Source of the DNA: Mesorhizobium sp. SARCC-RB16n
GTDB lineage: Bacteria > Pseudomonadota > Alphaproteobacteria > Rhizobiales > Rhizobiaceae
NCBI RefSeq assembly: GCF_008520305.1
Contig: NZ_ML703270.1
Coordinates: forward strand, 200,001 to 264,000
Length of the DNA: 64,000 nt
Direction: 5' to 3'
The notes below the pieces were generated by a model. It made no database searches, was not told where the DNA came from, and worked only from the letters and a program-made list of their open reading frames with translations. Numbering within the stretch: the first letter of the stretch is position 1; the number at the start of each line of letters is the position of its first letter. Position numbers and translations under genes: made by a program. Shown one piece after another: positions 1 to 64,000 of the stretch.

Positions 1-40
1 ACAGCAGGTCGGGCGAATCCTATTCGCCGCGACATACTGT
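1..40. repeat. degenerate copy of an exo-cluster-flanking hairpin repeat
   Basis: The first 24 bases are identical to the left part of the perfect hairpin at 13295-13334. The right arm here has decayed (tattcgccgcgacatactgt), so only a weak stem remains. It lies 3' of the PRTase-like gene on the minus strand and could act as its terminator. The element may begin upstream of the window. Confidence 0.6.
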
Positions 41-68
41 AGTCAGGCACGGCCCGACCGGCTCCGCG

Positions 69-1091
69 TCAGGCTGGGCGCTTGACCCGGTTCTTCAGCG
101 TTTCATAGCCGCGTGCGCCGAGCAGGGCGCGGGCGATGGTCTTGGCTGCGCTCTTGCGGCCCTCCTGCGAGTTGACCTGACGCAGCCTTGCCGGCAGGTT
201 TCGCGCGGCCTGGCCAAGTGCCGGCAGCGACAGCGCATCGGGAAAACTGACGATGTGCGTTTCGACGCACAGGACCGGTTTGCCCGACAGTTCCGTGATC
301 TTCAGCGCCTGGGCATGCTCGCTTTCGATGAACAGGATGGCATCGGATTTGCGATAGAAATCGGCCTTGAAACTGCCATGAACGCCAAGCCGCTGGCGCT
401 CCGCCTTGCTCGGCAGATCGAGCATGATCAGCTTGTCGTACTTGATCTCGTGCTTGGCGAGCCACGCCTCGGTCAACGCACGGTATTTCTCGAGCCGGCT
501 GGTGACCAGCCAGCCGACCTTGTGGGTCACGGCATGAAGCGGCCGCGCCTCGCTCAGGAATTTTTCATAGGCCGGTCCGTCGTCGTTCTCGGCCTCGGTC
601 GGATCGAGACACAGCACCCCGTCAATGTCGACACAGCATTGCGCCAGGAATTTGTGATGCATGAAGTTCCACTGGAACATGCGCGGATGCGGCACGACCT
701 CGAACACCACATCGGTCTCCTGGTGCTGCGGCTCAAGGCCGAAGACGGCGGCGAAGATGAAGTCAGCCTCGATACCGGCGCCCTTGACGCGGGCACGGGC
801 GTCCCGCATGGCATTGCCGCCGGCAATGCTGTCGTCGATCACCAGCACCTTGCGCATGTCCGAGACCTTGCGGTCGAGTGCGGCCCTGCGCTTGGTGATG
901 CCTGACGTGTAGACCCGGCCTTCCACGAAAGAGTCCAGGTCGGTCATCGGAATGTTCGCCGCAAGGCTGACGAGCGTCGCCGCCAGCACGCCGCTTCTGG
1001 GAACGCCGACCACCAGGTCGATATCGCGCGGCAGCCGGTGAAGGTTGCTCACGATCGCGTCGTTCATGTCGGAGATCGATCGGTAGTGCAT
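69..1091 (-). CDS. phosphoribosyltransferase-like protein, exo-cluster border
   Basis: A 340-residue protein. The N-terminal ~150 residues look like a type I phosphoribosyltransferase: a VVGVPRSG segment near residue 30 and a PRPP-loop-like VLVIDDSIAGG near residue 85. The C-terminal half contains VDIDGVLC, a HAD-like nucleophile motif, so this may be a PRTase-HAD fusion. Such genes occur in polysaccharide clusters, but the substrate cannot be deduced. It is transcribed in the same direction as the flippase, GH16 and GT4 genes, 53 bp downstream of the flippase stop. The fold call is reasonable; the pathway role is inferred from neighbours only. Confidence 0.7.
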   Translation of the reverse strand: MHYRSISDMNDAIVSNLHRLPRDIDLVVGVPRSGVLAATLVSLAANIPMTDLDSFVEGRVYTSGITKRRAALDRKVSDMRKVLVIDDSIAGGNAMRDARARVKGAGIEADFIFAAVFGLEPQHQETDVVFEVVPHPRMFQWNFMHHKFLAQCCVDIDGVLCLDPTEAENDDGPAYEKFLSEARPLHAVTHKVGWLVTSRLEKYRALTEAWLAKHEIKYDKLIMLDLPSKAERQRLGVHGSFKADFYRKSDAILFIESEHAQALKITELSGKPVLCVETHIVSFPDALSLPALGQAARNLPARLRQVNSQEGRKSAAKTIARALLGARGYETLKNRVKRPA

Positions 1092-1144
1092 GGATCAGGC
1101 CTGATGCTCGTGTGAAATATGTATAGCTGACAAAGGCGCCGAAA

Positions 1145-2641
1145 TTATTGCGCCTCGCGCGGCGTCGCCGCCGGCGTTCTTGCAGGCAGCATTTTCAAGG
1201 CCTCCCGCAAGGCTTCGCGGCCGGCCGCGAAAGCCAGCGCGACGACGATGGTGATCGCGTAGGCCAGGATGGCGCCGCTGGCCAGGGCGACGACGTGCTG
1301 CTGCGGCAGCATCGGCTTGACCAGCCAGACCGCGCCCAGCGCCAGATGCGCGCCAAGCACAAACGGCGTTGCCGCGCGCAGCACATGGCTGGCTTGCAGC
1401 GGTCCGCTCTTGCCGACATAGAGCCACAGGAAGGGCGTGCGCAGATACTCGCTGACCGCATAGGCGACCGCCACGCCGAGCGCGCCGTAGGGCAGGCCGA
1501 GCGCGAAGGCAAGCACCGAGGTCACCGCCGTGATGATGCCCCAGCGCATGAAATCGCCGGAGCGCCCCTGGCTGACGAAAAGCCAACCCGCCGGATTGTT
1601 GAGCGGCTGCAGCAGGCCGGCAAAGCCGAGCGCCAGGAAGATAGAGGCACTGGCACGCCACTGCTCGCCGAGCACGAAGGGAATGAGGACATCGGACATG
1701 GCGGTGGCGAAGGCGACGCCGGGCAGCGCCACCAGAAGGATCAGCGGCATGACGCGCAGATAGGCGCTGCGATAGCGGTCCGGCTCGTCCTTCAGCCGCG
1801 ACAGCGCCGGCACCATCACCTTCGACAGCGGATTGGTGATCTGGCTGAGCGGGAACAGGAGCAGCTTGTAGGCGCGGTCGTACAGCCCAAGCTGGGCCTC
1901 GCCCCAATATTTGCCGATCAGCACGTTGTCGAGATTGCGGGCGAAGAAATTGGCGAAATTGAAACCGGTGATCCCGGCACCGAAATTGATCAGCTCACTG
2001 ATGCCCGCGACCTTGCGCGGCAAGCCCGGCCTCCAGCGCGAGCTTGCCCAGTAACACAGCGTCGGCAGTACGGCTCCGGTCAGCGTGCCGGCAAACAGCG
2101 CCCAATAGGAGCGGTCGATGAAGGTCCAGGCAATCGATACCGCCAGCCCGGCGGCCGCGCCGGCGACGTCGATGATCGCCAGGCGCCCGAACTGCATGCG
2201 CCGCGTCAAGAGCGCCAGATGCTGGGCGCCGAGCCCGTACGCCATGATTTGCAGCCCGAACGCGGCCACCAGGCCGGTCACGCGCGGCTCGCCGTAGAAG
2301 GCCGCTACCAGCGGTGCGGCACCCGCGAGCACGCAGGCCAGGACCGCGCTGACGGCGACATTGATCCAGAAGAGGTAGTTCACCTCCTCATGCCGGATGC
2401 CCGATTTCTGGATCGTCGCCTGGGTCAGGCCGAAATCCTGGAACAGGGCGATGAAGGCCAGCACCGGAGCGCACATGGCCACGACACCGAAATCCTGCGG
2501 CGACAGGAGCCGCGACAGCACGATGACGGATATGATCTGTGTGGCGACCCGCACCGATTGCGCCATGGCGGTCACGACGGCACCGCGGCCGACCGATTTG
2601 CGGAGGGAGCCTTCCGGCGGATCGAATGGATTGGCTTCCAA
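1145..2641 (-). CDS. oligosaccharide flippase (Wzx/ExoT-like)
   Basis: A polytopic inner-membrane protein of the polysaccharide transporter (MATE/MVF-like) superfamily, expected to flip lipid-linked repeat units across the membrane. About 12-14 hydrophobic segments are visible. The N-terminal pattern (SRLLSPQDFGVVAM, then FQDFGLTQATIQK) is typical of Wzx/ExoT proteins. An ATG at 2704 exists. I prefer the TTG at 2641 (AGGA nine bases upstream, 498 aa) because the extra N-terminus of the longer form is unlike the family. Upstream (2722-2775) lie two TGCA palindromes also found at other exo promoters. In S. meliloti, exoT sits in the same cluster, which supports the role. Confidence 0.85.
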   Translation of the reverse strand: MEANPFDPPEGSLRKSVGRGAVVTAMAQSVRVATQIISVIVLSRLLSPQDFGVVAMCAPVLAFIALFQDFGLTQATIQKSGIRHEEVNYLFWINVAVSAVLACVLAGAAPLVAAFYGEPRVTGLVAAFGLQIMAYGLGAQHLALLTRRMQFGRLAIIDVAGAAAGLAVSIAWTFIDRSYWALFAGTLTGAVLPTLCYWASSRWRPGLPRKVAGISELINFGAGITGFNFANFFARNLDNVLIGKYWGEAQLGLYDRAYKLLLFPLSQITNPLSKVMVPALSRLKDEPDRYRSAYLRVMPLILLVALPGVAFATAMSDVLIPFVLGEQWRASASIFLALGFAGLLQPLNNPAGWLFVSQGRSGDFMRWGIITAVTSVLAFALGLPYGALGVAVAYAVSEYLRTPFLWLYVGKSGPLQASHVLRAATPFVLGAHLALGAVWLVKPMLPQQHVVALASGAILAYAITIVVALAFAAGREALREALKMLPARTPAATPREAQ

Positions 2642-2721
2642 ATTCAGGATTCCTGATCTTTGCGCGGATTCCGGACCCCGAAATCCACAACCGCCGCCGA
2701 CCACAAACTACGGCAATAATT

Positions 2722-2734
2722 TTGCAGTGCAACA
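2722..2734. promoter_or_regulatory. TGCA palindrome, candidate PhaR/AniA-like operator
   Basis: TTGCAGTGCAACA lies in the gap upstream of the flippase gene and downstream of the GH16 gene. It is a near-perfect dyad around TGCAnTGCA and recurs at the other exo promoters. The regulator identity is inferred from the resemblance to alphaproteobacterial PhaR sites. Confidence 0.5.
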
Positions 2735-2760
2735 GAAAACGTGGAGCGGCGCGCCAAAAA

Positions 2761-2775
2761 TGTTGCGGTGCAGCA
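2761..2775. promoter_or_regulatory. TGCA palindrome, second copy upstream of flippase gene
   Basis: TGTTGCGGTGCAGCA follows the first copy by 39 bases, about four helical turns, which suits cooperative binding. Same motif class as 5555-5570 and 32231-32246. Confidence 0.5.
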
Positions 2776-2836
2776 TATCCGGTGCATATGCCTTGATGCT
2801 CGACAAGCAGCCTTGGCGCCGTGAAGGTTTACCTCA

Positions 2837-3628
2837 TTAGCCGACGTCGCTGCGCCTGTATCCGTGGATTGTCATGACCAGTTTTTCCGAGGGGGCCATT
2901 GGCTCCCATTTGCCGGCCCAGCGCGGATCCATGGTCGCTCCTGCCGCCACCCACAGGTCGAAATACGGCTGCATGGGCTTGTTCGGAAAGGCTCCGCCGG
3001 GGGTGTCGGCCGGCGTTATGACGGCCACTTCCTCGCCATCGATGAAGAAGGCAACTCTTTTCCCCGCCTCGTATTGCATGCCGAGGCGATATCGTTTGCC
3101 CGAGAGGTCGCCAGGCTCGATCAATTTGACCCAAACAGTCTTGTGCTGGTTGTCGACGTTCGCCCAGACAGTAATCTGCATCCCTTTGGTGCCGACAATC
3201 TCAAAGTCGACTTCCTCATGGGCTTTGTCGTTGAAAATCCAAAGCGGCGCCGCGATCAGCCCTGGCTTCATCGTGGGAAGCGTTACGTCCACTTCCCATT
3301 TTGCCGATGAGGAAGCGGAGTTGGCGCCGGACATTACCTCTGCGGATGCCTTCTCGCTGACGGTAAGCTGAAGGGCGCCGTCGACGATTTTGACGTTCGC
3401 GGCTTTCCAGTCGTAGCCCCCAAGCTTGGGTTCGCTCCACTGCGACGGCACGAAGGGATTGTTGTATTTCCAAAGTTGCAGCTTGACACCCGACCAGTCG
3501 GGAAGCTTGTCGAGGGCAACGTTCCCGCTTCCCGCCGTGACGCCCTCAGCCAGTGCATGGCCGGCAACCCATTGCATGGCCGTGGAGGCCGCCAGAAGCG
3601 TCAGGAATTGTCTGCGTGTGGAATTCAT
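2837..3628 (-). CDS. exoK: secreted GH16 endoglycanase, ExoK-like
   Basis: A 263-residue glycoside hydrolase family 16 protein, expected to cleave beta-glucan or the exopolysaccharide itself and so set polymer length. The catalytic ExDxE motif is visible as E139-V-D141-F-E143. The N-terminus STRRQFLTLLAA looks like a twin-arginine signal, with cleavage probably after ALA near residue 27. The start is fixed by GGAGG six bases upstream. S. meliloti exoK encodes a glycanase of similar size directly before exoL; here a GT4 gene lies between them. Two TGCA palindromes (3766-3798) lie in the upstream gap. The GH16 call is firm. Orthology with ExoK is likely, but the Tat-type signal differs from PrsDE-secreted ExoK as I know it. 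Confidence 0.85.
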   Translation of the reverse strand: MNSTRRQFLTLLAASTAMQWVAGHALAEGVTAGSGNVALDKLPDWSGVKLQLWKYNNPFVPSQWSEPKLGGYDWKAANVKIVDGALQLTVSEKASAEVMSGANSASSSAKWEVDVTLPTMKPGLIAAPLWIFNDKAHEEVDFEIVGTKGMQITVWANVDNQHKTVWVKLIEPGDLSGKRYRLGMQYEAGKRVAFFIDGEEVAVITPADTPGGAFPNKPMQPYFDLWVAAGATMDPRWAGKWEPMAPSEKLVMTIHGYRRSDVG

Positions 3629-3765
3629 CGCTAGCCTCCATTGGGTCGCCTTGACCTTGTCAGCGGCGACGATGCTAAGCCGGCCGGTCGATGCGGCCTT
3701 GGCCGTTCCAGTGGCATGGGCGCCACTTTGATGATCGAGCCATACGCCAATGATAAGGCGATTTT

Positions 3766-3781
3766 TTGCTGCATTGCATCA
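3766..3781. promoter_or_regulatory. TGCA palindrome upstream of GH16 gene
   Basis: TTGCTGCATTGCATCA is in the 244-bp gap before the GH16 gene, 137 bp from its start. It is the first of a pair. Confidence 0.5.
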
Positions 3782-3785
3782 AAAA

Positions 3786-3798
3786 TATTGCAGTGCAG
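3786..3798. promoter_or_regulatory. TGCA palindrome upstream of GH16 gene, second copy
   Basis: TATTGCAGTGCAG begins about two helical turns after the previous copy, consistent with a tandem operator. Confidence 0.5.
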
Positions 3799-3872
3799 AA
3801 AAAGGCTTTCGTGTCAGGGGATTACCGGCGGGCGGAGGCCAAAAGCAGCGGCTGCAACTCCTGGAGAGGCGC

Positions 3873-5159
3873 TCAAGCCGCGGAGGCTGTTGGGGGTTGG
3901 GTTTGTCCCAGTGTATCTTGCCGGCCAGGTCCAAACTGCAGTGAACCGAGTCGGACGGTTTCAAGTTGCAAGGACTGGGGAGACGCAACATCGAGAGCAG
4001 GATCGAGTTGCGCAGGCTCGCGCACTTTTTCCAATGCGACACGATCGTAAAGCGCATCGAGAAACGCGCCTGCGGCGTCTGCCCCGAACATGGTCTCCGC
4101 AGTCCTGCGGGCATTGCGCCGGAGCGGCGCCATCAAGGCGGGTTGGCCTATATACGGCTTCAATCGTTCGATGGCCAAACTGGCGAGCCGCTCGACCTCA
4201 TCACGGAAATATTCGGCATATTTCGCCTCCCCCCGCGAGTCGTATCCCGGACTCCACCAATCGCCGATGTCGTCGAGCCTCACAGGCAAGGCAATCCCGT
4301 TGACGCCGTCCTCAAGGAATTCCGGCAAGGCGCAGACCTTCGTTCCAAGAACAGGAGTGTGCTCGGACATCGATTCCAGCGCTGAATAGCCGAAAGTGTC
4401 GCCAAACGTGGCGAGGATGCCGAAATGCGAGTTGCGCAGCAATTGTCGCACCGATTGGTTGGGCAACACCCCGTGATGCTGGACGTTTCTCAGCTCGAGC
4501 AGCTTGATATAGGGGTCGAAGAATCCCGGACCTGTCGGATCCGTCCATATATGGCCGCCAACCTGGAGACTTGAGACAATGTTCACCCGGATTGGCAATT
4601 TCTGCTGGATGGCTTTTTCGGCGATCTTGACCGCAACGCATCCGCCCTTGCGGCCAAAGTGGGCGCCGACAAATGTCAGCACCAGTTCCTCGGCGCTGTT
4701 TTCGGACATCGCATCTTGCGTCGCGGGCACCACGATATTCGGGTGCCGGACCAGCAGCTTTTCCGTCAGGAGGCAGACTTCCGGATTGTCGCTGTGCTGG
4801 GCCAGAAAACTTCTGCGGGCAAAATGCGACAGTGCGATGATGCGACGGCAACTTGGGCTGGCAATCCGCGACCGCAGGTAGCGGGCCATCAACCCGCGTT
4901 TGCGAAGGGCAAACTGTCGCGGCAAATGGGATTCAAACGACATGATGTACTTGGAGGAATTGATCGGTATCCGGTTGAAGGCATGCACCATGTCGACAGA
5001 CAAGGCAGGCTCGATCAGCGTCACGCCTTCCAGCTTGGATGAGACCAGATTCAATGGCAGAAATCGCTGTCGCAGGATCGTATGCCTGGATGCTCGCGGC
5101 GTAACGAAGCTGGTCGGATACTTGTCGTCGTAGACGGCAATGCGAAGAGACTTGCCCAT
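3873..5159 (-). CDS. GT4-type glycosyltransferase
   Basis: A retaining GT-B (family 4-like) glycosyltransferase, probably cytosolic and membrane-associated, adding a sugar to the lipid-linked repeat unit. The C-terminal half has the classic nucleotide-sugar region (FGDTFGYSALESMSEHTPVLGTKVCALPEF), with the E..S.. acceptor segment. The chosen ATG at 5159 puts the first beta strand (SLRIAVYDDKYPTS) at the N-terminus (428 aa). Upstream in-frame candidates at 5189 (ATG) and 5204 (TTG) have no better ribosome site. The ~40-residue tail after residue 385 is low-complexity and probably disordered. It is divergent from exoL across a 460-bp control region. No specific exo orthologue was recognised. 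Confidence 0.85.
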   Translation of the reverse strand: MGKSLRIAVYDDKYPTSFVTPRASRHTILRQRFLPLNLVSSKLEGVTLIEPALSVDMVHAFNRIPINSSKYIMSFESHLPRQFALRKRGLMARYLRSRIASPSCRRIIALSHFARRSFLAQHSDNPEVCLLTEKLLVRHPNIVVPATQDAMSENSAEELVLTFVGAHFGRKGGCVAVKIAEKAIQQKLPIRVNIVSSLQVGGHIWTDPTGPGFFDPYIKLLELRNVQHHGVLPNQSVRQLLRNSHFGILATFGDTFGYSALESMSEHTPVLGTKVCALPEFLEDGVNGIALPVRLDDIGDWWSPGYDSRGEAKYAEYFRDEVERLASLAIERLKPYIGQPALMAPLRRNARRTAETMFGADAAGAFLDALYDRVALEKVREPAQLDPALDVASPQSLQLETVRLGSLQFGPGRQDTLGQTQPPTASAA

Positions 5160-5305
5160 ACAGAACCACTCGTCTTCAAGCAGCGGCATCGGGGATATTC
5201 GCAAGCTATTCCAAAGATGCAGAAAAGCACGCTGCCGCGCTGCAACAGCGGATCCCTAGCCAAACTCAAGGCCCAACTTCCCTGACAAGAATTCAACACC
5301 ATTTT

Positions 5306-5324
5306 TTGTTGCAGTGCAATACAA
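5306..5324. promoter_or_regulatory. TGCA palindrome, GT4 side of the divergent region
   Basis: TTGTTGCAGTGCAATACAA: a good dyad, the closest copy to the commonly seen TTGnTGCAnTGCAACAA form. It is about 150 bp from the GT4 start. Confidence 0.55.
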
Positions 5325-5504
5325 TTTTAGCAATTGATTAACTATTGGCTCTGCTGCCGGGTGGGGAGCGATTCGGCCTGATTGTGGTCGTCATGTTGCC
5401 GGCTTTGCAGTGAATGCCCCGATTTCCGGGCGTGGCAGGCCATGTCGCCTCCGATGGCTCGATTGTGTGGCCGCGCCAGCGCTGTCAAAAAATTGGATCA
5501 TATG

Positions 5505-5521
5505 TTTTGTGCAGTGCGGTA
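5505..5521. promoter_or_regulatory. TGCA palindrome upstream of exoL, distal copy
   Basis: TTTTGTGCAGTGCGGTA: a weaker dyad, 50 bp before the next copy (about five turns). Confidence 0.4.
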
Positions 5522-5554
5522 GAGATGCCTAATTTTGCTACGCCGCACCAAAAA

Positions 5555-5570
5555 TGTTGCGATGCAGCAA
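5555..5570. promoter_or_regulatory. TGCA palindrome upstream of exoL, proximal copy
   Basis: TGTTGCGATGCAGCAA lies 50 bp before the exoL start codon and shares its layout with 2761-2775. Confidence 0.5.
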
Positions 5571-5619
5571 GAGCTGTACTAGGCTTCCCTTCGGGTGGGC
5601 CAACAGCGATCGAGTTTTC

Positions 5620-6792
5620 ATGCTGCATGTCTTGTACCTGGTGCACGATGTTTCCGATCCGGCGGTTCGCCGGCGGATCACGATGCTCAGGGCAGGTGGC
5701 GCCCGGGTCACCCTGGCGGGCTTCCGCCGCACCGCGAATCCGATTGCCGACGTTGAAGGATTGCGGCCGATCGACCTTGGCGAGACGCGCGACGGCCGGT
5801 TCGCGCAGCGCCTGGCGGCGGTGGCGAAAACAGCGGTTTCGATAGGTTCGAAGCTCAGGGGCATGCCGAAGCCCGATCTCATTATCGCGCGCAATCTGGA
5901 AATGCTGGCGCTGGCCCGGCGCGCAAGGTCGGCTTTCGGCGCCGCTGTCCCGATCGTCTATGAATGCCTCGACATTCACCGCCTGGTGCTCCGCGACGAT
6001 GTCCTGGGCAAGGCGCTGCGCGCCACCGAGCGCCGTCTGGCGCGGGACGTGAAGCTGCTGGTGACCAGTTCGCCCGCCTTCATAGCCAATTATTTCAAGC
6101 CCTTCCGCCAGGTCGCAGCACCGGTGGAGCTGGTCGAGAACAAGTATTTCGAGGCAGCGGCTGTTCTGCTTGGTGAGCGCGAGGCGGTGGAAGGACCTGT
6201 AGCACCGCCATGGCGGATCGGCTGGTTCGGGGCGCTTCGGTGCCGCCGCTCGCTCGAACTGCTGGCCGGTTTCACACGCTGCATGGAGGGCCGGTTCGAG
6301 ATCGTGCTGCGCGGCCGTCCGGCACTTTCCGAATTCCCGGATTTCCATGCCTTTGTCGATGCCGAGCCTTATCTGTCGTTTCGCGGGCCGTATCGCAATC
6401 CGGAGGACATGGCGGCGATCTATCGGGACGTCCATTTCTCCTGGGCGATCGATTTCTTCGAGGAGGGTCAGAACTCCGAATGGCTGCTGCCCAACCGCCT
6501 TTATGAAGGCTGCCGCTTCGGCGCGGTGCCGATCTCGATGGACAACACCGAGACCGGACGTTTCCTGCGGCAGCGGGATATCGGTGTTTTGTTGCCGCAG
6601 GCCACGCCCGAGGCGCTCGAAACCGCGCTTGGCAGTATGGAACAACACCGCTTCGGCAGGCTGAAGGCGCGGGTGCTGGCGCACAATCCGAGGATGTGGA
6701 GCTACGATCGCAGCGACTGCAGCGCCCTGGTCGAAAAACTGCGCCGCCTGACCACCGTGCGCGAACCCCTCGCGGCCGAAGCCCTGGCATAG
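5620..6792 (+). CDS. exoL: succinoglycan-type glucosyltransferase ExoL
   Basis: A 390-residue GT-B glycosyltransferase. The N-terminus LHVLYLVHDVSDPAVRRRITML with GGARVTLAGFRRT, and the later IIARNLEMLAL and YECLDIHRLVL, match ExoL proteins, which add the third glucose (beta-1,4) to the succinoglycan lipid-linked intermediate on the cytoplasmic face. The ATG at 5620 is chosen over the in-frame ATG at 5554 because it begins right at the first beta strand and the longer form would overlap the palindrome at 5555. It opens a plus-strand run exoL-A-M-O-N-P with tiny gaps, the same order as in S. meliloti. Confidence 0.88.
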   Translation: MLHVLYLVHDVSDPAVRRRITMLRAGGARVTLAGFRRTANPIADVEGLRPIDLGETRDGRFAQRLAAVAKTAVSIGSKLRGMPKPDLIIARNLEMLALARRARSAFGAAVPIVYECLDIHRLVLRDDVLGKALRATERRLARDVKLLVTSSPAFIANYFKPFRQVAAPVELVENKYFEAAAVLLGEREAVEGPVAPPWRIGWFGALRCRRSLELLAGFTRCMEGRFEIVLRGRPALSEFPDFHAFVDAEPYLSFRGPYRNPEDMAAIYRDVHFSWAIDFFEEGQNSEWLLPNRLYEGCRFGAVPISMDNTETGRFLRQRDIGVLLPQATPEALETALGSMEQHRFGRLKARVLAHNPRMWSYDRSDCSALVEKLRRLTTVREPLAAEALA

Positions 6793-6807
6793 GATGGACA
6801 TCGCCCG

Positions 6808-7797
6808 ATGACGCAAGCGCTTTCCTCCAGTCTGATCGTGATCCCCTGCCTTAATGAGGCAACCCATATCGGCGCGCTGCTCGACCACCTCTGCCCGGCC
6901 GCGGAACGGCTTGGCGCGCGGATCGTCGTTGCCGATGGCGGCAGCACCGACGGCACGCTGGCCATCGTCGGCGAGCGTCAGAAGAACGATCCTCGCATCA
7001 TCCTGCTTCACAATGAAAAGCGCATCCAGAGTGCCGCGATCAATCTGGCGGTGGCCAGATTTGGCGAGGGCGCGCAGTATCTGATCCGCATCGATGCCCA
7101 TGGCGGCTATCCCGACGACTATTGCGACCGGCTGGTCGAGGAGGCGCTGGCCACCGGCGCGGATTCGGTCGTGGTTTCGATGTTGACCAGCGGCAGCGGC
7201 ACCGTGCAGAAAGCGGCGGCGGCGGCGCAGAACTCCAAACTCGGCACCGGCGGCTCGAAGCATCGCCACCTCTCCGCCGGGGAGTGGGTCGACCACGGCC
7301 ACCACGCACTTATGCGGATATCGGCCTTCCAGGCCGTCGGCGGCTATGACGAGACGTTCAGCCACAACGAGGATGCGGAACTCGACTATCGGCTGAGGCA
7401 GGCCGGCTACAGGATCTGGATGAGCGGCCGGACGCAGATGGTCTACTATCCACGGACCTCGCTGCGCGGCCTCTATTTCCAGTATCTTGGCTATGGCCGT
7501 GGCCGGGCCAAGAATGTGCTGAAACATCGGGTGATTCCAAAGGTTCGGCAGATGGTGCCCCTGGCGGTCTTCCCGGTGGTTCTGCTGGCGGCCTTCTCCT
7601 TCGTGCACTGGATTGCGGCGCTGCCGTTGTTGCTGTGGATTGCGGTGTGCCTGGGCTATGGCCTGGTCACGGCCATCAGCCAGCGCAATGCCGATATCGC
7701 GCTTGCCGGCGTCTCGGCGATGGTGATGCATTTCGGCTGGTCCGTCGGCTTCTGGCTGCAGCTTCTCGGCCTCGGCACGTGGCGGAGGACGGCGTGA
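6808..7797 (+). CDS. exoA: succinoglycan glucosyltransferase ExoA (GT2)
   Basis: A 329-residue inverting family 2 glycosyltransferase. In S. meliloti, ExoA adds the second sugar (beta-1,3-glucose) to galactosyl-PP-lipid. Visible are the GT-A nucleotide site (VVADGGSTDGT near residue 45), the RIDAH metal-binding region near 93, a GGYDETFSHNEDAELDYRL acceptor region near 190, and two or three membrane spans in the last 90 residues that anchor it at the inner membrane. The start is 15 bp after exoL and the stop overlaps the exoM start, so translation is probably coupled. Confidence 0.9.
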   Translation: MTQALSSSLIVIPCLNEATHIGALLDHLCPAAERLGARIVVADGGSTDGTLAIVGERQKNDPRIILLHNEKRIQSAAINLAVARFGEGAQYLIRIDAHGGYPDDYCDRLVEEALATGADSVVVSMLTSGSGTVQKAAAAAQNSKLGTGGSKHRHLSAGEWVDHGHHALMRISAFQAVGGYDETFSHNEDAELDYRLRQAGYRIWMSGRTQMVYYPRTSLRGLYFQYLGYGRGRAKNVLKHRVIPKVRQMVPLAVFPVVLLAAFSFVHWIAALPLLLWIAVCLGYGLVTAISQRNADIALAGVSAMVMHFGWSVGFWLQLLGLGTWRRTA

Positions 7798-8747
7798 TGG
7801 CGGTGCAGGTCAAGAACCGGAGCATCGACATCGGCGTGTGTACGTTCCGGCGGCCGGAACTGGCCGACACGCTGCGCTCGCTCGCCGCTCTAGCCGTGCC
7901 TGACGGCTTCGAGGTCGGTGTCATCGTCGCCGACAATGACGACACGCCAAGCGCCCGGGAACTGGTGACGGCGCTGTCACAGGAATTGAAGCTGCCGGTC
8001 CGCTACCGGCATTGCCCGGCACGCAACATCTCGATCGCCCGCAACGCTTGCCTCGATGCCAGCGAGGCGGATTTCTTGGCCTTCATCGACGATGACGAGA
8101 CCGCCACCGCCGACTGGCTCGCCGAACTGGTGGCGACGGCCGAAACGAGTGGCGCCGCCGCGGTCCTCGGCCCGGTACGCGCGCTCTATCGCCCGGATGC
8201 GCCGGACTGGATGCGCTGCGGCGATTTCCATTCCACCTTGCCGGTCCGCGTGCGCGGCGAAATCCGCACCGGCTACACCTGCAACGTCCTGCTGCGCATG
8301 GGATCGGACAGCCTGGGCGGCCGCCGCTTCAGCCTGGCGCGCGGCCAGACCGGCGGCGAGGACACCGAATTCTTCGACCAGATGCACAAGGCGGGCGGCC
8401 GGATCGCCTTTGCGCCGGAGGCGTGGGTGGACGAGGCGGTGCCGAGGGCCAGGGCCGCGTTCGACTGGCTCAGCCGCCGCCGCTTCCGGGTCGGCCAGAC
8501 GCACGGCCATCTCCTGGGCCGCAACGCCAGCGGCATCGCGCGGGTGAAGCAGGCCGGCCTTGCCGCGGCAAAGGCCGCTTATTGCTTTGCGGCGGCACTT
8601 CCGGTTGCCGCCAGCCCGATACGCAGGAACCGTAGCGTGCTGCGCGGCATCATGCATGTAGGCGTCGTCAGCGGCCTTGTCGGTGTCCGCGAACTGCGCC
8701 TCTACGGCCAGCCTTCACCAGGGGAAGGAGGCAAGCGTGCAGCCTGA
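7797..8747 (+). CDS. exoM: succinoglycan glucosyltransferase ExoM (GT2)
   Basis: A 316-residue GT2 enzyme (IDIGVCTFRRPELADTLRSL at the N-terminus, FIDDDET as the DxD-type motif near residue 98, GGEDTEFFDQM acceptor base region near 190). It matches ExoM, the fourth-sugar beta-1,4-glucosyltransferase. The frame is open upstream to 7635, but ATG 7797 overlaps the exoA stop (TGATGG) and starts at the family N-terminus. It overlaps the start of exoO by 11 bp. Assignment rests on sequence plus the exoL-A-M-O-N-P order. Confidence 0.9.
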   Translation: MAVQVKNRSIDIGVCTFRRPELADTLRSLAALAVPDGFEVGVIVADNDDTPSARELVTALSQELKLPVRYRHCPARNISIARNACLDASEADFLAFIDDDETATADWLAELVATAETSGAAAVLGPVRALYRPDAPDWMRCGDFHSTLPVRVRGEIRTGYTCNVLLRMGSDSLGGRRFSLARGQTGGEDTEFFDQMHKAGGRIAFAPEAWVDEAVPRARAAFDWLSRRRFRVGQTHGHLLGRNASGIARVKQAGLAAAKAAYCFAAALPVAASPIRRNRSVLRGIMHVGVVSGLVGVRELRLYGQPSPGEGGKRAA

Positions 8748-9705
8748 TATTGCCTTCGTCCCCGACGTTTCTTTCGTGATTGCCGCCTACAACGCCGAGG
8801 CAACCCTTGATCGGGCGATCGCCAGCGCCATCGCCCAGAAGGGTGTCAGCCTCGAGATCATCGTCGTCGACGACAAGTCGCGGGACGCCACGCTCGATGT
8901 GGCGCGGGCCTATCCCGAGCACATCGTGCGCGTCGTGGCGCTGGAAAAGAACAGGGGCCCCGGAGCGGCCAGGAATGCCGGGCTCGACGCCGCCCGCGGC
9001 AGGTGGATCGCGGTTCTCGATTCCGACGACGCCGTCTTTCCCGGCCGCATCGCCGCCATGATCAGCCGCGCCGAAAAAGCGAACGCCCAGATCGCTGTCG
9101 ACAATCTCCAGGTCGTCCGCGAGGACGGCGTGGTCGAGGACGCGATGTTCCCGCGTCAATATCTGGAAGGCCTGCGCGAGATTTCGCTGGCCACCTACAT
9201 CGCCGGCAATGTCGTCTTCGAATCGAAGTTCAATCTCGGCTACCTCAAGCCGATATTCCTGCGCAGTTTCCTCGATGAAAACCGGCTGCGCTATGACGAG
9301 AAACTGAGGATCGGCGAGGACTATATCCTGTTTGCCGAAGCCCTGGCCGTGGGCGGCAAATGCGTGGTCGAGCCTGATATCGGCTATGCCTATCATATCC
9401 GCAGCGGCTCCATCTCGCGCGTGCTCGAGCCTCATCATGTCGAGGCGATGCGCAGGGCGGATGCCGAATTCGCTCAAACCCATCGGATGGACGAGGCGGC
9501 CCAGGCAGCCTTCGCCCGGCGCGGCCGCAGCCTGCGCAAGGCGGCCTCGTTCCTGGCGATGGTCCAGCACATCAAGGCGCGGTCTCCGCTCAAGGCGATC
9601 CGGACGGCGCTCAGTGACCCGGCGGCGGTCAGGCATATGGGCATGCCGATCGCCGTGCGGTTGCGAAGAGTAGCGGCACAGTTTGCCGTGGGGGTGGGGA
9701 GGTGA
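8737..9705 (+). CDS. exoO: succinoglycan glucosyltransferase ExoO (GT2)
   Basis: A 322-residue GT2 protein starting at GTG 8737, behind a strong GGAAGGAG site and overlapping exoM. Motifs: FVIAAYNAEATLDRAI, IIVVDDKSRDAT, AVLDSDDAVFPGR (DxD region) and RIGEDYILFAEAL. ExoO of S. meliloti adds the fifth sugar (beta-1,6-glucose), the start of the side chain. An upstream ATG at 8677 in the same frame is rejected because it would encode a non-homologous leader inside exoM. Confidence 0.88.
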   Translation: MQPDIAFVPDVSFVIAAYNAEATLDRAIASAIAQKGVSLEIIVVDDKSRDATLDVARAYPEHIVRVVALEKNRGPGAARNAGLDAARGRWIAVLDSDDAVFPGRIAAMISRAEKANAQIAVDNLQVVREDGVVEDAMFPRQYLEGLREISLATYIAGNVVFESKFNLGYLKPIFLRSFLDENRLRYDEKLRIGEDYILFAEALAVGGKCVVEPDIGYAYHIRSGSISRVLEPHHVEAMRRADAEFAQTHRMDEAAQAAFARRGRSLRKAASFLAMVQHIKARSPLKAIRTALSDPAAVRHMGMPIAVRLRRVAAQFAVGVGR

Positions 9706-9779
9706 AGATGCAGGCACATGGAGGGATTTTTCGTGGCCTGTGAATGGACTGAAGTCGATCTCCTCAGAAGGAATTTGCG

Positions 9780-10676
9780 ATGAAGAAAATCAGGAAGGCC
9801 GTGATACCGGTGGCGGGGCTTGGAACAAGGTTCCTGCCGGCGACCAAGTCGATGCCGAAGGAAATGCTTCCCGTCGTCGACAGGCCCGTCGTGCAATATG
9901 CGGTGGACGAGGCCTTCGAGGCCGGCATCGAGCACATCGTCTTCGTGACCGGCCGCAACAAGGCGGTCATTGAGGACTATTTCGACCTGCATCCGGAACT
10001 GATCGGAACCCTGGAACAGACCGGCAAGAAGGCGCAACTGCAGTCGCTGGAAAGCCTGCTTCCGGTGGCCGGCGCCACCTCCTTCATCCGCCAGCAATCG
10101 CCGCAAGGCCTCGGCCATGCCGTCTGGTGCGCGCGCGAGGTCATCGGCAACGAGCCCTTCGCCCTGCTTTTGCCTGACATGGTCTCCTTCGGCGGGCGCG
10201 GATGCCTGGCCGAGATCACCGACCTCTATGCCGAGACCGGCGGCAACGTCATTGCCGTCGAGCGCTGCGATCCGAGCGAGACCAACAAATATGGCATCGT
10301 CGGCCGTGGCGCTGATATTGGCGGCGGCTTCGAGGTGACGGCCATGGTCGAAAAGCCTGCGCCGGCCAACGCGCCGTCGAACTTCTACATCAACGGCCGC
10401 TACATCCTGCAGCCCGAGATTTTCCAGCTTCTGGGCAACCAGCAGCGCGGCGCCGGCAATGAGATCCAGCTGACCGACGCCATGGTCCGCCTGTCGCAGG
10501 AGCAGCCATTCTTTGCCCAGCCTTTCAAGGGCCGCATGTTCGACTGCGGTTCCAAGGAAGGGTTCATCCAGGCCAATGTCGCCTTCGCGCTGGCGCGCGA
10601 CGACATGAAGGGCCCGGTTTTCGAGATGCTCCGGGAGGTCGTCCGGTCGCATGAACGCCAGGAAGAAGCCGCATAA
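9780..10676 (+). CDS. exoN: UTP-glucose-1-phosphate uridylyltransferase (ExoN/GalU)
   Basis: A 298-residue cytosolic nucleotidyltransferase making UDP-glucose, the donor for the glucosyltransferases encoded just upstream. The signature [24 protein letters not shown] is at residues 6-30, followed by [13 protein letters not shown] and the conserved EKP near residue 190. AAGGA lies eight bases before the ATG. In S. meliloti, exoN occupies the same position between exoO and exoP, so this copy is probably dedicated to EPS; a separate housekeeping galU may exist elsewhere. Confidence 0.93.
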
Positions 10677-10824
10677 TGCCCATCTTTCGGGAGCATTGTC
10701 GGGCGGCTGACGGCGGAGGGGCCGGCCGGCTCCGCGCTGTCCGGCACCAAGCGTGTGCCGCGTCCGCCAATGCTCCCGATCGTCCCGGGGCCTGCGAGCA
10801 AGACAAGCCAGAATTGGACCGAAG

Positions 10825-13206
10825 ATGAATTATGCCAACTTTCCTCTCGACAAGAGGATGCCATTGCCGAATTCGGACGCAGGAGACGGCGAAGACTTCA
10901 TCGACGTGGAGCGGCTGCTTGGCATGGCCGCGCGGCAGGCCAAGGTGGTTGGCGTGTGCGCCATCATCGGTCTTTTCCTGGGCCTGCTCTATCTGCAGAC
11001 GACGCCGCCCAAATACCAGTCGATCGCCAGCGTGCTGATCGATGAGGGGCTGAACAAGATCGTCGACGACATCTCGGCGGCGTCGACAACCATGCAGACC
11101 GATTCGGCCATCCTCAGCCAGATCGAGATCCTGACCTCGACGCGGCTTGCCTCCGTGGTCGTCGACAAGCTCAAGCTCGACCAGAACGATGCGTTCATGA
11201 ACCCGCCCCAGTCGGCTCTCGCCCAGGGCGTCGGTCTGGTACGCGGTCTGATCCAGTATGTTCGTCCGAGCCCGGTCATGCCGGGCGTCGGCGATATCTC
11301 CAAGCTCGACCCCGCCACGCGCGATGCGCTGATCGCCACGTCGCAACGTGATTATGCCATCCTCAAGCTGCAGAACGAGATCCGGGCCGATCGCGTCGGG
11401 CGAAGCTACGTCATCGAGCTTGGCTACCAGGCGACGGATCCGGGTTTGGCGAAAGCCATCACCAAGGCCTATTCCGACGCCTATCTCGCCGACCAGCTCG
11501 ATGCCAGCTTCGACGCCACCGAGCGTGCGGCGGTCTGGCTGCAGGGCCGGCTGACCGAACTGCGCGAAAGCTCGCAGCAGGCATCGCTCGCGGTCGAGAA
11601 ATTCAGGGCGGAGCATGGTCTTTCCGCCAACAGCGACGGCCAGCTGATGAGCGACAAGCAGCTTGCCGACCTGAACGCCCAGTTGATCGTGGCGCAGGCC
11701 GACACGGCCCGTGCCAGCGCCCGCTACCAGCAGTACAAGTCGATCGTCGACAGCGGTTCGGACAACGCTTTCAAGGACGCCGCAATATCGAGCGATCAGC
11801 CAAGCAGCTCGGTCATCGCGGCGCTGAAGACGCGCTATCTCGCGGTCGCCAAACGGCAGCAGGATGTCGAGGCGAATTTCGGCCCGCAGCATCCGCAGGC
11901 GGTGGCGCTCGCCAAGGAGAAGGCCGACGTATCGGCGCAGATCTTCGGTGAACTGAAGCAACTGACCCAAAACTATCGCAACGAGTATGAGGTGGCGCTG
12001 GCGCGCGAGACCGCGCTCAGGGCCAATGTCGCAGCCGCGCAGGGCAAGAGTTCCATCGACAACCAGTCGCAGGTCAAGCTGCGCGACCTCGACCAGAAGG
12101 CGACAGCGCTGACGACGCTCTACCAGACCTTCCTCGGCCGCTATGAGGAAGCCGCGCAGCAGCAATCCTTCCCTGTCGGCAAGATCCGCATCATTTCGGA
12201 TGCGTCGACGCCGCTTGCTGCCTCGAGCCCCCGCACCATGGTCGTGCTCGGTCTTTCGCTGGTGCTCGGCGTTCTGATGGGCGCCGGCTTCGGCGGTCTC
12301 AACGAGTTCAACGAGCGGTTCTTCAGGACCGGCGAGGAGGTGCGCGACCGTGTCGGCCTCAAATTCCTCGGTTACCTGCCCACCATCGGCAGCAAACCAA
12401 GCAAGGAAGACAAGCCGGCCGAGCCCGATGTCAAGGTCGCCAGATCGCCGGCCGCCATCGAAAGACGCGCGCGAATGCGGGTGAGCATCGACGCTCCGGC
12501 ATCGATGTTCTCCGAAACGCTGCGCAGCGCCAAGATCGCCTTCGATGTGGTATTGGAAGGGCAAGCCAGCCGCGTCATCGGCATAATCTCGGTTCTGCCC
12601 GGCGAAGGCAAGTCGACGGTCGCGGCCAATCTCGCCGGGCTGCTCGCCGCCAACGGCGCCAAGACGCTGCTCATCGACGGCGATCTGCGCAATCCGGGCC
12701 TTAGCCGCAGCCTCGGAATGGAAGCCGAGCAAGGGTTGATGGAAGCAGTGGTGAGCGGCCAGACCTGGCAGTCCGTCGGCAAGATCGACAGGCAGACCAA
12801 GCTCGCCATCATCCCGGCCGTGTCGCGCGGGCATTTCTCGCACACCAGCGAGCTTCTCTCCTCGGCCGGCATGCGCCGCTTCATCGAGAACGCCAAGGAG
12901 ACGTTCGAATACATCGTCGTCGATCTGCCGCCGCTCGGGCCGGTGGTCGACGCCAAGGCCTTCGCGCCGCTCGTCGACGGCTTCGTGCTCGTCACCGAAT
13001 GGGGCCGCACGCCGCGCGCCATGGTGCGCTCGATGCTGGAATCCGAACCCTATGTCGCCAACAAGATCGTCGGTGCGGTGCTGAACAAGGTCGACCTGAA
13101 GAAGCTCGCCAAATACGGATCGTTCGGCGCCTCGGAGAAATTCTTCGACAAGTACTCGACCTACTATCTCGACAAGTCGGAAGTGCGCAGCAAGGCAGCG
13201 GTCTGA
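10825..13206 (+). CDS. exoP: polysaccharide co-polymerase / tyrosine autokinase ExoP
   Basis: A 793-residue Wzc/ExoP-type inner-membrane protein that controls EPS chain length. The N-terminal part is a Wzz-like domain bounded by membrane spans near residues 38-58 and 470-490, with a long coiled-coil periplasmic portion between them. The C-terminal BY-kinase domain has Walker A (PGEGKSTVAANLAG, ~591-604), Walker A' (LLIDGDLRNPG) and Walker B (IVVDLPP, ~697). A short tyrosine-containing tail (YSTYYLDK) follows. The start ATG 10825 is preferred to an upstream in-frame ATG at 10753. It ends the exo run and is followed by the 17-bp hairpin at 13295. Confidence 0.92.
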   Translation: MNYANFPLDKRMPLPNSDAGDGEDFIDVERLLGMAARQAKVVGVCAIIGLFLGLLYLQTTPPKYQSIASVLIDEGLNKIVDDISAASTTMQTDSAILSQIEILTSTRLASVVVDKLKLDQNDAFMNPPQSALAQGVGLVRGLIQYVRPSPVMPGVGDISKLDPATRDALIATSQRDYAILKLQNEIRADRVGRSYVIELGYQATDPGLAKAITKAYSDAYLADQLDASFDATERAAVWLQGRLTELRESSQQASLAVEKFRAEHGLSANSDGQLMSDKQLADLNAQLIVAQADTARASARYQQYKSIVDSGSDNAFKDAAISSDQPSSSVIAALKTRYLAVAKRQQDVEANFGPQHPQAVALAKEKADVSAQIFGELKQLTQNYRNEYEVALARETALRANVAAAQGKSSIDNQSQVKLRDLDQKATALTTLYQTFLGRYEEAAQQQSFPVGKIRIISDASTPLAASSPRTMVVLGLSLVLGVLMGAGFGGLNEFNERFFRTGEEVRDRVGLKFLGYLPTIGSKPSKEDKPAEPDVKVARSPAAIERRARMRVSIDAPASMFSETLRSAKIAFDVVLEGQASRVIGIISVLPGEGKSTVAANLAGLLAANGAKTLLIDGDLRNPGLSRSLGMEAEQGLMEAVVSGQTWQSVGKIDRQTKLAIIPAVSRGHFSHTSELLSSAGMRRFIENAKETFEYIVVDLPPLGPVVDAKAFAPLVDGFVLVTEWGRTPRAMVRSMLESEPYVANKIVGAVLNKVDLKKLAKYGSFGASEKFFDKYSTYYLDKSEVRSKAAV

Positions 13207-13294
13207 GGCAGGCCGTTGGCGACCATGTCTTAAAGCATGTCGCCCGGAAGTGTCCTCGGTTCCGGGATAACGACACGCATAAAATCTGATGCTT

Positions 13295-13334
13295 ACAGCA
13301 GGTCGGGCGAATCCTATTTCGCCCGACCTGCTGT
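13295..13334. terminator. perfect 17-bp hairpin between convergent exoP and acyltransferase genes
   Basis: The arms at 13295-13311 and 13318-13334 are perfectly complementary with a 6-nt loop. It sits between two convergent genes, as expected of a bidirectional terminator. A partial copy is found at 1-40. Confidence 0.65.
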
Positions 13335-13369
13335 AGGCCTGCGCATCGCCCGAAAGCTGGAAAGTATGG

Positions 13370-14452
13370 CTACGCCGCCTTCAGCCGGTAGCGGAAAAAC
13401 GTGTGGTCGAGCAGTCGCCGGATGCGCGGTTCTGCCTCGGTTGCAACCAACCAGCTTGCCGCGATCATGGTCGCGCCGACGATTGTCATCGACAGGAGAT
13501 AAGGCGTTCCGGCGCGCACCATGGCGCCGAGCATCGCCGCGCCGATGACGTCGTGGATCAGATAGAGCGGATAGGTCATCAGGCCGATCCGGCGCCAGCC
13601 GCTCCAACTGAGGTCGAGTTTGAGCGACCACGCCATCAGCACGATTGCCGCGAGGAACATCAGGATCGGCGGCGCATAGGGCATCGCGGCCCCGACCTTG
13701 CTGCTGTGGACGTCGACGGAGCTGGCGATCTGCAGCACGCCGCCGCCGAGGAACAGCAGGCAGAAGCCAAGGCGAGGGGCCGTCAACGCCTTGAACCGCA
13801 TCAGCCAGATGAGCACGCCGACGGCGAAGAAACAGCCATGATGCACCAGGACGAGCTGCAGCCAGCGCGTCTCGGCGAAGTCGGACCAGCCGAACGGATA
13901 ATAGAGGCACCAGAACAGCGTGCTCACCAGGCCGATGGCGATGGCAACCCTCTCCATCAGATGGAAGCGGCCGAGCCGCAGCAGGACCCAGACGATGGCG
14001 TAGAAGGCGATCTCGATGCCGAGCGTCCAGTAGACGCTGTCCACCCACGGACCATAGGGCGCGAACAGGGCCGTTCGGGCGAGCCTGACCACTGCGTCGG
14101 TCGGCCAGCTCAAGCCGATGATCAGCAACAGGGCCGCGGTGATCGGCGCACAAATCCAGACCGCCGGCGCCAGCCTTTTGACCCTCGCCTCGAAGAACCG
14201 CAGCGGCGTCGAATTCTCGGCGCTGAAGGCAATGACGAAACCGCTGATGACGAAAAAGATCTCGACACCGACCCAGCCGGATTCGACCCAGGCGCCTATA
14301 CCGGGCTGCGCCGGAACGCCGCCCGTGGCTTGCGCCGAGATACCGTCGCGATAGGCCCATACCCAGAAACCATAGTGGTAGATCATGACCAGCACGGCGG
14401 CGAGAAACCGCAGGATGTCGATACCGCCAAACGTTGTCTTTTGCTGAGCCAT
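13370..14452 (-). CDS. acyltransferase family 3 (OafA/ExoZ-like)
   Basis: A 360-residue integral membrane acyltransferase with about ten hydrophobic segments. The conserved N-terminal block is present (GGIDILRFLAAVLVMIYHYGFW with the family His, then VGVEIFFVISGFVIAFSAE and RFFEARVKRLAPAVW). Such enzymes add acetyl (ExoZ) or succinyl (ExoH) groups to exopolysaccharide; which one cannot be decided here. The ATG at 14452 is chosen because the in-frame ATG at 14503 would place the start inside the TGCA palindrome at 14495. It is convergent with exoP. Confidence 0.85.
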   Translation of the reverse strand: MAQQKTTFGGIDILRFLAAVLVMIYHYGFWVWAYRDGISAQATGGVPAQPGIGAWVESGWVGVEIFFVISGFVIAFSAENSTPLRFFEARVKRLAPAVWICAPITAALLLIIGLSWPTDAVVRLARTALFAPYGPWVDSVYWTLGIEIAFYAIVWVLLRLGRFHLMERVAIAIGLVSTLFWCLYYPFGWSDFAETRWLQLVLVHHGCFFAVGVLIWLMRFKALTAPRLGFCLLFLGGGVLQIASSVDVHSSKVGAAMPYAPPILMFLAAIVLMAWSLKLDLSWSGWRRIGLMTYPLYLIHDVIGAAMLGAMVRAGTPYLLSMTIVGATMIAASWLVATEAEPRIRRLLDHTFFRYRLKAA

Positions 14453-14494
14453 GCGATCCCGTCGAATGGCCCCCCGCGGGAACTGTAAGGCGCA

Positions 14495-14513
14495 GTGTTG
14501 CATTGCACAATCA
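14495..14513. promoter_or_regulatory. TGCA palindrome upstream of the exo acyltransferase gene
   Basis: GTGTTGCATTGCACAATCA lies 43 bp before the chosen start codon. It shares the motif with the other exo promoters. A weaker half-match is present at 14541-14558. Confidence 0.5.
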
Positions 14514-14598
14514 ACGATTGCGCCCTGCGGCCATCACAAAGTTCGCCGCGCCGCAACATCGCGGAACGGTAGCTCTACCCAGGTGCCGGCAGTACTGG

Positions 14599-16506
<1,908 letters not shown>

Positions 16507-17218
16507 CCACATCCTCCCCAGGATCGATTTGCCGTCTTGCCAACAGCCTATGCTGTTTTTTCCGGCGCTGTCTTCCCTGATTTTCGTCTGAGATGCCGCT
16601 ATCGTGACCTACGGCATCGAGGGGGAGGACGTGAGCGCATGCGCCATCGATGATCGATCGAGTCGAGGAATTGCCCGAACTCCTACAGCCTGCCGGAAAC
16701 CCACGAATTCAAGCCGGCGGTGATCGTTTCAGCCAGGGCTTCGAAGGGCGCGATCGCCGCTTCATCGCGGTGACCGGACAACCCGCTGAGCAATCTATCG
16801 ATAGCCGTCTAACGAACCGGATTCGCTGGATAAAAGTCGATCGCGCTAGATCGGCAAAGCCACCAGCATGAGGCCGACACCGCCGAAGATCAAAATGGCT
16901 GTCGCAAGAGCTTTTCGATGACGTTCGAAAGTCGTCGGAGCCGCTCCCAATTGTAACGCATACGCTATCTCCCCAAGACCTGGAGAGTTCTTACCTTACC
17001 TGTGGGAAGAAAAGCAACGGTGCCGCCTATCCACGCACTTGCCTGGCGCGTCATTCCGGCGACTATTTCTGGGACGATTTCGGCCTTAGATGGATGTTGC
17101 GGCCTGACAAGAGCCTGTCGCAAACACAGAGCTGCGTGGGCCATTCCCAGCCGGCCGATAGACAGCGCCCCACCACCGCGCTATCTCATTTCGGCTTTGC
17201 ATGGCTTTGGGGTTTGTG
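16507..17218. other. 712-bp intergenic stretch without a confident gene
   Basis: The stretch has no convincing gene. Short open frames exist on both strands (for example 16603 onward, broken by stops, and a frame around 17002-17200 running into the PqqD gene out of phase), and none resembles a family I know. A small minus-strand frame at 16846-16950 is listed separately. It was searched specifically for a lasso-type precursor (leader with Thr at -2, core starting with Gly/Ala/Ser); nothing convincing was seen. Decayed gene remnants are possible. Confidence 0.5.
16846..16950 (-). CDS. possible 34-residue single-span membrane peptide
   Basis: A TTG-started frame encoding a short polar N-terminus (GAAPTTFERHRKAL) followed by one strongly hydrophobic helix (ATAILIFGGVGLMLVALP) and a stop. 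The composition is that of a real single-pass peptide, but the start codon is weak and GGGGAG is about 15 bases away. It is too short for homology calls by eye. Confidence 0.3.
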   Translation of the reverse strand: MGAAPTTFERHRKALATAILIFGGVGLMLVALPI

Positions 17219-17509
17219 ATGGAAATTGCCTCTGGAACGGTTCTGCGACTGGCGGACGATGCCTCGGTCCAGCATGTCGGCGACGGCGCGGTCGTGCTTT
17301 TGGCCCGCAGCGGCCAGCTCTATACCTGCAATGGCACGACCGAAGCCTTTCTCGACAAGGTGGATGGCGCGCGCAGCCTCGGCCAGATCGTCGGCTTGCT
17401 GTGTGAGGAGTTCGAGGTCGACAAGGGCACGCTTGACGAGGACATGGCGGCGCTGGCCACCGATCTTGTCTCGGAAGGCATTCTCGCCGCTCCAGGGCTT
17501 GATAGCTGA
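17219..17509 (+). CDS. PqqD-family RiPP recognition element
   Basis: A 96-residue PqqD-like protein (VLLARSGQLYTCNGTTEAFLDKVDGARSLGQIVGLLCEEFEVD followed by a helical DEDMAALATDLVSEGIL). In lasso-peptide and related RiPP pathways, this stand-alone element (B1) binds the leader peptide and delivers it to the B2 protease. ATG 17219 with GGGG eight bases upstream is preferred to ATG 17201. It is followed after 12 bp by the B2-like gene. No PQQ genes are present, so a PQQ role is unlikely. Confidence 0.82.
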   Translation: MEIASGTVLRLADDASVQHVGDGAVVLLARSGQLYTCNGTTEAFLDKVDGARSLGQIVGLLCEEFEVDKGTLDEDMAALATDLVSEGILAAPGLDS

Positions 17510-17521
17510 AGGTACTGCTCG

Positions 17522-17956
17522 ATGGCGGACAGTCCTCTCCTGCGCGTCTTGTTCCGCTGCCATCTCTGGGCAAGCGCGCGGCTGATGCCGGTCCTCATTG
17601 CCAACCGCAGCTTCGAGGAGGTGCTGAAATGGGCGCCGCTCGCCTCGCCGACGCCCTATCGCGGCTTGTCAGCTCCCTATATTGTCGCTCGCGTCAACCG
17701 TGCCGTGCGCCGTCCCTGGCTGATGCGCGACCGCAGATGCCTGCGGGAAGGTCTGCTCGGCCATCGTTTCCTGCGCCTCGCAGGCTTCGATCCGGAGTTG
17801 CGCTTCGGCGTCGATCCGAAGTCGCTGCAAGCGTCGCGGCTGTCGGCGCATTGCTGGGTCTGCCTCGACGGCAAGCCTGTGGTCAGCGACAGCCTTCCCG
17901 GCATGGTCGAGATCTATCGCCACCATGACCGCGCCACGAAGGTGCGCCCCGCTTGA
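17522..17956 (+). CDS. lasso peptide B2-like transglutaminase-fold protease
   Basis: A 144-residue protein of the McjB C-terminal / lasso B2 family, a papain-like leader peptidase. The predicted catalytic triad is visible: C73 in the CLREGLL block, H110 in AHCWVCLDG, and D116. Family members are typically 130-150 residues, so it looks intact. The N-terminal LLRVLFRCHLWASARLMPVL is amphipathic. Its stop overlaps the TTG start of the kinase gene, implying coupled translation. With no cyclase gene nearby, its physiological substrate is unknown. Confidence 0.82.
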   Translation: MADSPLLRVLFRCHLWASARLMPVLIANRSFEEVLKWAPLASPTPYRGLSAPYIVARVNRAVRRPWLMRDRRCLREGLLGHRFLRLAGFDPELRFGVDPKSLQASRLSAHCWVCLDGKPVVSDSLPGMVEIYRHHDRATKVRPA

Positions 17957-18936
17957 CCAGACCTTGCGCCTTCTATGACCTCAACGGCCAGGTCCTCGGC
18001 ATCTCGGCCGAACGCGCCGAGCTATGGCAGGATTTCGACAGGATGCTCGCCAGCCTGCGCATCGAAGGTTCGACCGAAGCGGATTTTCATCTCGACATCG
18101 GCGAGGTGGAAGCGCTGGACGAGACCCCCGTCGGATCCCTGGTCTTCGACGGCGAGATACCGGACGACGGCTACTGCCGGATGATCACGGACGGCGCCAG
18201 CGTCCACCTGGTCTTGCCAGGACGACAGACCGTCGAGATCAACGAGGGGGGGTGGGCTCGACTCCGCATCATCCCCGACAGCAAGGCCGCCTGGACGCCA
18301 TCGATGCTGATGCTGGACGCGGCACTCGACGCCGGCGGCCAACATATGCTGCACACTGCGGGCCTGACCCTGCCGGGCCGTGACGCGGTTGTGCTGGTCC
18401 ATGCCCCGAGCGGCACCGGCAAGACCACCACATCGCTGGCCTTGGCAACGCAAGGATTCGGTCTTTGCTCCGACGACGCCATGATCCTGAATGTCGCTTC
18501 CGCCACGCCTGTTGCCTGGGGTTTGCCGCGCCACGTCAAGATCCATGAGAAGACGGCGTGGATGATCCCGCAGGTGGCGCCATGCCTCGGGCCATCCTGG
18601 GACCGCAATGGCGAACAGGCTGTTTCGCTGGAAAAGCTGGGCGGGATCGTAAAAATCGAAACACCGACCGCCCGACCGGTAGCCGCGCTCCTGCACCTTG
18701 TGCGATCCGCCGACGAAGAGACCCGGCTCGCGCCCATGGCCCGGACCGACGCGATGGTGGCGCTGGCGATGGACAATGTCCGAACCGGCGCGACCGGCCT
18801 GCTGCCGCTGCAGAAGCGCCGGCTGGCGACGATCGCCAAGCTGGTCTCCTCGGTGCCGACCTTCATCTTGGAAGCAGGCGCGCGTCCGGCCGATGCGGCG
18901 GCGCTGATAAGCGCCAAATTGACATCACGGGACTGA
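17953..18936 (+). CDS. HPr kinase-like protein of RiPP type
   Basis: A 327-residue protein with an HprK-like P-loop domain: APSGTGKTTT at 151-160, then SDDA at 173-176, which resembles the acidic catalytic segment of HPr kinase. Homologues in paeninodin- and pseudomycoidin-type lasso clusters phosphorylate the C-terminal residue of the precursor. The start is TTG at 17953 within the overlapping TTGA of the B2 gene. It converges on the nucleotidyltransferase gene with an 8-bp gap. It is not the PTS HPr kinase of Firmicutes: the first 130 residues differ, and no HPr regulatory context is seen. Confidence 0.78.
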   Translation: MTRPCAFYDLNGQVLGISAERAELWQDFDRMLASLRIEGSTEADFHLDIGEVEALDETPVGSLVFDGEIPDDGYCRMITDGASVHLVLPGRQTVEINEGGWARLRIIPDSKAAWTPSMLMLDAALDAGGQHMLHTAGLTLPGRDAVVLVHAPSGTGKTTTSLALATQGFGLCSDDAMILNVASATPVAWGLPRHVKIHEKTAWMIPQVAPCLGPSWDRNGEQAVSLEKLGGIVKIETPTARPVAALLHLVRSADEETRLAPMARTDAMVALAMDNVRTGATGLLPLQKRRLATIAKLVSSVPTFILEAGARPADAAALISAKLTSRD

Positions 18937-18944
18937 CGGCCAAT

Positions 18945-19985
18945 TCAAGCGGCGTATGGCCTGGCCTTGGCCAACCGCTGGATCCAGCGGAACGCATCGC
19001 GGCGCAGGCGCGAGCCGATCTTCTCCCTGGAATTGACCCTGAGCAGCGTGTTCGTCGTGATCAGCTTTTTGGCCAACCGTATCGACAGGTCGGGCTTGAT
19101 CCGCCCCGCGAGTTCGAGCGCATGCGGTTCGCCGAACAGCTCGCCCGTCACATTGAGCACGATCGCCAGTTCGAGCTCGATGCCGGTCATGCGCGCCGCC
19201 TTGAGCAGGTGGGTTTCCGATTCCGCTGATCGCAATGTCCGCACGCCTTGCAGCACGTCGACACAAAGCTGCAGCCGGTGGAATTTATGCCCCCCGGCCG
19301 CATGCACGATGGCAATCGTCAAAAGGGCTGCCGGCGCGTCCGTTGCCTCCCCATCGATGACACCCAGTTCGCGAAAACCCAGCGACAGGCGCCGCCGCAT
19401 GCCGGCGTCGTGCACGAGGTCGCCATGCAGTTCGACCAGCAGGCTGGAGTTCTCTTTTTCCAGCCATTTGAATTCCTGCAGCTGGTAGGATTCGGCTTCG
19501 TTGCTGCCAAGCTCGAAGCCTGACGCCGCGATCACCTGGTTTGCCCTCGCAAGGTTGGCGGGCTCGACGAGGATGTCGATGTCGGTGAACGGCCGGTCGG
19601 ATACGTTGCGGTAGAGTTTTCGCGCGAAGACCGGTCCCTTGACGATCCGCGCCGGAATGCCTTCCGCCGCCATCCCCTTCATGATGCGGTCGCCATGATA
19701 CTGCAGCAGCATCGACTGGCCGGTGGCGATGGTCGCCTTCTGGCGCAGGTCGTCGAGTTTGTCCCGCAAGCCAGCGTCCGACGGTAGGTGCGCGTCGCCG
19801 CGCTCCCTGAGCTTGCGCAGCATGATCGGCAGGACGCCGTGGAATTCGGCATTTTCGAGCAGCGCCGACAATGCCTTCGCCGACAAATCGTCCTCGACCG
19901 CCGCGGCCTCCGGATCGGCGAGGCGCAGCAGCAGTCTTTCTTCGGCGCAGGTGAGGGACGGCAGCATCAATCCGGACAAATCCAT
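18945..19985 (-). CDS. nucleotidyltransferase-family protein (NTP_transf_5-like)
   Basis: A 346-residue member of the uncharacterised nucleotidyltransferase family found with lasso-like kinase and B2 genes. The catalytic strand is visible as KGPVFARKLYRNVSDRPFTDIDILV, with the DxD pair. In pseudomycoidin biosynthesis a related protein modifies the kinase product, so a tailoring role is plausible. It is on the opposite strand to the PqqD-B2-kinase genes and lies downstream of dhaK, 49 bp from its stop, so it could be read through from the dha operon. The ATG at 19985 is used; a TTG at 20003 is also possible. Confidence 0.72.
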   Translation of the reverse strand: MDLSGLMLPSLTCAEERLLLRLADPEAAAVEDDLSAKALSALLENAEFHGVLPIMLRKLRERGDAHLPSDAGLRDKLDDLRQKATIATGQSMLLQYHGDRIMKGMAAEGIPARIVKGPVFARKLYRNVSDRPFTDIDILVEPANLARANQVIAASGFELGSNEAESYQLQEFKWLEKENSSLLVELHGDLVHDAGMRRRLSLGFRELGVIDGEATDAPAALLTIAIVHAAGGHKFHRLQLCVDVLQGVRTLRSAESETHLLKAARMTGIELELAIVLNVTGELFGEPHALELAGRIKPDLSIRLAKKLITTNTLLRVNSREKIGSRLRRDAFRWIQRLAKARPYAA

Positions 19986-20034
19986 AGCTAAGTGGATTGT
20001 CAATGGTCGCAGAAAAGCGCGGCTGAAGCCAGCC

Positions 20035-21021
20035 TCACATGCCCCAGCGCAGCGCCGCCGTGTGGACAGGTGCGTCCCACCAGCCCGTCAATTCGTCGTC
20101 GAGCAGGGTCAGCGTGATCGAGCAGCCGGCCATGTCGAGCGAGGTGACATAGGTGCCAACCAGCGAGCGGGCAATCGTCAGGCCACGCTTCTCGAAAATC
20201 CTGCGGGCGCTGTTGTACATCAAATAGAGCTCCATCAGCGGCGTGCCGCCGAAGCCGTTGACGAACAGCAGCGCCGGCCCTTTCGCCTTGTCGCCAAGAT
20301 CCCCAAGGATCGCTGCGCAGATCTCCCCGGCGATCGCGTCGGCGCTCTTAAGCGTGTCGCGGCGGCGGCCGGGTTCGCCATGGATGCCGACGCCGAATTC
20401 CATCTCGCCATCGCCGATATCGAAAGTCGGTTTGCCGGCCGCCGGCACGGTGCCACTGGTCAGCGCCACGCCCATCGAGCGGGTCGCGTCGTTGACGCGG
20501 TAGCCCAGCGCCTTCAACGCCGGCAATGCCAGGCCGTGCTCGGCGGCGGCACCGACGATCTTCTCCACCACCAGCGTGCCGGCGACGCCGCGCCGTCCGG
20601 TCGTGTAGGAAGAATTCTCGACGGCGACGTCGTCATTGGTCACCACCTGAAGCACGCCTTCCGACATTTCCGCCGCCATGTCGAAATTCATCACGTCGCC
20701 CTCGTAGTTCTTGACGATGAACAGGCAGCCGGCGCCGGTGTCGACGGCTTGCGCGGCCGCCAGCATCTGGTCCGGCGTCGGCGAGGTGAACACCTGGCCC
20801 GGGCAGGCGGCGTCCAGCATGCCATGGCCGACAAAGCCGCCATGCAGCGGCTCGTGGCCGGAGCCGCCGCCGGAGATCAGCGCCACCTTGCCCGGCTTGA
20901 GGGCCTTGCGGCGGATGAATTTGTGCTCCTCGCCAAGCACCAGCATGTCGGCATGAGCGGCCACAAAACCGTCGAGGCTCTCGGTCAGCACCGTGTCCAC
21001 CGAGTTCATGAATTTCTTCAC
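20035..21021 (-). CDS. dhaK: PTS-type dihydroxyacetone kinase subunit DhaK
   Basis: A 328-residue substrate-binding subunit that holds dihydroxyacetone as a hemiaminal on a histidine and receives phosphate from DhaL-bound ADP. Conserved blocks: ISGGGSGHEPLHGGFVG, GAGCLFIVKNYEGDVMNFDMA and GVALTSGTVPAAGKPTF. The GTG start at 21021 lies behind GGAGG. It is the last kinase gene of the operon and is separated from dhaL by dhaM, HPr, EI and a regulator-like gene. It is distinct from the fused ATP-dependent enzyme at 24489. Confidence 0.9.
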   Translation of the reverse strand: MKKFMNSVDTVLTESLDGFVAAHADMLVLGEEHKFIRRKALKPGKVALISGGGSGHEPLHGGFVGHGMLDAACPGQVFTSPTPDQMLAAAQAVDTGAGCLFIVKNYEGDVMNFDMAAEMSEGVLQVVTNDDVAVENSSYTTGRRGVAGTLVVEKIVGAAAEHGLALPALKALGYRVNDATRSMGVALTSGTVPAAGKPTFDIGDGEMEFGVGIHGEPGRRRDTLKSADAIAGEICAAILGDLGDKAKGPALLFVNGFGGTPLMELYLMYNSARRIFEKRGLTIARSLVGTYVTSLDMAGCSITLTLLDDELTGWWDAPVHTAALRWGM

Positions 21022-21061
21022 GGCCGTCTCCTCCCGAAATAGCCTGGCATCAATGGGTCAA

Positions 21062-21478
21062 TCAGCCACTCTTGCCGGTGATGCTGGTGACCTTCTGGAT
21101 GAATTCGTTGATCGCGCGGTCGAGCGCCGTATTCTGCTTGTCGTCGCCGAAATCCGGAACGATGAGCGAAACGTGCCTTGTCTTGCGCGCGCCCGCGGCG
21201 ATCGAGATCTTCCCTGGATGCGCTTGGTGGTAGGCAGCAAGAAACTGGTCCCGCTCGGCCTGGCTGAAATGGCAGACGGAAAAAATGGCGGGCAGATGCT
21301 TTGATGGGATCGGGATCGAATAGGCGGGGCTCGAAATCTGCGTGACGAAGCTGCGGTGCTTGCCAAGCGCGTCGGCGAGCCGCTGGCGCATGCCTGACGG
21401 CCGCTGGTCGATGACCTGCGACAGGATCGTCTTGTAGACGCGGATCGCCTCTTCGGGCTCGGGTTTGATATCGATCAT
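21062..21478 (-). CDS. HTH-like protein embedded in the dha operon
   Basis: A 138-residue protein. Residues ~30-75 (MRQRLADALGKHRSFVTQISSPAYSIPIPSKHL then FSQAERDQFLAAYHQAHP) resemble an Xre-type helix-turn-helix in spacing and composition. The C-terminal ~50 residues are predicted helical and unknown. It lies between the EI and dhaK genes in the same direction and could be a dha operon regulator. No DhaR/DhaS/DhaQ orthology was recognised. The functional call is tentative. Confidence 0.6.
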   Translation of the reverse strand: MIDIKPEPEEAIRVYKTILSQVIDQRPSGMRQRLADALGKHRSFVTQISSPAYSIPIPSKHLPAIFSVCHFSQAERDQFLAAYHQAHPGKISIAAGARKTRHVSLIVPDFGDDKQNTALDRAINEFIQKVTSITGKSG

Positions 21479-21487
21479 GCCTGCCGC

Positions 21488-23062
21488 CTAGATCGGGACG
21501 TCCGCGATGGCCGCTTTGGCCATGGCGAGTTGCGCAGGCGCGACCGACAGATCGCGCAGGCCGACCTCGATCAGCGAGGGGATCGCGGCTGGATCGCCAC
21601 CGGCATCCCCGCACAGGCTGACGGGAATCCCGGTTTCCCGTCCGAAGGCCGCGACCGAGCCGATCAGCCGCAGGACAGCGGGATGACGAACGGAATTGAG
21701 ATGCGCCACAGCGGCATTGTCGCGCGCGGCCGCCATCACATATTGCGTCAAATCGTTGGAACCGATCGACAGGAAGGCGACGCCGGTAAACGCCTCCGGC
21801 GCGATGGCCACCGAAGGCACTTCGACCATGATGCCGAGCGGCGGCATTTCTTGCGCGATGCCGCGCGCGGCAAGGGCTACCCGTTCCTCGGCGAACAGGG
21901 CGGCGGCACTTTCATACTCTTCTGGTGTGGCGATCATCGGAAACATGACTTTGAGATTGCCGTGTGGCGCGGCGCGCAGCAATGCCCTGATTTGAACGCG
22001 GAATATGTCGAGCCTGGCCAGCGACAGCCTGATGCCGCGCAGGCCAAGGAACGGATTGCCTTCCTCGACCGTAAAGCCCGGCACCGGCTTGTCGCCTCCG
22101 GCATCGACGGTACGGATCGTCACTGGTTTTTCGCCGGCCCATTCCAGCACCTTGCGATAGGCGCGATACTGGGTCTCTTCATCCGGCAGCGTCTTGCCGA
22201 ACAGGAATTCCGTGCGCATCAGGCCGACGCCGTCGCAGGTCGCGATGTCGATGGCGTCGACATCCCTGGGGTCGGCGATGTTGACTTGGACGCGCACCGC
22301 GGTGCCGCGCTTCGTCGCAGCCGGCCGTGCCAGAAAGGTCCGCGCGTCGCCTTGGCGGGCGGTGAAGGCGGAGGACGACTGCCGGAACGAGCCGATCTCC
22401 GCGGGCGAGGGTGCCAGAACGATATTGCCGTGCTCCGCGTCGAGCAGCGCGATGCCGGCAACAGCGGTGAGCGGCTCGCGCAGGCCCACGACCATCGGCA
22501 CGCCACGCGAGCGCGCCAGCATGGCGACATGGCTGGCGGTGCTGCCTGCCTTCAGCGCTATGCCGCCGCCATGGCTCCAGTCGGTTTCGAGGAAGCGCGT
22601 TGGCGCGATGTCCTCGCCGTAGAGGATGGCGCCGGCCGGTGCCGGGCCGCCACCGCCCTCGGTCAGGGCGCGCAGCACCTGGTCCCTAATATCGTGCAGG
22701 TCCGTGGCGCGGGCGCGGAAATAATCCTGGTCCGAGGCCTCGTAGCCGGCGATCTCGGCATCAAGCGCCTGCCGCCAAGCCGCGTCGGCGGGTTCTCCGG
22801 AAGCGATCGATGCGAAGGCCGGCCCGCTCAGCGCGTCGTCTTCCAGCATGGCGATGTGGAATTCGAGTATGCCGGCGGCATCGCTGTCGGCGGTCTCGAC
22901 CATGGCCGCGAGCCGGTTCACCGCCTTGCCGATCGCGGCCTCCAGCGACGTCTTCTCCTCGGCGACGCTTGCCTTGGTCGCATAGATGCCCGCAGGCCGG
23001 CCGAGGTCGAACAGAGGCCCCTCGGCATAGCCGGCGGAGGCCGGAACGCCCTCAATGCGCAT
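21488..23062 (-). CDS. PTS enzyme I (PEP-protein phosphotransferase) dedicated to DhaM
   Basis: About 524 residues. Enzyme I takes phosphate from PEP on a histidine and passes it to HPr. The phospho-histidine region reads GSTASHVAMLARSRGVPMVVG. The C-terminal PEP-binding domain shows RTEFLF, GLRGIRLSL and FLSIGSNDLTQYVMAAAR, and the catalytic cysteine is in PVSLCGDAG. No GAF domain is present, so it is not the nitrogen-PTS PtsP. Start choices are ATG 23062 (used), ATG 23071, ATG 23098 and TTG 23107; the last would overlap the HPr stop. In E. coli, DhaM carries EI- and HPr-like parts fused; here they are separate genes. Confidence 0.88.
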   Translation of the reverse strand: MRIEGVPASAGYAEGPLFDLGRPAGIYATKASVAEEKTSLEAAIGKAVNRLAAMVETADSDAAGILEFHIAMLEDDALSGPAFASIASGEPADAAWRQALDAEIAGYEASDQDYFRARATDLHDIRDQVLRALTEGGGGPAPAGAILYGEDIAPTRFLETDWSHGGGIALKAGSTASHVAMLARSRGVPMVVGLREPLTAVAGIALLDAEHGNIVLAPSPAEIGSFRQSSSAFTARQGDARTFLARPAATKRGTAVRVQVNIADPRDVDAIDIATCDGVGLMRTEFLFGKTLPDEETQYRAYRKVLEWAGEKPVTIRTVDAGGDKPVPGFTVEEGNPFLGLRGIRLSLARLDIFRVQIRALLRAAPHGNLKVMFPMIATPEEYESAAALFAEERVALAARGIAQEMPPLGIMVEVPSVAIAPEAFTGVAFLSIGSNDLTQYVMAAARDNAAVAHLNSVRHPAVLRLIGSVAAFGRETGIPVSLCGDAGGDPAAIPSLIEVGLRDLSVAPAQLAMAKAAIADVPI

Positions 23063-23103
23063 GGCCCGCATTCCCCGCGGCCCGGCCAGGGCGTGCATCG
23101 GCC

Positions 23104-23406
23104 TCAAGCCGAGCGGACATGGCCGGCATCTTCGTCGAAATCGCGCTGCACCAGGTCGATCAGCGCGCGGATGGCATCATCGGCTCCATCGCCGTTGGCC
23201 CTGATGTGCAGCACCGTGCCCTTTGGCGCCTTGGCCGCCATCACCTTGACGATGCTCTTGGCGTCGAACCATGGGCCGTTGGCGGCGAGTGCAATTTCCA
23301 CGTCTGCGGGAAAGCTCTTGGCCAGCTTGGTGAACTTCACCGAAGGACGCGCATGCAGGCCCACATCGTGGGTGATCAGGACGGTCGCTTCGGCAGTTGC
23401 GGACAT
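23104..23406 (-). CDS. HPr-like phosphocarrier of the dha system
   Basis: About 100 residues, an HPr with the active-site segment HDVGLHARPSVKFTKLA (His in GLHARPS). It should relay phosphate from the adjacent EI to DhaM. ATG 23406 is used (AGGA 11 bases upstream); a GTG at 23427 that abuts the dhaM stop is equally possible and would add seven residues. No HPr-kinase-type serine site could be firmly judged. Confidence 0.88.
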   Translation of the reverse strand: MSATAEATVLITHDVGLHARPSVKFTKLAKSFPADVEIALAANGPWFDAKSIVKVMAAKAPKGTVLHIRANGDGADDAIRALIDLVQRDFDEDAGHVRSA

Positions 23407-23427
23407 ATGCTCAACGTTCCTGTTCAC

Positions 23428-23817
23428 TCACGACGGCGACAATTCATGCGCCGTCGCCACCACTTCTTTCAACGAGGCGCCGCCGGACGCCTCGGTCGCC
23501 GCCATCACCGCGCCCTCGACGATCGGCGCGTTGCAGACGATGATCTTGTGCGCACGCGGCTCGCCGATCATCTCGACCGCCATTTCACTGTTGGTCTCAG
23601 CGCCGCCGAGGTCGACAAGTATGGCAACGCCAGCTTCCGACCAGGCCTTGTCGATGGCGCCCATGATCGCCTCGACACTGGTGCCGAGCCCGCCATGGCC
23701 GTTTCCGCCGCACCATGCAAGCGGCACTTCGTCCCCCACCATCTGGCGTACCATGTCGGCCGTGCCCTCCGCGACCAGCGGCGAATGCGACACGATCACG
23801 ATCCCGACATTGCTCAT
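23428..23817 (-). CDS. dhaM: DhaM EIIA-like phosphotransfer subunit
   Basis: A 129-residue mannose-type EIIA domain: IVIVSHSPLVAEG with the phospho-His at about position 11, then ILVDLGGAETNSEMAVEMIG. It hands phosphate from HPr to the ADP bound in DhaL. It overlaps dhaL by 4 bp. It is the short single-domain form, consistent with separate HPr and EI genes immediately downstream. Confidence 0.9.
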   Translation of the reverse strand: MSNVGIVIVSHSPLVAEGTADMVRQMVGDEVPLAWCGGNGHGGLGTSVEAIMGAIDKAWSEAGVAILVDLGGAETNSEMAVEMIGEPRAHKIIVCNAPIVEGAVMAATEASGGASLKEVVATAHELSPS

Positions 23818-24485
23818 GCATCTTCCCCGATCGCTTGGCCCACCGTGCGCACCAGCAGCGCGGTCGAGCGCGCGCCGGCGTCCATGTGGCCGATCGAGCG
23901 GTCGCCGAGGAACGAGGCGCGGCCGCGCAGGGCCTTCATCGGCACGGTCGCCTTGGCCGCGACGTCGGCGATGTCGGCTATCTCCGCCGCCGTCTTTCCT
24001 TCGGCCAGCGCGTCATGCACCGGCTGCAGCACATCGAGCATGGTTTTCTGACCGACCTGTGATTTGCCGCGTGCGGCCACCGCCTCGATCGCCTTGCCGA
24101 AGGCCACCGTCAGGCTGGCGCGATCGGGGCCCGCCGGGATCTCCTTGCCGAGCGTCATGAACAGCGTGCCGAAGAGCGGGCCGGAGGCGCCGCCCACCGT
24201 CATCACCAGCTTGGTGCCGATCGCCTTCAGGGCGTCGGGCAGTGGCTTTGCGGCGAACAAGTCGGCCTCGGCTCGCACCGCCTCGAAGCCGCGTTTCATG
24301 TTAAGTCCATGGTCGCCGTCGCCGATCGCCTGGTCGAGCGCCGTCAATTCCTCGGCGTGGTCGGCAATCGTATCCGCGGCGGCCGTGATCAGCCTCGAAA
24401 GGTCCAGCGCCGTCATGTCGCCCGAATTCCCGGTTTGCACCTTGCCCGCAGTAGCGAAAGAATGGTCGTTCGACAACTGGAGCAT
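23814..24485 (-). CDS. dhaL: DhaL nucleotide-binding subunit of DHA kinase
   Basis: An all-helical DAK2-type subunit that keeps ADP bound as a phosphate carrier. The Mg-binding motif ELTALDQAIGDGDHGLNMKRGFE and the loop TVGGASGPLFGTLF are intact. The start at 24485 lies 3 bases after the stop of the preceding kinase gene, suggesting coupling. The family N-terminus, however, aligns best from ATG 24416 (TALDLSRLITAAADTI), so the first 23 residues may be untranslated. Confidence 0.88.
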   Translation of the reverse strand: MLQLSNDHSFATAGKVQTGNSGDMTALDLSRLITAAADTIADHAEELTALDQAIGDGDHGLNMKRGFEAVRAEADLFAAKPLPDALKAIGTKLVMTVGGASGPLFGTLFMTLGKEIPAGPDRASLTVAFGKAIEAVAARGKSQVGQKTMLDVLQPVHDALAEGKTAAEIADIADVAAKATVPMKALRGRASFLGDRSIGHMDAGARSTALLVRTVGQAIGEDA

Positions 24486-24488
24486 GTG

Positions 24489-26132
24489 TCAGGCCGTGGC
24501 ATGCTGCGCGGCCGCGGCCGCGAACACCTCGTCCACGGCATGGGCGCCGGGGTCGACCACACCGTGCAATTTGGCCCCGACATAGGCGGATCGACCGGCC
24601 TTTGCCTTCTCCATCGCGGCCGTCGCCTCGGCACCGCGCCGGGCCGCTATCGCGGCTTCCTCCAGGCCCTTGCCGTCGAGCGCCTTCAAGGCCGGCTCCA
24701 GCGCGTCGACCATGGTGCGATCGCCTGGATTGGCGCCGCCGTAGAAGGTCATTCGTTCAAGCCCGGCAAGCAGGGCCTTGGATAGCTTCGCACCGTTGTC
24801 CATCGCCTGCGCCGCGGCCGTGAAGAAGATCGACAGCAGCACGCCGCTGGAACCGCCCATGGATGAACTCAGAATATCGCCCACTGCGCCAAGCGTCGCT
24901 GGGGGCTCGGCAAGCGGCAGAGTATCGAGCCGTTCCAGCACACTGCGCGCGCCGGTTGCCACAGTCGAACCGGTATCGCCATCACCAGCCTTGGCGTCCA
25001 GTCCGTTCAATGTCGCTTCGATCGAAATCAGTTTCTCGCAGACCGTGACGATCAAGCGCCTGGTCCCTGCATCCTGGCTGGCCTTGTGCGCCACATTTTG
25101 TCCGGCTGCTTTCGCCATCGGCACGACAGCGGGCGCAACGACCGGCTTTGCCGGCATCCAGGCATGCGGGCCGACCGGTGCCAGCAAGGCGGATTCGCGG
25201 GCCGCGTCGAGCTTGATCAGAGACAGCGAGAAACCGTTCATGTTGAGGGCCGTCATCAGCGGGCCGGGGCCGATCGCCAGCTTGACGGTTCTGGCAAGCG
25301 GCGAGGCAAGCACCGCATTGGCGACAACAGACATTTCAAGCGGTGGCACGGAGCCCAGATTGTTGATCAGCAAGGCATAGGCGGCCTTCGGATCGAGCCG
25401 CGGCGCAAGGCGCTCCGCCATGATCGTCACCAGCCGGTCGGCGCTTTGCAGCGCGATGCGCTCGACGCCAGGCTCTCCATGGATGCCAAGGCCGAGCTCG
25501 CCGTCGTCGGCGCCAAACCTGTCTTCGTGCTGTTGGCCCGGAATCGAGCAGGACGACAGCGACATGCCGAGCGAGGCGGTATCCTTCGCCGCCGCACGTG
25601 CAGCTGACGCGATCTCGGCCAGATCGCGGCCGGCTTCAGACAGATGGCCCGATATCTTGTGCACGAACAAGGTGCCGGCAACGCCGCGTGGCTGGGCGAT
25701 GTCGGGCAGCGCGATGTCGTCGGCGACGATCACCATCTCGACCGCAAAACCTTCGGCGCGCGCCTTCTCGGTAGCCAGGCCGAAATTGAGCCGGTCCCCG
25801 GTGTAGTTCTTGACGATCAGCAGGCAGCCCGCCGGTCCGGTCACCGCACGGATGGCAGCCAGCACCGCTTCGACGCTCGGCGAGGCAAAGATCTCGCCCG
25901 AGACGGCAGCCGTCAGCATGCCCTTGCCGACGAAGCCGGCATGCGACGGCTCGTGCCCGGCGCCGCCGCCGGAGACGACGGCAACCTTGGACTTGTCCCA
26001 ATCGGCGCGCAGCACGACCTTGATCTCGGGATAGCCGTCGAGGCGGGCGAGGTCGCCTGAGCCCATGGTGCGCAACAGGCCATCCAGCGCCTCGGTGACG
26101 ATCGTTTCCCGGCGGTTGAAAAAGTGCTTCAT
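24489..26132 (-). CDS. ATP-dependent dihydroxyacetone kinase (fused DAK1-DAK2)
   Basis: A 547-residue single-chain kinase. The K domain (VVSGGGAGHEPSHAGFVGKGM, CLLIVKNYTGDRLNF) covers roughly residues 1-330. The L domain (LDAKAGDGDTGSTVATGARSV, SSMGGSSGVLLSIFF) covers the remainder. It phosphorylates dihydroxyacetone (and often glyceraldehyde) with ATP, so the operon encodes two alternative phosphoryl sources for one step. The start is ATG 26132. It lies 69 bp downstream of the second ABC ATPase gene in the same direction. Confidence 0.9.
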   Translation of the reverse strand: MKHFFNRRETIVTEALDGLLRTMGSGDLARLDGYPEIKVVLRADWDKSKVAVVSGGGAGHEPSHAGFVGKGMLTAAVSGEIFASPSVEAVLAAIRAVTGPAGCLLIVKNYTGDRLNFGLATEKARAEGFAVEMVIVADDIALPDIAQPRGVAGTLFVHKISGHLSEAGRDLAEIASAARAAAKDTASLGMSLSSCSIPGQQHEDRFGADDGELGLGIHGEPGVERIALQSADRLVTIMAERLAPRLDPKAAYALLINNLGSVPPLEMSVVANAVLASPLARTVKLAIGPGPLMTALNMNGFSLSLIKLDAARESALLAPVGPHAWMPAKPVVAPAVVPMAKAAGQNVAHKASQDAGTRRLIVTVCEKLISIEATLNGLDAKAGDGDTGSTVATGARSVLERLDTLPLAEPPATLGAVGDILSSSMGGSSGVLLSIFFTAAAQAMDNGAKLSKALLAGLERMTFYGGANPGDRTMVDALEPALKALDGKGLEEAAIAARRGAEATAAMEKAKAGRSAYVGAKLHGVVDPGAHAVDEVFAAAAAQHATA

Positions 26133-26201
26133 CGAATTCGTCCCGTTTCGCAATCGTCAGTCAGAAGCCGGCATCACGTTGGCGGGGATGCCGAAAATCG
26201 T

Positions 26202-27215
26202 TCACATCAGTCGTTGTCCGTCGGCGCCGAAATAGAGCGGCGAGCGGTAGCGGATCACCACTTTGTCGCCTTGCGCCAGATCGGTGTCGGGATCGGTCAG
26301 TGTCACCAGTTTCTTTGGCCCCACCGTCACATGCAGATGGTTCTGGTCACCGAGATGTTCGACCCAGTCGACGACGCCGTCGGCATGGCCATTTGCGGCC
26401 TTTTCGATTGCCAGATGCTCGGTGCGTGCGCCGATCGTCTTCGTACCCGTTGGCGCGCCACCATCTGGAAGCAGCCCTGTGGGCAGAAGATTGATCGCGG
26501 GCTGGCCGAGCCTTGCCGCGACATGCAGGTTTGCCGGTTCGGAATAGATCGCCCTGGGTGTGCCGATCTGCACCAGCACGCCGTCGGCCAGGATGCCGAT
26601 GCGGTCTGCCATGGTCATCGCCTCGATCTGGTCGTGGGTGACGTAAAGCATGGTAGCGCCAAGTTCGGACTGGATGCGTTTCAATTCGAGCCGCAGATCC
26701 GCCCGCAGCTTGGCATCGAGCGACGACAGCGGTTCGTCCATCAGATAGATGGACGGCTTGCGCACCAAGGCGCGGCCGATGGCGACGCGCTGCATCTCGC
26801 CGCCCGACAATTTCGTCGAACGGTTGGCGAGTTTGTGATGGATTCGCACCATCTTCGCCACCTCCTCGACCCGGCGGCGGATCTGGTCTGCCGATATTTT
26901 CCGCGCCGGCGAGCGCAGGGGGAAAGCGAGGTTGTCGAACACCGACAGATGCGGATAGAGCGAATATTGCTGGAAGACGAAAGCGGTGTCGCGTTCGGCC
27001 GGCGACAGGTTCGTGGCATTGTGGCCGCCGATCTCGATCGTGCCGGCATCGGGCCGCTCCAGCCCGGCAATCAGCCTCAGCGTCGTCGTCTTGCCGGCCC
27101 CCGTCGGCCCGAGCAGCACGACGAATTCGCCGTCTGATATATGCAGGTCGAGCCCGTTGACGGCGGTTTGCTCGCCAAAACTCTTGGTCACGCCCTTGAT
27201 GTGCACGTCAGCCAT
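26202..27215 (-). CDS. sugar/polyol ABC transporter ATPase, second copy
   Basis: A 337-residue MalK-type ATPase: Walker A GPTGAGKTTTLR, signature LSGGEMQRVAIGRALVRKP, Walker B IYLMDEPLSSLDAKLR, and H-loop YVTHDQIEAM. A C-terminal TOBE-type regulatory domain follows. It overlaps the first ATPase gene by 8 bp. Two ATPase genes in one importer operon recall the rhizobial glycerol system GlpVSTPQ, where S and T form a heterodimer. Confidence 0.9.
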   Translation of the reverse strand: MADVHIKGVTKSFGEQTAVNGLDLHISDGEFVVLLGPTGAGKTTTLRLIAGLERPDAGTIEIGGHNATNLSPAERDTAFVFQQYSLYPHLSVFDNLAFPLRSPARKISADQIRRRVEEVAKMVRIHHKLANRSTKLSGGEMQRVAIGRALVRKPSIYLMDEPLSSLDAKLRADLRLELKRIQSELGATMLYVTHDQIEAMTMADRIGILADGVLVQIGTPRAIYSEPANLHVAARLGQPAINLLPTGLLPDGGAPTGTKTIGARTEHLAIEKAANGHADGVVDWVEHLGDQNHLHVTVGPKKLVTLTDPDTDLAQGDKVVIRYRSPLYFGADGQRLM

Positions 27216-28320
27216 GCTGCACTCTCCGCTCGGAGGCAGTATCGTGGATCGCCGTTCTCACGGCACGGCCCGATACCTTGTCGAACAGGGACAGTCGCGC
27301 GCTGTTCAGCGTCAGGCCGACATGGTCGCCGGTGTTGAGCCTGATTTCGGCCGGCACCCGTGCCTTGATGATGCCGTCCGCCGTCTCCACCGCGACGATC
27401 TGCGTCGTGCCGAGATATTCGGTGCCGTAGATGGCGCCACGCAGTTTGGAGGCATCATCGAAGCGGATGTGTTCGGGGCGGATGCCAAGCGCCATGTCGG
27501 CGGGCGCGATGTCCTCGCGCACCTCCGGCACCGCGACCTTTGCACCCTGGACGACGATCTCCTTCGCGCCTTTGGAAAGCCCGCCGCCGAAGTGCAAAAA
27601 ATTCATTGGTGGCGAACCGATGAAGTCGGCAACGAACATGGTCGCGGGACGGTCGTAGATTTCGCGCGGTGTGCCGAACTGCTCGATGACGCCGTGGTTC
27701 ATGACAGCGATCTTGTCGGCCATCGACATGGCTTCCATCTGGTCATGTGTGACGTACACAGTCGTCGCGTGGATGCGGTTGTGCAGCTCGCGCAGTTCAT
27801 GGACCATCAAATCGCGGAATTCGGTGTCGAGGGTCCCCAGCGGTTCGTCCATCAGGAAGCATTTCGGCCGCCGCACGATGGCGCGGCCGAGCGCCACTCG
27901 CTGGCGGTCGCCGCCGGCAAGGCCAGAAACGGATTTGTTGAGCAGGTGGTCGATACGCAGAAGCTTCGCGGTCTCCTCGACGCGCGTGCGGATTTCGGCC
28001 GAGGGCATGCCTTGCGCCAAAAGGGGAAAGCCGATGTTCTTGCGCACATTCATGTGCGGATAGAGCGCGAACAGCTGGAAGACGAACGCGATGTCGCGCT
28101 CGCGTGCCCTGAGCATGGTGACGTCCTCGCCGCCGAGCAGGATCTGGCCGCCTGTCGGCAACTCGAGCCCGGCGATCATGCGCAAGGTGGTGGTCTTGCC
28201 GCAACCGGACGGCCCGAGCATGACGAAGAACTCGCCATCCTCGACGACGAAGTTGGAGTCCTGCACCGCGACGAAATCGCCGAAGGCCTTTCTCAGATGT
28301 TGGACGCGAATCTCGGCCAT
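27208..28320 (-). CDS. sugar/polyol ABC transporter ATPase, first copy
   Basis: A 370-residue MalK-type ATPase: GPSGCGKTTTLRMIAG, GLAGGDRQRVALGRA as the signature (A-G-G-D rather than the usual S-G-G-Q), FLMDEPLGTLD and YVTHDQMEAM, with a TOBE domain at the C-terminus. The start is set at ATG 28320 (AEIRVQHLRKAFGDF), two bases after the small membrane gene. The frame extends further upstream but would run through that gene. It likely pairs with the product of 26202. Confidence 0.9.
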   Translation of the reverse strand: MAEIRVQHLRKAFGDFVAVQDSNFVVEDGEFFVMLGPSGCGKTTTLRMIAGLELPTGGQILLGGEDVTMLRARERDIAFVFQLFALYPHMNVRKNIGFPLLAQGMPSAEIRTRVEETAKLLRIDHLLNKSVSGLAGGDRQRVALGRAIVRRPKCFLMDEPLGTLDTEFRDLMVHELRELHNRIHATTVYVTHDQMEAMSMADKIAVMNHGVIEQFGTPREIYDRPATMFVADFIGSPPMNFLHFGGGLSKGAKEIVVQGAKVAVPEVREDIAPADMALGIRPEHIRFDDASKLRGAIYGTEYLGTTQIVAVETADGIIKARVPAEIRLNTGDHVGLTLNSARLSLFDKVSGRAVRTAIHDTASERRVQHG

Positions 28321-28322
28321 GA

Positions 28323-28526
28323 TTATTCCGGGAACTTCGAGACGATGATGAACATCACCGTGCCGGCAAGCATGGTGATGAAGGAATAGGTGTAGAGCGA
28401 CAGCGCGAAAGGCTGGAACAGCATCAGGAAGCCGATGGCGATCAGCGCCGTCGCAACGTTTTCCATCAGCCCGCGCCTGGCCCAACGCGGCCATGATGAT
28501 TTCCTAGAGATGGCGGGGCGCGTCAT
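28323..28526 (-). CDS. small membrane protein of the ABC operon
   Basis: 67 residues with two predicted membrane spans (ATALIAIGFLMLFQPFAL and YTYSFITMLAGTVMFIIV) after a basic N-terminus. GGGAG is about six bases before the ATG. It sits between the permease and ATPase genes in the operon direction. Small membrane proteins at this position are seen in related rhizobial polyol ABC operons; the role is unknown. Confidence 0.75.
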   Translation of the reverse strand: MTRPAISRKSSWPRWARRGLMENVATALIAIGFLMLFQPFALSLYTYSFITMLAGTVMFIIVSKFPE

Positions 28527-28580
28527 GCGAAGCTCCCTTCCCTTTCCCCGTTCAAGGGGAGAGATGGCAGCCAGGTTGTT

Positions 28581-28723
28581 CCCCCACTCCGTCGCTGCTT
28601 CGCAGCGACACCTCTCCCCCCTCCGGAGGGAGAGGAAGGGAGCCTTGCTGAATGAAGTTCGCGCCCTTCCTCTCCCCCGTCGATCGGGGGAGAGGTGTCG
28701 AGCGAAGCTCGACGGAGTGGGGG
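28581..28723. repeat. Rhizobiales-type intergenic palindromic element
   Basis: Within a 217-bp gap inside the ABC operon. The outer arms CCCCCACTCCGTCG and CGACGGAGTGGGGG are complementary, with inner stems such as CTGCTTCGCAG and CCTCTCCCCC / GGGGGAGAGG. The structure resembles RIME-type repeats of rhizobia and would fold in mRNA, possibly tuning permease versus ATPase expression. Confidence 0.7.
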
Positions 28724-28743
28724 TCGATTTATTCCCAGATCAA

Positions 28744-29694
28744 TCATTTGCGCACCGCGCCGAAGGTGATACCGCGCAGCAATTGCTTGCGGAGCAGGAT
28801 GGTGAAGACCAGGATCGGAACCAGGAAGATCGTCGTGCCGGCCGCGACCGCCGGCCAGTCCTGCCCGCCTTCGCCGATGATGGTCGGGATGAAGGGCGGC
28901 GCGGTCTGCGCCGTGCCGGATGTGAGCAGCGAGGCGAACGCGTATTCGTTCCAGGCAAAGATCAGGCAGAAGATAGCGGTCGCGGCAATACCGGTCGTGG
29001 CTTGCGGCAGAACCGTGCGCCAGAAGGCCTGCAGCCGCGTGTAACCGTCGATCATGGCGGCTTCCTCATATTCGCGCGGAATCTCGTCGATGAAGCCTTT
29101 GAGCAGCCACACCGCCAGCGAGACGTTGACCGCCGTGTAGAGCAGGATCATGCCGAGCGCGGTGTCGGAAAGTCCGAGTTCGCGGTACATCAGGTAGATG
29201 GGAATGGCGACCGCGATCGGGGGCATGAAGCGTGTCGACAGGATGAAGAACAGAAGATCATCCGCTAGCGGTACCTTGAAGCGCGAGAACCCATATGCCG
29301 ACAGTGTGCCGAGAAAGACGGCGCAGAAGGTCGAGCCGAAGGCGATGATCAGCGAATTGACGAAGCGCGGCAGGAAGTTGGACGGACCGGCGATCACCAT
29401 GTTGCGCTCGCGCGCGGTCTCGTCGCAGATGCCTGTCGCTGGCCCCAATGAATTGATGTATTCCGGCGCCTGCCGCGTCCGCGTCGTGAACAGGTTGCAA
29501 TAGCCTTCGATGCTCGGCTGGAACACGATCTTGGGGGGGTAGGCGATCGAATCCGGTGGCGTCTTGAAGCTGGTGGCGAAGATCCACAAGAGCGGCACGA
29601 TCGAGATCAGCGCATAGGCGACGATGATGGTGCCGGCGATGCGCTTCGAGTTTGCCGAAGGTGCGACGACAGAATGGGCTGTGGTCAGGCTCAT
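28744..29694 (-). CDS. ABC transporter permease (MalG-type)
   Basis: A 316-residue inner-membrane permease with six predicted spans. The EAA-type cytoplasmic loop reads EIPREYEEAAMIDGYTRLQAFWRTVLP and contacts the ATPases. It overlaps the partner permease by 4 bp. A longer than usual periplasmic insertion (FTTRTRQAPEYINSLGPATGICDETARERN) follows the first span. Confidence 0.9.
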   Translation of the reverse strand: MSLTTAHSVVAPSANSKRIAGTIIVAYALISIVPLLWIFATSFKTPPDSIAYPPKIVFQPSIEGYCNLFTTRTRQAPEYINSLGPATGICDETARERNMVIAGPSNFLPRFVNSLIIAFGSTFCAVFLGTLSAYGFSRFKVPLADDLLFFILSTRFMPPIAVAIPIYLMYRELGLSDTALGMILLYTAVNVSLAVWLLKGFIDEIPREYEEAAMIDGYTRLQAFWRTVLPQATTGIAATAIFCLIFAWNEYAFASLLTSGTAQTAPPFIPTIIGEGGQDWPAVAAGTTIFLVPILVFTILLRKQLLRGITFGAVRK

Positions 29695-30638
29695 CTCTGC
29701 TTCACCTTGTTGAGCGCCTTTACGTAGATGTTGGCGAGACCGAACACCGCGACGAAGAGGATGATGGCGAATGCCGAGGAATAGCCGGTGCGCCAGCTCT
29801 CGAAAGCTTGCCGTTTCAGCGTGATCGAGGCAACCTCGGTCGTCGAGCCAGGTCCGCCACCGGTCAACAGGTTTACCATGTCGAACATCTTGAAGTTCTC
29901 GATGCCGCGAAACAGCACCGCCAGCATGATGAACGGCAGCGCCATCGGCAGCGTGATCGACCAGAACTGCCGCCAGTTGGAGGCGCGGTCGACCTCGGCC
30001 GCCTCATAGATGTATTCGGGGATCGAGCGCAGGCCGGCGAGGCAGATCAGCATCACGTAAGGCGTCCACATCCAGGTGTCGACGATGACGATCGCCCACG
30101 GCGCGAGCTGCACGCTGCCCAGCATCTCGAAGGAGGAAGGCGGCACGCCTGTGAAAAAGGCGACGATGTAATTGAAGAGGCCGGTCTGGGGTTGGTACAG
30201 GAAACGCCAGAAATTGCCGACCACGGCGGGCGACAGCATCATCGGCACCAGGATGATGGTCGTCCAGAAGGCGTGGCCGCGGAACTTGCGGTCGATCAGC
30301 CAGGCCAGCGTGAAGCCGATCACCGTCTGCAGCAGGATGGTCCAGAACACGAAATGCGCCGTCGTCTGCATGGCGATCCAGACATCCTGGTCGCCAAGGA
30401 TGCGCTGGTAGTTGGCAAAGCCGAGGTTCTTTACAACCTCATTGGACCGGTTGGCGCGGTAGTTGGTGAACGACAGATAGATCGCCCAAAACAGTGGGAA
30501 GATGTTGATGGCGAGCAACAGAAGGATCGTCGGCGAGATGAACAGCCACGCCAGGCCCTTGTCGCTGATGCCGCGGACCTTGCGCGCCAACGGTTCCGGG
30601 GTCGCCCGGGCAGCGTTCTCCGCGGTCCGATTGAGCAT
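29691..30638 (-). CDS. ABC transporter permease (MalF-type)
   Basis: About 315 residues with six predicted spans and the EAA loop PEYIYEAAEVDRASNWRQFWSITLP. ATG 30638, with AGGA seven bases upstream, is preferred to the longer frame from 30716. It forms the membrane channel with the MalG-type permease. Confidence 0.9.
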   Translation of the reverse strand: MLNRTAENAARATPEPLARKVRGISDKGLAWLFISPTILLLLAINIFPLFWAIYLSFTNYRANRSNEVVKNLGFANYQRILGDQDVWIAMQTTAHFVFWTILLQTVIGFTLAWLIDRKFRGHAFWTTIILVPMMLSPAVVGNFWRFLYQPQTGLFNYIVAFFTGVPPSSFEMLGSVQLAPWAIVIVDTWMWTPYVMLICLAGLRSIPEYIYEAAEVDRASNWRQFWSITLPMALPFIMLAVLFRGIENFKMFDMVNLLTGGGPGSTTEVASITLKRQAFESWRTGYSSAFAIILFVAVFGLANIYVKALNKVKQR

Positions 30639-30746
30639 GGTTAGTCCTGCTTCGGTCACTTGGGTCGTCTCTGTGATGGAATTTATCTGAACTGTGTCCC
30701 GTGCCAAGGGCGGCACGGGACACTCGGTCGTGGCTCGGGAGGAACC

Positions 30747-32075
30747 TTAAATCTTGCCGTCGTCCTGGAAGGTCGCTGTCCAGTCCTTCACCAGGCTGTC
30801 GAGCGCTTCCTGGGCGGTGCCCTGGTCGGCCACCACAAAGTCATGGACGCGCTTCTGCATCGCCTGCAGCAGAGTAGCGTAGCTCGGCTCCGCCCAGAAG
30901 TCCTTCACCATCTGCATCGATGCGAGGAAGTCAGGGGCGAAGGGCGCGCTTTTCGGGAAGGACGGGGCTTCCACCACTGCCTTCAGCGCCGAGTAGCCAC
31001 CGATCTCCCACCACTTCTGCTGAACAGCCGGCTGGGCAAACCACTTGATGTATTTCAGTGCGGCGTCCTTGTGGTCCGAGTATGAGACCACCGAGATGCC
31101 CTGGCCGCCGAGCTGGGTGAAGTGCGCGTCCGGGCCGGCGGGGTTGGGGAAGAACCCGATCTTGTCGCCGCCGACATTCGGGTCCTTGTACAAGCCGGGG
31201 AAGAACGCGAACCAGTTCATCTGCATGGCCACCTGGCCTGACTTGAAGGCGTCAAGCCCTTCCGACATGTAGGCGTCGGTCATGCCCGGCGCGGTGCAGC
31301 ACTTGTAGAGATCCTTGTAGAACTCCAGGCCCTTCACCGCGTCCGCCGAATTGACGAACCCCTTCATGTCGTATGGCTTCTTCGGATTCTCGTATTGGAA
31401 GCCATAGTCATAGAGGACGTTTGTCACGCCCATGGTGATGCCTTCAGAGCCCCGTTCGGTGAAGATATAGGCGCCGTAGACCTTCTTGCCGTCGATGTCG
31501 CGGCCCTGGAAAAACTTGGCGATGTCCTTGAGCTCGTCATAGGTCTTGGGCGGCGCCAGATCGCGCCCGTATTTCGCCTTGAACTCGGTCTGCAATTCGG
31601 GCTTCGAGAACCAGTCCTTGCGATAGGTCCAACCGACCGCGTCGGCCATCGCCGGCAATGCCCAGTAGTTCGGTGTGTTCTTTGGCCACTCCGAATAGCC
31701 CAGGACCGTCGCTGGCACGAAGTCGTCCATGCTGATCTTCTCCTTGTCAAAGAAGTCGTTCAGCTTGACGTAGTGGCCGTTCTCGGCGGCGCCGCCGATC
31801 CACTGGCTGTCGCCGATGATCAGGTCGCACAACTTGCCGTGTGAATTCAGCTCGTTGAGGAAGCGGTCGGCATAGTTGGTCCACGGCACGAACTCGAATT
31901 TCATGCCGATGTTGGTCTGCTTGGTGAAATCCTTGGAAAGTTCGACAAGCGCATTGGCCGGGTCCCAGGCGGCCCAGCACAGCGTCAGGTCTTCAGCGTG
32001 CGCGACACTCGAGGCGGCAGTCGACGCAGTAATCGCCGAGGCCAGTCCCAACGTCAGTTTCAAGCTCGATTTCAT
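30747..32075 (-). CDS. extracellular solute-binding protein (family 1) of the ABC transporter
   Basis: A 442-residue periplasmic sugar- or polyol-binding protein. The signal peptide KSSLKLTLGLASAITASTAASSVAHA with cleavage before EDLTLCW is clear. GGGAGGAAGG lies directly before ATG 32075, deciding this start over 32099. Binding-cleft hallmarks of family 1 proteins are seen (YWALPAMADAVGWTYRKDWF, GQVAMQMNWFAFFPGL). The ligand is unknown; the downstream dihydroxyacetone kinases argue for a compound whose catabolism gives dihydroxyacetone (glycerol-like polyol, dihydroxyacetone itself or a ketose). Confidence 0.9.
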   Translation of the reverse strand: MKSSLKLTLGLASAITASTAASSVAHAEDLTLCWAAWDPANALVELSKDFTKQTNIGMKFEFVPWTNYADRFLNELNSHGKLCDLIIGDSQWIGGAAENGHYVKLNDFFDKEKISMDDFVPATVLGYSEWPKNTPNYWALPAMADAVGWTYRKDWFSKPELQTEFKAKYGRDLAPPKTYDELKDIAKFFQGRDIDGKKVYGAYIFTERGSEGITMGVTNVLYDYGFQYENPKKPYDMKGFVNSADAVKGLEFYKDLYKCCTAPGMTDAYMSEGLDAFKSGQVAMQMNWFAFFPGLYKDPNVGGDKIGFFPNPAGPDAHFTQLGGQGISVVSYSDHKDAALKYIKWFAQPAVQQKWWEIGGYSALKAVVEAPSFPKSAPFAPDFLASMQMVKDFWAEPSYATLLQAMQKRVHDFVVADQGTAQEALDSLVKDWTATFQDDGKI

Positions 32076-32186
32076 GCCTTCCTCCCATTTGTGAAACACG
32101 TCTGGATGACGGTCTCAAGAGCCCTCAAACCTCTCTCCTCAGAGGCCCAAACATGGCGGCGTCGTCCACCGCGGATGTTTAGTAAT

Positions 32187-32216
32187 TTGTTTAGTGATGC
32201 AATTTTTACTAAACAA
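32187..32216. promoter_or_regulatory. perfect inverted repeat upstream of the ABC-dha operon
   Basis: TTGTTTAGT at 32187-32195 and ACTAAACAA at 32208-32216 with a 12-nt spacer. A third half-site (GTTTAGTAA) begins at 32178. It lies ~110 bp upstream of the solute-binding protein start in an AT-rich segment, so it is a likely repressor operator. No regulator gene was identified nearby. Confidence 0.6.
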
Positions 32217-32230
32217 GGCAAGCGAATTCG

Positions 32231-32246
32231 TTGCTGCGCCGCAACA
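32231..32246. promoter_or_regulatory. TGC-rich palindrome like the exo operators
   Basis: TTGCTGCGCCGCAACA is the reverse complement of TGTTGCGGCGCAGCAA, matching the form at 2761 and 5555 in the exo cluster. It lies just upstream of the TTGTTTAGT dyad, at the head of the ABC-dha operon. Confidence 0.45.
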
Positions 32247-32363
32247 TGTTTGCGCCGGTGTCTGAAAACGTTGGGAAAAGCGCCGCGCGCCGGTCGGATG
32301 AACGCGGAGTGTGAAAACCCTGTTGGGCTGATTCGGATGCCGCCTCGGAGCGGCGTCCCGGGT

Positions 32364-33049
32364 TCAGTCGACCCGCTTGGTGCTCACCATCACCGTCCGG
32401 ATCGGCGGCGCCGGCGGCAGCAGCGCGCGGATGTCGGCGAAGGGAAACATCGGCTCGAAGCGGAAGGCTTCGGCCCGCGAACCTTGCGCGCCGTTGCATT
32501 GGCCCGAGCGAAAAAGGTTCTGCGTCCGGGCGATATCGACGAAGCGATCCGGGTCCTGCGACTGGTGCATGCGGATCGCTTTGGCCTTGATGTCGGCATG
32601 GGCGGAAATATCGACATAGTGCGTCGGCGAGAAGCCGGTGCCACCCCATCGTGTCGGAGCACCGGAACCCCGAACGAAGCGGCGATGCGCACGCCGTCCG
32701 ACAGCGCGCGGTGGTCGGCGTGATAGTCGTTGAGCGCGTGCGTGATCGCGAGATCCGGGCCGATCTCGCTTATCAGCGTTTTCAGCGCATCGATCAGCGC
32801 GGCATCCGCCACCAGCCCGCCATCGGGAAAGTCGAGGAAGCGCAGCGTCGCCCCGAGCAATGCGGCCGCCGCCGTCGCTTCTTCACGGCGGACACGAGCC
32901 AGAACGGCGGGATCGCTCTTGCCGCCCCTGGCACCATCGGTGGTCACGGCAAAAGTGAGTTCTGCGCCTTGCGCGGCATAGGCGGCCATCGTACCGAACA
33001 TGAAGATCTCGATGTCGTCGGGATGCGCACCGAGCGCCAGTATCTTCAA
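32364..33049 (-). pseudogene. PIG-L family deacetylase, frameshifted
   Basis: The gene starts at TTG 33049 behind GGGGAGAG, giving KILALGAHPDDIEIFMFGT with the zinc-binding AHPDD motif and later NDYHADHRAL. The reading frame is intact to about residue 130. It then shifts near 32645-32662, in a run containing GATGGGGTGG. The homologous sequence continues in another frame as GGTGFSPTHYVDIS then RMHQSQDPDRFVDIARTQN to a stop at 32364. The 686-nt total is not a multiple of three. It is either a recent frameshift mutation or a sequencing error in the G-run. PIG-L enzymes deacetylate N-acetylglucosaminyl conjugates; the substrate here is unknown. Confidence 0.75.
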
Positions 33050-33073
33050 CTCTCTCTCCCCGGAAATGAAAAC

Positions 33074-33964
33074 GTGACGAACGGAATCCTGCTCGCCCTG
33101 ATCGCCTATGCAAGCTATTCGGGCAGCGATGCCGTTATCAAGAGCCTGGGCGGACAGTTCACGGTGTTCGAGATAGGCTTCTTCGCGACCTTGTTTGCCG
33201 GCTGTTTTCTGTTCTTCGCCCGGCCGGCGGGCGAACGCTGGCGCGATTTCTGGCGCATGAAGCGGCCTTGGGCCGTGCAGGCGCGGGCCTGGGCCGGCAT
33301 CGCCTCGGGCGTGCTCAGCGTCTATTCCTTCACGCACATTCCGCTGGCTGAAGTCTACGCACTGATCTTCCTGGCGCCCTTGCTGGTCACCATCCTGTCG
33401 ACCATCATCCTGAAGGAAAAAGTTGGTCCCTGGCGGTGGCTGGCCGTGGTCGCCGGCTTTGCCGGGGTGATGCTGGTGGTGCGGCCGGGTTTTCGTGAAT
33501 TGAACCTCGGCCACCTCGCCGCCTTCGTGAATGCCTTCCTCGCCGCGACCAGCGTCATCCTGCTGCGGTCGTTAGCCCAGCAGGAAAAGCGCACGTCGAT
33601 GCTCGGCGTGCTTGTGGGCTATGGCCTGCTGTTCAACGGGGTCGCCGCCGCCGCTACCTCTTTCACCTTGCCGAACGCCATGCAGCTTGTCTGGCTTGCG
33701 ATGGTGGGCGCCTTCACCGCAGGCGGACAATTGCTGCAGCTGCTCGCCGCCAAATATGCCCCCGCCAACCGGATCGCGCCGACGCATTATTCGCAGATCG
33801 TCTGGGCGGTGATCCTCGGCGCGTTGTTCTTCCAGGAATATCCGGATTGGCTGTCGCTGGTCGGCCTCGCGGTCGTCGGCGGATCCGGCCTGTTGACCAT
33901 GGTGCGCGAGGAAGCGCGGCTGGGCACGGTGCGCTGGAATCCGTTCTCTCGCACCCGGCTTTGA
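33074..33964 (+). CDS. EamA/DMT-family transporter
   Basis: A 296-residue membrane protein with ten predicted spans in two EamA repeats (TNGILLALIAYASYSGSDAVIKSL to MLVVRP, then LNLGHLAAFVNAFLAATSVILL onward). Such proteins export small metabolites; the substrate cannot be told. GTG 33074 is used because it matches the family N-terminus; the frame is open further upstream but covers the divergent PIG-L gene. Only 24 bp separate the two divergent starts. Confidence 0.85.
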   Translation: MTNGILLALIAYASYSGSDAVIKSLGGQFTVFEIGFFATLFAGCFLFFARPAGERWRDFWRMKRPWAVQARAWAGIASGVLSVYSFTHIPLAEVYALIFLAPLLVTILSTIILKEKVGPWRWLAVVAGFAGVMLVVRPGFRELNLGHLAAFVNAFLAATSVILLRSLAQQEKRTSMLGVLVGYGLLFNGVAAAATSFTLPNAMQLVWLAMVGAFTAGGQLLQLLAAKYAPANRIAPTHYSQIVWAVILGALFFQEYPDWLSLVGLAVVGGSGLLTMVREEARLGTVRWNPFSRTRL

Positions 33965-34019
33965 GTCGCCGCAGTCGGATAAGTTGCACGGCCCCCGTGA
34001 CGCCTGATATGCGGGCGCA

Positions 34020-36479
34020 ATGACGACCAAACCCTTGCCGGAGCTTCCGGTATCCGCCGTGCTGCCGGCGCTCAACGAAGCGCTCGGCTCCGGCAACAGC
34101 GCAGTGCTGGTGGCGCCACCCGGCGCCGGCAAGACGACGCTGGTGCCCTTGGCGCTGCTCGATGCGCCCTGGCTGGGCAAGGGCAAGATCGTGTTGCTCG
34201 AACCGCGCCGGCTCGCCGCCCGCGCCGCCGCCCGCCGCATGGCCGAACTGCTTGATGAGGAACCGGGCGCCACCGTCGGCTATGCGATGCGCATGGAAAA
34301 CCGGACCTCGGCGCGGACAAAAATCCTGGTCGTCACCGAGGGCGTGTTGGCACGCATGATCCTCGACGACCCCGAACTGCCCGGTGTTTCGGCGGTCATT
34401 TTCGACGAATTCCACGAGCGCTCGCTCGACGGCGATTTCGGTCTTGCGCTGGCGCTCGACGTGCAAGGCGCGCTGCGGCCGGATCTGCGTCTGCTGGTGA
34501 TGTCGGCAACGCTCGACGGCGCACGGGTCGCGAAACTCCTGTCGGGCGCGCCGGTGATCGAGAGCGAGGGCCGCGCCTTCCCGGTCGATGTCCGTTACGA
34601 CGAGCGGCCGGCCGGAGTGCCGATCGAGGACGCCATGGCCAAGGCGATCCGCTCGGCCCTTGCCGACGAGAGCGGCAGCGTGCTTGCCTTCCTGCCCGGC
34701 CAGCGCGAGATCGAGCGCACCGCCGAGCGGCTGGGCGGCAAGGTCGGCGCCGACACCGATATCGTCCCGCTCTATGGGCAGCTCGACGGCAAGGCGCAGG
34801 ACGCTGCGATCAAGCCGGCGCCGCCGGGCCGCCGCAAGGTGGTGCTGGCGACCTCGATCGCCGAGACCTCCATCACCATCGACGGCGTGCCCGTCGTCAT
34901 CGATTCCGGTCTGTCGCGGCTGCCGCGCTATGAGCCGGCCAGCGGACTGACCAGGTTGGAAACCGTGCGCGTCAGCAAGGCCTCCGCCGACCAGCGCGCC
35001 GGCCGCGCCGGGCGCACGCAGCCTGGCGCCGCCATCCGGCTGTGGCGCGCCGAGCAGACGGCGGCACTTCCTGCCTTCACGCCGCCGGAAATCCTCGAGG
35101 CAGACTTGTCCGGCCTACTGCTCGACTGCGCCGCCTTCGGCGTCGCCGATCCAACCAGACTTGCCTTCCTCGATCCGCCGCCGGCGCCGGCGCTTAATGA
35201 AGCAAAGGTGCTGCTGCGCGCGCTCCATGCCATCGACGAGGCGGGACGCTTGACCGAAGCTGGCGCGGCGATGCGCAAGCTCGCTTTGCCGGTGCGGCTG
35301 GCGCATATGGTCGCCGAGGCGGCCAGCAGCGGTCACGGCGGTGAGGCGGCCATGCTTGCCGTGCTGCTCACCGAGCGTGGCCTTGGCGGCGACGGTGCCG
35401 ATGTCGAACGGCGGCTGATGCGCTTTCGCGGCGAGAAATCGCCGCGTGCCACATCGGCGCGCCAGCTGGCCGAGCGCCTCGCCAGGCAGGTGGACGGCGC
35501 GAAGACCGGCGGAGCTGTTCCAGCCGGAACCCTGCTCATCCATGCCTGGCCGGATCGCGTAGCCAAGGCGCGCGGCGAGCGCGGCCGTTTCGTGCTGGCC
35601 AATGGCTCCGGCGCCATGCTCGACGCCGCCGATCCGCTGGCGGGCGAACCCTTTCTGGTCGTCGCCGACTTGCAGGGCAAGGCGCAGAATGCACGCATCA
35701 CGGCGGCCGCGGCGATCGGCGAGGACGATATCCGCTCAGCGCTGGCTGACCGGATCGAAACGCGCCGGCAGACGAGTTTCGACCGCGAGCGGCGCGCCGT
35801 GCGGGTGCGCGAAACCGTGCGGCTCGGCGCCATCACGCTCGCCGAACGCATGCTGCCGGCGCCGGCCGGCGCCGATGCCGACCGCGCCATCATCGAGGCC
35901 CTGCGCGAGCATGGGCTCTCCCTTTTGACTTGGAGCAAGGAAGCCCAGACGCTGCGCCAGCGGCTGTCCTGGCTGCACAAAGGCCTGGGCGCGCCCTGGC
36001 CCGACATATCGGATGGAGCGCTCATCGAACGCCTCGACGACTGGCTGCTGCCGTTTCTGTCCGGTGCGGCATCCGTGGCCGCCATCGATCCCGGTGTCGT
36101 TTCGGCCGGACTGGCGTCTCTCGTGCCGCATGACCTCCAGCGCAAGATCGACGCGCTGGCGCCGACCCATTTCGACGCGCCGTCGGGCAGCCACGTGCCG
36201 ATCCGCTATGACGGCGAATGGCCGGTTCTGGCGGTCCGCGTACAGGAACTGTTCGGCCTCGACCGCCATCCTTCGATCGCCAACGGTACGGTGCCCCTGA
36301 CGCTTGAACTGTTGTCGCCGGCGCACCGGCCGATCCAGACGACGCGCGACCTGCCCGGCTTCTGGCGCGGCTCCTGGGCCGACGTGCGCGCCGACATGCG
36401 CGGCCGCTATCCCAAGCATGTCTGGCCGGAAAACCCGCTGCTCGCCACCGCCACCGCCCGCGCCAAGCCCAGGGCATGA
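34020..36479 (+). CDS. hrpB: ATP-dependent helicase HrpB
   Basis: An 819-residue DEAH-type helicase (DExH box): Walker A APPGAGKTTLVP, motif Ia EPRRLAARAAARRM, motif II DEFHERSLDGDFGLAL, motif III SAT, then TSIAETSITIDGVPVVIDSG and QRAGRAGRTQPG. The HrpB-specific C-terminal domain includes the ending PKHVWPENPLLATATARAKPR. The protein is of normal length. The physiological role in rhizobia is unclear; in E. coli it is a non-essential putative RNA helicase. Confidence 0.93.
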   Translation: MTTKPLPELPVSAVLPALNEALGSGNSAVLVAPPGAGKTTLVPLALLDAPWLGKGKIVLLEPRRLAARAAARRMAELLDEEPGATVGYAMRMENRTSARTKILVVTEGVLARMILDDPELPGVSAVIFDEFHERSLDGDFGLALALDVQGALRPDLRLLVMSATLDGARVAKLLSGAPVIESEGRAFPVDVRYDERPAGVPIEDAMAKAIRSALADESGSVLAFLPGQREIERTAERLGGKVGADTDIVPLYGQLDGKAQDAAIKPAPPGRRKVVLATSIAETSITIDGVPVVIDSGLSRLPRYEPASGLTRLETVRVSKASADQRAGRAGRTQPGAAIRLWRAEQTAALPAFTPPEILEADLSGLLLDCAAFGVADPTRLAFLDPPPAPALNEAKVLLRALHAIDEAGRLTEAGAAMRKLALPVRLAHMVAEAASSGHGGEAAMLAVLLTERGLGGDGADVERRLMRFRGEKSPRATSARQLAERLARQVDGAKTGGAVPAGTLLIHAWPDRVAKARGERGRFVLANGSGAMLDAADPLAGEPFLVVADLQGKAQNARITAAAAIGEDDIRSALADRIETRRQTSFDRERRAVRVRETVRLGAITLAERMLPAPAGADADRAIIEALREHGLSLLTWSKEAQTLRQRLSWLHKGLGAPWPDISDGALIERLDDWLLPFLSGAASVAAIDPGVVSAGLASLVPHDLQRKIDALAPTHFDAPSGSHVPIRYDGEWPVLAVRVQELFGLDRHPSIANGTVPLTLELLSPAHRPIQTTRDLPGFWRGSWADVRADMRGRYPKHVWPENPLLATATARAKPRA

Positions 36480-36522
36480 TCCCAAAAAGTGGGAACCGGT
36501 TTTTGGAACAGGTCATGCCCAA
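36476..36522. repeat. intergenic palindrome after hrpB (terminator-like)
   Basis: CATGATCCC, AAAAAGTGGGAACCGGTTTTTG and GGTCATG form an imperfect hairpin of a type repeated widely in Mesorhizobium-like genomes (a related form is at 49411-49450). It may end hrpB transcription. Confidence 0.55.
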
Positions 36523-36598
36523 ACAAGAAGTAGAGCTCCAATCCGACCTCGTCGGACTGGGGCGGGACCTAGCCTTGGGCGCTTTGCGGCTGTAATCC

Positions 36599-37930
36599 AT
36601 GGCCATGATCAACATCCTGAACACGCCCGATTTCCAGCAGAGCCAGCGACTGCGCCTCAACACGCTGATCCGGCTGCGCTGGCTGGCCATCGTCGGTCAG
36701 AGCGTGGCGGTGCTCGTCGTCGCCTACGGCCTGAAATTCCCGCTGCCGGTCAGCCTGTGTTTCGCGTTGATCGCCTGTTCGGCCTGGATGAACCTGTTTC
36801 TGGCCTTCCGGTTTCCGGCTGCGCACCGGCTCACCCCGTTCGCCGCCTTCGGCATTCTGATCTTCGACAGCCTGCAGCTTGCCGGCCTGCTCTACATGAC
36901 CGGCGGCCTGACCAACCCGTTCTCGCTGCTGATGACCGTGCCCGTCGTCATTTCGGCGACGTCGCTGCCCTTGCGCCTGACCGCGCTGCTTGGCGGGCTG
37001 GTGATGATAGCGGCGACCTTGCTGGTCTTCCGCCATCTGCCATTGCCCTGGTACGAGGGCGCGCCGCTGGTGATGCCCTTCATTTATGTCGCCGGCATGT
37101 GGATGGCGGTGCTGTCCTCCATCGCCTTTACCGCCATGTATGCCTTCCGGGTGGCCGCCGAAGCCCGGCTTCTGGCCAACGCGCTGGCCGCCACCGAACT
37201 GGTGCTGCAGCGCGAGCAGCACCTTTCCGCGCTCGATGGCCTGGCCGCCGCCGCCGCGCACGAGCTCGGCACGCCGCTCGCCACTATCACGCTGGTCGCC
37301 AAGGAAATGGAGAAGGCGCTCGGCGCCGATCCGAAATACGGCGAGGACGTGAAGCTGCTGCGCTCGCAGAGCGAACGCTGCCGCGAAATCCTCAAGCGCC
37401 TGACCAGCCTTTCGTCGGAGGGCGAGGCACATCTCTCTCGTCTGCCGCTGACCTCGCTGGTCGAGGAGGTCACCGCGCCGCATCGCGACTTCGGCATCTC
37501 GATCAAGCTTCGTCCCGGTGAGCGGACTGGACCCGAGCCGGTCGGGCGGCGCAATCCGGGTGTCATCTATGGCCTTGGCAACCTGGTCGAGAATGCCGTC
37601 GATTTCGCCCGCAAGAGCGTCACCGTGCGCTGGAGCTGGGACGAAGCGACGGTTTCCTTCTCGATCACCGATGACGGCCCAGGTTTTCCGCCCGAGATCA
37701 TCGACCGCATTGGCGAGCCCTATATGTCGACACGCCAGGGTACGGAAGCTGGCGGCGGGCTGGGGCTCGGCCTGTTCATCGCCAAGACATTGCTCGAACG
37801 TTCCGGTGCCACGCTCGACTTTCGCAATTCGAGCGGGCTTGGCGAAGGGGCCGTGGTGCGGATTTCGTGGCCGAGAACCGTCTTCCTGAACCCGCAATCG
37901 GGCCCGGCGACCATGTTTGACACTGCGTAA
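36599..37930 (+). CDS. actS: redox sensor histidine kinase ActS/RegB
   Basis: A 443-residue membrane kinase with six N-terminal spans including the quinone-sensing GGLTNPFSLLMTVPV segment typical of RegB/PrrB/ActS. The H-box is AHELGTPLATI with phospho-His H221. A cysteine in SERCREIL (C261) corresponds to the redox-active cysteine of RegB. The HATPase domain shows NLVENAVDFA, DDGPGFP and GGLGLGLFIAKTLLERSGA. The actR gene follows after about 64 bp. Expected targets are CO2 fixation, nitrogen and acid-tolerance genes. Confidence 0.93.
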   Translation: MAMINILNTPDFQQSQRLRLNTLIRLRWLAIVGQSVAVLVVAYGLKFPLPVSLCFALIACSAWMNLFLAFRFPAAHRLTPFAAFGILIFDSLQLAGLLYMTGGLTNPFSLLMTVPVVISATSLPLRLTALLGGLVMIAATLLVFRHLPLPWYEGAPLVMPFIYVAGMWMAVLSSIAFTAMYAFRVAAEARLLANALAATELVLQREQHLSALDGLAAAAAHELGTPLATITLVAKEMEKALGADPKYGEDVKLLRSQSERCREILKRLTSLSSEGEAHLSRLPLTSLVEEVTAPHRDFGISIKLRPGERTGPEPVGRRNPGVIYGLGNLVENAVDFARKSVTVRWSWDEATVSFSITDDGPGFPPEIIDRIGEPYMSTRQGTEAGGGLGLGLFIAKTLLERSGATLDFRNSSGLGEGAVVRISWPRTVFLNPQSGPATMFDTA

Positions 37931-37994
37931 ATTGGACAATAGCCCCGCAAAACGATATCTGCGTAAAATTAAGGCAGCAGGAATTTTCGAGACG

Positions 37995-38558
37995 ATGACA
38001 GGCGATGAAAATAGTGGGCCTATGGTTGAAGGCGAGGATACCTCGCTTCTGATCGTCGATGACGACAAGCCGTTCCTGACCCGTCTGGCCCGTGCCATGG
38101 AAACCAGGGGTTTTGTGGTCGAGACGGCGGAGAGCGTCGAGGAGGCCGTGGGCAAGGCGCGCGCCAATCCGCCCGCCTATGCCGTGGTCGACATGCGGCT
38201 CGGCGATGGCAACGGCCTCGACGTCGTCGCCGCTATCCGCGAGAAGCGCGAGGATTCCCGCACCATCATCCTGACCGGTTATGGCAACATTGCCACCGCT
38301 GTGACCGCGGTGAAACTCGGCGCCGTCGACTATCTGTCGAAGCCCGCCGACGCCGACGATGTCTTTGCGGCACTGACCCGTACCACCGGCGAGCGCGCCG
38401 CCCCGCCGGAAAACCCGATGTCGGCCGACCGCGTGCGCTGGGAGCACATCCAGCGCGTCTATGAAATGTGCGAGCGCAACGTCTCCGAGACCGCGCGCCG
38501 GCTTAACATGCATCGCCGTACCCTGCAGCGGATCCTGGCCAAGCGCGCGCCGCGTTAG
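37995..38558 (+). CDS. actR: response regulator ActR/RegA
   Basis: A 187-residue two-domain regulator. The receiver shows the acidic pocket (IVDDD), phospho-acceptor D66 in VVDMRLGD, and the lysine in YLSKPAD. A proline-rich linker leads to a Fis-type helix-turn-helix (NVSETARRLNMHRRTLQRILAKRAPR), nearly invariant in the RegA family. ATG 37995 is used; ATG 38022 is an alternative. It is co-oriented with actS. Confidence 0.93.
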   Translation: MTGDENSGPMVEGEDTSLLIVDDDKPFLTRLARAMETRGFVVETAESVEEAVGKARANPPAYAVVDMRLGDGNGLDVVAAIREKREDSRTIILTGYGNIATAVTAVKLGAVDYLSKPADADDVFAALTRTTGERAAPPENPMSADRVRWEHIQRVYEMCERNVSETARRLNMHRRTLQRILAKRAPR

Positions 38559-38629
38559 GATCGCTGGTCGCCGCCTGCGATCGATGAAAGTTTACAGCCT
38601 GCGGCGGAGACGACCCAATCGCCGAAGTC

Positions 38630-38815
38630 AGCGCTGCCCCTCATCGCCCTGCTGGGCACTTCTCTGCGTATAGTGACGGTGAGAAGGGGCTGCGGCAACG
38701 CGACGCTCTTCTTGCGACGTCGACGATTGGCGAAACCGGTTGCGGGAGCGTCCCTCTCCCCGTCACTATACGGGGAGAGGATGCCGGCAGGCAGGTGAGG
38801 GGCGGCGCCGGCGCT
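38630..38815. repeat. intergenic palindromic repeat, left flank of nhaA
   Basis: This fills the 300-bp gap before nhaA. It contains TATAGTGACGG ... CCGTCACTATA stems and the tail ATGCCGGCAGGCAGGTGAGG. It shares ATTGGCGAAA, GAGCGTCC, CTCCCCGTC and CTATACGGGGAGA with the repeat at 40105-40290 in the same orientation. No gene is seen here. Confidence 0.7.
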
Positions 38816-38858
38816 TGGATAATGAGGCGCGCCGAGCAGGCTAGTTAACGGAGGCAAG

Positions 38859-40049
38859 ATGCAGGATCAGAAGCAACGGCCGGTTTCCGTCTTCCGCGAA
38901 TTCCTCGACAGCGAGGCGGCTGGCGGCATCATCCTGATGGCGGCGGCGGCCCTTGCCCTGATCGTCGCCAATTCGCCGCTTGCCGGGACCTACTTCGCCG
39001 TTCTCCATGCCTATCTAGGTCCGCTCAGCGTCTCGCACTGGGTCAATGACGGGCTGATGGCGGTGTTCTTCCTGCTCGTTGGGCTGGAGATCAAACGCGA
39101 GATGCTGGATGGTCAGCTTTCAACTTGGCCACGCCGGGTGCTGCCCGGCATCGCCGCCGCGGGCGGCATGGTGGTGCCGGCGCTGGTTTATGTCGCCGTC
39201 AACAGCAACAATCCGGCCGCACTGTCCGGCTGGGCGATCCCGACTGCCACCGACATTGCCTTCGCGCTCGGCGTGCTGTCGCTGCTCGGCAGCCGCGTGC
39301 CGGCCTCGCTGAAGGTCTTCCTGACCGCGCTTGCCATCATCGACGACCTCGGCGCCGTCATCATCATCGCCATATTCTACACCAGCGGCCTGTCGCTGGC
39401 CTATCTCGGCGCAGCCCTTGCCGTCATCGCCGTGCTCGTCGTGCTCAACCGCATGCGGGTGATGATGCTGGTGCCCTATCTCGTGCTTGGCGCCATCCTG
39501 TGGGTGCTGGTGCTGAAGTCCGGCGTCCATGCCACGCTCGCCGGCGTAGCACTTGCGCTCACCATTCCGCTCGAACGCTCGGCCGGCCTCGGCCACGACC
39601 ATTCGCCGCTGCACCGGCTCGAGCACGGCCTGCACAAGCTGGTGGCGTTCATCGTCATCCCGATCTTCGGCTTTGCCAATGCCGGCGTTTCGCTCGCCGG
39701 CCTGAGCGTCAGTGCCCTGATCGAGCCGTTGACGCTGGGCGTCGCGGCCGGTCTCGTCGTCGGCAAGCTGGTCGGGGTGTTCGGTTCTTCCGCGCTCGCC
39801 ATCCGCTTCGGCCTCGCCGACCTGCCGGCTCATGCCGGCTGGCTGCACATGATAGGCATCTCACTGCTGTGCGGCATCGGCTTCACCATGAGCCTGTTCA
39901 TAGGCCTGCTCGCCTTTGCCAGCGACGTGGCGCTGCAGGACGCCGTCAAGGTCGGCATTCTCGCGGGTTCCTTCATCGCCGCGCTGCTCGGTGCCGCGGT
40001 GCTGCTGATGGCGCCGGCTGCGAGTGGGGTGGAAGAAGCGGAAGAGTAG
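38859..40049 (+). CDS. nhaA: Na+/H+ antiporter NhaA
   Basis: A 396-residue inner-membrane antiporter with 11-12 spans, exporting Na+ for protons. Hallmarks: [11 protein letters not shown], the paired aspartates of the ion site in [14 protein letters not shown], and [13 protein letters not shown]. The start ATG is followed by [25 protein letters not shown], the usual family N-terminus. It is flanked on both sides by the same repeat family. Confidence 0.95.
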
Positions 40050-40104
40050 GATGGCCTGCCCTAAAACGTGACCGCTGTTTCGACGCGAATGCACTTTTCG
40101 GCGA

Positions 40105-40290
40105 ATGTCGCGCCGCCCCTCATCTGCCTGCCGGCATCTTCTCCCCGTAAACGGGGCGAAGGGGCTGGCCGCAACCCCGCCACCTTTTCCGCAATGTCGG
40201 CGATTGGCGAAATCCGCGACGAGAGCGTCCTTCTCCCCGTCGCTATACGGGGAGAAGATGCCGGCAGGCAGATGAGGGGCGGCGCCAGCA
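40105..40290. repeat. intergenic palindromic repeat, right flank of nhaA
   Basis: The outer arms (GCCGCCCCTCATCTGCCTGC and its complement ending at ~40288) are ~38 bp with few mismatches. The element occupies most of the gap between nhaA and mmcB and can fold into one long hairpin. It is related to 38630-38815. Confidence 0.75.
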
Positions 40291-40325
40291 TCTGACAGTT
40301 GCGGGCGTCAATTTCAGGGCCGCGA

Positions 40326-40838
40326 CTACTCGCTCTCCCCCTCCAGCGCCGGCACCGCCACGCCCGCCAGCTCCGCCGCGAGCAGCCGCGCCGCGCCCGC
40401 ACGCGCGATGCGCAACATCAGCGCCTTGCGCGTCGCCGCCGCCATGCGGTGCTCCGGCGCGTCGCGCAGGATTTCGGCGCCATAGCCGTCGGAAAGGATG
40501 AAGCCGCACTCGTCCGGAAAAATCTCCGCCGGCACACCGGGATGGGTGGCAAAGAAAAAACGGTCGGAATGCAGCCGATAATCCGGCCATTTGCGGTCGA
40601 CGCGAAAATCCTCGATCGACGATTTGATCTCGATGATCCAGATATCGCCCTGCCGCGTCAGCGCCACGAGATCGGCGCGCCGGCCGGTGGCCAGCGACAG
40701 TTCAGGCAGCACATGCGCGCCCATCTGCATCAACAGCCGTTGCACGCCACGCCGCACCAGCATGGCACGCTCGGACTGGCGGCCGTCGATCAGAGGGTTC
40801 AGGGGAATCGGGGAGATGATTGGCATGGCAGGCATCAT
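40326..40838 (-). CDS. mmcB: MmcB-family DNA repair endonuclease
   Basis: A 170-residue PD-(D/E)xK-fold protein (RRADLVALTRQGDIWIIEIKSSIEDFRVDRKWPDY) of the MmcB family, which contributes to mitomycin C damage tolerance in Caulobacter. The nuclease core D...E-I-K is intact. It is the last core-genome gene before the mobile island; the transposon target duplication begins 30 bp from its start. Confidence 0.88.
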   Translation of the reverse strand: MMPAMPIISPIPLNPLIDGRQSERAMLVRRGVQRLLMQMGAHVLPELSLATGRRADLVALTRQGDIWIIEIKSSIEDFRVDRKWPDYRLHSDRFFFATHPGVPAEIFPDECGFILSDGYGAEILRDAPEHRMAAATRKALMLRIARAGAARLLAAELAGVAVPALEGESE

Positions 40839-40867
40839 GCCAGGTTTTGTTCACGGTTTGAACCTGC

Positions 40868-40875
40868 TTTTAGGC
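40868..40875. repeat. target-site duplication, left (TTTTAGGC)
   Basis: An 8-bp direct repeat identical to 44322-44329 at the outer edge of the inverted repeats, the expected size for IS1595-family insertion. Confidence 0.85.
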
Positions 40876-40992
40876 GGCGATTATATCGTTGACAAACCTA
40901 GATGGAAAATAGGAATATGATCCTCGACAGGCCGGCCACTCCAATTCACGTCTGTGAGTCAATCCGTCGCACCATCTTAACCATTCCTTAAC

Positions 40993-41041
40993 CATATGAT
41001 TCTGTTATTGTTTTCCTCTGTACCGGAGGACGAATCATATG
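40993..41041. promoter_or_regulatory. 10-bp inverted repeat enclosing the methyltransferase ribosome site
   Basis: CATATGATTC at 40993-41002 and GAATCATATG at 41032-41041 are perfectly complementary. The right arm contains the start codon of the methyltransferase gene and the loop contains GGAGG. Each arm holds a GANTC (CcrM) site. Confidence 0.6.
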
Positions 41042-41632
41042 GACGCAACCTACAATCTTAACGGCGGTTTCAAGCCGACGATGAAAAGGTTCGCTGATCT
41101 CGCGGGGCCTGACTATTTCCCGACGCCAGCCTGGGCCACCCACGCCCTCATGGAAAACGAGACGTTCACCGGAGAAATCTGGGAGTGCGCGTGCGGGGAT
41201 GGCGCTATGTCACGGGTGCTGGAGACGAGGGGCAATCCGGTACGCAGTTCGGATTTATTTGATCGCGGGTTCGGACAGTCCGGCATTGACTTCAACACCG
41301 CCAAGACGCCTGCGGATAACATTGTCACTAACCCGCCCTACAACAGCGCGGAAAGCTTTGTGCGTTCTGGCGTGAAACTAGCCCGCAACAAGTTCGCGTT
41401 GCTTCTCAGGCTGGCCTTTTTGGAAGGGGCAAATCGAGCCAATACCATTTTCTCCGAATGCCCGCCGGCCCGCGTGTGGGTTTTCAGTGAACGGATCACA
41501 TTCTACCCAGCCGGAGCGGTGCAAGCCGGTAGCGGAACCACTGCCTACGCGTGGTTTGTCTGGGACAAAACCACCCCATCCAAGACAGAGTTGAAGTGGT
41601 TCCAACCCGGCTACAAGGGGAAGTATCGCTAG
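41039..41632 (+). CDS. DNA adenine methyltransferase-like protein (transposon cargo)
   Basis: 197 residues. Motif I-like ECACGDGAMSRVL (49-61) and catalytic NPPY (98-101, VTNPPYNSAESFV) mark an amino-methyltransferase, probably N6-adenine. It resembles short phage-type methyltransferases and lacks a visible target-recognition domain, so its specificity is unclear. No obvious cognate nuclease is adjacent. The 101-residue winged-helix gene ends head-on 1 bp away. The ribosome site GGAGG lies inside an inverted repeat. Confidence 0.78.
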   Translation: MDATYNLNGGFKPTMKRFADLAGPDYFPTPAWATHALMENETFTGEIWECACGDGAMSRVLETRGNPVRSSDLFDRGFGQSGIDFNTAKTPADNIVTNPPYNSAESFVRSGVKLARNKFALLLRLAFLEGANRANTIFSECPPARVWVFSERITFYPAGAVQAGSGTTAYAWFVWDKTTPSKTELKWFQPGYKGKYR

Positions 41633-41633
41633 T

Positions 41634-41939
41634 TTATATGGCGTTGCGAGCCTGTTGGTGAACCCTGCCGGCGGCAGTTATCCGAAGGCCACCGTCTATT
41701 TGCTCTAAAAAGCCGCGATAGATAAAGTTTCTGCTGGAGCCCTTATGGGACGTAATGTTGCGCACACGCTGCTCCCAAATAGCTTCATTAGGTCTCGACA
41801 CTGAACCCTGATAATCACCTGCCGTGAGAGCAATCCGGTTTGGTATCTCATGAATGAGCGTACCTATGGGCGCTTCACCGTTTGGGCGTCCAACCAAAAT
41901 ATCTTCCACAATCTCTGAAAGCCGCCGTTCTGTTGTCAT
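41634..41939 (-). CDS. winged-helix-like hypothetical protein (transposon cargo)
   Basis: 101 residues. The segment PNEAIWEQRVRNITSHKGSSRNFIYRGFLEQIDGGLRITAAGR has the spacing of the small winged-helix domains found beside nuclease domains in restriction enzymes, but no nuclease part is present. It converges with the methyltransferase gene, leaving a 1-bp gap, which suggests a functional pair (for example, control protein with methyltransferase). The function is not established. Confidence 0.6.
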   Translation of the reverse strand: MTTERRLSEIVEDILVGRPNGEAPIGTLIHEIPNRIALTAGDYQGSVSRPNEAIWEQRVRNITSHKGSSRNFIYRGFLEQIDGGLRITAAGRVHQQARNAI

Positions 41940-42017
41940 GCTCTAACCCTCCCAAAGTAATGGAAGGGGACAATACGGCGCACCGATAAAGAGTCAACAG
42001 ACGCAGCGCTTGACTGA

Positions 42018-42236
42018 TCAGCGTTTTTCTTGCTCGCGCTTACGTCGAACCAGTTCCTTTATCTGCTCGTCGGTGAGCTTCGGCGCGTGGGCGATCTTGT
42101 TGACCACGGCATCGAATGCCGCGTCGGATTCGTCCGTTTCCAGTTCGCGCGCCTTCTCGACAAACTTCTGGTACTGCCGGTCTTTCGCTGACTGGGTTTC
42201 CAGTTCGCGGGCGGCTTTGCGGGACTTGTCAGGCAT
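42018..42236 (-). CDS. small charged helical protein, third gene of the Panacea module
   Basis: 72 residues, almost entirely charged helix (PDKSRKAARELETQSAKDRQYQKFVEKA). The C-terminus has IAHAPKLTDEQIKELV followed by RRKREQEKR. The same C-terminal motif recurs in the tiny gene at 46372. ATG 42236 overlaps the preceding gene by 8 bp, so translation is coupled. The function is unknown; the basic tail may bind DNA or RNA. Confidence 0.65.
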   Translation of the reverse strand: MPDKSRKAARELETQSAKDRQYQKFVEKARELETDESDAAFDAVVNKIAHAPKLTDEQIKELVRRKREQEKR

Positions 42237-42537
42237 TGGCCTCTGGTGCCTCTGGCGCAAAGGCAACGGCGTGAACAGTGACGTCGTTGTCATCGTAGGA
42301 ATATAGAACCCACACCTCTTTCGTCTCAGCTAGATCATTGCCGGCTACGACGAAAAGCAGAAACTTTGTCGGTTCATGCGCGTGACGAGGTAGGCCTTTC
42401 TCTGGCATTCGGCAAATAAGCCACTCAATGCCTTGCCATTGTTCGTCGAAGCGACCGTTAGCAACAGCGTGCGCGTCAACGAAGACCTGCGCACGCTGAT
42501 CGAGTACGACAGTACGGTAGGTCGGCCAAGAAGCCAT
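42229..42537 (-). CDS. putative toxin of a Panacea-type TA module (RelE/ParE-like)
   Basis: 102 residues. FDEQWQGIEWLICRMPEKG followed by the beta-rich TKFLLFVVAGNDLAETKEVWVLYSYDDNDVTVHAVAF fits a RelE/ParE-like fold (terminal VxYSxDDxxVxVxAV strand). It starts 4 bp after the Panacea-domain gene. The partner identity gives most of the support, since Panacea antitoxins pair with many unrelated toxins. No catalytic residues can be assigned by eye. Confidence 0.6.
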   Translation of the reverse strand: MASWPTYRTVVLDQRAQVFVDAHAVANGRFDEQWQGIEWLICRMPEKGLPRHAHEPTKFLLFVVAGNDLAETKEVWVLYSYDDNDVTVHAVAFAPEAPEANA

Positions 42538-42541
42538 GTTG

Positions 42542-43075
42542 TTATGCCGCCACTGCTTCCACTTCGGCAGCCATCGAAGCGGCCCAAGTCTTAACGTCTT
42601 CCGTCACCTCTCCTAGTTCGGAAGCAAGGGTGGCGTAAAGGGGAATTTCTTCACCTTCGGCGGCTGCGTCCCAAATAACGTCGTGCGTCATCTCGCTTAC
42701 AGCATTCGCCGTATAGCCACACACGGCATCCAAAATTGACCGCGCCAGAGCCCGGTCGTCCTCCGAAAGTGTTTCGACGTTCGGATTTGCCAGCGAAATG
42801 TACTTGCGAACATCGTATTGGAATTCGGGTTCCTGGATAAGGATTTTGCCATCATCCTTTAGTTCCCGAAGGGTCGCCAAGATTTGAGCTGGCACTGGTC
42901 CTTTCTTGCGCTTTACGTAAGACTCCCCCGTCACAGACAAACCGTGCATTTTGTATGACAGGACATCTGTGTACCAAAGCGTCTTATTGAGTCGTATCGC
43001 CCCCAGCCTATGGGGGTGATCTCGGCACTCGTGCACAATGAAGTGTACCAGCGCCTTAAATTTTGCGGTCGCCAT
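42542..43075 (-). CDS. Panacea-domain (DUF4065/SocA-like) putative antitoxin
   Basis: 177 residues. The N-terminal ~85 residues match the Panacea pattern: KFKALVHFIVHEC, then IRLNKTLWYTDVLSYKMHGLSVTGESYVKRKKGPVPAQIL. This domain neutralises diverse toxins in experimentally studied pairs and also occurs in the SocA antitoxin of Caulobacter. The C-terminal half is helical. A -35/-10-like pair on the minus strand (TTGCCC, 17 nt, TATATA) lies at about 43130-43160. It is first of three overlapping or abutting genes. Confidence 0.75.
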   Translation of the reverse strand: MATAKFKALVHFIVHECRDHPHRLGAIRLNKTLWYTDVLSYKMHGLSVTGESYVKRKKGPVPAQILATLRELKDDGKILIQEPEFQYDVRKYISLANPNVETLSEDDRALARSILDAVCGYTANAVSEMTHDVIWDAAAEGEEIPLYATLASELGEVTEDVKTWAASMAAEVEAVAA

Positions 43076-43304
43076 GACAACCTCCTGTGATTCTTCGCCC
43101 TCATTTTGAGGGCGAATCCGTTAACGCATATATAGTGGGTGCTTGACAATGGGGCAAGTTTGCACTATGGGCGCCCCCGAGTCTGTAAAGTAGGCGTTTA
43201 CGCAATAAATTCAGCTACTTGCGTTTTCTTCGCCTTTTTTTGTTCTCGACAAGTTCCAGATCCAGTTGCACAGGTTTCCTGCGAAATGAGCGCTTCGCGT
43301 CAAC

Positions 43305-44252
43305 TCACGCCCTATACGTGAGGCGCTTGCCAGCGGCACCCTTCAAAGCAATGAGCGAACGAACGTTATCTTCAACGCCCAAGGCCGAACGGTTCGAATA
43401 GCGGAAGTCGAACTCTGCCAGATAGCGGTGCAGATGGTGTTCAGCGCAATGCTGGTAGACGCCCTTCATGCCGCGCTTGAAGATCGAATAGTAGCCTTCC
43501 ACGGTGTTCGTGTGGATGGTCTTTGCGCCTTCGTAACGGACATACTCATCCTTGGAATGCACTACGGTATCGTGCGAGGCGAACTCGCCGCTTAGATAGC
43601 GATAGCCGCCCCACTCGTCAGTCATCATGGCGGTTTCCTTGGCGATGTTGGCGCGAACGATCGGCATGACGGTCTTCACCTTGGCGCTGTCGATATGGAA
43701 GGAACGGGCAATGCCGCCGCGCTCTACCAAGGTCAAGACAGTGTTCTTGTGAGCGCCACCGCCGCGACGGACTTCGGTGCCGGCAAGGCGACCGATATAC
43801 GTCTCGTCAATTTCAACGGTCTTGCCATTGCCGCCCATAGGCGAAAGCGAGCCAGACGCCATTGCAAGGCGAATGCGGTGAGCCAGAAACCAAGCCGCCT
43901 TGTAGGTGATCTCCAAGGTGCGGTGCAACTGATGGGCGCTGATACCTTTCTTGGACGAACACATGAGGTGAATAGCCTGTAGCCAGGTGGTGAGCGGCAA
44001 ATGGCTTTCTTCCAAGACCGTGCCCATACGAACCGTGAACTGGCCCTTGCAGTCACGACACTTGTAGAGGCCGTGGCGCTCGACGCCGTGCGGGTTTTTC
44101 TTCGAAGGCTTGGTGCGGACGCCTACCAGCTTGTACGGCTTTTCCATCGAACCGCAGTGATGGCAGACCGGACCATACGGCCAAAGCATACCCTCGACAT
44201 GTTCGAAAGCAGCGGCTTCGTCGCGAAAGTGAGGGCGGGAGAGGACGGACAT
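43305..44252 (-). CDS. IS1595-family (ISXO2-like) transposase
   Basis: 315 residues, the full length for the family. An N-terminal zinc ribbon has C30/C33 and C65/C68. The DDE-type core has D149 in VEIDETYIGR, D212 in MTDEWGGYRYL, and N249/E252 in HTNTVEGYYSIFKRGMKG. The final FRYSNR is typical. It starts about 50 bp inside the right inverted repeat and reads toward the cargo. Confidence 0.93.
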   Translation of the reverse strand: MSVLSRPHFRDEAAAFEHVEGMLWPYGPVCHHCGSMEKPYKLVGVRTKPSKKNPHGVERHGLYKCRDCKGQFTVRMGTVLEESHLPLTTWLQAIHLMCSSKKGISAHQLHRTLEITYKAAWFLAHRIRLAMASGSLSPMGGNGKTVEIDETYIGRLAGTEVRRGGGAHKNTVLTLVERGGIARSFHIDSAKVKTVMPIVRANIAKETAMMTDEWGGYRYLSGEFASHDTVVHSKDEYVRYEGAKTIHTNTVEGYYSIFKRGMKGVYQHCAEHHLHRYLAEFDFRYSNRSALGVEDNVRSLIALKGAAGKRLTYRA

Positions 44253-44321
44253 GGCGAAGGTTCCTAAGTTATTGGAATCTTTCTACCTCTCTCGGTTTGG
44301 TTTGTCAACGATATAATCGCC

Positions 44322-44329
44322 TTTTAGGC
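44322..44329. repeat. target-site duplication, right (TTTTAGGC)
   Basis: Identical to 40868-40875. It is immediately followed by a second IRL-like sequence at 44330. Confidence 0.85.
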
Positions 44330-44395
44330 GGCGATTATATGGTTGACAAACCCAAAGTGGGGATATGGTTCTCGACAGGCCGGCGCTCACGAACG
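44330..44395. mobile_element. second IS1595-type left end, homologous to 40876-40950
   Basis: GGCGATTATATGGTTGACAA is followed by a segment sharing TATGGTTCTCGACAGGCCGG with the interior of the first left end (40915-40933, TATGATCCTCGACAGGCCGG). It points rightward into the second cargo block. No matching inverted right end was found before the core genome resumes at ~47490. Confidence 0.7.
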
Positions 44396-44439
44396 ATTAA
44401 GACCTTCCACGTATCTCAAGGCGCCTACAGGGGGCGAGC

Positions 44440-44691
44440 GTGGCCGAAAAGAGTAAAATTGCGGAAGCGGTCATAAAGTATCTTTTGATCGCACAGATGC
44501 TTGGTGCGGGCGCTTTCATTGCCTTTTGGCTAAGGAACGGGAAGGCCACCATCCCAAAGCACGGCGGCGGCTGGCATGTCCTTGATCGGATTCAAGACCC
44601 GTACCTCTATTGGTTTCTACTGATCGCAATTTCATGGGCCGGCGTTGTGCTCCCGCTCTGGTATATCTACCAGGCCCCGCCGAAGCGCTAG
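44440..44691 (+). CDS. small two-span membrane protein (second cargo block)
   Basis: 83 residues starting at GTG 44440 behind GGGGGCGAG. Two spans (IKYLLIAQMLGAGAFIAFWL and YLYWFLLIAISWAGVVLPLWYIY) flank a polar loop. No family was recognised. It is the first gene after the second IS1595-type left end and lies upstream of the beta-family gene. Confidence 0.6.
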   Translation: MAEKSKIAEAVIKYLLIAQMLGAGAFIAFWLRNGKATIPKHGGGWHVLDRIQDPYLYWFLLIAISWAGVVLPLWYIYQAPPKR

Positions 44692-44796
44692 GCGCTACCC
44701 AGCCGTGGGGGGATGGCACTATTTTCGACAGATGATCCGCTATCCTAGATCAATTTCAAATGTTACGTTCCCCAAAATAAATACTTGGGGGATCAA

Positions 44797-45801
44797 ATGC
44801 CATATCGTTATATGCCCGTAGTGCGCACTAAAGCTGGTGAGGCGGATGCGCTTGGGAACTTGTCGCCGCCAGCAAGAGCGCGAGTGTTCCCCATCATAAG
44901 ACTGGGCGGGACAGTTCCGGCTACTTTTTTGCCAAAGATGATTGCCAACGCTGCTGGTTTTCCAATCGCTCTCGACGGTATCCACAACTTTACGGTGACA
45001 GGCAGCGCTGCTGTGTACAACGCCCTGTTCAATGGCCTTGGTGCGGGTGGAGTTCCTGTCATACCAACTTTGTCAGTTCGGGCTCAACCGGCTTACAATA
45101 CAGCAGCGGCAGCATTGGTGGGCACGTATGCTCCAGGTTTCGTTTTGCATGTGCCTTTGGCTGACTTACCGTTCCTCGCAGGATGGGTGGCCGCTGTTCC
45201 CGCATGGAATCCAAACCAAATTGACATTCTTATCGATGTTGCAGGAGTGGCCGAACAAGCGCCAATTCCGTATGCAAACTATGTTGCCCATACCATAAAT
45301 GCATCTTTGGCCGCTGGTCATCCTTGGCGGTCGGTAACCCTTCATTCTTGGAGCGCGCCAAAGGATCACGGTCCTTTGAATCCAGGCCGAAATGATGTCC
45401 CCCGCTTAGACTGGCAGATTTGGCAACTTGTTAGAGCGCTTGTCCCGTTCCAACTCGACTATTCAGATTCGGGACACGTCCATCCCTCGCTTGACGAAGT
45501 GCCCGGATACGCAATGGCCAATGCTACGGTAAGCGTTCGATATACCATCGATGACCAATGGATTATCCACAAAGGCGTCAAGACGAGCGGTGCAAACGGT
45601 ATCGACATGGGGACGCAATATAGAGGCCACGCACAAACCTTGCTGGCAGACCCCGCGTTTGGCGGCCTAGCGATACCTAGTTGGGGTGACGGGCGTATCC
45701 AGCATTACGCTATCACAGCCGGTGGCGCCGGGGGGCGGGGGCAGTGGGCCGCTTTGCTGCTTAACCGCCATATCGCGCACGTCGCCGACAGACTGCCTTA
45801 A
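44797..45801 (+). CDS. beta-family protein (phage T4-type 'beta protein' domain)
   Basis: 334 residues. The N-terminal YRYMPVVRTKAGEADALGNLSPPARARVFPIIRL is the conserved signature of the Beta_protein family (PF14350), seen in phage- and island-encoded genes of unknown function. A central LDYSDSGHVHPS region and the C-terminal GTQYRGHAQTLLADPAFGG are also family-like. ATG 44797 is chosen because GGGGGATC lies just before it. Codon use is visibly lower in GC than the core genes. Its 3' end overlaps the convergent sce7726-family gene by 135 bp. Genes of these two families are often neighbours, suggesting one system. Confidence 0.75.
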   Translation: MPYRYMPVVRTKAGEADALGNLSPPARARVFPIIRLGGTVPATFLPKMIANAAGFPIALDGIHNFTVTGSAAVYNALFNGLGAGGVPVIPTLSVRAQPAYNTAAAALVGTYAPGFVLHVPLADLPFLAGWVAAVPAWNPNQIDILIDVAGVAEQAPIPYANYVAHTINASLAAGHPWRSVTLHSWSAPKDHGPLNPGRNDVPRLDWQIWQLVRALVPFQLDYSDSGHVHPSLDEVPGYAMANATVSVRYTIDDQWIIHKGVKTSGANGIDMGTQYRGHAQTLLADPAFGGLAIPSWGDGRIQHYAITAGGAGGRGQWAALLLNRHIAHVADRLP

Positions 45802-46356
45802 CCACGCGGTTCTCGACTTCAGGGCGCGCCGGACCTCGTCACTCAGGTCCGAAAATGATAGCTCCCCGGCGAGCCTCTGATGGATAGCTTTTGCAGGCTT
45901 ACTTCGCCAGCCATCAGCGAGCCCATGTTCCTCCAGCACAATCAGGGCTTCCTCTTTCCAGAGGAGGCCCGCTATCAGGTCGGGATCTGGCGAGGGATTT
46001 CTGGACCCGCATTTGTCGCACTGTAGAACAACCCCATCGTTGGTTTGTTCTGCGACCATAACGCCCCACCAGCTTGGAATAATGTCGGTTGCCTTGGCTG
46101 CGTGCCGCTGCCCAACGACAAGCGTCACCTGATCGAATACGCGACTATAGATATCCGCCTGTACCCGTAGCCGTTGGAGCGTATCGCTGTCGCTCTTAAG
46201 TTCGAACCCCGATAGCTCGCCATTGATTACGGCAAGGTCGACGCGAACGGAGCCCGACCACACGCCCATCTCTTCAACGATGCGAGTATCTATATCGTCT
46301 CTGTGTAAGGCCTCTAGATGATTTCTCACCGCCAGCCTGACATCCTTATCACGCAT
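45667..46356 (-). CDS. sce7726-family PD-(D/E)xK-like protein
   Basis: 229 residues. RDKDVRLAVRNHL, TRIVEEMGVWSGSVRVDLAVINGELSGFELKSDSDTL and QVTLVVGQRH match the sce7726 family. D40, E52 and K54 form a PD-(D/E)xK-type nuclease motif. A CDKCG pair sits near residue 113. The last ~35 residues, encoded antisense to the beta gene, are proline-rich (GPLPPPPG) and probably a non-conserved extension. It is preceded by a 44-residue gene 15 bp upstream. A nuclease role is inferred from motif only. Confidence 0.75.
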   Translation of the reverse strand: MRDKDVRLAVRNHLEALHRDDIDTRIVEEMGVWSGSVRVDLAVINGELSGFELKSDSDTLQRLRVQADIYSRVFDQVTLVVGQRHAAKATDIIPSWWGVMVAEQTNDGVVLQCDKCGSRNPSPDPDLIAGLLWKEEALIVLEEHGLADGWRSKPAKAIHQRLAGELSFSDLSDEVRRALKSRTAWLRQSVGDVRDMAVKQQSGPLPPPPGATGCDSVMLDTPVTPTRYR

Positions 46357-46371
46357 TTCTTTGATACTCGG

Positions 46372-46506
46372 TCAGGGCTTGGTCTGTTCGCGCTTCTGGT
46401 GCTGCACCAGCTTCTTTATCTGTTCGCTAGTAAGCTTCGGTGCCTTTGCGATTTTCTGCACGACGGCCTCCTCAATCTGCGGCTTCGGCTGCTTGGGTTC
46501 AATCAC
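46372..46506 (-). CDS. 44-residue partner of the sce7726-family gene
   Basis: Starts at GTG 46506 with AGGA six bases upstream. The sequence IEPKQPKPQIEE leads to VVQKIAKAPKLTSEQIKKLV and QHQKREQTKP. This C-terminus matches that of the 72-residue protein at 42018 in the first transposon. The longer frame to 46668 is rejected since it runs through the 15-bp hairpin at 46587-46623. The short distance to the sce7726 gene implies co-transcription. Confidence 0.55.
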   Translation of the reverse strand: MIEPKQPKPQIEEAVVQKIAKAPKLTSEQIKKLVQHQKREQTKP

Positions 46507-46800
46507 AGCATGTCCTGCTTGAGTTTTGAGTGGGTTTCGTAGCGGCCAACCCTTGCGCTGCTTGTTCGTTCCAGCGACTCGTGTATAAGGGCTGTGTGGG
46601 GTTCGTGGCCCCACACAGCCCTTTAACCTCAACCCAGCCCGGTAGGCCAAGAGACGAGGAGGTTGCAAAGAAGATGACGGTCAGAATAGCAGGAGGGGGT
46701 CCACGACCCCTGATGTCCTACTGAAAGCCGCCAGTCGGCTGCTTCGCAGTCAGTATCGACGGCTTCCGTATAGCACCACTAAGCTCTGGGAGCAACAAAA
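46507..46800. promoter_or_regulatory. divergent control region of the second cargo block
   Basis: 294 bp between the sce7726 operon and the HARE-HTH gene. It holds the perfect hairpin at 46587-46623 and a second, shorter stem (CAGTCGGCTGCTTCGCAGTC region, ~46732-46752). No gene was seen. Confidence 0.5.
46587..46623. promoter_or_regulatory. perfect 15-bp inverted repeat
   Basis: AAGGGCTGTGTGGGG at 46587-46601 and its complement at 46609-46623 with a 7-nt loop. It lies between two divergent genes, where a terminator is not expected; an operator or 5'-UTR hairpin is more likely. It lacks a U-tract on the minus-strand side. Confidence 0.6.
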
Positions 46801-47418
46801 ATGTCTGTGGAATCAATGGCCACTGACCCGTACGAGGTTGTGCTTAACGATCTGCGGGCCAAGAAGGCTCAAATAGAACAAGCCATTAGCGCCATCGAAG
46901 CGATCCGGGGCGGAATGCCATCCGGCTCTTATTCGATGGCGGCTTCGGTCGCGCCAACCGGGCAAAATTCGGACATTGATTCGCCCGGAGCCTTCTTGGG
47001 AATGTCTATTGTAGACGCTGCTAAAAAGTTGCTGGCGGCCAAGCGTCAACCGTTGCGGAATCCCGACATTGCAGCCGCGTTCAAGCGTGGCGGCCTTGCA
47101 ATGAACTCAAAGGATGCCGTTAACACGATTGGGTCTGTCCTTACGCGTCGCGCCAATGATGTTGGCGATCTCGTGAAGGTTGATCGCGGCACTTGGGGTC
47201 TAAAAGAATGGTATCCGAACAGGAGTTTCAAGAAGGGCGTTCCGGTCGAGAAGCTAGAGGCGGCTTCCGCAGCCGCATCAGGTGAGGAACCGCTTGGCGA
47301 TACGCGCATGCTTTCCTTGGTTCAGATTGCCAAGATTCAGGCCGCAGGCGTGACTGAGGATGAGCTTAGGGCAATGCCGAAGGCTGATGCTGATGCGTTT
47401 TTGGATTTGCTCGGATGA
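46801..47418 (+). CDS. HARE-HTH-like winged-helix protein (second cargo block)
   Basis: 205 residues. An N-terminal coiled coil (PYEVVLNDLRAKKAQIEQAISAIEAI) is followed by a winged-helix domain resembling HB1/ASXL/restriction-endonuclease HTH: GMSIVDAAKKLLAAKRQPLRNPDIAAAFKRGG to NTIGSVLTRRANDVGDLVKVDRGTWGLKEW. The C-terminal ~60 residues end in a short helical hairpin. HARE-HTH domains occur in restriction and defence-linked proteins. It is divergent from the sce7726 operon. GGGAGC lies seven bases before the ATG. Confidence 0.7.
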   Translation: MSVESMATDPYEVVLNDLRAKKAQIEQAISAIEAIRGGMPSGSYSMAASVAPTGQNSDIDSPGAFLGMSIVDAAKKLLAAKRQPLRNPDIAAAFKRGGLAMNSKDAVNTIGSVLTRRANDVGDLVKVDRGTWGLKEWYPNRSFKKGVPVEKLEAASAAASGEEPLGDTRMLSLVQIAKIQAAGVTEDELRAMPKADADAFLDLLG

Positions 47419-47445
47419 AGACGTCGGGATCATCGACCCGGCTTC

Positions 47446-47474
47446 TTTTGGGCGATTGTATATTTGACAACCCC
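47446..47474. repeat. degenerate third IRL-like sequence at the island's right border
   Basis: TTTT then GGGCGATTGTATATTTGACA and ACCCC resembles the left ends at 40876 and 44330 and has the same orientation. The core genome (deaminase gene) resumes about 23 bp further on. Confidence 0.5.
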
Positions 47475-47496
47475 AACGTTCGGTGGCGAAGAACCA

Positions 47497-47967
47497 CTAC
47501 CGCTGCCAGAAGCCACGGTGCACCGAGACCAGTTCGTCCTCAATTTCGGGGAAGGGGCCGTGAACCTCGATCTTCTTCTGTCCAGAACCGAGCACAACGC
47601 GCGAGGACAAGCTCATCGTCGGGTTTTCGGGATGGTCGGCAGTTAGCGCGAGAAGCTCGGTCTCCTCGAAGCCATAGACCAGCCGGCCGATATTCGCCCA
47701 GTAGAGCGTTCCGCTGCACATCGCACAGGGCTCGCCGGTTGAGACCAGCGTGCATGTCCAGAGAAACTCCGGCGAATAGGCTGCCGCCGCGCGCCGGGCA
47801 AGTTCGGTCTCGGCGTGATGAACAGTGTCGATATTGCCTTGGCGCATGAGGATCGCGTCGTTGGGGCCGACCAGCACCGCGCCGAACGGATGATGGCCGT
47901 GCGCGGCAGCCTCGCGAGCGATCGCATCGGCGGCGCGAAGGTGGGCCAGCATCTGGTCGCGGGTCAT
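47497..47967 (-). CDS. nucleoside/nucleobase deaminase (cytidine deaminase-like)
   Basis: 156 residues with the zinc-deaminase motifs HAE (in TVHHAETELARRA) and PCxxC (GEPCAMCSGTLYWANIGRLVYG). The closest types are guanine deaminase (GuaD) and TadA-like nucleoside deaminases. The absence of TadA-specific tRNA-binding features and the FEETELLALTADHPENPTMSLSSR segment favour a small-molecule deaminase. It is intact despite bordering the island. Confidence 0.85.
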   Translation of the reverse strand: MTRDQMLAHLRAADAIAREAAAHGHHPFGAVLVGPNDAILMRQGNIDTVHHAETELARRAAAAYSPEFLWTCTLVSTGEPCAMCSGTLYWANIGRLVYGFEETELLALTADHPENPTMSLSSRVVLGSGQKKIEVHGPFPEIEDELVSVHRGFWQR

Positions 47968-48081
47968 GCGCTCTCTCCGGTCATTGGGGTCACCGGGCAG
48001 CGGGACCAGCGGCAGTGCTTATACCCTACGCTCATATTAGAGCGTGCAATATACTACACGGACCAGTGCTGGCGGCTTTCA

Positions 48082-48564
48082 CTAGCGCGTAGCAAGGCGG
48101 CTGGCGCCGCCTTCGCCAAGGCCACCTTCCTCAACACCCTGTCTATCGCTCCTGCGGTGGGGTTTATCGTTGGCTAACGCCGCCCCCGCCATATCATCCA
48201 AAATCGGGCACTCCGGCCGCTCGTCGCCGTGGCAGGCGTGAACGAGCTTCTGCAGCGTCGAGCGCATCGATTGCAGTTCGCGCACTTTCTCCTCGATGGC
48301 GGTGACATGGGCGGCGGCGATCGCGCGCACGTCGTGGCTGGCGCGGCCGCGATCCCTGTAGAGCGCCATCAGCTGGCGGCAGTCGTCGATGGAAAAGCCG
48401 AGGTTGCGCGCGCGGCGCAGGAAGGCCAGCCGGTGGATGTCGTCGCCCGAATAATCGCGGTAGCCGTTAGCGGCGCGCGCGGGCGCGATCAGCCCGATTT
48501 CTTCGTAGTAGCGGATGGTCTTGGCCGGCAGGCCTGAGCGGCGGGCGGCGTCGCCGACATTCAT
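48082..48564 (-). CDS. hmrR: Cu(I)-responsive MerR-family regulator HmrR/CueR
   Basis: 160 residues. The N-terminal MerR helix-turn-helix reads VGDAARRSGLPAKTIRYYEEIGLIAPARAANGYRDY. The copper loop has the two cysteines of CHGDERPECPIL, spaced as in CueR. The C-terminal ~25 residues (DRQGVEEGGLGEGGASRLATR) exceed the family norm and look non-conserved. It probably controls the copper ATPase at 61982, whose promoter carries a CueR-type dyad, although 13 kb separate them. Confidence 0.88.
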   Translation of the reverse strand: MNVGDAARRSGLPAKTIRYYEEIGLIAPARAANGYRDYSGDDIHRLAFLRRARNLGFSIDDCRQLMALYRDRGRASHDVRAIAAAHVTAIEEKVRELQSMRSTLQKLVHACHGDERPECPILDDMAGAALANDKPHRRSDRQGVEEGGLGEGGASRLATR

Positions 48565-48789
48565 GGCGGGTCCTCGATTTTGCGGGGCCTGCGATTCAGC
48601 CCCATTGAATTTACTTCACAATCCGGTGAAGGCTGTTGCCGAAATGCCATAGTGATACGCATACCAGCAGGTAAGTCCCCGCATATAGGCATCGTGTGCT
48701 TGGCAAGCAAAGCAAATGCCAGCATGAATGATGGTGAGAAAGCGGCCGACTCGTGCCGCTCTGGTTTAGGCGGGGCACCGGATCACCAC

Positions 48790-49407
48790 ATGCGCATGAA
48801 GTCGCTCGCAATAGTCGCCGCACTGGCGCTGTCCACCGCTATTGCCGGCTGCAGCACCATCGGCGGGCAGATATTCTCCAACGACTATGGCGCGGTGACC
48901 GATGCCGGTTACCAACTGCCGCGTATCCCGATCGAGAAAGTGCCTTCGAAGTACCATCGCCAGGAAGTCAATTACGACACCAAGGAAAAGCCGGGCACCA
49001 TTATCGTCGATACGCAGAACAAGTTCCTCTACTTCGTCGAGGGCGGCGGCCGGGCCATCCGCTACGGTATCGGTGTCGGCCGCGAGGGCTTCGAATGGCA
49101 CGGCACCGCCCATATCGCCATCAAGCGCGAATGGCCGACCTGGACGCCGCCGTCGCAGATGATCAAGCGCCAGCCCGAACTCGCCAAGTTCGCTGGCGGC
49201 ATGGATCCGGGCCTGAAGAACCCGCTCGGCGCGCGCGCCATGTACCTGTTCAACAAGGGCGGTGACATGGGCTACCGCCTGCATGGCAGCCCGGAATGGA
49301 ACTCGATCGGCAAGGCGATGTCGTCGGGCTGCATCCGGCTGATGAACCAGGATGTCATCGACCTCTACGATCGTGCCGAGGTCGGCGCCAAGGTCATCGT
49401 TCTTTAG
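48790..49407 (+). CDS. L,D-transpeptidase lipoprotein (YkuD)
   Basis: 205 residues. The N-terminus KSLAIVAALALSTAIAGC has a lipobox-like AIAGC. The YkuD catalytic core shows YRLHGSPEWNSIGKAMSSGCIRLMNQDVIDLYDR, with the His and the SSGCIR cysteine. It forms 3-3 peptidoglycan cross-links or attaches proteins in the periplasm. ATG 48790 is chosen so that the signal peptide is N-terminal; the frame is open upstream. A terminator follows at 49512. Confidence 0.9.
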   Translation: MRMKSLAIVAALALSTAIAGCSTIGGQIFSNDYGAVTDAGYQLPRIPIEKVPSKYHRQEVNYDTKEKPGTIIVDTQNKFLYFVEGGGRAIRYGIGVGREGFEWHGTAHIAIKREWPTWTPPSQMIKRQPELAKFAGGMDPGLKNPLGARAMYLFNKGGDMGYRLHGSPEWNSIGKAMSSGCIRLMNQDVIDLYDRAEVGAKVIVL

Positions 49408-49410
49408 GCC

Positions 49411-49450
49411 ATGATGCCGAAAGCCAGTCCGCTTTTTCGGCAGATCGTGG
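49411..49450. repeat. degenerate ATGATGCCGAAA-type intergenic palindrome
   Basis: ATGATGCCGAAA and TTTTTCGGCAGATCGTGG form an imperfect stem just after the transpeptidase stop. It is related to 36476-36522. Confidence 0.45.
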
Positions 49451-49511
49451 TTAAATTGGAAGTCGCCTTTCATACGCGGACCGTCTAGGCAACAACGGAC
49501 GTCCCAAACAG

Positions 49512-49539
49512 AAAACCGGGCAATTCGGCCCGGTTTTTT
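49512..49539 (+). terminator. rho-independent terminator
   Basis: AAAACCGGGC - aattcg - GCCCGGTTTTTT: a 10-bp stem with a T-run, following the L,D-transpeptidase gene. It can also serve the convergent nfu gene. Confidence 0.85.
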
Positions 49540-49565
49540 GTTGTCTGTCGGTAGGGAACTGCCGG

Positions 49566-49672
49566 CTAGAGCAATTCCAGGAAAAGTGCGTAGCGGTTTT
49601 CCGTCCGGAATTGCGTGAAAGCAAAGAGTTAGAGCGGCTCAGCGATTCATCAAATACTGAACCGCTCTAGGA
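49566..49672. repeat. Rhizobiales intergenic repeat (AGAGCAATTCC type)
   Basis: AGAGCAATTCC ... GGAATTGCGT, followed by AGAGCGG ... CCGCTCT, form two consecutive hairpins at the 3' end of nfu. The sequence type is common between genes in Mesorhizobium-like genomes. Confidence 0.55.
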
Positions 49673-50236
49673 AACCTGCTCGACCTGCTGCACTTCCGGC
49701 ACGAAATGGCGAAGCAGGTTCTGGATGCCGTGCTTCAGCGTCGCCGTCGATGACGGGCAACCGGCGCAGGCACCTTTCATGTGCAGGAACACGGTGCCGT
49801 TCTCGAAGCCGCGGAAGGTGATGTCGCCGCCGTCCTGGGCAACCGCCGGGCGCACGCGCGTGTCGAGCAGCTCCTTGATGGTGATGACGAGCTCCTCGTC
49901 GGCCTTGTCGTAGAATTCGCCGGTCTGGCTGGTCTCGGCAGCGGGGCCGGCCTTGGCCATGACGGGTGCGCCGGACATGAAATGCTCCATGATGGCGCCG
50001 AGGATCGCCGGCTTCAGGTGCTGCCAGTCCGGGCCGTCCTTGGACACGGTGATGAAATCGTAGCCGAAGAACACGCCGGTGACGCCAGGGATTTCGAACA
50101 GCCGCCCAGCCAGCGGCGAGGCCGTCGCCGCACTGTCGGCATCGCGGAAATCGGCGGTGCCTTCTACCAGCACTTCCTTGCCGGGCAGGAATTTCAGCGT
50201 CGCCGGGTTGGGCGTCGACTCGGTCTGGATGAACAT
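49667..50236 (-). CDS. Nfu-type iron-sulfur scaffold (NifU family)
   Basis: 189 residues. The N-terminal Nfu domain (FIQTESTPNPATLKFLPGKEVLVEG, then IPGVTGVFFGYDFITVSKDGPDWQHLKPAILGAI) is joined to a C-terminal NifU domain with the cluster-binding CAGC (GACAGCPSSTATLKHGIQNLL). It delivers 4Fe-4S clusters to apoproteins. ATG 50236, with GGAG six bases upstream, is used. Confidence 0.92.
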   Translation of the reverse strand: MFIQTESTPNPATLKFLPGKEVLVEGTADFRDADSAATASPLAGRLFEIPGVTGVFFGYDFITVSKDGPDWQHLKPAILGAIMEHFMSGAPVMAKAGPAAETSQTGEFYDKADEELVITIKELLDTRVRPAVAQDGGDITFRGFENGTVFLHMKGACAGCPSSTATLKHGIQNLLRHFVPEVQQVEQVS

Positions 50237-50378
50237 GGCCGTCTCCATGCCCGTTTTGGGCAACTAGTTTGGAATAATTCTAAATAGGCTTTGTCGGCTG
50301 GACATTCAAGCGAAACGCATCGCCGGAACGGCTGGCTGGCGGAATGTTTTTGCCGCGCCCTTCGAAACCCGACAAGCA

Positions 50379-52703
50379 CTATCCTTCAACCTCGACGCTC
50401 AGTTGTCCACTTGTCCGCAGGATGGTTACCTCGGCCCGGTCGGCGGTCCGCCTGAATTCGAGGTCGGCGCTGCCGTCACCGATGCGCAACCCGTGAAGCG
50501 CTATGTGCTTTGCAAAGTCGGGCAGGCGAGGCCGCACGATCCGCAGTTTCCCGGCGAAGGCGTCGGGTTCCAGCCCGAGGCACGTGGTCACCAGGAACGG
50601 TATCGCTCCGGCTGCCCAGGCCTGCGGGTGGCAAGCCACGGGATAATGTACCGGCGCCTGGAAATCCTCGCGTCGAAAGCCCGCCATCGCCTCGGGCAGC
50701 CTTTGGTGGCGAAAGTGCGCGGCAGCCTCGGCAATCGCGGTAAAGATCCGCAGCGCCGCTTCATCTTCGCCATGGTTTCGACAGCCGGCCGCCAGCAGCG
50801 CATTGTCATGCGGCCAAACGGTTCCGAGATGATATCCGACCGGATTGTAGCCCCGTTCCGCCGTCGACAGGGTGCGCACGCCCCAGCCGCTGAACATGTC
50901 GTCCTGCATCAGGCGCGCCACGGACCGGTGACCCTTGTCCTCGTCCGCGATACCGGTCCACAGCGCGTGCCCGGGATTTGAGGAGACGACTTCGGCCCGG
51001 CGGCCTCCGGCCTCCAAGGCGAGAACGAAGATGCCTTGCTCCTCGCACCAGAAGTCACGGTTGAATCGTTTCCGAAGCGTCTCGGCTTCATGGCGAAGCT
51101 GGCTTGCCCGATCGGGCTCTCCGGCGCGCTCGTAGAGATCGGCGATCGCTCGCTTCGCGGCAAAGACGTAGCCCTGCACCTCGACCAGCGCTATCGGCGG
51201 CTTCGCAAGGCTGCCGTCGGCCCTGACGATGGCGTCGCCTGAATCCTTCCATCCCTGGTTGACCAGGCCTTTCTCGGACCGGCTGCGATATTTGAGGTAA
51301 CCGTCGCCATGGTTGTCCCCGGCCTTCGCGATCCAGCCCAGCGCGCGTTCCACCGGCTCCCGCAATTGGCGGAACAGACCGAGGTCGCCGGTCCACGCCG
51401 CATGGCGGCCCAGAAGCAGCAGGAAGAGCGGGGTTGCGTCCACCGTGCCGTAGAAGCGGGCGTGCGGAACGTCGCCGGCCCGGGCAAGCTCGCCGACCCT
51501 GAGTTCATGGAGGATCTTGCCGGGCTGCTCCTCGCGCCACGGATCGTCCCGCCGCCCCTGATAGCTGGCCAGCAGCCGAAGTGTCTGGGCGGCGAACTCC
51601 GGCTGGAAAGCCAGCATCTCCAGGGCCACGATCAGGCTGTCGCGGCCGAACAGGGCGACGAACCACGGCACGCCGGCGGCAAAATACTCCTTGTCGCCCA
51701 GGCGCGACCTCAGCACCGCGAGATCGCGCAGCGAGCGGTCCATGATGTCGTTGAGCAGCACACTGTCGCTGGTGAGCTTCGTATGCTGCTCCAGCCATTG
51801 TTGTGAACTGTTCTGGAGGTTTCTTGCGAGGCTGTGGAGCGTAACCGCCGGCTGCTGGTCCAAGTGCCCGGCCTCGGCCTCCTCGGCGTTTTCGGTGAGC
51901 TCGATGGTAACCGCGATGGTCCGCGTGTCGCCTGCGGGGACACGGATGCGGAACTCCGCGGCGGTTTTGTGCCTGGTGTCGGGCGCGGGCGAGAAGGTGA
52001 CCGTCACTGTCCTGCGCAGCCGGTCGGCGCCGTGGTACACGAACTGCAGCTTGCCGCCGCGCCAGGCGGGTTGCTCGGATCTGCCGAGGTTGTCCTGCAC
52101 CAACCCCCGCACGCTGAAGACGTCCTCGAAGCCCGCCCGGAAGTGCAAGGTCAACGGAAAGCTGCATGCCTGGTGCCCGAAGTTCTGAATGGTCATGACC
52201 TCCCGCACGCAGGTCTGCCCCGCATCGAGAATACGCTCCCAGCGGATGCCGAGTTCGTCCTTGGGGATCGATTGCCCCTGCTCGAGCTGCAGCTCGGGAT
52301 TGGTCAATTCAAAAAGCGCCTGATAGCCCTTTTGTGCGGTCGAGGCCAACACGACGGGAGCCAGACCGGCAAGCGCCATCTCATAGCCGCCGAGGAAGCG
52401 GCAGTCATGAAAATACAGCCCGAACCCGTGCTCGCCTTTCACAGGCATCTGCGCGTCCGAACCGACGACGTAGTAAAGATCGAGGTTCTTAATCGTAACC
52501 GCACCGGCGATGCTGTCCACCATGGCCGGAGGCCCCTTGGTCAGCACGCGAAGCTTGCGCTCCTGCTGCGCCTGCGGAGTCTGCCGCAGCTTATCCTGGG
52601 CTCGTGCCGACTGCTCGCGGTGTCGTGGAACAGGCCGGGCCTTCCCGCTGCTTTGCGGGTTGGGCTGCCCGCTCTTGCCTGGTTCCCGGTTCAATCTGGC
52701 CAT
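50379..52703 (-). CDS. amylo-alpha-1,6-glucosidase / glycogen-debranching-type protein
   Basis: 774 residues. An unusual lysine/arginine- and glutamine-rich N-terminus (~55 residues) leads into an N-terminal beta domain (VTIKNLDLYYVVGSDAQMPVKGEHGFGLYFHDCRFLGGYE). A (alpha/alpha)6 barrel follows, with AAGVPWFVALFGRDSLIVALEML and HLGTVWPHDNALLAAGC carrying the likely acid/base residues. Relatives are annotated as amylo-alpha-1,6-glucosidases; real activity may be on glycogen, trehalose-like or other glucans. AAGGAAA lies seven bases before ATG 52703; the frame is open to 52871. Confidence 0.85.
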   Translation of the reverse strand: MARLNREPGKSGQPNPQSSGKARPVPRHREQSARAQDKLRQTPQAQQERKLRVLTKGPPAMVDSIAGAVTIKNLDLYYVVGSDAQMPVKGEHGFGLYFHDCRFLGGYEMALAGLAPVVLASTAQKGYQALFELTNPELQLEQGQSIPKDELGIRWERILDAGQTCVREVMTIQNFGHQACSFPLTLHFRAGFEDVFSVRGLVQDNLGRSEQPAWRGGKLQFVYHGADRLRRTVTVTFSPAPDTRHKTAAEFRIRVPAGDTRTIAVTIELTENAEEAEAGHLDQQPAVTLHSLARNLQNSSQQWLEQHTKLTSDSVLLNDIMDRSLRDLAVLRSRLGDKEYFAAGVPWFVALFGRDSLIVALEMLAFQPEFAAQTLRLLASYQGRRDDPWREEQPGKILHELRVGELARAGDVPHARFYGTVDATPLFLLLLGRHAAWTGDLGLFRQLREPVERALGWIAKAGDNHGDGYLKYRSRSEKGLVNQGWKDSGDAIVRADGSLAKPPIALVEVQGYVFAAKRAIADLYERAGEPDRASQLRHEAETLRKRFNRDFWCEEQGIFVLALEAGGRRAEVVSSNPGHALWTGIADEDKGHRSVARLMQDDMFSGWGVRTLSTAERGYNPVGYHLGTVWPHDNALLAAGCRNHGEDEAALRIFTAIAEAAAHFRHQRLPEAMAGFRREDFQAPVHYPVACHPQAWAAGAIPFLVTTCLGLEPDAFAGKLRIVRPRLPDFAKHIALHGLRIGDGSADLEFRRTADRAEVTILRTSGQLSVEVEG

Positions 52704-52874
52704 CGGCTTTCCTTTGGAATCATGGCTTCCATGCCGATTCCAAATGGCGCAACGGAATAACACGCCAAGGGCGCGCTTTGTCGCGCACCGATTGACTGAT
52801 GACGCCGATAGGGTCGGATCCATCCACCCCGATTGCAGGGGAGGGGTCCTTCGCGGAACCCGAAAGTTCACACC

Positions 52875-53366
52875 CTAGGCCAGGCTGTCGATTTCCTCGT
52901 CGGAGAGGTTCTGCGGCACCACGGTAACCGGAATGGGGAAGGCCGCACCCTTGCCGGCCACGGCGCCGACCAGCGGGCCGGGACCTTCCTTGCCGGCGCC
53001 GGCCGCCAGCACCAGGATGGCGATGTCCTGGTCTTCCTCGATCAGCTTGTGGATCTCTTCGGTCGGCTTGCCTTCGCGCACCACCATCTCCGGTTCGATG
53101 CCGAGCTTCTGGCGGACCTTGTTGGCGTAGCCGTCGAGCGCCGCTCGCGCCGTAGCGTTCGCCTCCTCGCGCATGATCTTCTCGACGCCCAGCCAGTGCT
53201 GGAAATCGTCCGGTACGATGACATAGAGCAGCACCAGCGTGCCGCTGGTGCTCTGCGCCCGCTTCGAGGCGTAGGCGACGGCGCGTTCGCATTCCGGCGT
53301 GTCATCGATGATCGTCAGGAGTTTCCTGCGATGACCGGCTTCGCGGCTGAGACGTTTGGAGACCAT
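52875..53366 (-). CDS. universal stress protein (UspA family)
   Basis: 163 residues with one Usp domain: KLLTIIDDTPECERAVAYASKRAQ at the N-terminus and DIAILVLAAGAGKEGPGPLVGAVAGKGAAFPIPVTVVP at the C-terminus, the latter close to the G-x2-G-x9-G-S/T nucleotide loop though atypical. It lies upstream of and co-oriented with the glucosidase gene. Its partner is unknown. Confidence 0.88.
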   Translation of the reverse strand: MVSKRLSREAGHRRKLLTIIDDTPECERAVAYASKRAQSTSGTLVLLYVIVPDDFQHWLGVEKIMREEANATARAALDGYANKVRQKLGIEPEMVVREGKPTEEIHKLIEEDQDIAILVLAAGAGKEGPGPLVGAVAGKGAAFPIPVTVVPQNLSDEEIDSLA

Positions 53367-53453
53367 GTCTATCTACTCGGTATCTTTCGGCGGCAATCTG
53401 CCACCGCGGCAGGCCGGCGGCAAGCCGCCGGCCTCAGGCATTCACGATCAGGC

Positions 53454-54521
53454 TCAGCCCTGCAGCAGCCCGATAATATCGCGCACCGTCTTCATTGTCG
53501 TCTCGGCGAGCACGCCGGCGCGTTCGCCGCCATCTCGCAGCACGGCGTCGACATAGGCGCGGTCGCCCTGGATGCGGCGCATCTCGCTGGCGATCGGCGC
53601 CAACCTCTCCACCGCGAGGTCGGCCAGCGCCGGCTTGAACACCGAAAACTGCTGGCCGCCGAATTCCTTCAGCACGTCGGCCTTCGACATCTCGGCGAGC
53701 CCTGCATAGATGCCGACCAGATTTTCCGCCTCGGGCCGGCTCTCCAGCCCGTCGACTTCGCTCGGCAAGGCCTCGGGGTCTGTCTTGGCCTTGCGGATCT
53801 TCTTCGAGATGGTGTCCGCATCGTCGGTCAGGTTGATGCGTGACAGGTCCGACGGGTCCGACTTCGACATTTTCTTCGATCCGTCGCGCAGGCTCATGAT
53901 GCGCGCCGCCGGCCCGCCGATGACCGGTTCGGTGATCGGGAAGAAGCCGTTCACCGTCTCCTCACCGACCTGCATCTCGACGCCGACGCCAAGACCGGCG
54001 ATGCGGTCCGAAAAGTCGTTGTTGAATTTCTGGGCGATGTCGCGTGTCAGTTCCAGGTGCTGCTTCTGGTCCTCCCCCACCGGCACATGGGTGGCGCGAT
54101 AAAGCAGGATGTCGGCGGCCATCAGTGACGGATAGGCGAGCAGGCCCAGCGAGGCATTCTCGCGGTCCTTGCCGGCCTTGTCCTTGAACTGCGTCATCTT
54201 GTTCATCCAGCCGATGCGCGCGACGCAGTTGAAGATCCAGGCAAGCTCGGCATGCTGCATCACGCGCGACTGGTTGAAGACGATGTGCTTCTTCGGGTCG
54301 ATGCCGGATGCCAGGAACGCCGCGGTGATCGACCGCGTCTGGTCGGCAAGGTCGTCATGGACAAGCTGGGCGGTCAGCGAATGCAGGTCGACGACGCAGT
54401 AGATGCAATCGGACGTCTCCTGCAGGGCGACGAATTTCTTGATGGCACCGAGATAGTTGCCGAGATGCAGATTGCCGGTCGGCTGGACGCCGGAGAAGAC
54501 GAGTGGCTTAAAGGCGGACAT
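53454..54521 (-). CDS. trpS: tryptophanyl-tRNA synthetase
   Basis: 355 residues, class I synthetase. The HIGH-type motif is [13 protein letters not shown] near residue 14, KMSKS is present in [11 protein letters not shown], and the tryptophan-pocket segments ([32 protein letters not shown]) are intact. GAGGAAACCC immediately precedes ATG 54521. It lies between the Usp and VapBC genes. Confidence 0.95.
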
Positions 54522-54554
54522 GGGTTTCCTCATGGCTTGTGGAGGGCCGTATAA

Positions 54555-54596
54555 GCGTGATTCCGAAAAGTTGCAGACTTTTCGGAGCCAATCACG
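54555..54596. repeat. hairpin repeat upstream of trpS
   Basis: CGTGATTCCGAAAAGT and ACTTTTCGGAGCCAATCACG pair almost perfectly around a 5-nt loop. It is 34 bp from the trpS start, on the promoter side, so it could affect trpS expression. It belongs to the CCGAAAAGT-type intergenic palindromes. Confidence 0.6.
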
Positions 54597-54704
54597 CGGC
54601 TGGGAGCCGCGCGCGGCGAAAGTCTTGCGACGGCGCGCTTATGGACGAGAGTAGGGAGGGGATCAAGAGGCGCGGGATCGCCCAAAGCCGAGTTGATTTA
54701 TCTC

Positions 54705-54732
54705 TGTAGTTTGCTACATACTATTAACTACA
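54705..54732. promoter_or_regulatory. VapBC promoter inverted repeat
   Basis: TGTAGTT (54705-54711) and AACTACA (54726-54732) with a 14-nt spacer that also contains GCTACATACTAT. Position and symmetry suit autoregulation by the VapBC complex. Confidence 0.55.
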
Positions 54733-54753
54733 CGAATGAATGTAGGTGCTGCG

Positions 54754-54999
54754 ATGACCATCAACATCAACAACAAGGAGGCGGACAGCTTGACGCGCGC
54801 CTTCGCCAAGGTCGAGGGAGTCGGCATCACCGAGGCGATTGTCATCGCCATGCGCGAAGCCCTGGAGCGTCGGCGCAACCGAGAGACACCGCTTGAGACT
54901 GCTGCACGACTCCGTGCCGAATTCGGGATCGAGCTGAGCGAGCAGGCACGCAATCCGCTGCCGCGCTCGGTCTACGACGAATTGTCCGGCGAAGACTGA
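54754..54999 (+). CDS. vapB: VapB-type antitoxin
   Basis: 81 residues beginning TININNKEADSLTRAFAKVEGVGITEAIVIAMREALERR, the N-terminal ribbon-helix-helix-like region of the PSK/Rv0623-type VapB family. The C-terminal ~30 residues wrap the toxin. ATG 54754 with AGG eight bases upstream is used. The stop overlaps the vapC start (TGATG). Confidence 0.88.
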   Translation: MTININNKEADSLTRAFAKVEGVGITEAIVIAMREALERRRNRETPLETAARLRAEFGIELSEQARNPLPRSVYDELSGED

Positions 55000-55403
55000 T
55001 GTTCGTCGACGCAGCCGCTATCGTCGCGATACTGAGCAATGAAGCAGAAGCCGAGCGTTGTGCGCGGGCGGTAATGCATGCCTCTTCTCCGTTCACCTCG
55101 GCGATCGCCGTGTGGGAGGCCGGGATGGCGCTATCCCGGTTAGAAAAGCTCGCAGTTCCGGTTGACGTAAGCCTGGAGATCGTCACCCGCTTTCTCGACG
55201 AGCGGGCAATAGCCGTGCGGGAGCTTCCACCCGCCTCAGACGCAACATCCCTCTCCGTGGAGGCCGCGTCGCGGTTTCGCAACCACGCTATCCGCTTGAA
55301 TATGGCCGACTGTTTCCACTACGCTTGCGCGCGTTACTATGCCGTTCCGATACTGTCCACGGCAGACGAATTCCGCCTTACGGATCTGGAGACTGTTCCC
55401 TAG
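54999..55403 (+). CDS. vapC: VapC-type PIN-domain toxin
   Basis: 134 residues. A PIN ribonuclease with the expected acidic residues: D4 in MFVDAAAIVAIL, E41 region in SAIAVWEAGMAL, D in LNMADCFHYACAR near residue 103, and D in STADEF near 122. It cleaves RNA when not bound by VapB. Its last 26 bp overlap the convergent murJ stop. Confidence 0.9.
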   Translation: MFVDAAAIVAILSNEAEAERCARAVMHASSPFTSAIAVWEAGMALSRLEKLAVPVDVSLEIVTRFLDERAIAVRELPPASDATSLSVEAASRFRNHAIRLNMADCFHYACARYYAVPILSTADEFRLTDLETVP

Positions 55404-56976
55404 TAGCTGGCGATCCCCTGCGCCCGACATTGCGCCGGATCATGCCGAAATCGGCGCCGCCGGTGGCGAACGCGGTGATGAAATAGAGCGTCGCCCCGCC
55501 AGCCACCAGCGCCAGCACAGTCGTTGCCTTGATCACCAGCGGCGAGCCCGGCCCAATCCTGGCGGCGAAGTAGTGCTCGGCGAAATAGAGTGCCGCGCCC
55601 ATCACGGCCGCCGACAGCACCAGCCGCGGAATGCGCTTCAAGAGCGGCACGTCGCGGCCCCAATGGCCGCGCCGGATCAGCACGGCAAGCAGCATCAGCG
55701 CGTTGGCCCAGCCGGCGACAGCCGAAGCCACGGCGATGCCGGGCGCGCCCATCCTCGGGAACAGGGTCAGCGCGGTGGCGACATTCACCGCCACCGAGAT
55801 TGCGGCGAAGATCATCGGCGTGCGTGTGTCCTCGCGGGCGAAATAGCCTGGGGTGAAGGCCTTGATCAGCACGAAGGCCGGCAGGCCGAGACCGAAGATC
55901 GCCAGGATTGCCGCCACCGTCGGGGTCGAATGATTGGCAGCGAACGCGCCGCGCTCGTAGACCAGCCGTACGATCGGTTCCGCCATCACCCACAGTGCCG
56001 CCGCCGCCGGCAAGGTCATGAACAGGGTGAATTCGACGGAGCGGTTCTGCAGATTGGCCGCCTCGATCAGATTGCCTGACTTCAGCGCCCGTGACAGTTC
56101 TGGCAACAGCACGATCGCCACCGCGACGCCGACGACACCGAGCGGCAACTGGTAGACGCGGTCGGCATAGGCCAGAGACGACACGGCACTATCCTGCGCC
56201 GAGGCGATGGCCGTTCCGATCAGCTGGTTGATCTGGGTGATGCCGCCGGTGATCGCCGCCGGCAGCGCCAGGATCAGCAGCCGCTTCACGTTCGGCGTCA
56301 TCCTCGGCCGGCGGAAGCCGATCGAGATGCCGGCATTGCGCACCGCCACCCAGACGATGGCGAGCTGTACGATGCCGGCTGCCAGCACGCCCCACGACAG
56401 GGCGAAGCCGACAGCATGTGCATCCAGTCCATGGTACCAGGCGTAGCCGAGCACGCTGATCAGGATGATGTTGAGGAAAGCCGGCGCGATTGCGGCGGCG
56501 AAATAGCGCCGCAGCGAATTCAGCATGCCCGCCATCATGGCGGCGAGCGACATGCAGATCAGATAGGGGAACATGATCGTCGCAAGCGTGACGGTCGTCT
56601 CGAACTTGCCCGGCGTGTCGGCAAAGCCCGGTGCCACCAGATAGCGCACGATGAGCGGCATCGCCAGTTCCATGGCGATGGTCAGCGCCAGCAGCGCGGT
56701 GAACAGGACCCCGAACACTTCTTCCGAGAAGCGCTTGGCGCCGTCGGTGCCATGCGTCTCGATCTCCTTGGCGAACAGTGGCACGAAGGCGGCATTGAAA
56801 GCGCCCTCGGCGAACAGCCGGCGAAACGTGTTGGGAAACTGGAAGGCGGCGTTGAAGGCATCCGCGACCGGTCCGGTGCCGAGTGCGGCCGCCATCAGCA
56901 TCTCGCGGCCGAAACCGAGCGCACGGCTCATCAGCGTGCCGGAAGCGACGGTAGCGAATTTCTTGACGAGACTCAT
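55378..56976 (-). CDS. murJ: lipid II flippase MurJ
   Basis: 532 residues with about 14 membrane spans. Family hallmarks include SRALGFGREMLMAAALGTG near the N-terminus, ADAFNAAFQFPNTFRRLFAEGAFNAAFVPLFA, and a later AFFARED-like AYFARED (GYFAREDTRTPM). It moves lipid II across the inner membrane for peptidoglycan synthesis and is essential in most bacteria. It lies 46 bp downstream of glnD in the same direction; this pair is commonly conserved in Rhizobiales. Confidence 0.95.
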   Translation of the reverse strand: MSLVKKFATVASGTLMSRALGFGREMLMAAALGTGPVADAFNAAFQFPNTFRRLFAEGAFNAAFVPLFAKEIETHGTDGAKRFSEEVFGVLFTALLALTIAMELAMPLIVRYLVAPGFADTPGKFETTVTLATIMFPYLICMSLAAMMAGMLNSLRRYFAAAIAPAFLNIILISVLGYAWYHGLDAHAVGFALSWGVLAAGIVQLAIVWVAVRNAGISIGFRRPRMTPNVKRLLILALPAAITGGITQINQLIGTAIASAQDSAVSSLAYADRVYQLPLGVVGVAVAIVLLPELSRALKSGNLIEAANLQNRSVEFTLFMTLPAAAALWVMAEPIVRLVYERGAFAANHSTPTVAAILAIFGLGLPAFVLIKAFTPGYFAREDTRTPMIFAAISVAVNVATALTLFPRMGAPGIAVASAVAGWANALMLLAVLIRRGHWGRDVPLLKRIPRLVLSAAVMGAALYFAEHYFAARIGPGSPLVIKATTVLALVAGGATLYFITAFATGGADFGMIRRNVGRRGSPATREQSPDP

Positions 56977-57022
56977 GCGTTCGCAGACTGCCTGTGGGAT
57001 TGGGAGAAGGGGATGATGGCCG

Positions 57023-59824
57023 TCACTCGGCGGCTGCCTTGGCCCTGCCGCCGCGTTCGGGCACGATGCCTTCGAGCGTCGCGATCAGCCGGTTGCGGAT
57101 GGTGGCGATGCGGGCCGGGCTGTCGATCTTCTGGCCGGTGAGGTCGGTGACATAGAAGGTGTCGATGACCTTCTCGCCGAAGGTGGTGATGTGCGCCGAA
57201 GCAATGTCGAGCGACAGGTCGGACAGCGTCCCGGTGATTTCCGACAGCAGGCCCGGGCGGTCCAGCCCCTCGACCTCGATCACCGAAAACCGGTTCGACA
57301 GCGCGTTGCGGATTTCGGCGCGCGGCGGGATCTTGAACACCTTGGATCCGCGCCTTGGCTTGGTCCGCTTCTCGATCATCTCCGGCAGCCAGCTCTTGCC
57401 TGACAGCACGTCCTCGATCAGCCTGCCGACACGCTCGGCGCGCCGGCGCTCGTCCTCGTCGCGGTCGAACTCCCGAGAGATCAGGATCGTGTCCAGCGCG
57501 CGGCCGTCCGACGTGGTGAAGATCTGTGCGTCGACAATGTTGCCGCCGGCGCCGGCGCATGCCCCGGCAATGACCGAGAGAAGACGGGGATGGTCCTGCG
57601 CCAGCACGGTGATTTCGGTCACCGCCTCGAACTGGTGGGTCTTGACCATGGTGGCGAGCTTGTTGCCCGCCGCGTCCGCCTCGCGGATGAATTCGGCGTG
57701 GCGAAGCTGGTCCGGCAGGTCAACGGTCAGCAGGTAGTTTTCATAATGCAGCCCGACATAGCGCTTGCGCGTCTTGTCGGGCCAATCGGCGAGCGCCTCC
57801 GTCAGACGTTCGCGCGCCGCCGCCGTGCGTTGGGCGCGCGAGACTTCCGAAAAGCCGCCGGTCAGCAGCAGTTCGGTCTCGTAGTAAAGCGTACGCAGCA
57901 ACTGGCCCTTCCAGCCATTCCAGACGCCCGGTCCGACGCCCCTGATGTCGCAGACGGTCAGGATCAACAGCATCTTCAGCCGCTCGACCGACTGCACGAT
58001 CGAGGCGAAGTCCTCGATCGTCTTGCGATCGTTGAGGTCGCGGGTCTGCGCCGTCATCGACATGACGAGGTGGTTCTCGACCAGCCAGGCGACCGTTTCC
58101 GTATCGGCCGGCGAAAGCCCCATATGCGGGCAGATACGCCTTGCGATCCTGGCGCCGGCCTCGGAATGGTCTTCAGGCCTGCCTTTGGCGATGTCGTGCA
58201 GCAGCACGGCGACATAGAGCGCCTCGCGGCTCTTTTTCAGCCCGGGCATCAGCGAATGCGACAACGGATGGATCTTCTCGCCGTCGCCGCGCTCGATCTC
58301 GGCCAGCACGCCGATGCAGCGGATCAGATGCTCGTCGATCGTGTAGTGGTGGTACATCGAGAACTGCATCATGGCGACGATCTTGCCGAAATCCGGGATC
58401 AGCCGGCCCAGCAGTCCCGCCTCGTTCATGCGCCGCAGGTTGAGTTCGGCGTTGCGGTCCGAGGTCAATATGTCGAGGAACAGCCGATTGGCTTCCTGGT
58501 CGCGCCTGAGCGATTTGTTGACCAGGCCGAGCGAACGGGTGAGCAGTTTCAGCGCATCGGGATGGAATTCCAGCCCGTGCTTGTCGGCGAACCAGAACAG
58601 CCTGAGAAGATTGACCGGGTCGCGCTCGAAGACGCCGTCGTCGGCGATGTTGATGCGATGGTTGTCGACGATGAAGTCGGACGTGCCGGCAAGCTTGCGC
58701 TTGCGGCGCTGGAAGGTGAGGAAGATGCGGTTGAAGCCGGGAACGTGCTTGGCCTGCTCCTCCTCCAGCGCGGCGCAGAAGATGCGGGTCAGATCGCCGA
58801 CATCCTTGGCGACGAGGAAATAATGCTTCATGAAGCGCTCGACCGCCGACAGGCCGGGGTGCGTCGTATAGCCGAGCCGTTCGGCGATCTCGCGCTGGAT
58901 GTCGAAATGCAGCCGCTCCTCGGCCTTGCCGGTGAGGAAATGCATATGGCAGCGCACCGCCCACAGGAAATCCTCGGCCTTCTGGAACTCACGATACTCG
59001 GCCTCGGTGAAGACACCTTTTTCGACCAGTTCCTCGCCGGTGCGCACGCGGTAAAAATACTTGCCGATCCAGAACAGCGTCTGCAGGTCGCGCAAGCCGC
59101 CCTTGCCGTCCTTGACGTTGGGCTCGACCAGATAGCGGCTTTCACCGGCCTTGGCATGGCGTTCGTCGCGTTCGGCAAGCTTGGCCTGCACATATTCCGG
59201 TCCGGTCGTGCGCACCACCTCATGGTCGAAGCGCAGCATCAGCTCGTCATAGAGTTTGTGTTCGCCCCACAGGAAACGGGCTTCCAGGATCGAGGTGCGG
59301 ATGGTGATGTCGGTGCGCGACAGCCTGAGGCACTCATCGATGTTGCGGGTGGCGTGGCCGACCTTCAGCCCCATGTCCCACAGCATGTAGAGCATATACT
59401 CGACGATTTGTTCGCCCCACGGCGTCTGCTTGTAGGGCAGCAGGAACAGCAGGTCGATGTCGGATCCCGGCGCCAGCGTGCCGCGGCCATAGCCGCCGAC
59501 GGCAACGACCGCCATGCGTTCGGCCGAGGACCGGTTCTTCACCCGGTAGACATGCGTCGCGGCAAAATCGTAGAGGGCGCGGATCAGCTCGTCCATCAGG
59601 TGCGACAGCCGTTCGGCGCAGGCGTTGCCGCCGCCATCCTCTTTCAGCATGGCCTCGGCTGTCTTGCGGCCCTCGGCGAGGCGCCCCTTGAGAAGCTGAA
59701 GAACGGCCGCGCGGATGGCCTGGCTGGAACCGTCGCCGGCGCTGGCCGCGGTCAGCGCCGTCATCTCGCGACGCAAAGCGTCGCCGTCGATCAGTTCATC
59801 GAGCTTCAGGGAGATTTTCGCCAT
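57023..59824 (-). CDS. glnD: [protein-PII] uridylyltransferase GlnD
   Basis: 933 residues. Domains in order: nucleotidyltransferase ([19 protein letters not shown], ~110-130), PII-uridylyl linker, HD phosphohydrolase ([20 protein letters not shown], ~520-540), and two C-terminal ACT domains ([21 protein letters not shown] and [20 protein letters not shown]) that sense glutamine. It uridylylates or de-uridylylates PII to set nitrogen regulation. The length is normal for alphaproteobacteria. Confidence 0.96.
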
Positions 59825-59913
59825 AGATGCGGGTTGGCCTTGCCTTTTGGGCGGCGTCTATAGCGTGTTTTCGCGGCGCTGGGTATGGGCCTGCTGTCGA
59901 TCCGGCAAACGCT

Positions 59914-60717
59914 CTAGTCGTTTGCCTCGACTGGAGCGAGCGGGACGACAATCTGTCGCCGCAGCCTGCAGAGATCGGTGATCTGCCGCGCTGCCCGCCT
60001 GGCCTCCCTGCGGAGACGCGCGAGAGCCGGTATCCTGTGTGGGTCGGCGAGCCCGCTTGCGGCCAACTCGGCCTGCCGTCCCTGCTCGAGCAGGCTCGGC
60101 AACCTGTTGCCCACGAACTGTTCCTGCGCACAGAGCGCCGGAACAAGCTGGTAGATCGTCCTGCCGGTCGACATCCCGAATGCAGGGTCGAAGATGAGAT
60201 TGTCCACCGCCACATTGACGTCCGCGGTTGCCTCGAGAAGGGTGCGTGCCGTTTGCCGGGACACCAGGTAACCGCCAGTTCCTATGTGATTCTTGCGCAG
60301 CCTGAACAGCGAAAACCCGCCGCCGACGGTAACCCTCTCCCTCTGGATTACGGTCGTGTGGAAGAATGTCTCGAGCTTGACGACATCGGCATTGGCCGGA
60401 ATCCAGTTTGTATCCGCAAGCAGCGCACCGGCCTTCGCGGAAAACACCATGTCGTCCTCGAAGACGGCGCCATAGGGCGCGTCGTCTTGCGCGATGATGG
60501 CCCAGCAGGCGCGATGGCTGTGCAAGCACGCGATCTCGCAGCCGGACAGGCGCCGCACCGCATACAGTGCATGCTGGCGCTGCAGCACGAGGTCTGGACG
60601 GTCCCTTGCATCGATTGCGGCAACCCGCTCGAATCCGAGGCCGATGCGCGCAAATTCCGCCGTCGTATGGGCAAGTCGGTCGGGAGATCGATCGAGGTTG
60701 ATGACCAGGCGTTTCAT
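59914..60717 (-). CDS. family 25 glycosyltransferase (LPS type), copy 1
   Basis: 267 residues, GT25: KRLVINLDRSPDRLAHTTAEFARIGLGFERVAAIDARD at the N-terminus, then SGCEIACLHSHRACWAIIAQDD and AVFEDDMVFS with the ExD metal-binding residues. GT25 enzymes act in LPS outer-core or protein glycosylation. It is a tandem paralogue of 60979-61782 with the same length; the C-terminal ~60 residues are arginine-rich and variable. Confidence 0.88.
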   Translation of the reverse strand: MKRLVINLDRSPDRLAHTTAEFARIGLGFERVAAIDARDRPDLVLQRQHALYAVRRLSGCEIACLHSHRACWAIIAQDDAPYGAVFEDDMVFSAKAGALLADTNWIPANADVVKLETFFHTTVIQRERVTVGGGFSLFRLRKNHIGTGGYLVSRQTARTLLEATADVNVAVDNLIFDPAFGMSTGRTIYQLVPALCAQEQFVGNRLPSLLEQGRQAELAASGLADPHRIPALARLRREARRAARQITDLCRLRRQIVVPLAPVEAND

Positions 60718-60978
60718 TTTTCAACGAACTTGTTTTTCTTGTGGTGGCGGCGCTCTATAGCACATGTGGAGCTGGCGTCTTCTGTTTTTTTGGGAAGGAC
60801 TTTGCTTTGTAGCCAAATGAAAGGGATAATACGACTGTTTAGCTCATCAACTAGCCGGAATCACTGTCGATGTTTGAGGCAGGGTGGTTTTCAATTTCTG
60901 CCCCCGCTCGTCGCAAGGGAAGGTCGAAACAACACTGAGGTCTATACTTATCTTGGCGAACCGGCCTGCCAGGCAAGC

Positions 60979-61782
60979 CTAGTCGGTTGCCCCGGTCGAA
61001 TCGAAGGGGACGACGATGTGTCGCCGATATCTGCAGAAATCGACGATCCACCGCGCGGTTCGTCCGCTTTCTTTCATGATTCTTTCGGCGACCGGCTTTC
61101 TGCGTTTTGCGACAAGACCATTCGCGGTTCCCTCGGCGTCCCGCTCTTGGCCGAGCAGGCTTGGCAATCGGTCGCCGACGAACTGATCCTGCACGCACAG
61201 CGCAGGGACGAGCTGGTAGATCGTCTTGCTGGACGAGGTCGCAAACGCCGGGGTGAAAATTAGATCGTCGGCGGTAATATTGATCTTTTCAGTCGCCTCG
61301 AGGAGATCGCGCGCGGCCTGTCTGGAGATGATGTAGCCTCCGGTCCCCGGATGGTTCTTGTAGAGCCTGAACGCGGAAAAACCATGACCAGCGGCGGTCC
61401 TTCGCCGATGGATGAGGGTCCTCTTGAAGTACGTCTCCAACTTGACAATGTCGGCATCGGTCGGAATCCAGCTGTCGTCGGCAAGCAACGGAGCGGCATT
61501 CGCGGAAAAAATCACGTCGTCCTCGAAGATGGCGCCGTAGCGGGCATCGTCCTGCGCCAGGATCGCCCAGCAGAGGCGGTGGCTGTGCAGGCAGGCGATC
61601 TCGCTGCCCAGCAAACGCCGGGGGGCATACATCGGATGTTGCGGTTGCTGCCCGAGTTCGGGGTGGCTGCGCGCATCGACCGCAGCAACCCGTTGGAACG
61701 CGGCGCCGATACGGGCGAACTCTGCACTTATGTGTGCAAGTCGGTCCGGGGACCGATCGAGATTTATGACTAGGCACTTCAT
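60979..61782 (-). CDS. family 25 glycosyltransferase (LPS type), copy 2
   Basis: 267 residues, a paralogue of the adjacent gene, with KCLVINLDRSPDRLAHISAEFARIG, LGSEIACLHSHRLCWAILAQDD and AIFEDDVIFSAN. The internal block YQLVPALCVQDQFVGDRLPSLL matches copy 1 almost residue for residue. ATG 61782 is chosen because it gives the GT25 N-terminus; the frame is open to 61941 across the copper promoter region. A 261-bp AT-rich gap with no gene separates the two copies. Confidence 0.88.
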   Translation of the reverse strand: MKCLVINLDRSPDRLAHISAEFARIGAAFQRVAAVDARSHPELGQQPQHPMYAPRRLLGSEIACLHSHRLCWAILAQDDARYGAIFEDDVIFSANAAPLLADDSWIPTDADIVKLETYFKRTLIHRRRTAAGHGFSAFRLYKNHPGTGGYIISRQAARDLLEATEKINITADDLIFTPAFATSSSKTIYQLVPALCVQDQFVGDRLPSLLGQERDAEGTANGLVAKRRKPVAERIMKESGRTARWIVDFCRYRRHIVVPFDSTGATD

Positions 61783-61916
61783 TGTCGACCGGGATCTAGT
61801 GAGATGAACGTGACGAGATGATAATATAAGCAAGAAAAGCTTTAGCACGAGCTCGGCCTTTGTGCAGGGGGTTCGATCGATTTCACGGCACAGAAATCGG
61901 AAAATCAAAACGGGCC

Positions 61917-61947
61917 TTGACCTTCCAGTTACTGGAAGCACTACCTC
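61917..61947 (+). promoter_or_regulatory. CueR/HmrR-type copper promoter-operator
   Basis: -35-like TTGACC at 61917 is overlapped by the perfect dyad CTTCCAG-TTA-CTGGAAG (61922-61938), with a -10-like TACCTC at 61942, giving the extended 19-bp spacing characteristic of MerR-family activation. It lies ~40 bp upstream of the copper ATPase start. hmrR is at 48082. Confidence 0.85.
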
Positions 61948-61981
61948 GGGTTCGAAGCAGTGACATCAAGGCATTTTCGGA

Positions 61982-64000
61982 ATGACGCATTCAGATCACG
62001 ATCATCACACGCATGGCCCGCATGGCGGCTGTTGCGCGCCGAAGGGTGCTGCCGCGAATGCGGTTCTGCGCGACCCGGTCTGCGGCATGACCGTGGACCC
62101 GGCCGCCAGCAAGCCGACATCCGAGCATGGCGGCCGCCTCTATCATTTCTGCAGCGAGCGTTGCCGTTCGAAGTTCCAGGCCGAGCCTGAGAACTACCTC
62201 ACGGCCACCGACCCTGTGTGCGGCATGAGCGTCGACCGCGCCGACGCCAGGCATTTTGTCCGCCATGAAGGCCAAGGCTTCTATTTCTGCTCCGCCGGCT
62301 GCAAGGCGAAATTCGAGGCGGCGCCGCAAACCTATCTCGGCGACAGGCCGGCGCCGGCGCCGATGCCCAAGGGCACGCAATACACCTGCCCGATGCATCC
62401 CGAGATCATCCGCGACAAGCCCGGCTCCTGCCCGATCTGCGGCATGGCGCTCGAGCCTATGGGCGTACCATCAGGCGATGAAGGCCCAAATCCCGAACTG
62501 GTCGATTTCACCAGGCGGCTCTGGGTGAGCGCGGTGCTGTCGGTCCCGCTGCTGATCGTCGCCATGGCGCCGATGGTTGGCCTGTCGCTGGAGGGCCTGG
62601 TCGAGGATCGCGCAAAAATCTGGATCGAACTGGTCCTGGCAAGCCCCGTGGTGCTCTGGGCCGCCTTCCCGTTTTTCCATCGCGGCTGGGACTCGATCCT
62701 CAACCGCAGCCCCAACATGTGGACGCTGATCTCGCTCGGCGTCGGCGCCGCCTATCTCTACAGCGTCGTCGCCACGCTCTTCCCCGACATCTTTCCGCAT
62801 CAGTTTCGCGGCCATGGCGGTGCGGTGCCGGTCTATTTCGAGGCCGCCGCCGTCGTCGTCGCGCTGGTCTTCCTCGGCCAGGTGTTGGAACTGCGCGCCC
62901 GCGAAAAGACCGGATCGGCGATCCGCGCTTTGCTTGATCTCGCGCCGAAGACCGCGCGGCGGATCGCCGAGGACGGCTCCGAGACCGATGTAGCGCTGGA
63001 CGGGGTCAAGGCCGGCGATCGCCTGCGCATCCGTCCTGGCGATGCCGTCCCGGTCGACGGCACGGTGTTGGAAGGCCGCTCCTCCATCGACGAATCGATG
63101 ATCACTGGCGAACCCTTGCCGGTCGAGAAGGCCGAAGGCGATGCCTTGACCGGCGGCACGCTCAACAAGAACGGCTCGCTGATCATGCGCGCCGAGCGGA
63201 TCGGCGCCGAGACCACGCTGTCGCGCATCGTCGAACTCGTCGCCAAGGCACAACGCTCGCGCGCCCCGATTCAGGGCTTGGCCGACCGTGTTTCCTTCTA
63301 CTTTGTCCCGGCCGTCGTCCTGGTCGCCATCGCCGCGTTCACCGCCTGGGCGATCTTCGGCCCCGAGCCCAGCCTGATCTTCGCCATCGTCTCGGCGGTT
63401 TCGGTGCTGATCATCGCCTGTCCCTGTGCGCTGGGTCTCGCCACGCCGATGTCGATCATGACCGCCACCGGGCGCGGCGCGCATGCCGGCGTGCTGATCA
63501 AGGAAGCCGCCGCGCTCGAACGCTTCGCCTCCGTCGACACCTTGATCGTCGACAAGACCGGCACGCTAACCGAGGGCCGGCCGAAACTGACAGATGTCGT
63601 CGCGGCAACGGGCTTTTCCGAGAACGAATTGCTGGGCTACGCCGCGACCCTGGAAAAAGGGTCGGAGCACCCGCTGGCCGAGGCCATCGTCGACGGAGCG
63701 GGCCAGCGCGGCGTGAAGATCGCCGAGGCCAGCGGTTTCGAGGCGGTTACCGGCAAGGGCGTTTCCGGCACGGTATCGGGCAAGAAGGTCGCGCTCGGCA
63801 ATGCCGCGATGATGGCCGATCTCGCCATCGACGTTTCCGCGGTCCTGGCCAGCGTGGAAGCCTTGCAGGGCGATGGCAAGACGGCGATGTTCGTCGCCGT
63901 CGACGGCAGGCTGGCCGGCATCGTCGCCGTCGCCGATCCGGTCAAGGCGACCACGGCCGAGGCGATCAAGGCGCTGCATGACAGCGGGCTGAGGATCATC
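61982..64000 (+). CDS. copper-translocating P-type ATPase, 3'-truncated by the window
   Basis: 673 residues are visible; the C-terminus lies beyond 64000. A His-rich N-terminus (THSDHDHHTHGPHGG) is followed by two YHS-type modules (DPVCGM at 31 and at 77, each with FC...C) and a heavy-metal-binding YTCPMHPEI...SCPICGM block (134-155), rather than the usual GMxCxxC domains. The ATPase core shows TGEP, the intramembrane CPC (480-482), DKTGTLTEG with phospho-Asp D524, and SEHPLAEA. It probably exports Cu(I). It is preceded by a CueR-type promoter. Confidence 0.93.
   Translation, partial: MTHSDHDHHTHGPHGGCCAPKGAAANAVLRDPVCGMTVDPAASKPTSEHGGRLYHFCSERCRSKFQAEPENYLTATDPVCGMSVDRADARHFVRHEGQGFYFCSAGCKAKFEAAPQTYLGDRPAPAPMPKGTQYTCPMHPEIIRDKPGSCPICGMALEPMGVPSGDEGPNPELVDFTRRLWVSAVLSVPLLIVAMAPMVGLSLEGLVEDRAKIWIELVLASPVVLWAAFPFFHRGWDSILNRSPNMWTLISLGVGAAYLYSVVATLFPDIFPHQFRGHGGAVPVYFEAAAVVVALVFLGQVLELRAREKTGSAIRALLDLAPKTARRIAEDGSETDVALDGVKAGDRLRIRPGDAVPVDGTVLEGRSSIDESMITGEPLPVEKAEGDALTGGTLNKNGSLIMRAERIGAETTLSRIVELVAKAQRSRAPIQGLADRVSFYFVPAVVLVAIAAFTAWAIFGPEPSLIFAIVSAVSVLIIACPCALGLATPMSIMTATGRGAHAGVLIKEAAALERFASVDTLIVDKTGTLTEGRPKLTDVVAATGFSENELLGYAATLEKGSEHPLAEAIVDGAGQRGVKIAEASGFEAVTGKGVSGTVSGKKVALGNAAMMADLAIDVSAVLASVEALQGDGKTAMFVAVDGRLAGIVAVADPVKATTAEAIKALHDSGLRII

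Follow-up and report, generated by a model that had tools for sequence, protein, structure and literature searches.

Among the described systems that lie closest to the locus analysed here, the gop-beta-cII genes of P4 are reported to make E. coli resistant to lambda and P1 (PMC9122126), and PD-lambda-2 is likewise reported as an anti-phage system (PMC9519451). A table in a third source counts proteins of the sce7726 and beta families as products of uncharacterised genes (PMC13414232). The database record of P4 cII annotates this protein as an sce7726 family protein; since the system to which it belongs is reported as anti-phage, the view taken in an initial annotation of the locus, that such families have no established role, is too strong. 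As for the mobile elements concerned, members of the IS1595 family reportedly carry passenger genes.

The window, a stretch of 64,000 nucleotides from Mesorhizobium sp. SARCC-RB16n (contig NZ_ML703270.1), had been thought to contain a defence-type system within a low-GC island behind a transposon end. All of the features named at the time were located, and the island is borne out by a GC content of 0.54-0.56 across 41 to 47 kb, with flanks mostly at 0.60-0.69, as well as by a 23-bp IS1595-element end repeat at 44330. The reading that we favour, with some reserve, is a fairly probable mobile two-gene anti-phage module, in which beta and sce7726 form the gop-beta-cII core without Gop on the left part of a transposon, B. 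Its basis is homology, convergent conservation, an invariant E-D-ExK-Q motif, transposon ends, duplications and the occurrence of differing pairs on a shared backbone. The closest relatives of the window pair are those of L046, L047 and L048. The block consists of the following features:

44330-44352, plus strand: left terminal repeat of truncated transposon B, a 23-bp IS1595-element end (0.00 such matches in shuffles)
44440-44691, plus strand: 83-aa protein with two hydrophobic stretches, apparent passenger; relative in L273 beside a terminal repeat (28% identity, E 1e-4)
44797-45801, plus strand: beta protein, PD-Lambda-2_C-like (PF14350 Beta_protein E 1.7e-34; PADLOC PD-Lambda-2_C E 2.6e-17, beta E 1.4e-5)
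45667-45801, both strands: antiparallel 3' overlap of beta and sce7726, 135 bp, equal in length in L046, L047 and L048 by coordinates
45667-46356, minus strand: sce7726/cII protein, putative PD-(D/E)xK nuclease with E29, D40, E52, K54 and Q66 (NF033832 E 5e-45; PADLOC cll E 5.4e-29)
46372-46506, minus strand: 44-aa ORF with a GTG start; in its C-terminal part it is related to the small ORF at 42018-42293 and others of that type
46801-47418, plus strand: HARE-HTH protein, apparent passenger cargo (PF05066 E 3.1e-8); the L272 element has a copy with 85% identity
47451-47473, plus strand: direct-orientation terminal repeat that probably belongs to an older neighbouring element, now decayed

A conserved neighbourhood had been named beforehand as one of the checks on which the proposal should stand or fall, and the association held. 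Across three surveys, beta and sce7726 were adjacent and convergent in all 18 genomes with both families, that is, in 16 of 16 from the class and phylum surveys and additionally in G024 and G057. The class survey of 385 genomes returned sce7726 in nine, beta in 11 and both in six (hypergeometric P 8.6e-9), and the phylum survey of 398 genomes returned them in 18, 12 and 10, respectively. Of the sce7726 genomes over the cut-off, 2 of 8 in the class survey and 3 of 13 in the phylum survey had no beta; sce7726 was in turn missing from 5 of 11 beta genomes in the former and from 2 of 12 in the latter. Convergence of beta to sce7726 was also seen in 77 of 80 loci in each of two sets, one from genomes and one viral, both figures being biased upwards because the search patterns were derived from beta-linked sce7726 proteins. 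The pair was found on plasmids, transposons, phage and viral contigs.

The 3' ends of the two genes overlap in 153 of 160 further loci, and the overlap length modulo 3 equals 2 in 132 of 154, many of the viral loci resembling near-identical copies. As a rarity the overlap is weakened by a count in a 50-kb E. coli stretch, where 3 of 8 convergent pairs overlap as well. Upstream of beta, the neighbours vary between lineages and include Gop, a PD-Lambda-2_B type protein and an FRG-domain protein; the second of these precedes beta beside sce7726 in L066 (E 6.6e-140), and HExxH proteins occupy this position in 24 of the 77 genome loci carrying the pair. Beta diverges faster than sce7726, and the trees of the two proteins conflict: the sce7726 data speak against a clade for each of the two beta types (p-AU 0.033 and 0.0205) and the beta data against one sce7726 clade (p-AU 5.1e-5), which serves as supporting evidence only, because the groups were named after the trees had been inspected.

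The sce7726 protein is probably a PD-(D/E)xK nuclease. The D40/E52/K54 motif noted previously is indeed present and, together with E29 and Q66, does not vary in any of the 71 sequences aligned, the window copy among them. P4 cII keeps E29/D40/E52/K54 (13 of 13 rows). Comparison of the sce7726 profile with that of MmcB, which we take to be a member of the PD-(D/E)xK superfamily, placed the motif residues in register at a pairwise E of 4.3e-4; the hhalign probability for this match is only 34%, and a single MmcB sequence in place of the profile gave an E of only 0.044. Pfam matches among the 71 members were weak only, one of them being HSDR_N_2 (E 0.026), and profile searches of the PDB returned no usable relative for either sce7726 or beta.

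The block makes up the left portion of transposon B, a truncated IS1595-family element whose type occurs intact in L046, and it is stacked beside an intact element, A. That the pair is transposon cargo is almost certain. Element A, identified as an IS1595-family member by its DDE_Tnp_IS1595 transposase, inverted terminal repeats and 8-bp duplication, separates B from mmcB as follows:

40326-40838, minus strand: mmcB, host DNA-repair gene beside the insertion site (PF06319 E 2.4e-72; 95% identical in L046, 98% in L313)
40849-40863, no strand: inverted repeat GTTCACGGTTTGAAC, which serves as a fixed landmark and is separated by 12 bp from the end of the transposon
40868-40875, no strand: left copy of target-site duplication TTTTAGGC, flanking A
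40876-44321, no strand: intact IS1595-family transposon A, 3446 bp, with perfect 23-bp terminal repeats (40876-40898 and 44299-44321) and a perfect 8-bp duplication
41039-41632, plus strand: 197-aa ORF with an NPPY motif, cargo of A; L278 has a match of 96% identity across 140 aa behind its second stacked repeat
42018-42293, minus strand: small ORF of a type common to many of these elements (tblastn matches in many terminal-repeat loci)
42229-42537, minus strand: 102-aa putative partner of the Panacea protein, adjoining the Panacea gene in L279 too (75% identity)
42542-43075, minus strand: SocA/Panacea-domain antitoxin-like protein, cargo of A (PF13274 E 2.9e-13; 89% in L279)
43305-44252, minus strand: IS1595-family transposase (PF12762 E 5.6e-31)
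44322-44329, no strand: target-site duplication TTTTAGGC between A and B, 8 bp

The repeat at 47451-47473 is oriented like the one at 44330, and B is therefore left without a right end of its own; only its left end is present, and no transposase was found among the ORFs scanned between the two repeats. By DNA comparison, B matches two different elements, with a switch at about 46.4-46.6 kb. Concerning the cargo of A, the 197-aa ORF has no significant Pfam family and, by its NPPY motif only, might in our reading be methyltransferase-like.

The site of insertion is fixed. In 22 genomes, among them that of the window, the end of such a transposon and the inverted repeat upstream of mmcB are exactly 12 bp apart, and this spacing holds in 27 of 27 loci in which landmark and repeat occur within 60 bp of each other. 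In the window, the younger element A would have inserted later at the same fixed point, between B and mmcB. New copies may land between mmcB and the older ones and reuse the same 8 bp, which would yield a time-ordered stack. The L046 element (3628-7645) combines terminal repeats, a perfect duplication TATCACAA, a transposase and the pair with a DUF3800-like gene in two ORF pieces. Its counterpart in L274 matches it in DNA over 1300 bp (86% identity) and over another 548 bp (88%), whereas the pair proteins are only 55% (sce7726) and 29% (beta) identical; the L274 transposase match spans only residues 1-162 of 315. Different beta-sce7726 pairs thus sit on one backbone, which suggests cassette exchange.

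Other sister elements carry further cargo, including Panacea proteins. Three of seven sister cargo proteins tested had PADLOC matches (BstA E 1.7e-116, HEC-09 E 1.3e-24, PDC-M04A E 2.6e-13); the other four gave no significant match, nor did the other island ORFs of the window. We lean slightly towards the view that this IS1595 lineage delivers anti-phage cargo site-specifically in the genus, through insertion at a single base, a time-ordered stack that reuses 8 bp and cassette swapping on a common backbone. Titles and abstract openings of a mostly open-access literature contained no IS1595 stacking at mmcB with defence cargo.

An anti-phage role of the pair is likely. In the mechanism that we envisage, sce7726 would act as a PD-(D/E)xK nuclease effector, a part to which we give an even chance; beta would sense infection and/or restrain the effector, and phage infection would free the nuclease, which would then block either the phage or the cell. 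In other lineages, this core is accompanied by an additional partner (Gop, the PD-Lambda-2_B type or the FRG-domain protein) encoded upstream of beta. The presence of the pair on plasmids, transposons, phage and viral contigs would suit toxin-antitoxin addiction, with an sce7726 nuclease toxin and a beta antitoxin that persist by stabilising the mobile element and affect phages incidentally. This is unlikely, though conceivable: the genes are convergent rather than arranged in an antitoxin-toxin operon, several kinds of neighbour occur upstream of beta, and BstA and other defence families occur on some sister elements.

That the sole profile relative found belongs to the DNA-repair family MmcB would fit a nuclease module for genome maintenance or against plasmids, with no role against phages. 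The reports of P4 gop-beta-cII (PMC9122126) and PD-lambda-2 (PMC9519451) as anti-phage make this improbable, as does the partly defence-like cargo of sister elements. The 83-aa membrane protein, initially read as a Gop analogue because of its position, has the strand and location of Gop and is likewise small and hydrophobic, which could make it a divergent Gop completing gop-beta-cII. We reject it as such an analogue and hold the divergent Gop to be very improbable: no PADLOC gop match was obtained among the ten island ORFs, although P4 Gop as a control scored E 4.8e-70, the ORF is unmatched in L046, L047 and L048, and its L273 relative adjoins a terminal repeat of an element that lacks beta.

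Least probable is a five-component system of membrane protein, beta, sce7726, 44-aa peptide and HARE-HTH protein, for although all are grouped between two terminal repeats and a small ORF of this type directly precedes sce7726 in L048 as well, the membrane ORF is unmatched in L046, L047 and L048 and HARE-HTH in L046 and L047 (the L048 sequence reaches just 238 bp upstream of sce7726), relatives of both occur without the pair (L273, and L272, whose ORF list lacks beta and sce7726), and the DNA of B matches two elements on either side of the switch. The conserved unit is beta and sce7726 only, the block is not one system, and the remaining genes look like unrelated passengers. The 44-residue ORF had been regarded as a helper of the nuclease-like gene; its position just before sce7726 stands, but its specificity is rejected, because its C-terminal part represents the small ORF type of many terminal-repeat loci, and the L046 relative sits in a neighbouring 656-bp element away from the pair. 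Of the anti-phage or anti-plasmid module proposed at the outset, a conserved pair on mobile DNA, probably for defence, remains; the union of five genes, the membrane, 44-aa and HARE-HTH ORFs having relatives on IS1595-family elements without the pair, does not.

Altogether, the two-gene reading tells the conserved core (beta and cII/sce7726) of differently named defence systems apart from its exchangeable partners, which makes the role of cII directly testable. A rhizobial genus may furthermore load defence cassettes at a single chromosomal address, which would be a place to seek further uncharacterised defence genes.

Compared with P4 gop-beta-cII, the window contains homologues of beta and cII/sce7726 with an identical invariant motif, and the homology of the pair to beta-cII is virtually beyond doubt. 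The P4 layout of gop(+), beta(+) and cII(-) is convergent as in the window, but in P4 the two genes end without overlapping, beta at 1718 and cII at 1746, P4 is a phage satellite rather than a transposon, and Gop, which is the toxin of the P4 system as reported, is missing here. With PD-Lambda-2, the window shares a homologue of component C in its beta protein (E 2.6e-17), and none of the ten island ORFs that were scanned matched component A or B. MmcB (PF06319) resembles sce7726 in the register of the E, D and ExK residues; it differs in being a chromosomal DNA-repair gene without beta, and the overall similarity is weak. Finally, the elements described here agree with IS1595 members that carry passenger genes in transposase family, terminal repeats, 8-bp duplication and the presence of cargo, and they differ in their one preferred point by mmcB, their exact 8-bp stacking and their partly defence-type cargo.

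The block that the initial annotation had placed behind a transposon end contains all five of the genes called there, and its AT content lies above that of the flanks, as the reported low GC implied:

44440-44691, + strand, small hydrophobic protein (membrane ORF)
44797-45801, + strand, beta gene (Pfam Beta_protein, E 1.7e-34)
45667-46356, - strand, sce7726 gene (NCBIfam sce7726, E 5e-45)
46372-46506, - strand, 44-aa ORF
46801-47418, + strand, HARE-HTH gene (E 3.1e-8)

From their ORF coordinates, beta and sce7726 overlap tail to tail by 135 bp. Against the proposal that all five genes form one system, the other genes, or relatives of them, also occur in elements lacking beta-sce7726. An 85% identical copy of the HARE-HTH gene lies in such an element at locus L272, a relative of the membrane ORF (28%, E 1e-4) in another at L273, and the small ORF type likewise in elements without the pair.

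The beta-sce7726 pair itself is conserved. Across three surveys, counted per whole genome, the genes are adjacent and convergent in all 18 genomes having both families. Among 101 relatives, five genomes match sce7726, G024 and G057 across the domain and the other three partially; beta occurs in G024 and G057 and in no others. Within the class (385 genomes), sce7726 was found in nine genomes (eight over the cut-off), beta in 11 and both in six (P 8.6e-9); within the phylum (398 genomes), the counts were 18 (13 over the cut-off), 12 and 10. Of the 16 both-family genomes in the latter two surveys, 13 have overlapping 3' ends and three have ends 0 to 7 bp apart. Overlap by itself is not rare: a manual count over 50 kb of E. 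coli gave it in three of eight convergent pairs. Counting against pairing, beta is missing from 2/8 (class) and 3/13 (phylum) of the over-cut-off sce7726 genomes, and sce7726 from 5/11 and 2/12 of the beta genomes. A pattern scan gave convergent beta genes at 77 of the best 80 of 290 genome loci and 77 of the best 80 of 128 viral loci, overlapping in 77 and 76, respectively; its patterns derive from beta-linked sce7726 proteins, so this sample is biased. Judged from record titles, these best 80 genome loci come from a dozen phyla or more. Six scan loci lack beta: four stop at a sequence end (L106, L123, L130, L132), while L090 and L153 have room and still show none. Longer sce7726-family open frames of about 300 aa in four genomes without a beta match (G495, G826, G707 and G218; L206, L208, L209 and L023) are perhaps a separate subfamily. 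Genome G401 (L040, L043, L044, L045) has one full-length beta gene, a second in pieces and an IS1595-type transposase relative in L045 (35% identity); a search of this genome for sce7726 gave no match.

The pair is also mobile. In the window, a 23-bp repeat stands at 40876 (+), 44299 (-) and 44330 (+), and a weaker version of it at 47451 (+). The ends of element A (40876-44321) are perfect, and the duplication TTTTAGGC flanks it on either side. It carries an IS1595 transposase (PF12762, E 5.6e-31) and, besides a 197-aa ORF, a Panacea-domain protein that has a conserved small partner. The Panacea-domain protein and its 102-aa partner (42229-43075), probably a toxin-antitoxin pair, recur together in the L279 element beside a BstA gene. 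Element B, which carries beta-sce7726, starts 8 bp past A and lacks a right inverted end and a transposase. In Mesorhizobium sp. WSM4311 (L046), a 4018-bp element holds this same pair; it has both its ends and the duplication TATCACAA, along with a transposase and, in two ORF pieces, a DUF3800-like gene. The related L274 element, whose duplication has one mismatch and whose transposase match is limited to residues 1-162, carries a different pair. It seems that the pair is swapped as a cassette, since the L274 and L046 backbones are alike (86% DNA identity over 1300 bp, 88% over 548 bp) whereas their proteins diverge (sce7726 55%, beta 29%). Element B is itself a mosaic, resembling L046 at 44769-46356 (80.5%) and L272 at 46575-47447 (83%).

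Sister elements bring other cargo, and a PADLOC scan matched three of seven proteins:

L279, 801-1778, BstA (E 1.7e-116), beside the Panacea pair
L276, HEC-09 (E 1.3e-24), also NYN
L274, PDC-M04A (E 2.6e-13), a DUF3800 protein

The BstA homologue rides an IS1595-family element at the mmcB site with a perfect 8-bp duplication. Pfam adds DUF5343 in L270 and Panacea in L267. A 481-aa cargo protein (L273, 1333-2778), with an end that is HEPN-like by eye (RNALSHG), matched nothing in Pfam or PADLOC within the limits applied.

Among 99 genomes of the genus, 49 carry the transposon-end repeat; its reversed control gave 0. We took 16 regions from 16 repeat-bearing genomes, picked mostly for paired or stacked repeats rather than at random; together with the window and L046 they hold 13 elements with perfect 8-bp duplications and two with one mismatch, leaving out a composite of the two L046 elements, and eight junctions where two repeats stand exactly 8 bp apart. 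L048 supplies a ninth. L267 has both ends and no matching duplication; L280, L281 and L282 have one repeat only. An inverted repeat upstream of mmcB (40849-40863) lies exactly 12 bp from the transposon repeat in 27/27 loci having both within 60 bp, or 22 genomes (the window's and 21 others) once double-fetched genomes count once. G001 has this landmark without the repeat. The preference for this site is strong, not absolute, because the remaining 25 of 53 loci lack the landmark (some span the far end only) and L268 and L270 carry elements with perfect duplications elsewhere. The 12 bp (40864-40875) mostly vary among genomes, unlike the nearly constant mmcB-side sequence. The element nearer to mmcB is intact in both the window and L046, and the one farther away is decayed, the pattern that insertion of new copies beside mmcB would produce. 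The literature listings searched contained no description of such single-address stacking by a transposon lineage of this kind.

The D40/E52/K54 motif noted initially in sce7726 is invariant in 71/71 sequences, along with R7, E29, D58, R62 and Q66 among others; E29, D40, E52, K54 and Q66 persist in 13/13 sequences including P4 cII. Against a profile of 23 MmcB sequences (PF06319), E29/D40/E52/K54 align with E46/D56/E70/K72 (pairwise E 4.3e-4, probability 34%; E 0.044 against a single MmcB sequence). MmcB is a member of the PD-(D/E)xK superfamily. A PDB search found no relative. The sce7726 protein would cut nucleic acid, and beta may restrain it or sense infection. At sce7726 identities of 48-62%, beta identity shows two peaks (25-30% and 40-45%); beta diverges faster, and the two trees conflict, a pattern that fits a recognition role for beta and is no proof of it.

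Some lineages may add extra partners to the pair. Those upstream of beta differ between loci: among 77 pair-bearing genome loci (from the best 80 of 290), an HExxH protein adjoins in 24, another ORF or none in 51, and the sequence ends in two. Partners seen include PD-Lambda-2_B (L066, E 6.6e-140), an HTH plus peptidase M78 (L077), an FRG domain (L091) and, in G024 and G057, a 466-aa protein, XRE-type by eye. No comparable gene was seen directly upstream of beta in the window pair's closest relatives (L046, L047, L048).

The window's beta protein matches the PADLOC models PD-Lambda-2_C (E 2.6e-17) and beta (E 1.4e-5), its sce7726 protein the model cll (E 5.4e-29); in the alignments, PD-Lambda-2_C matches 62/62 and the beta model 50/62 beta sequences, and cll 71/71 sce7726 sequences. 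One study reports that gop-beta-cII shields E. coli from lambda and P1, and that Gop is toxic when beta is absent (PMC9122126). P4 carries gop(+), beta(+) and cII(-), convergent like the window pair, and one P4 record calls cII an sce7726 family protein. The window pair is a putative version, without gop, of a defence core already known, and a transposon lineage carries it.
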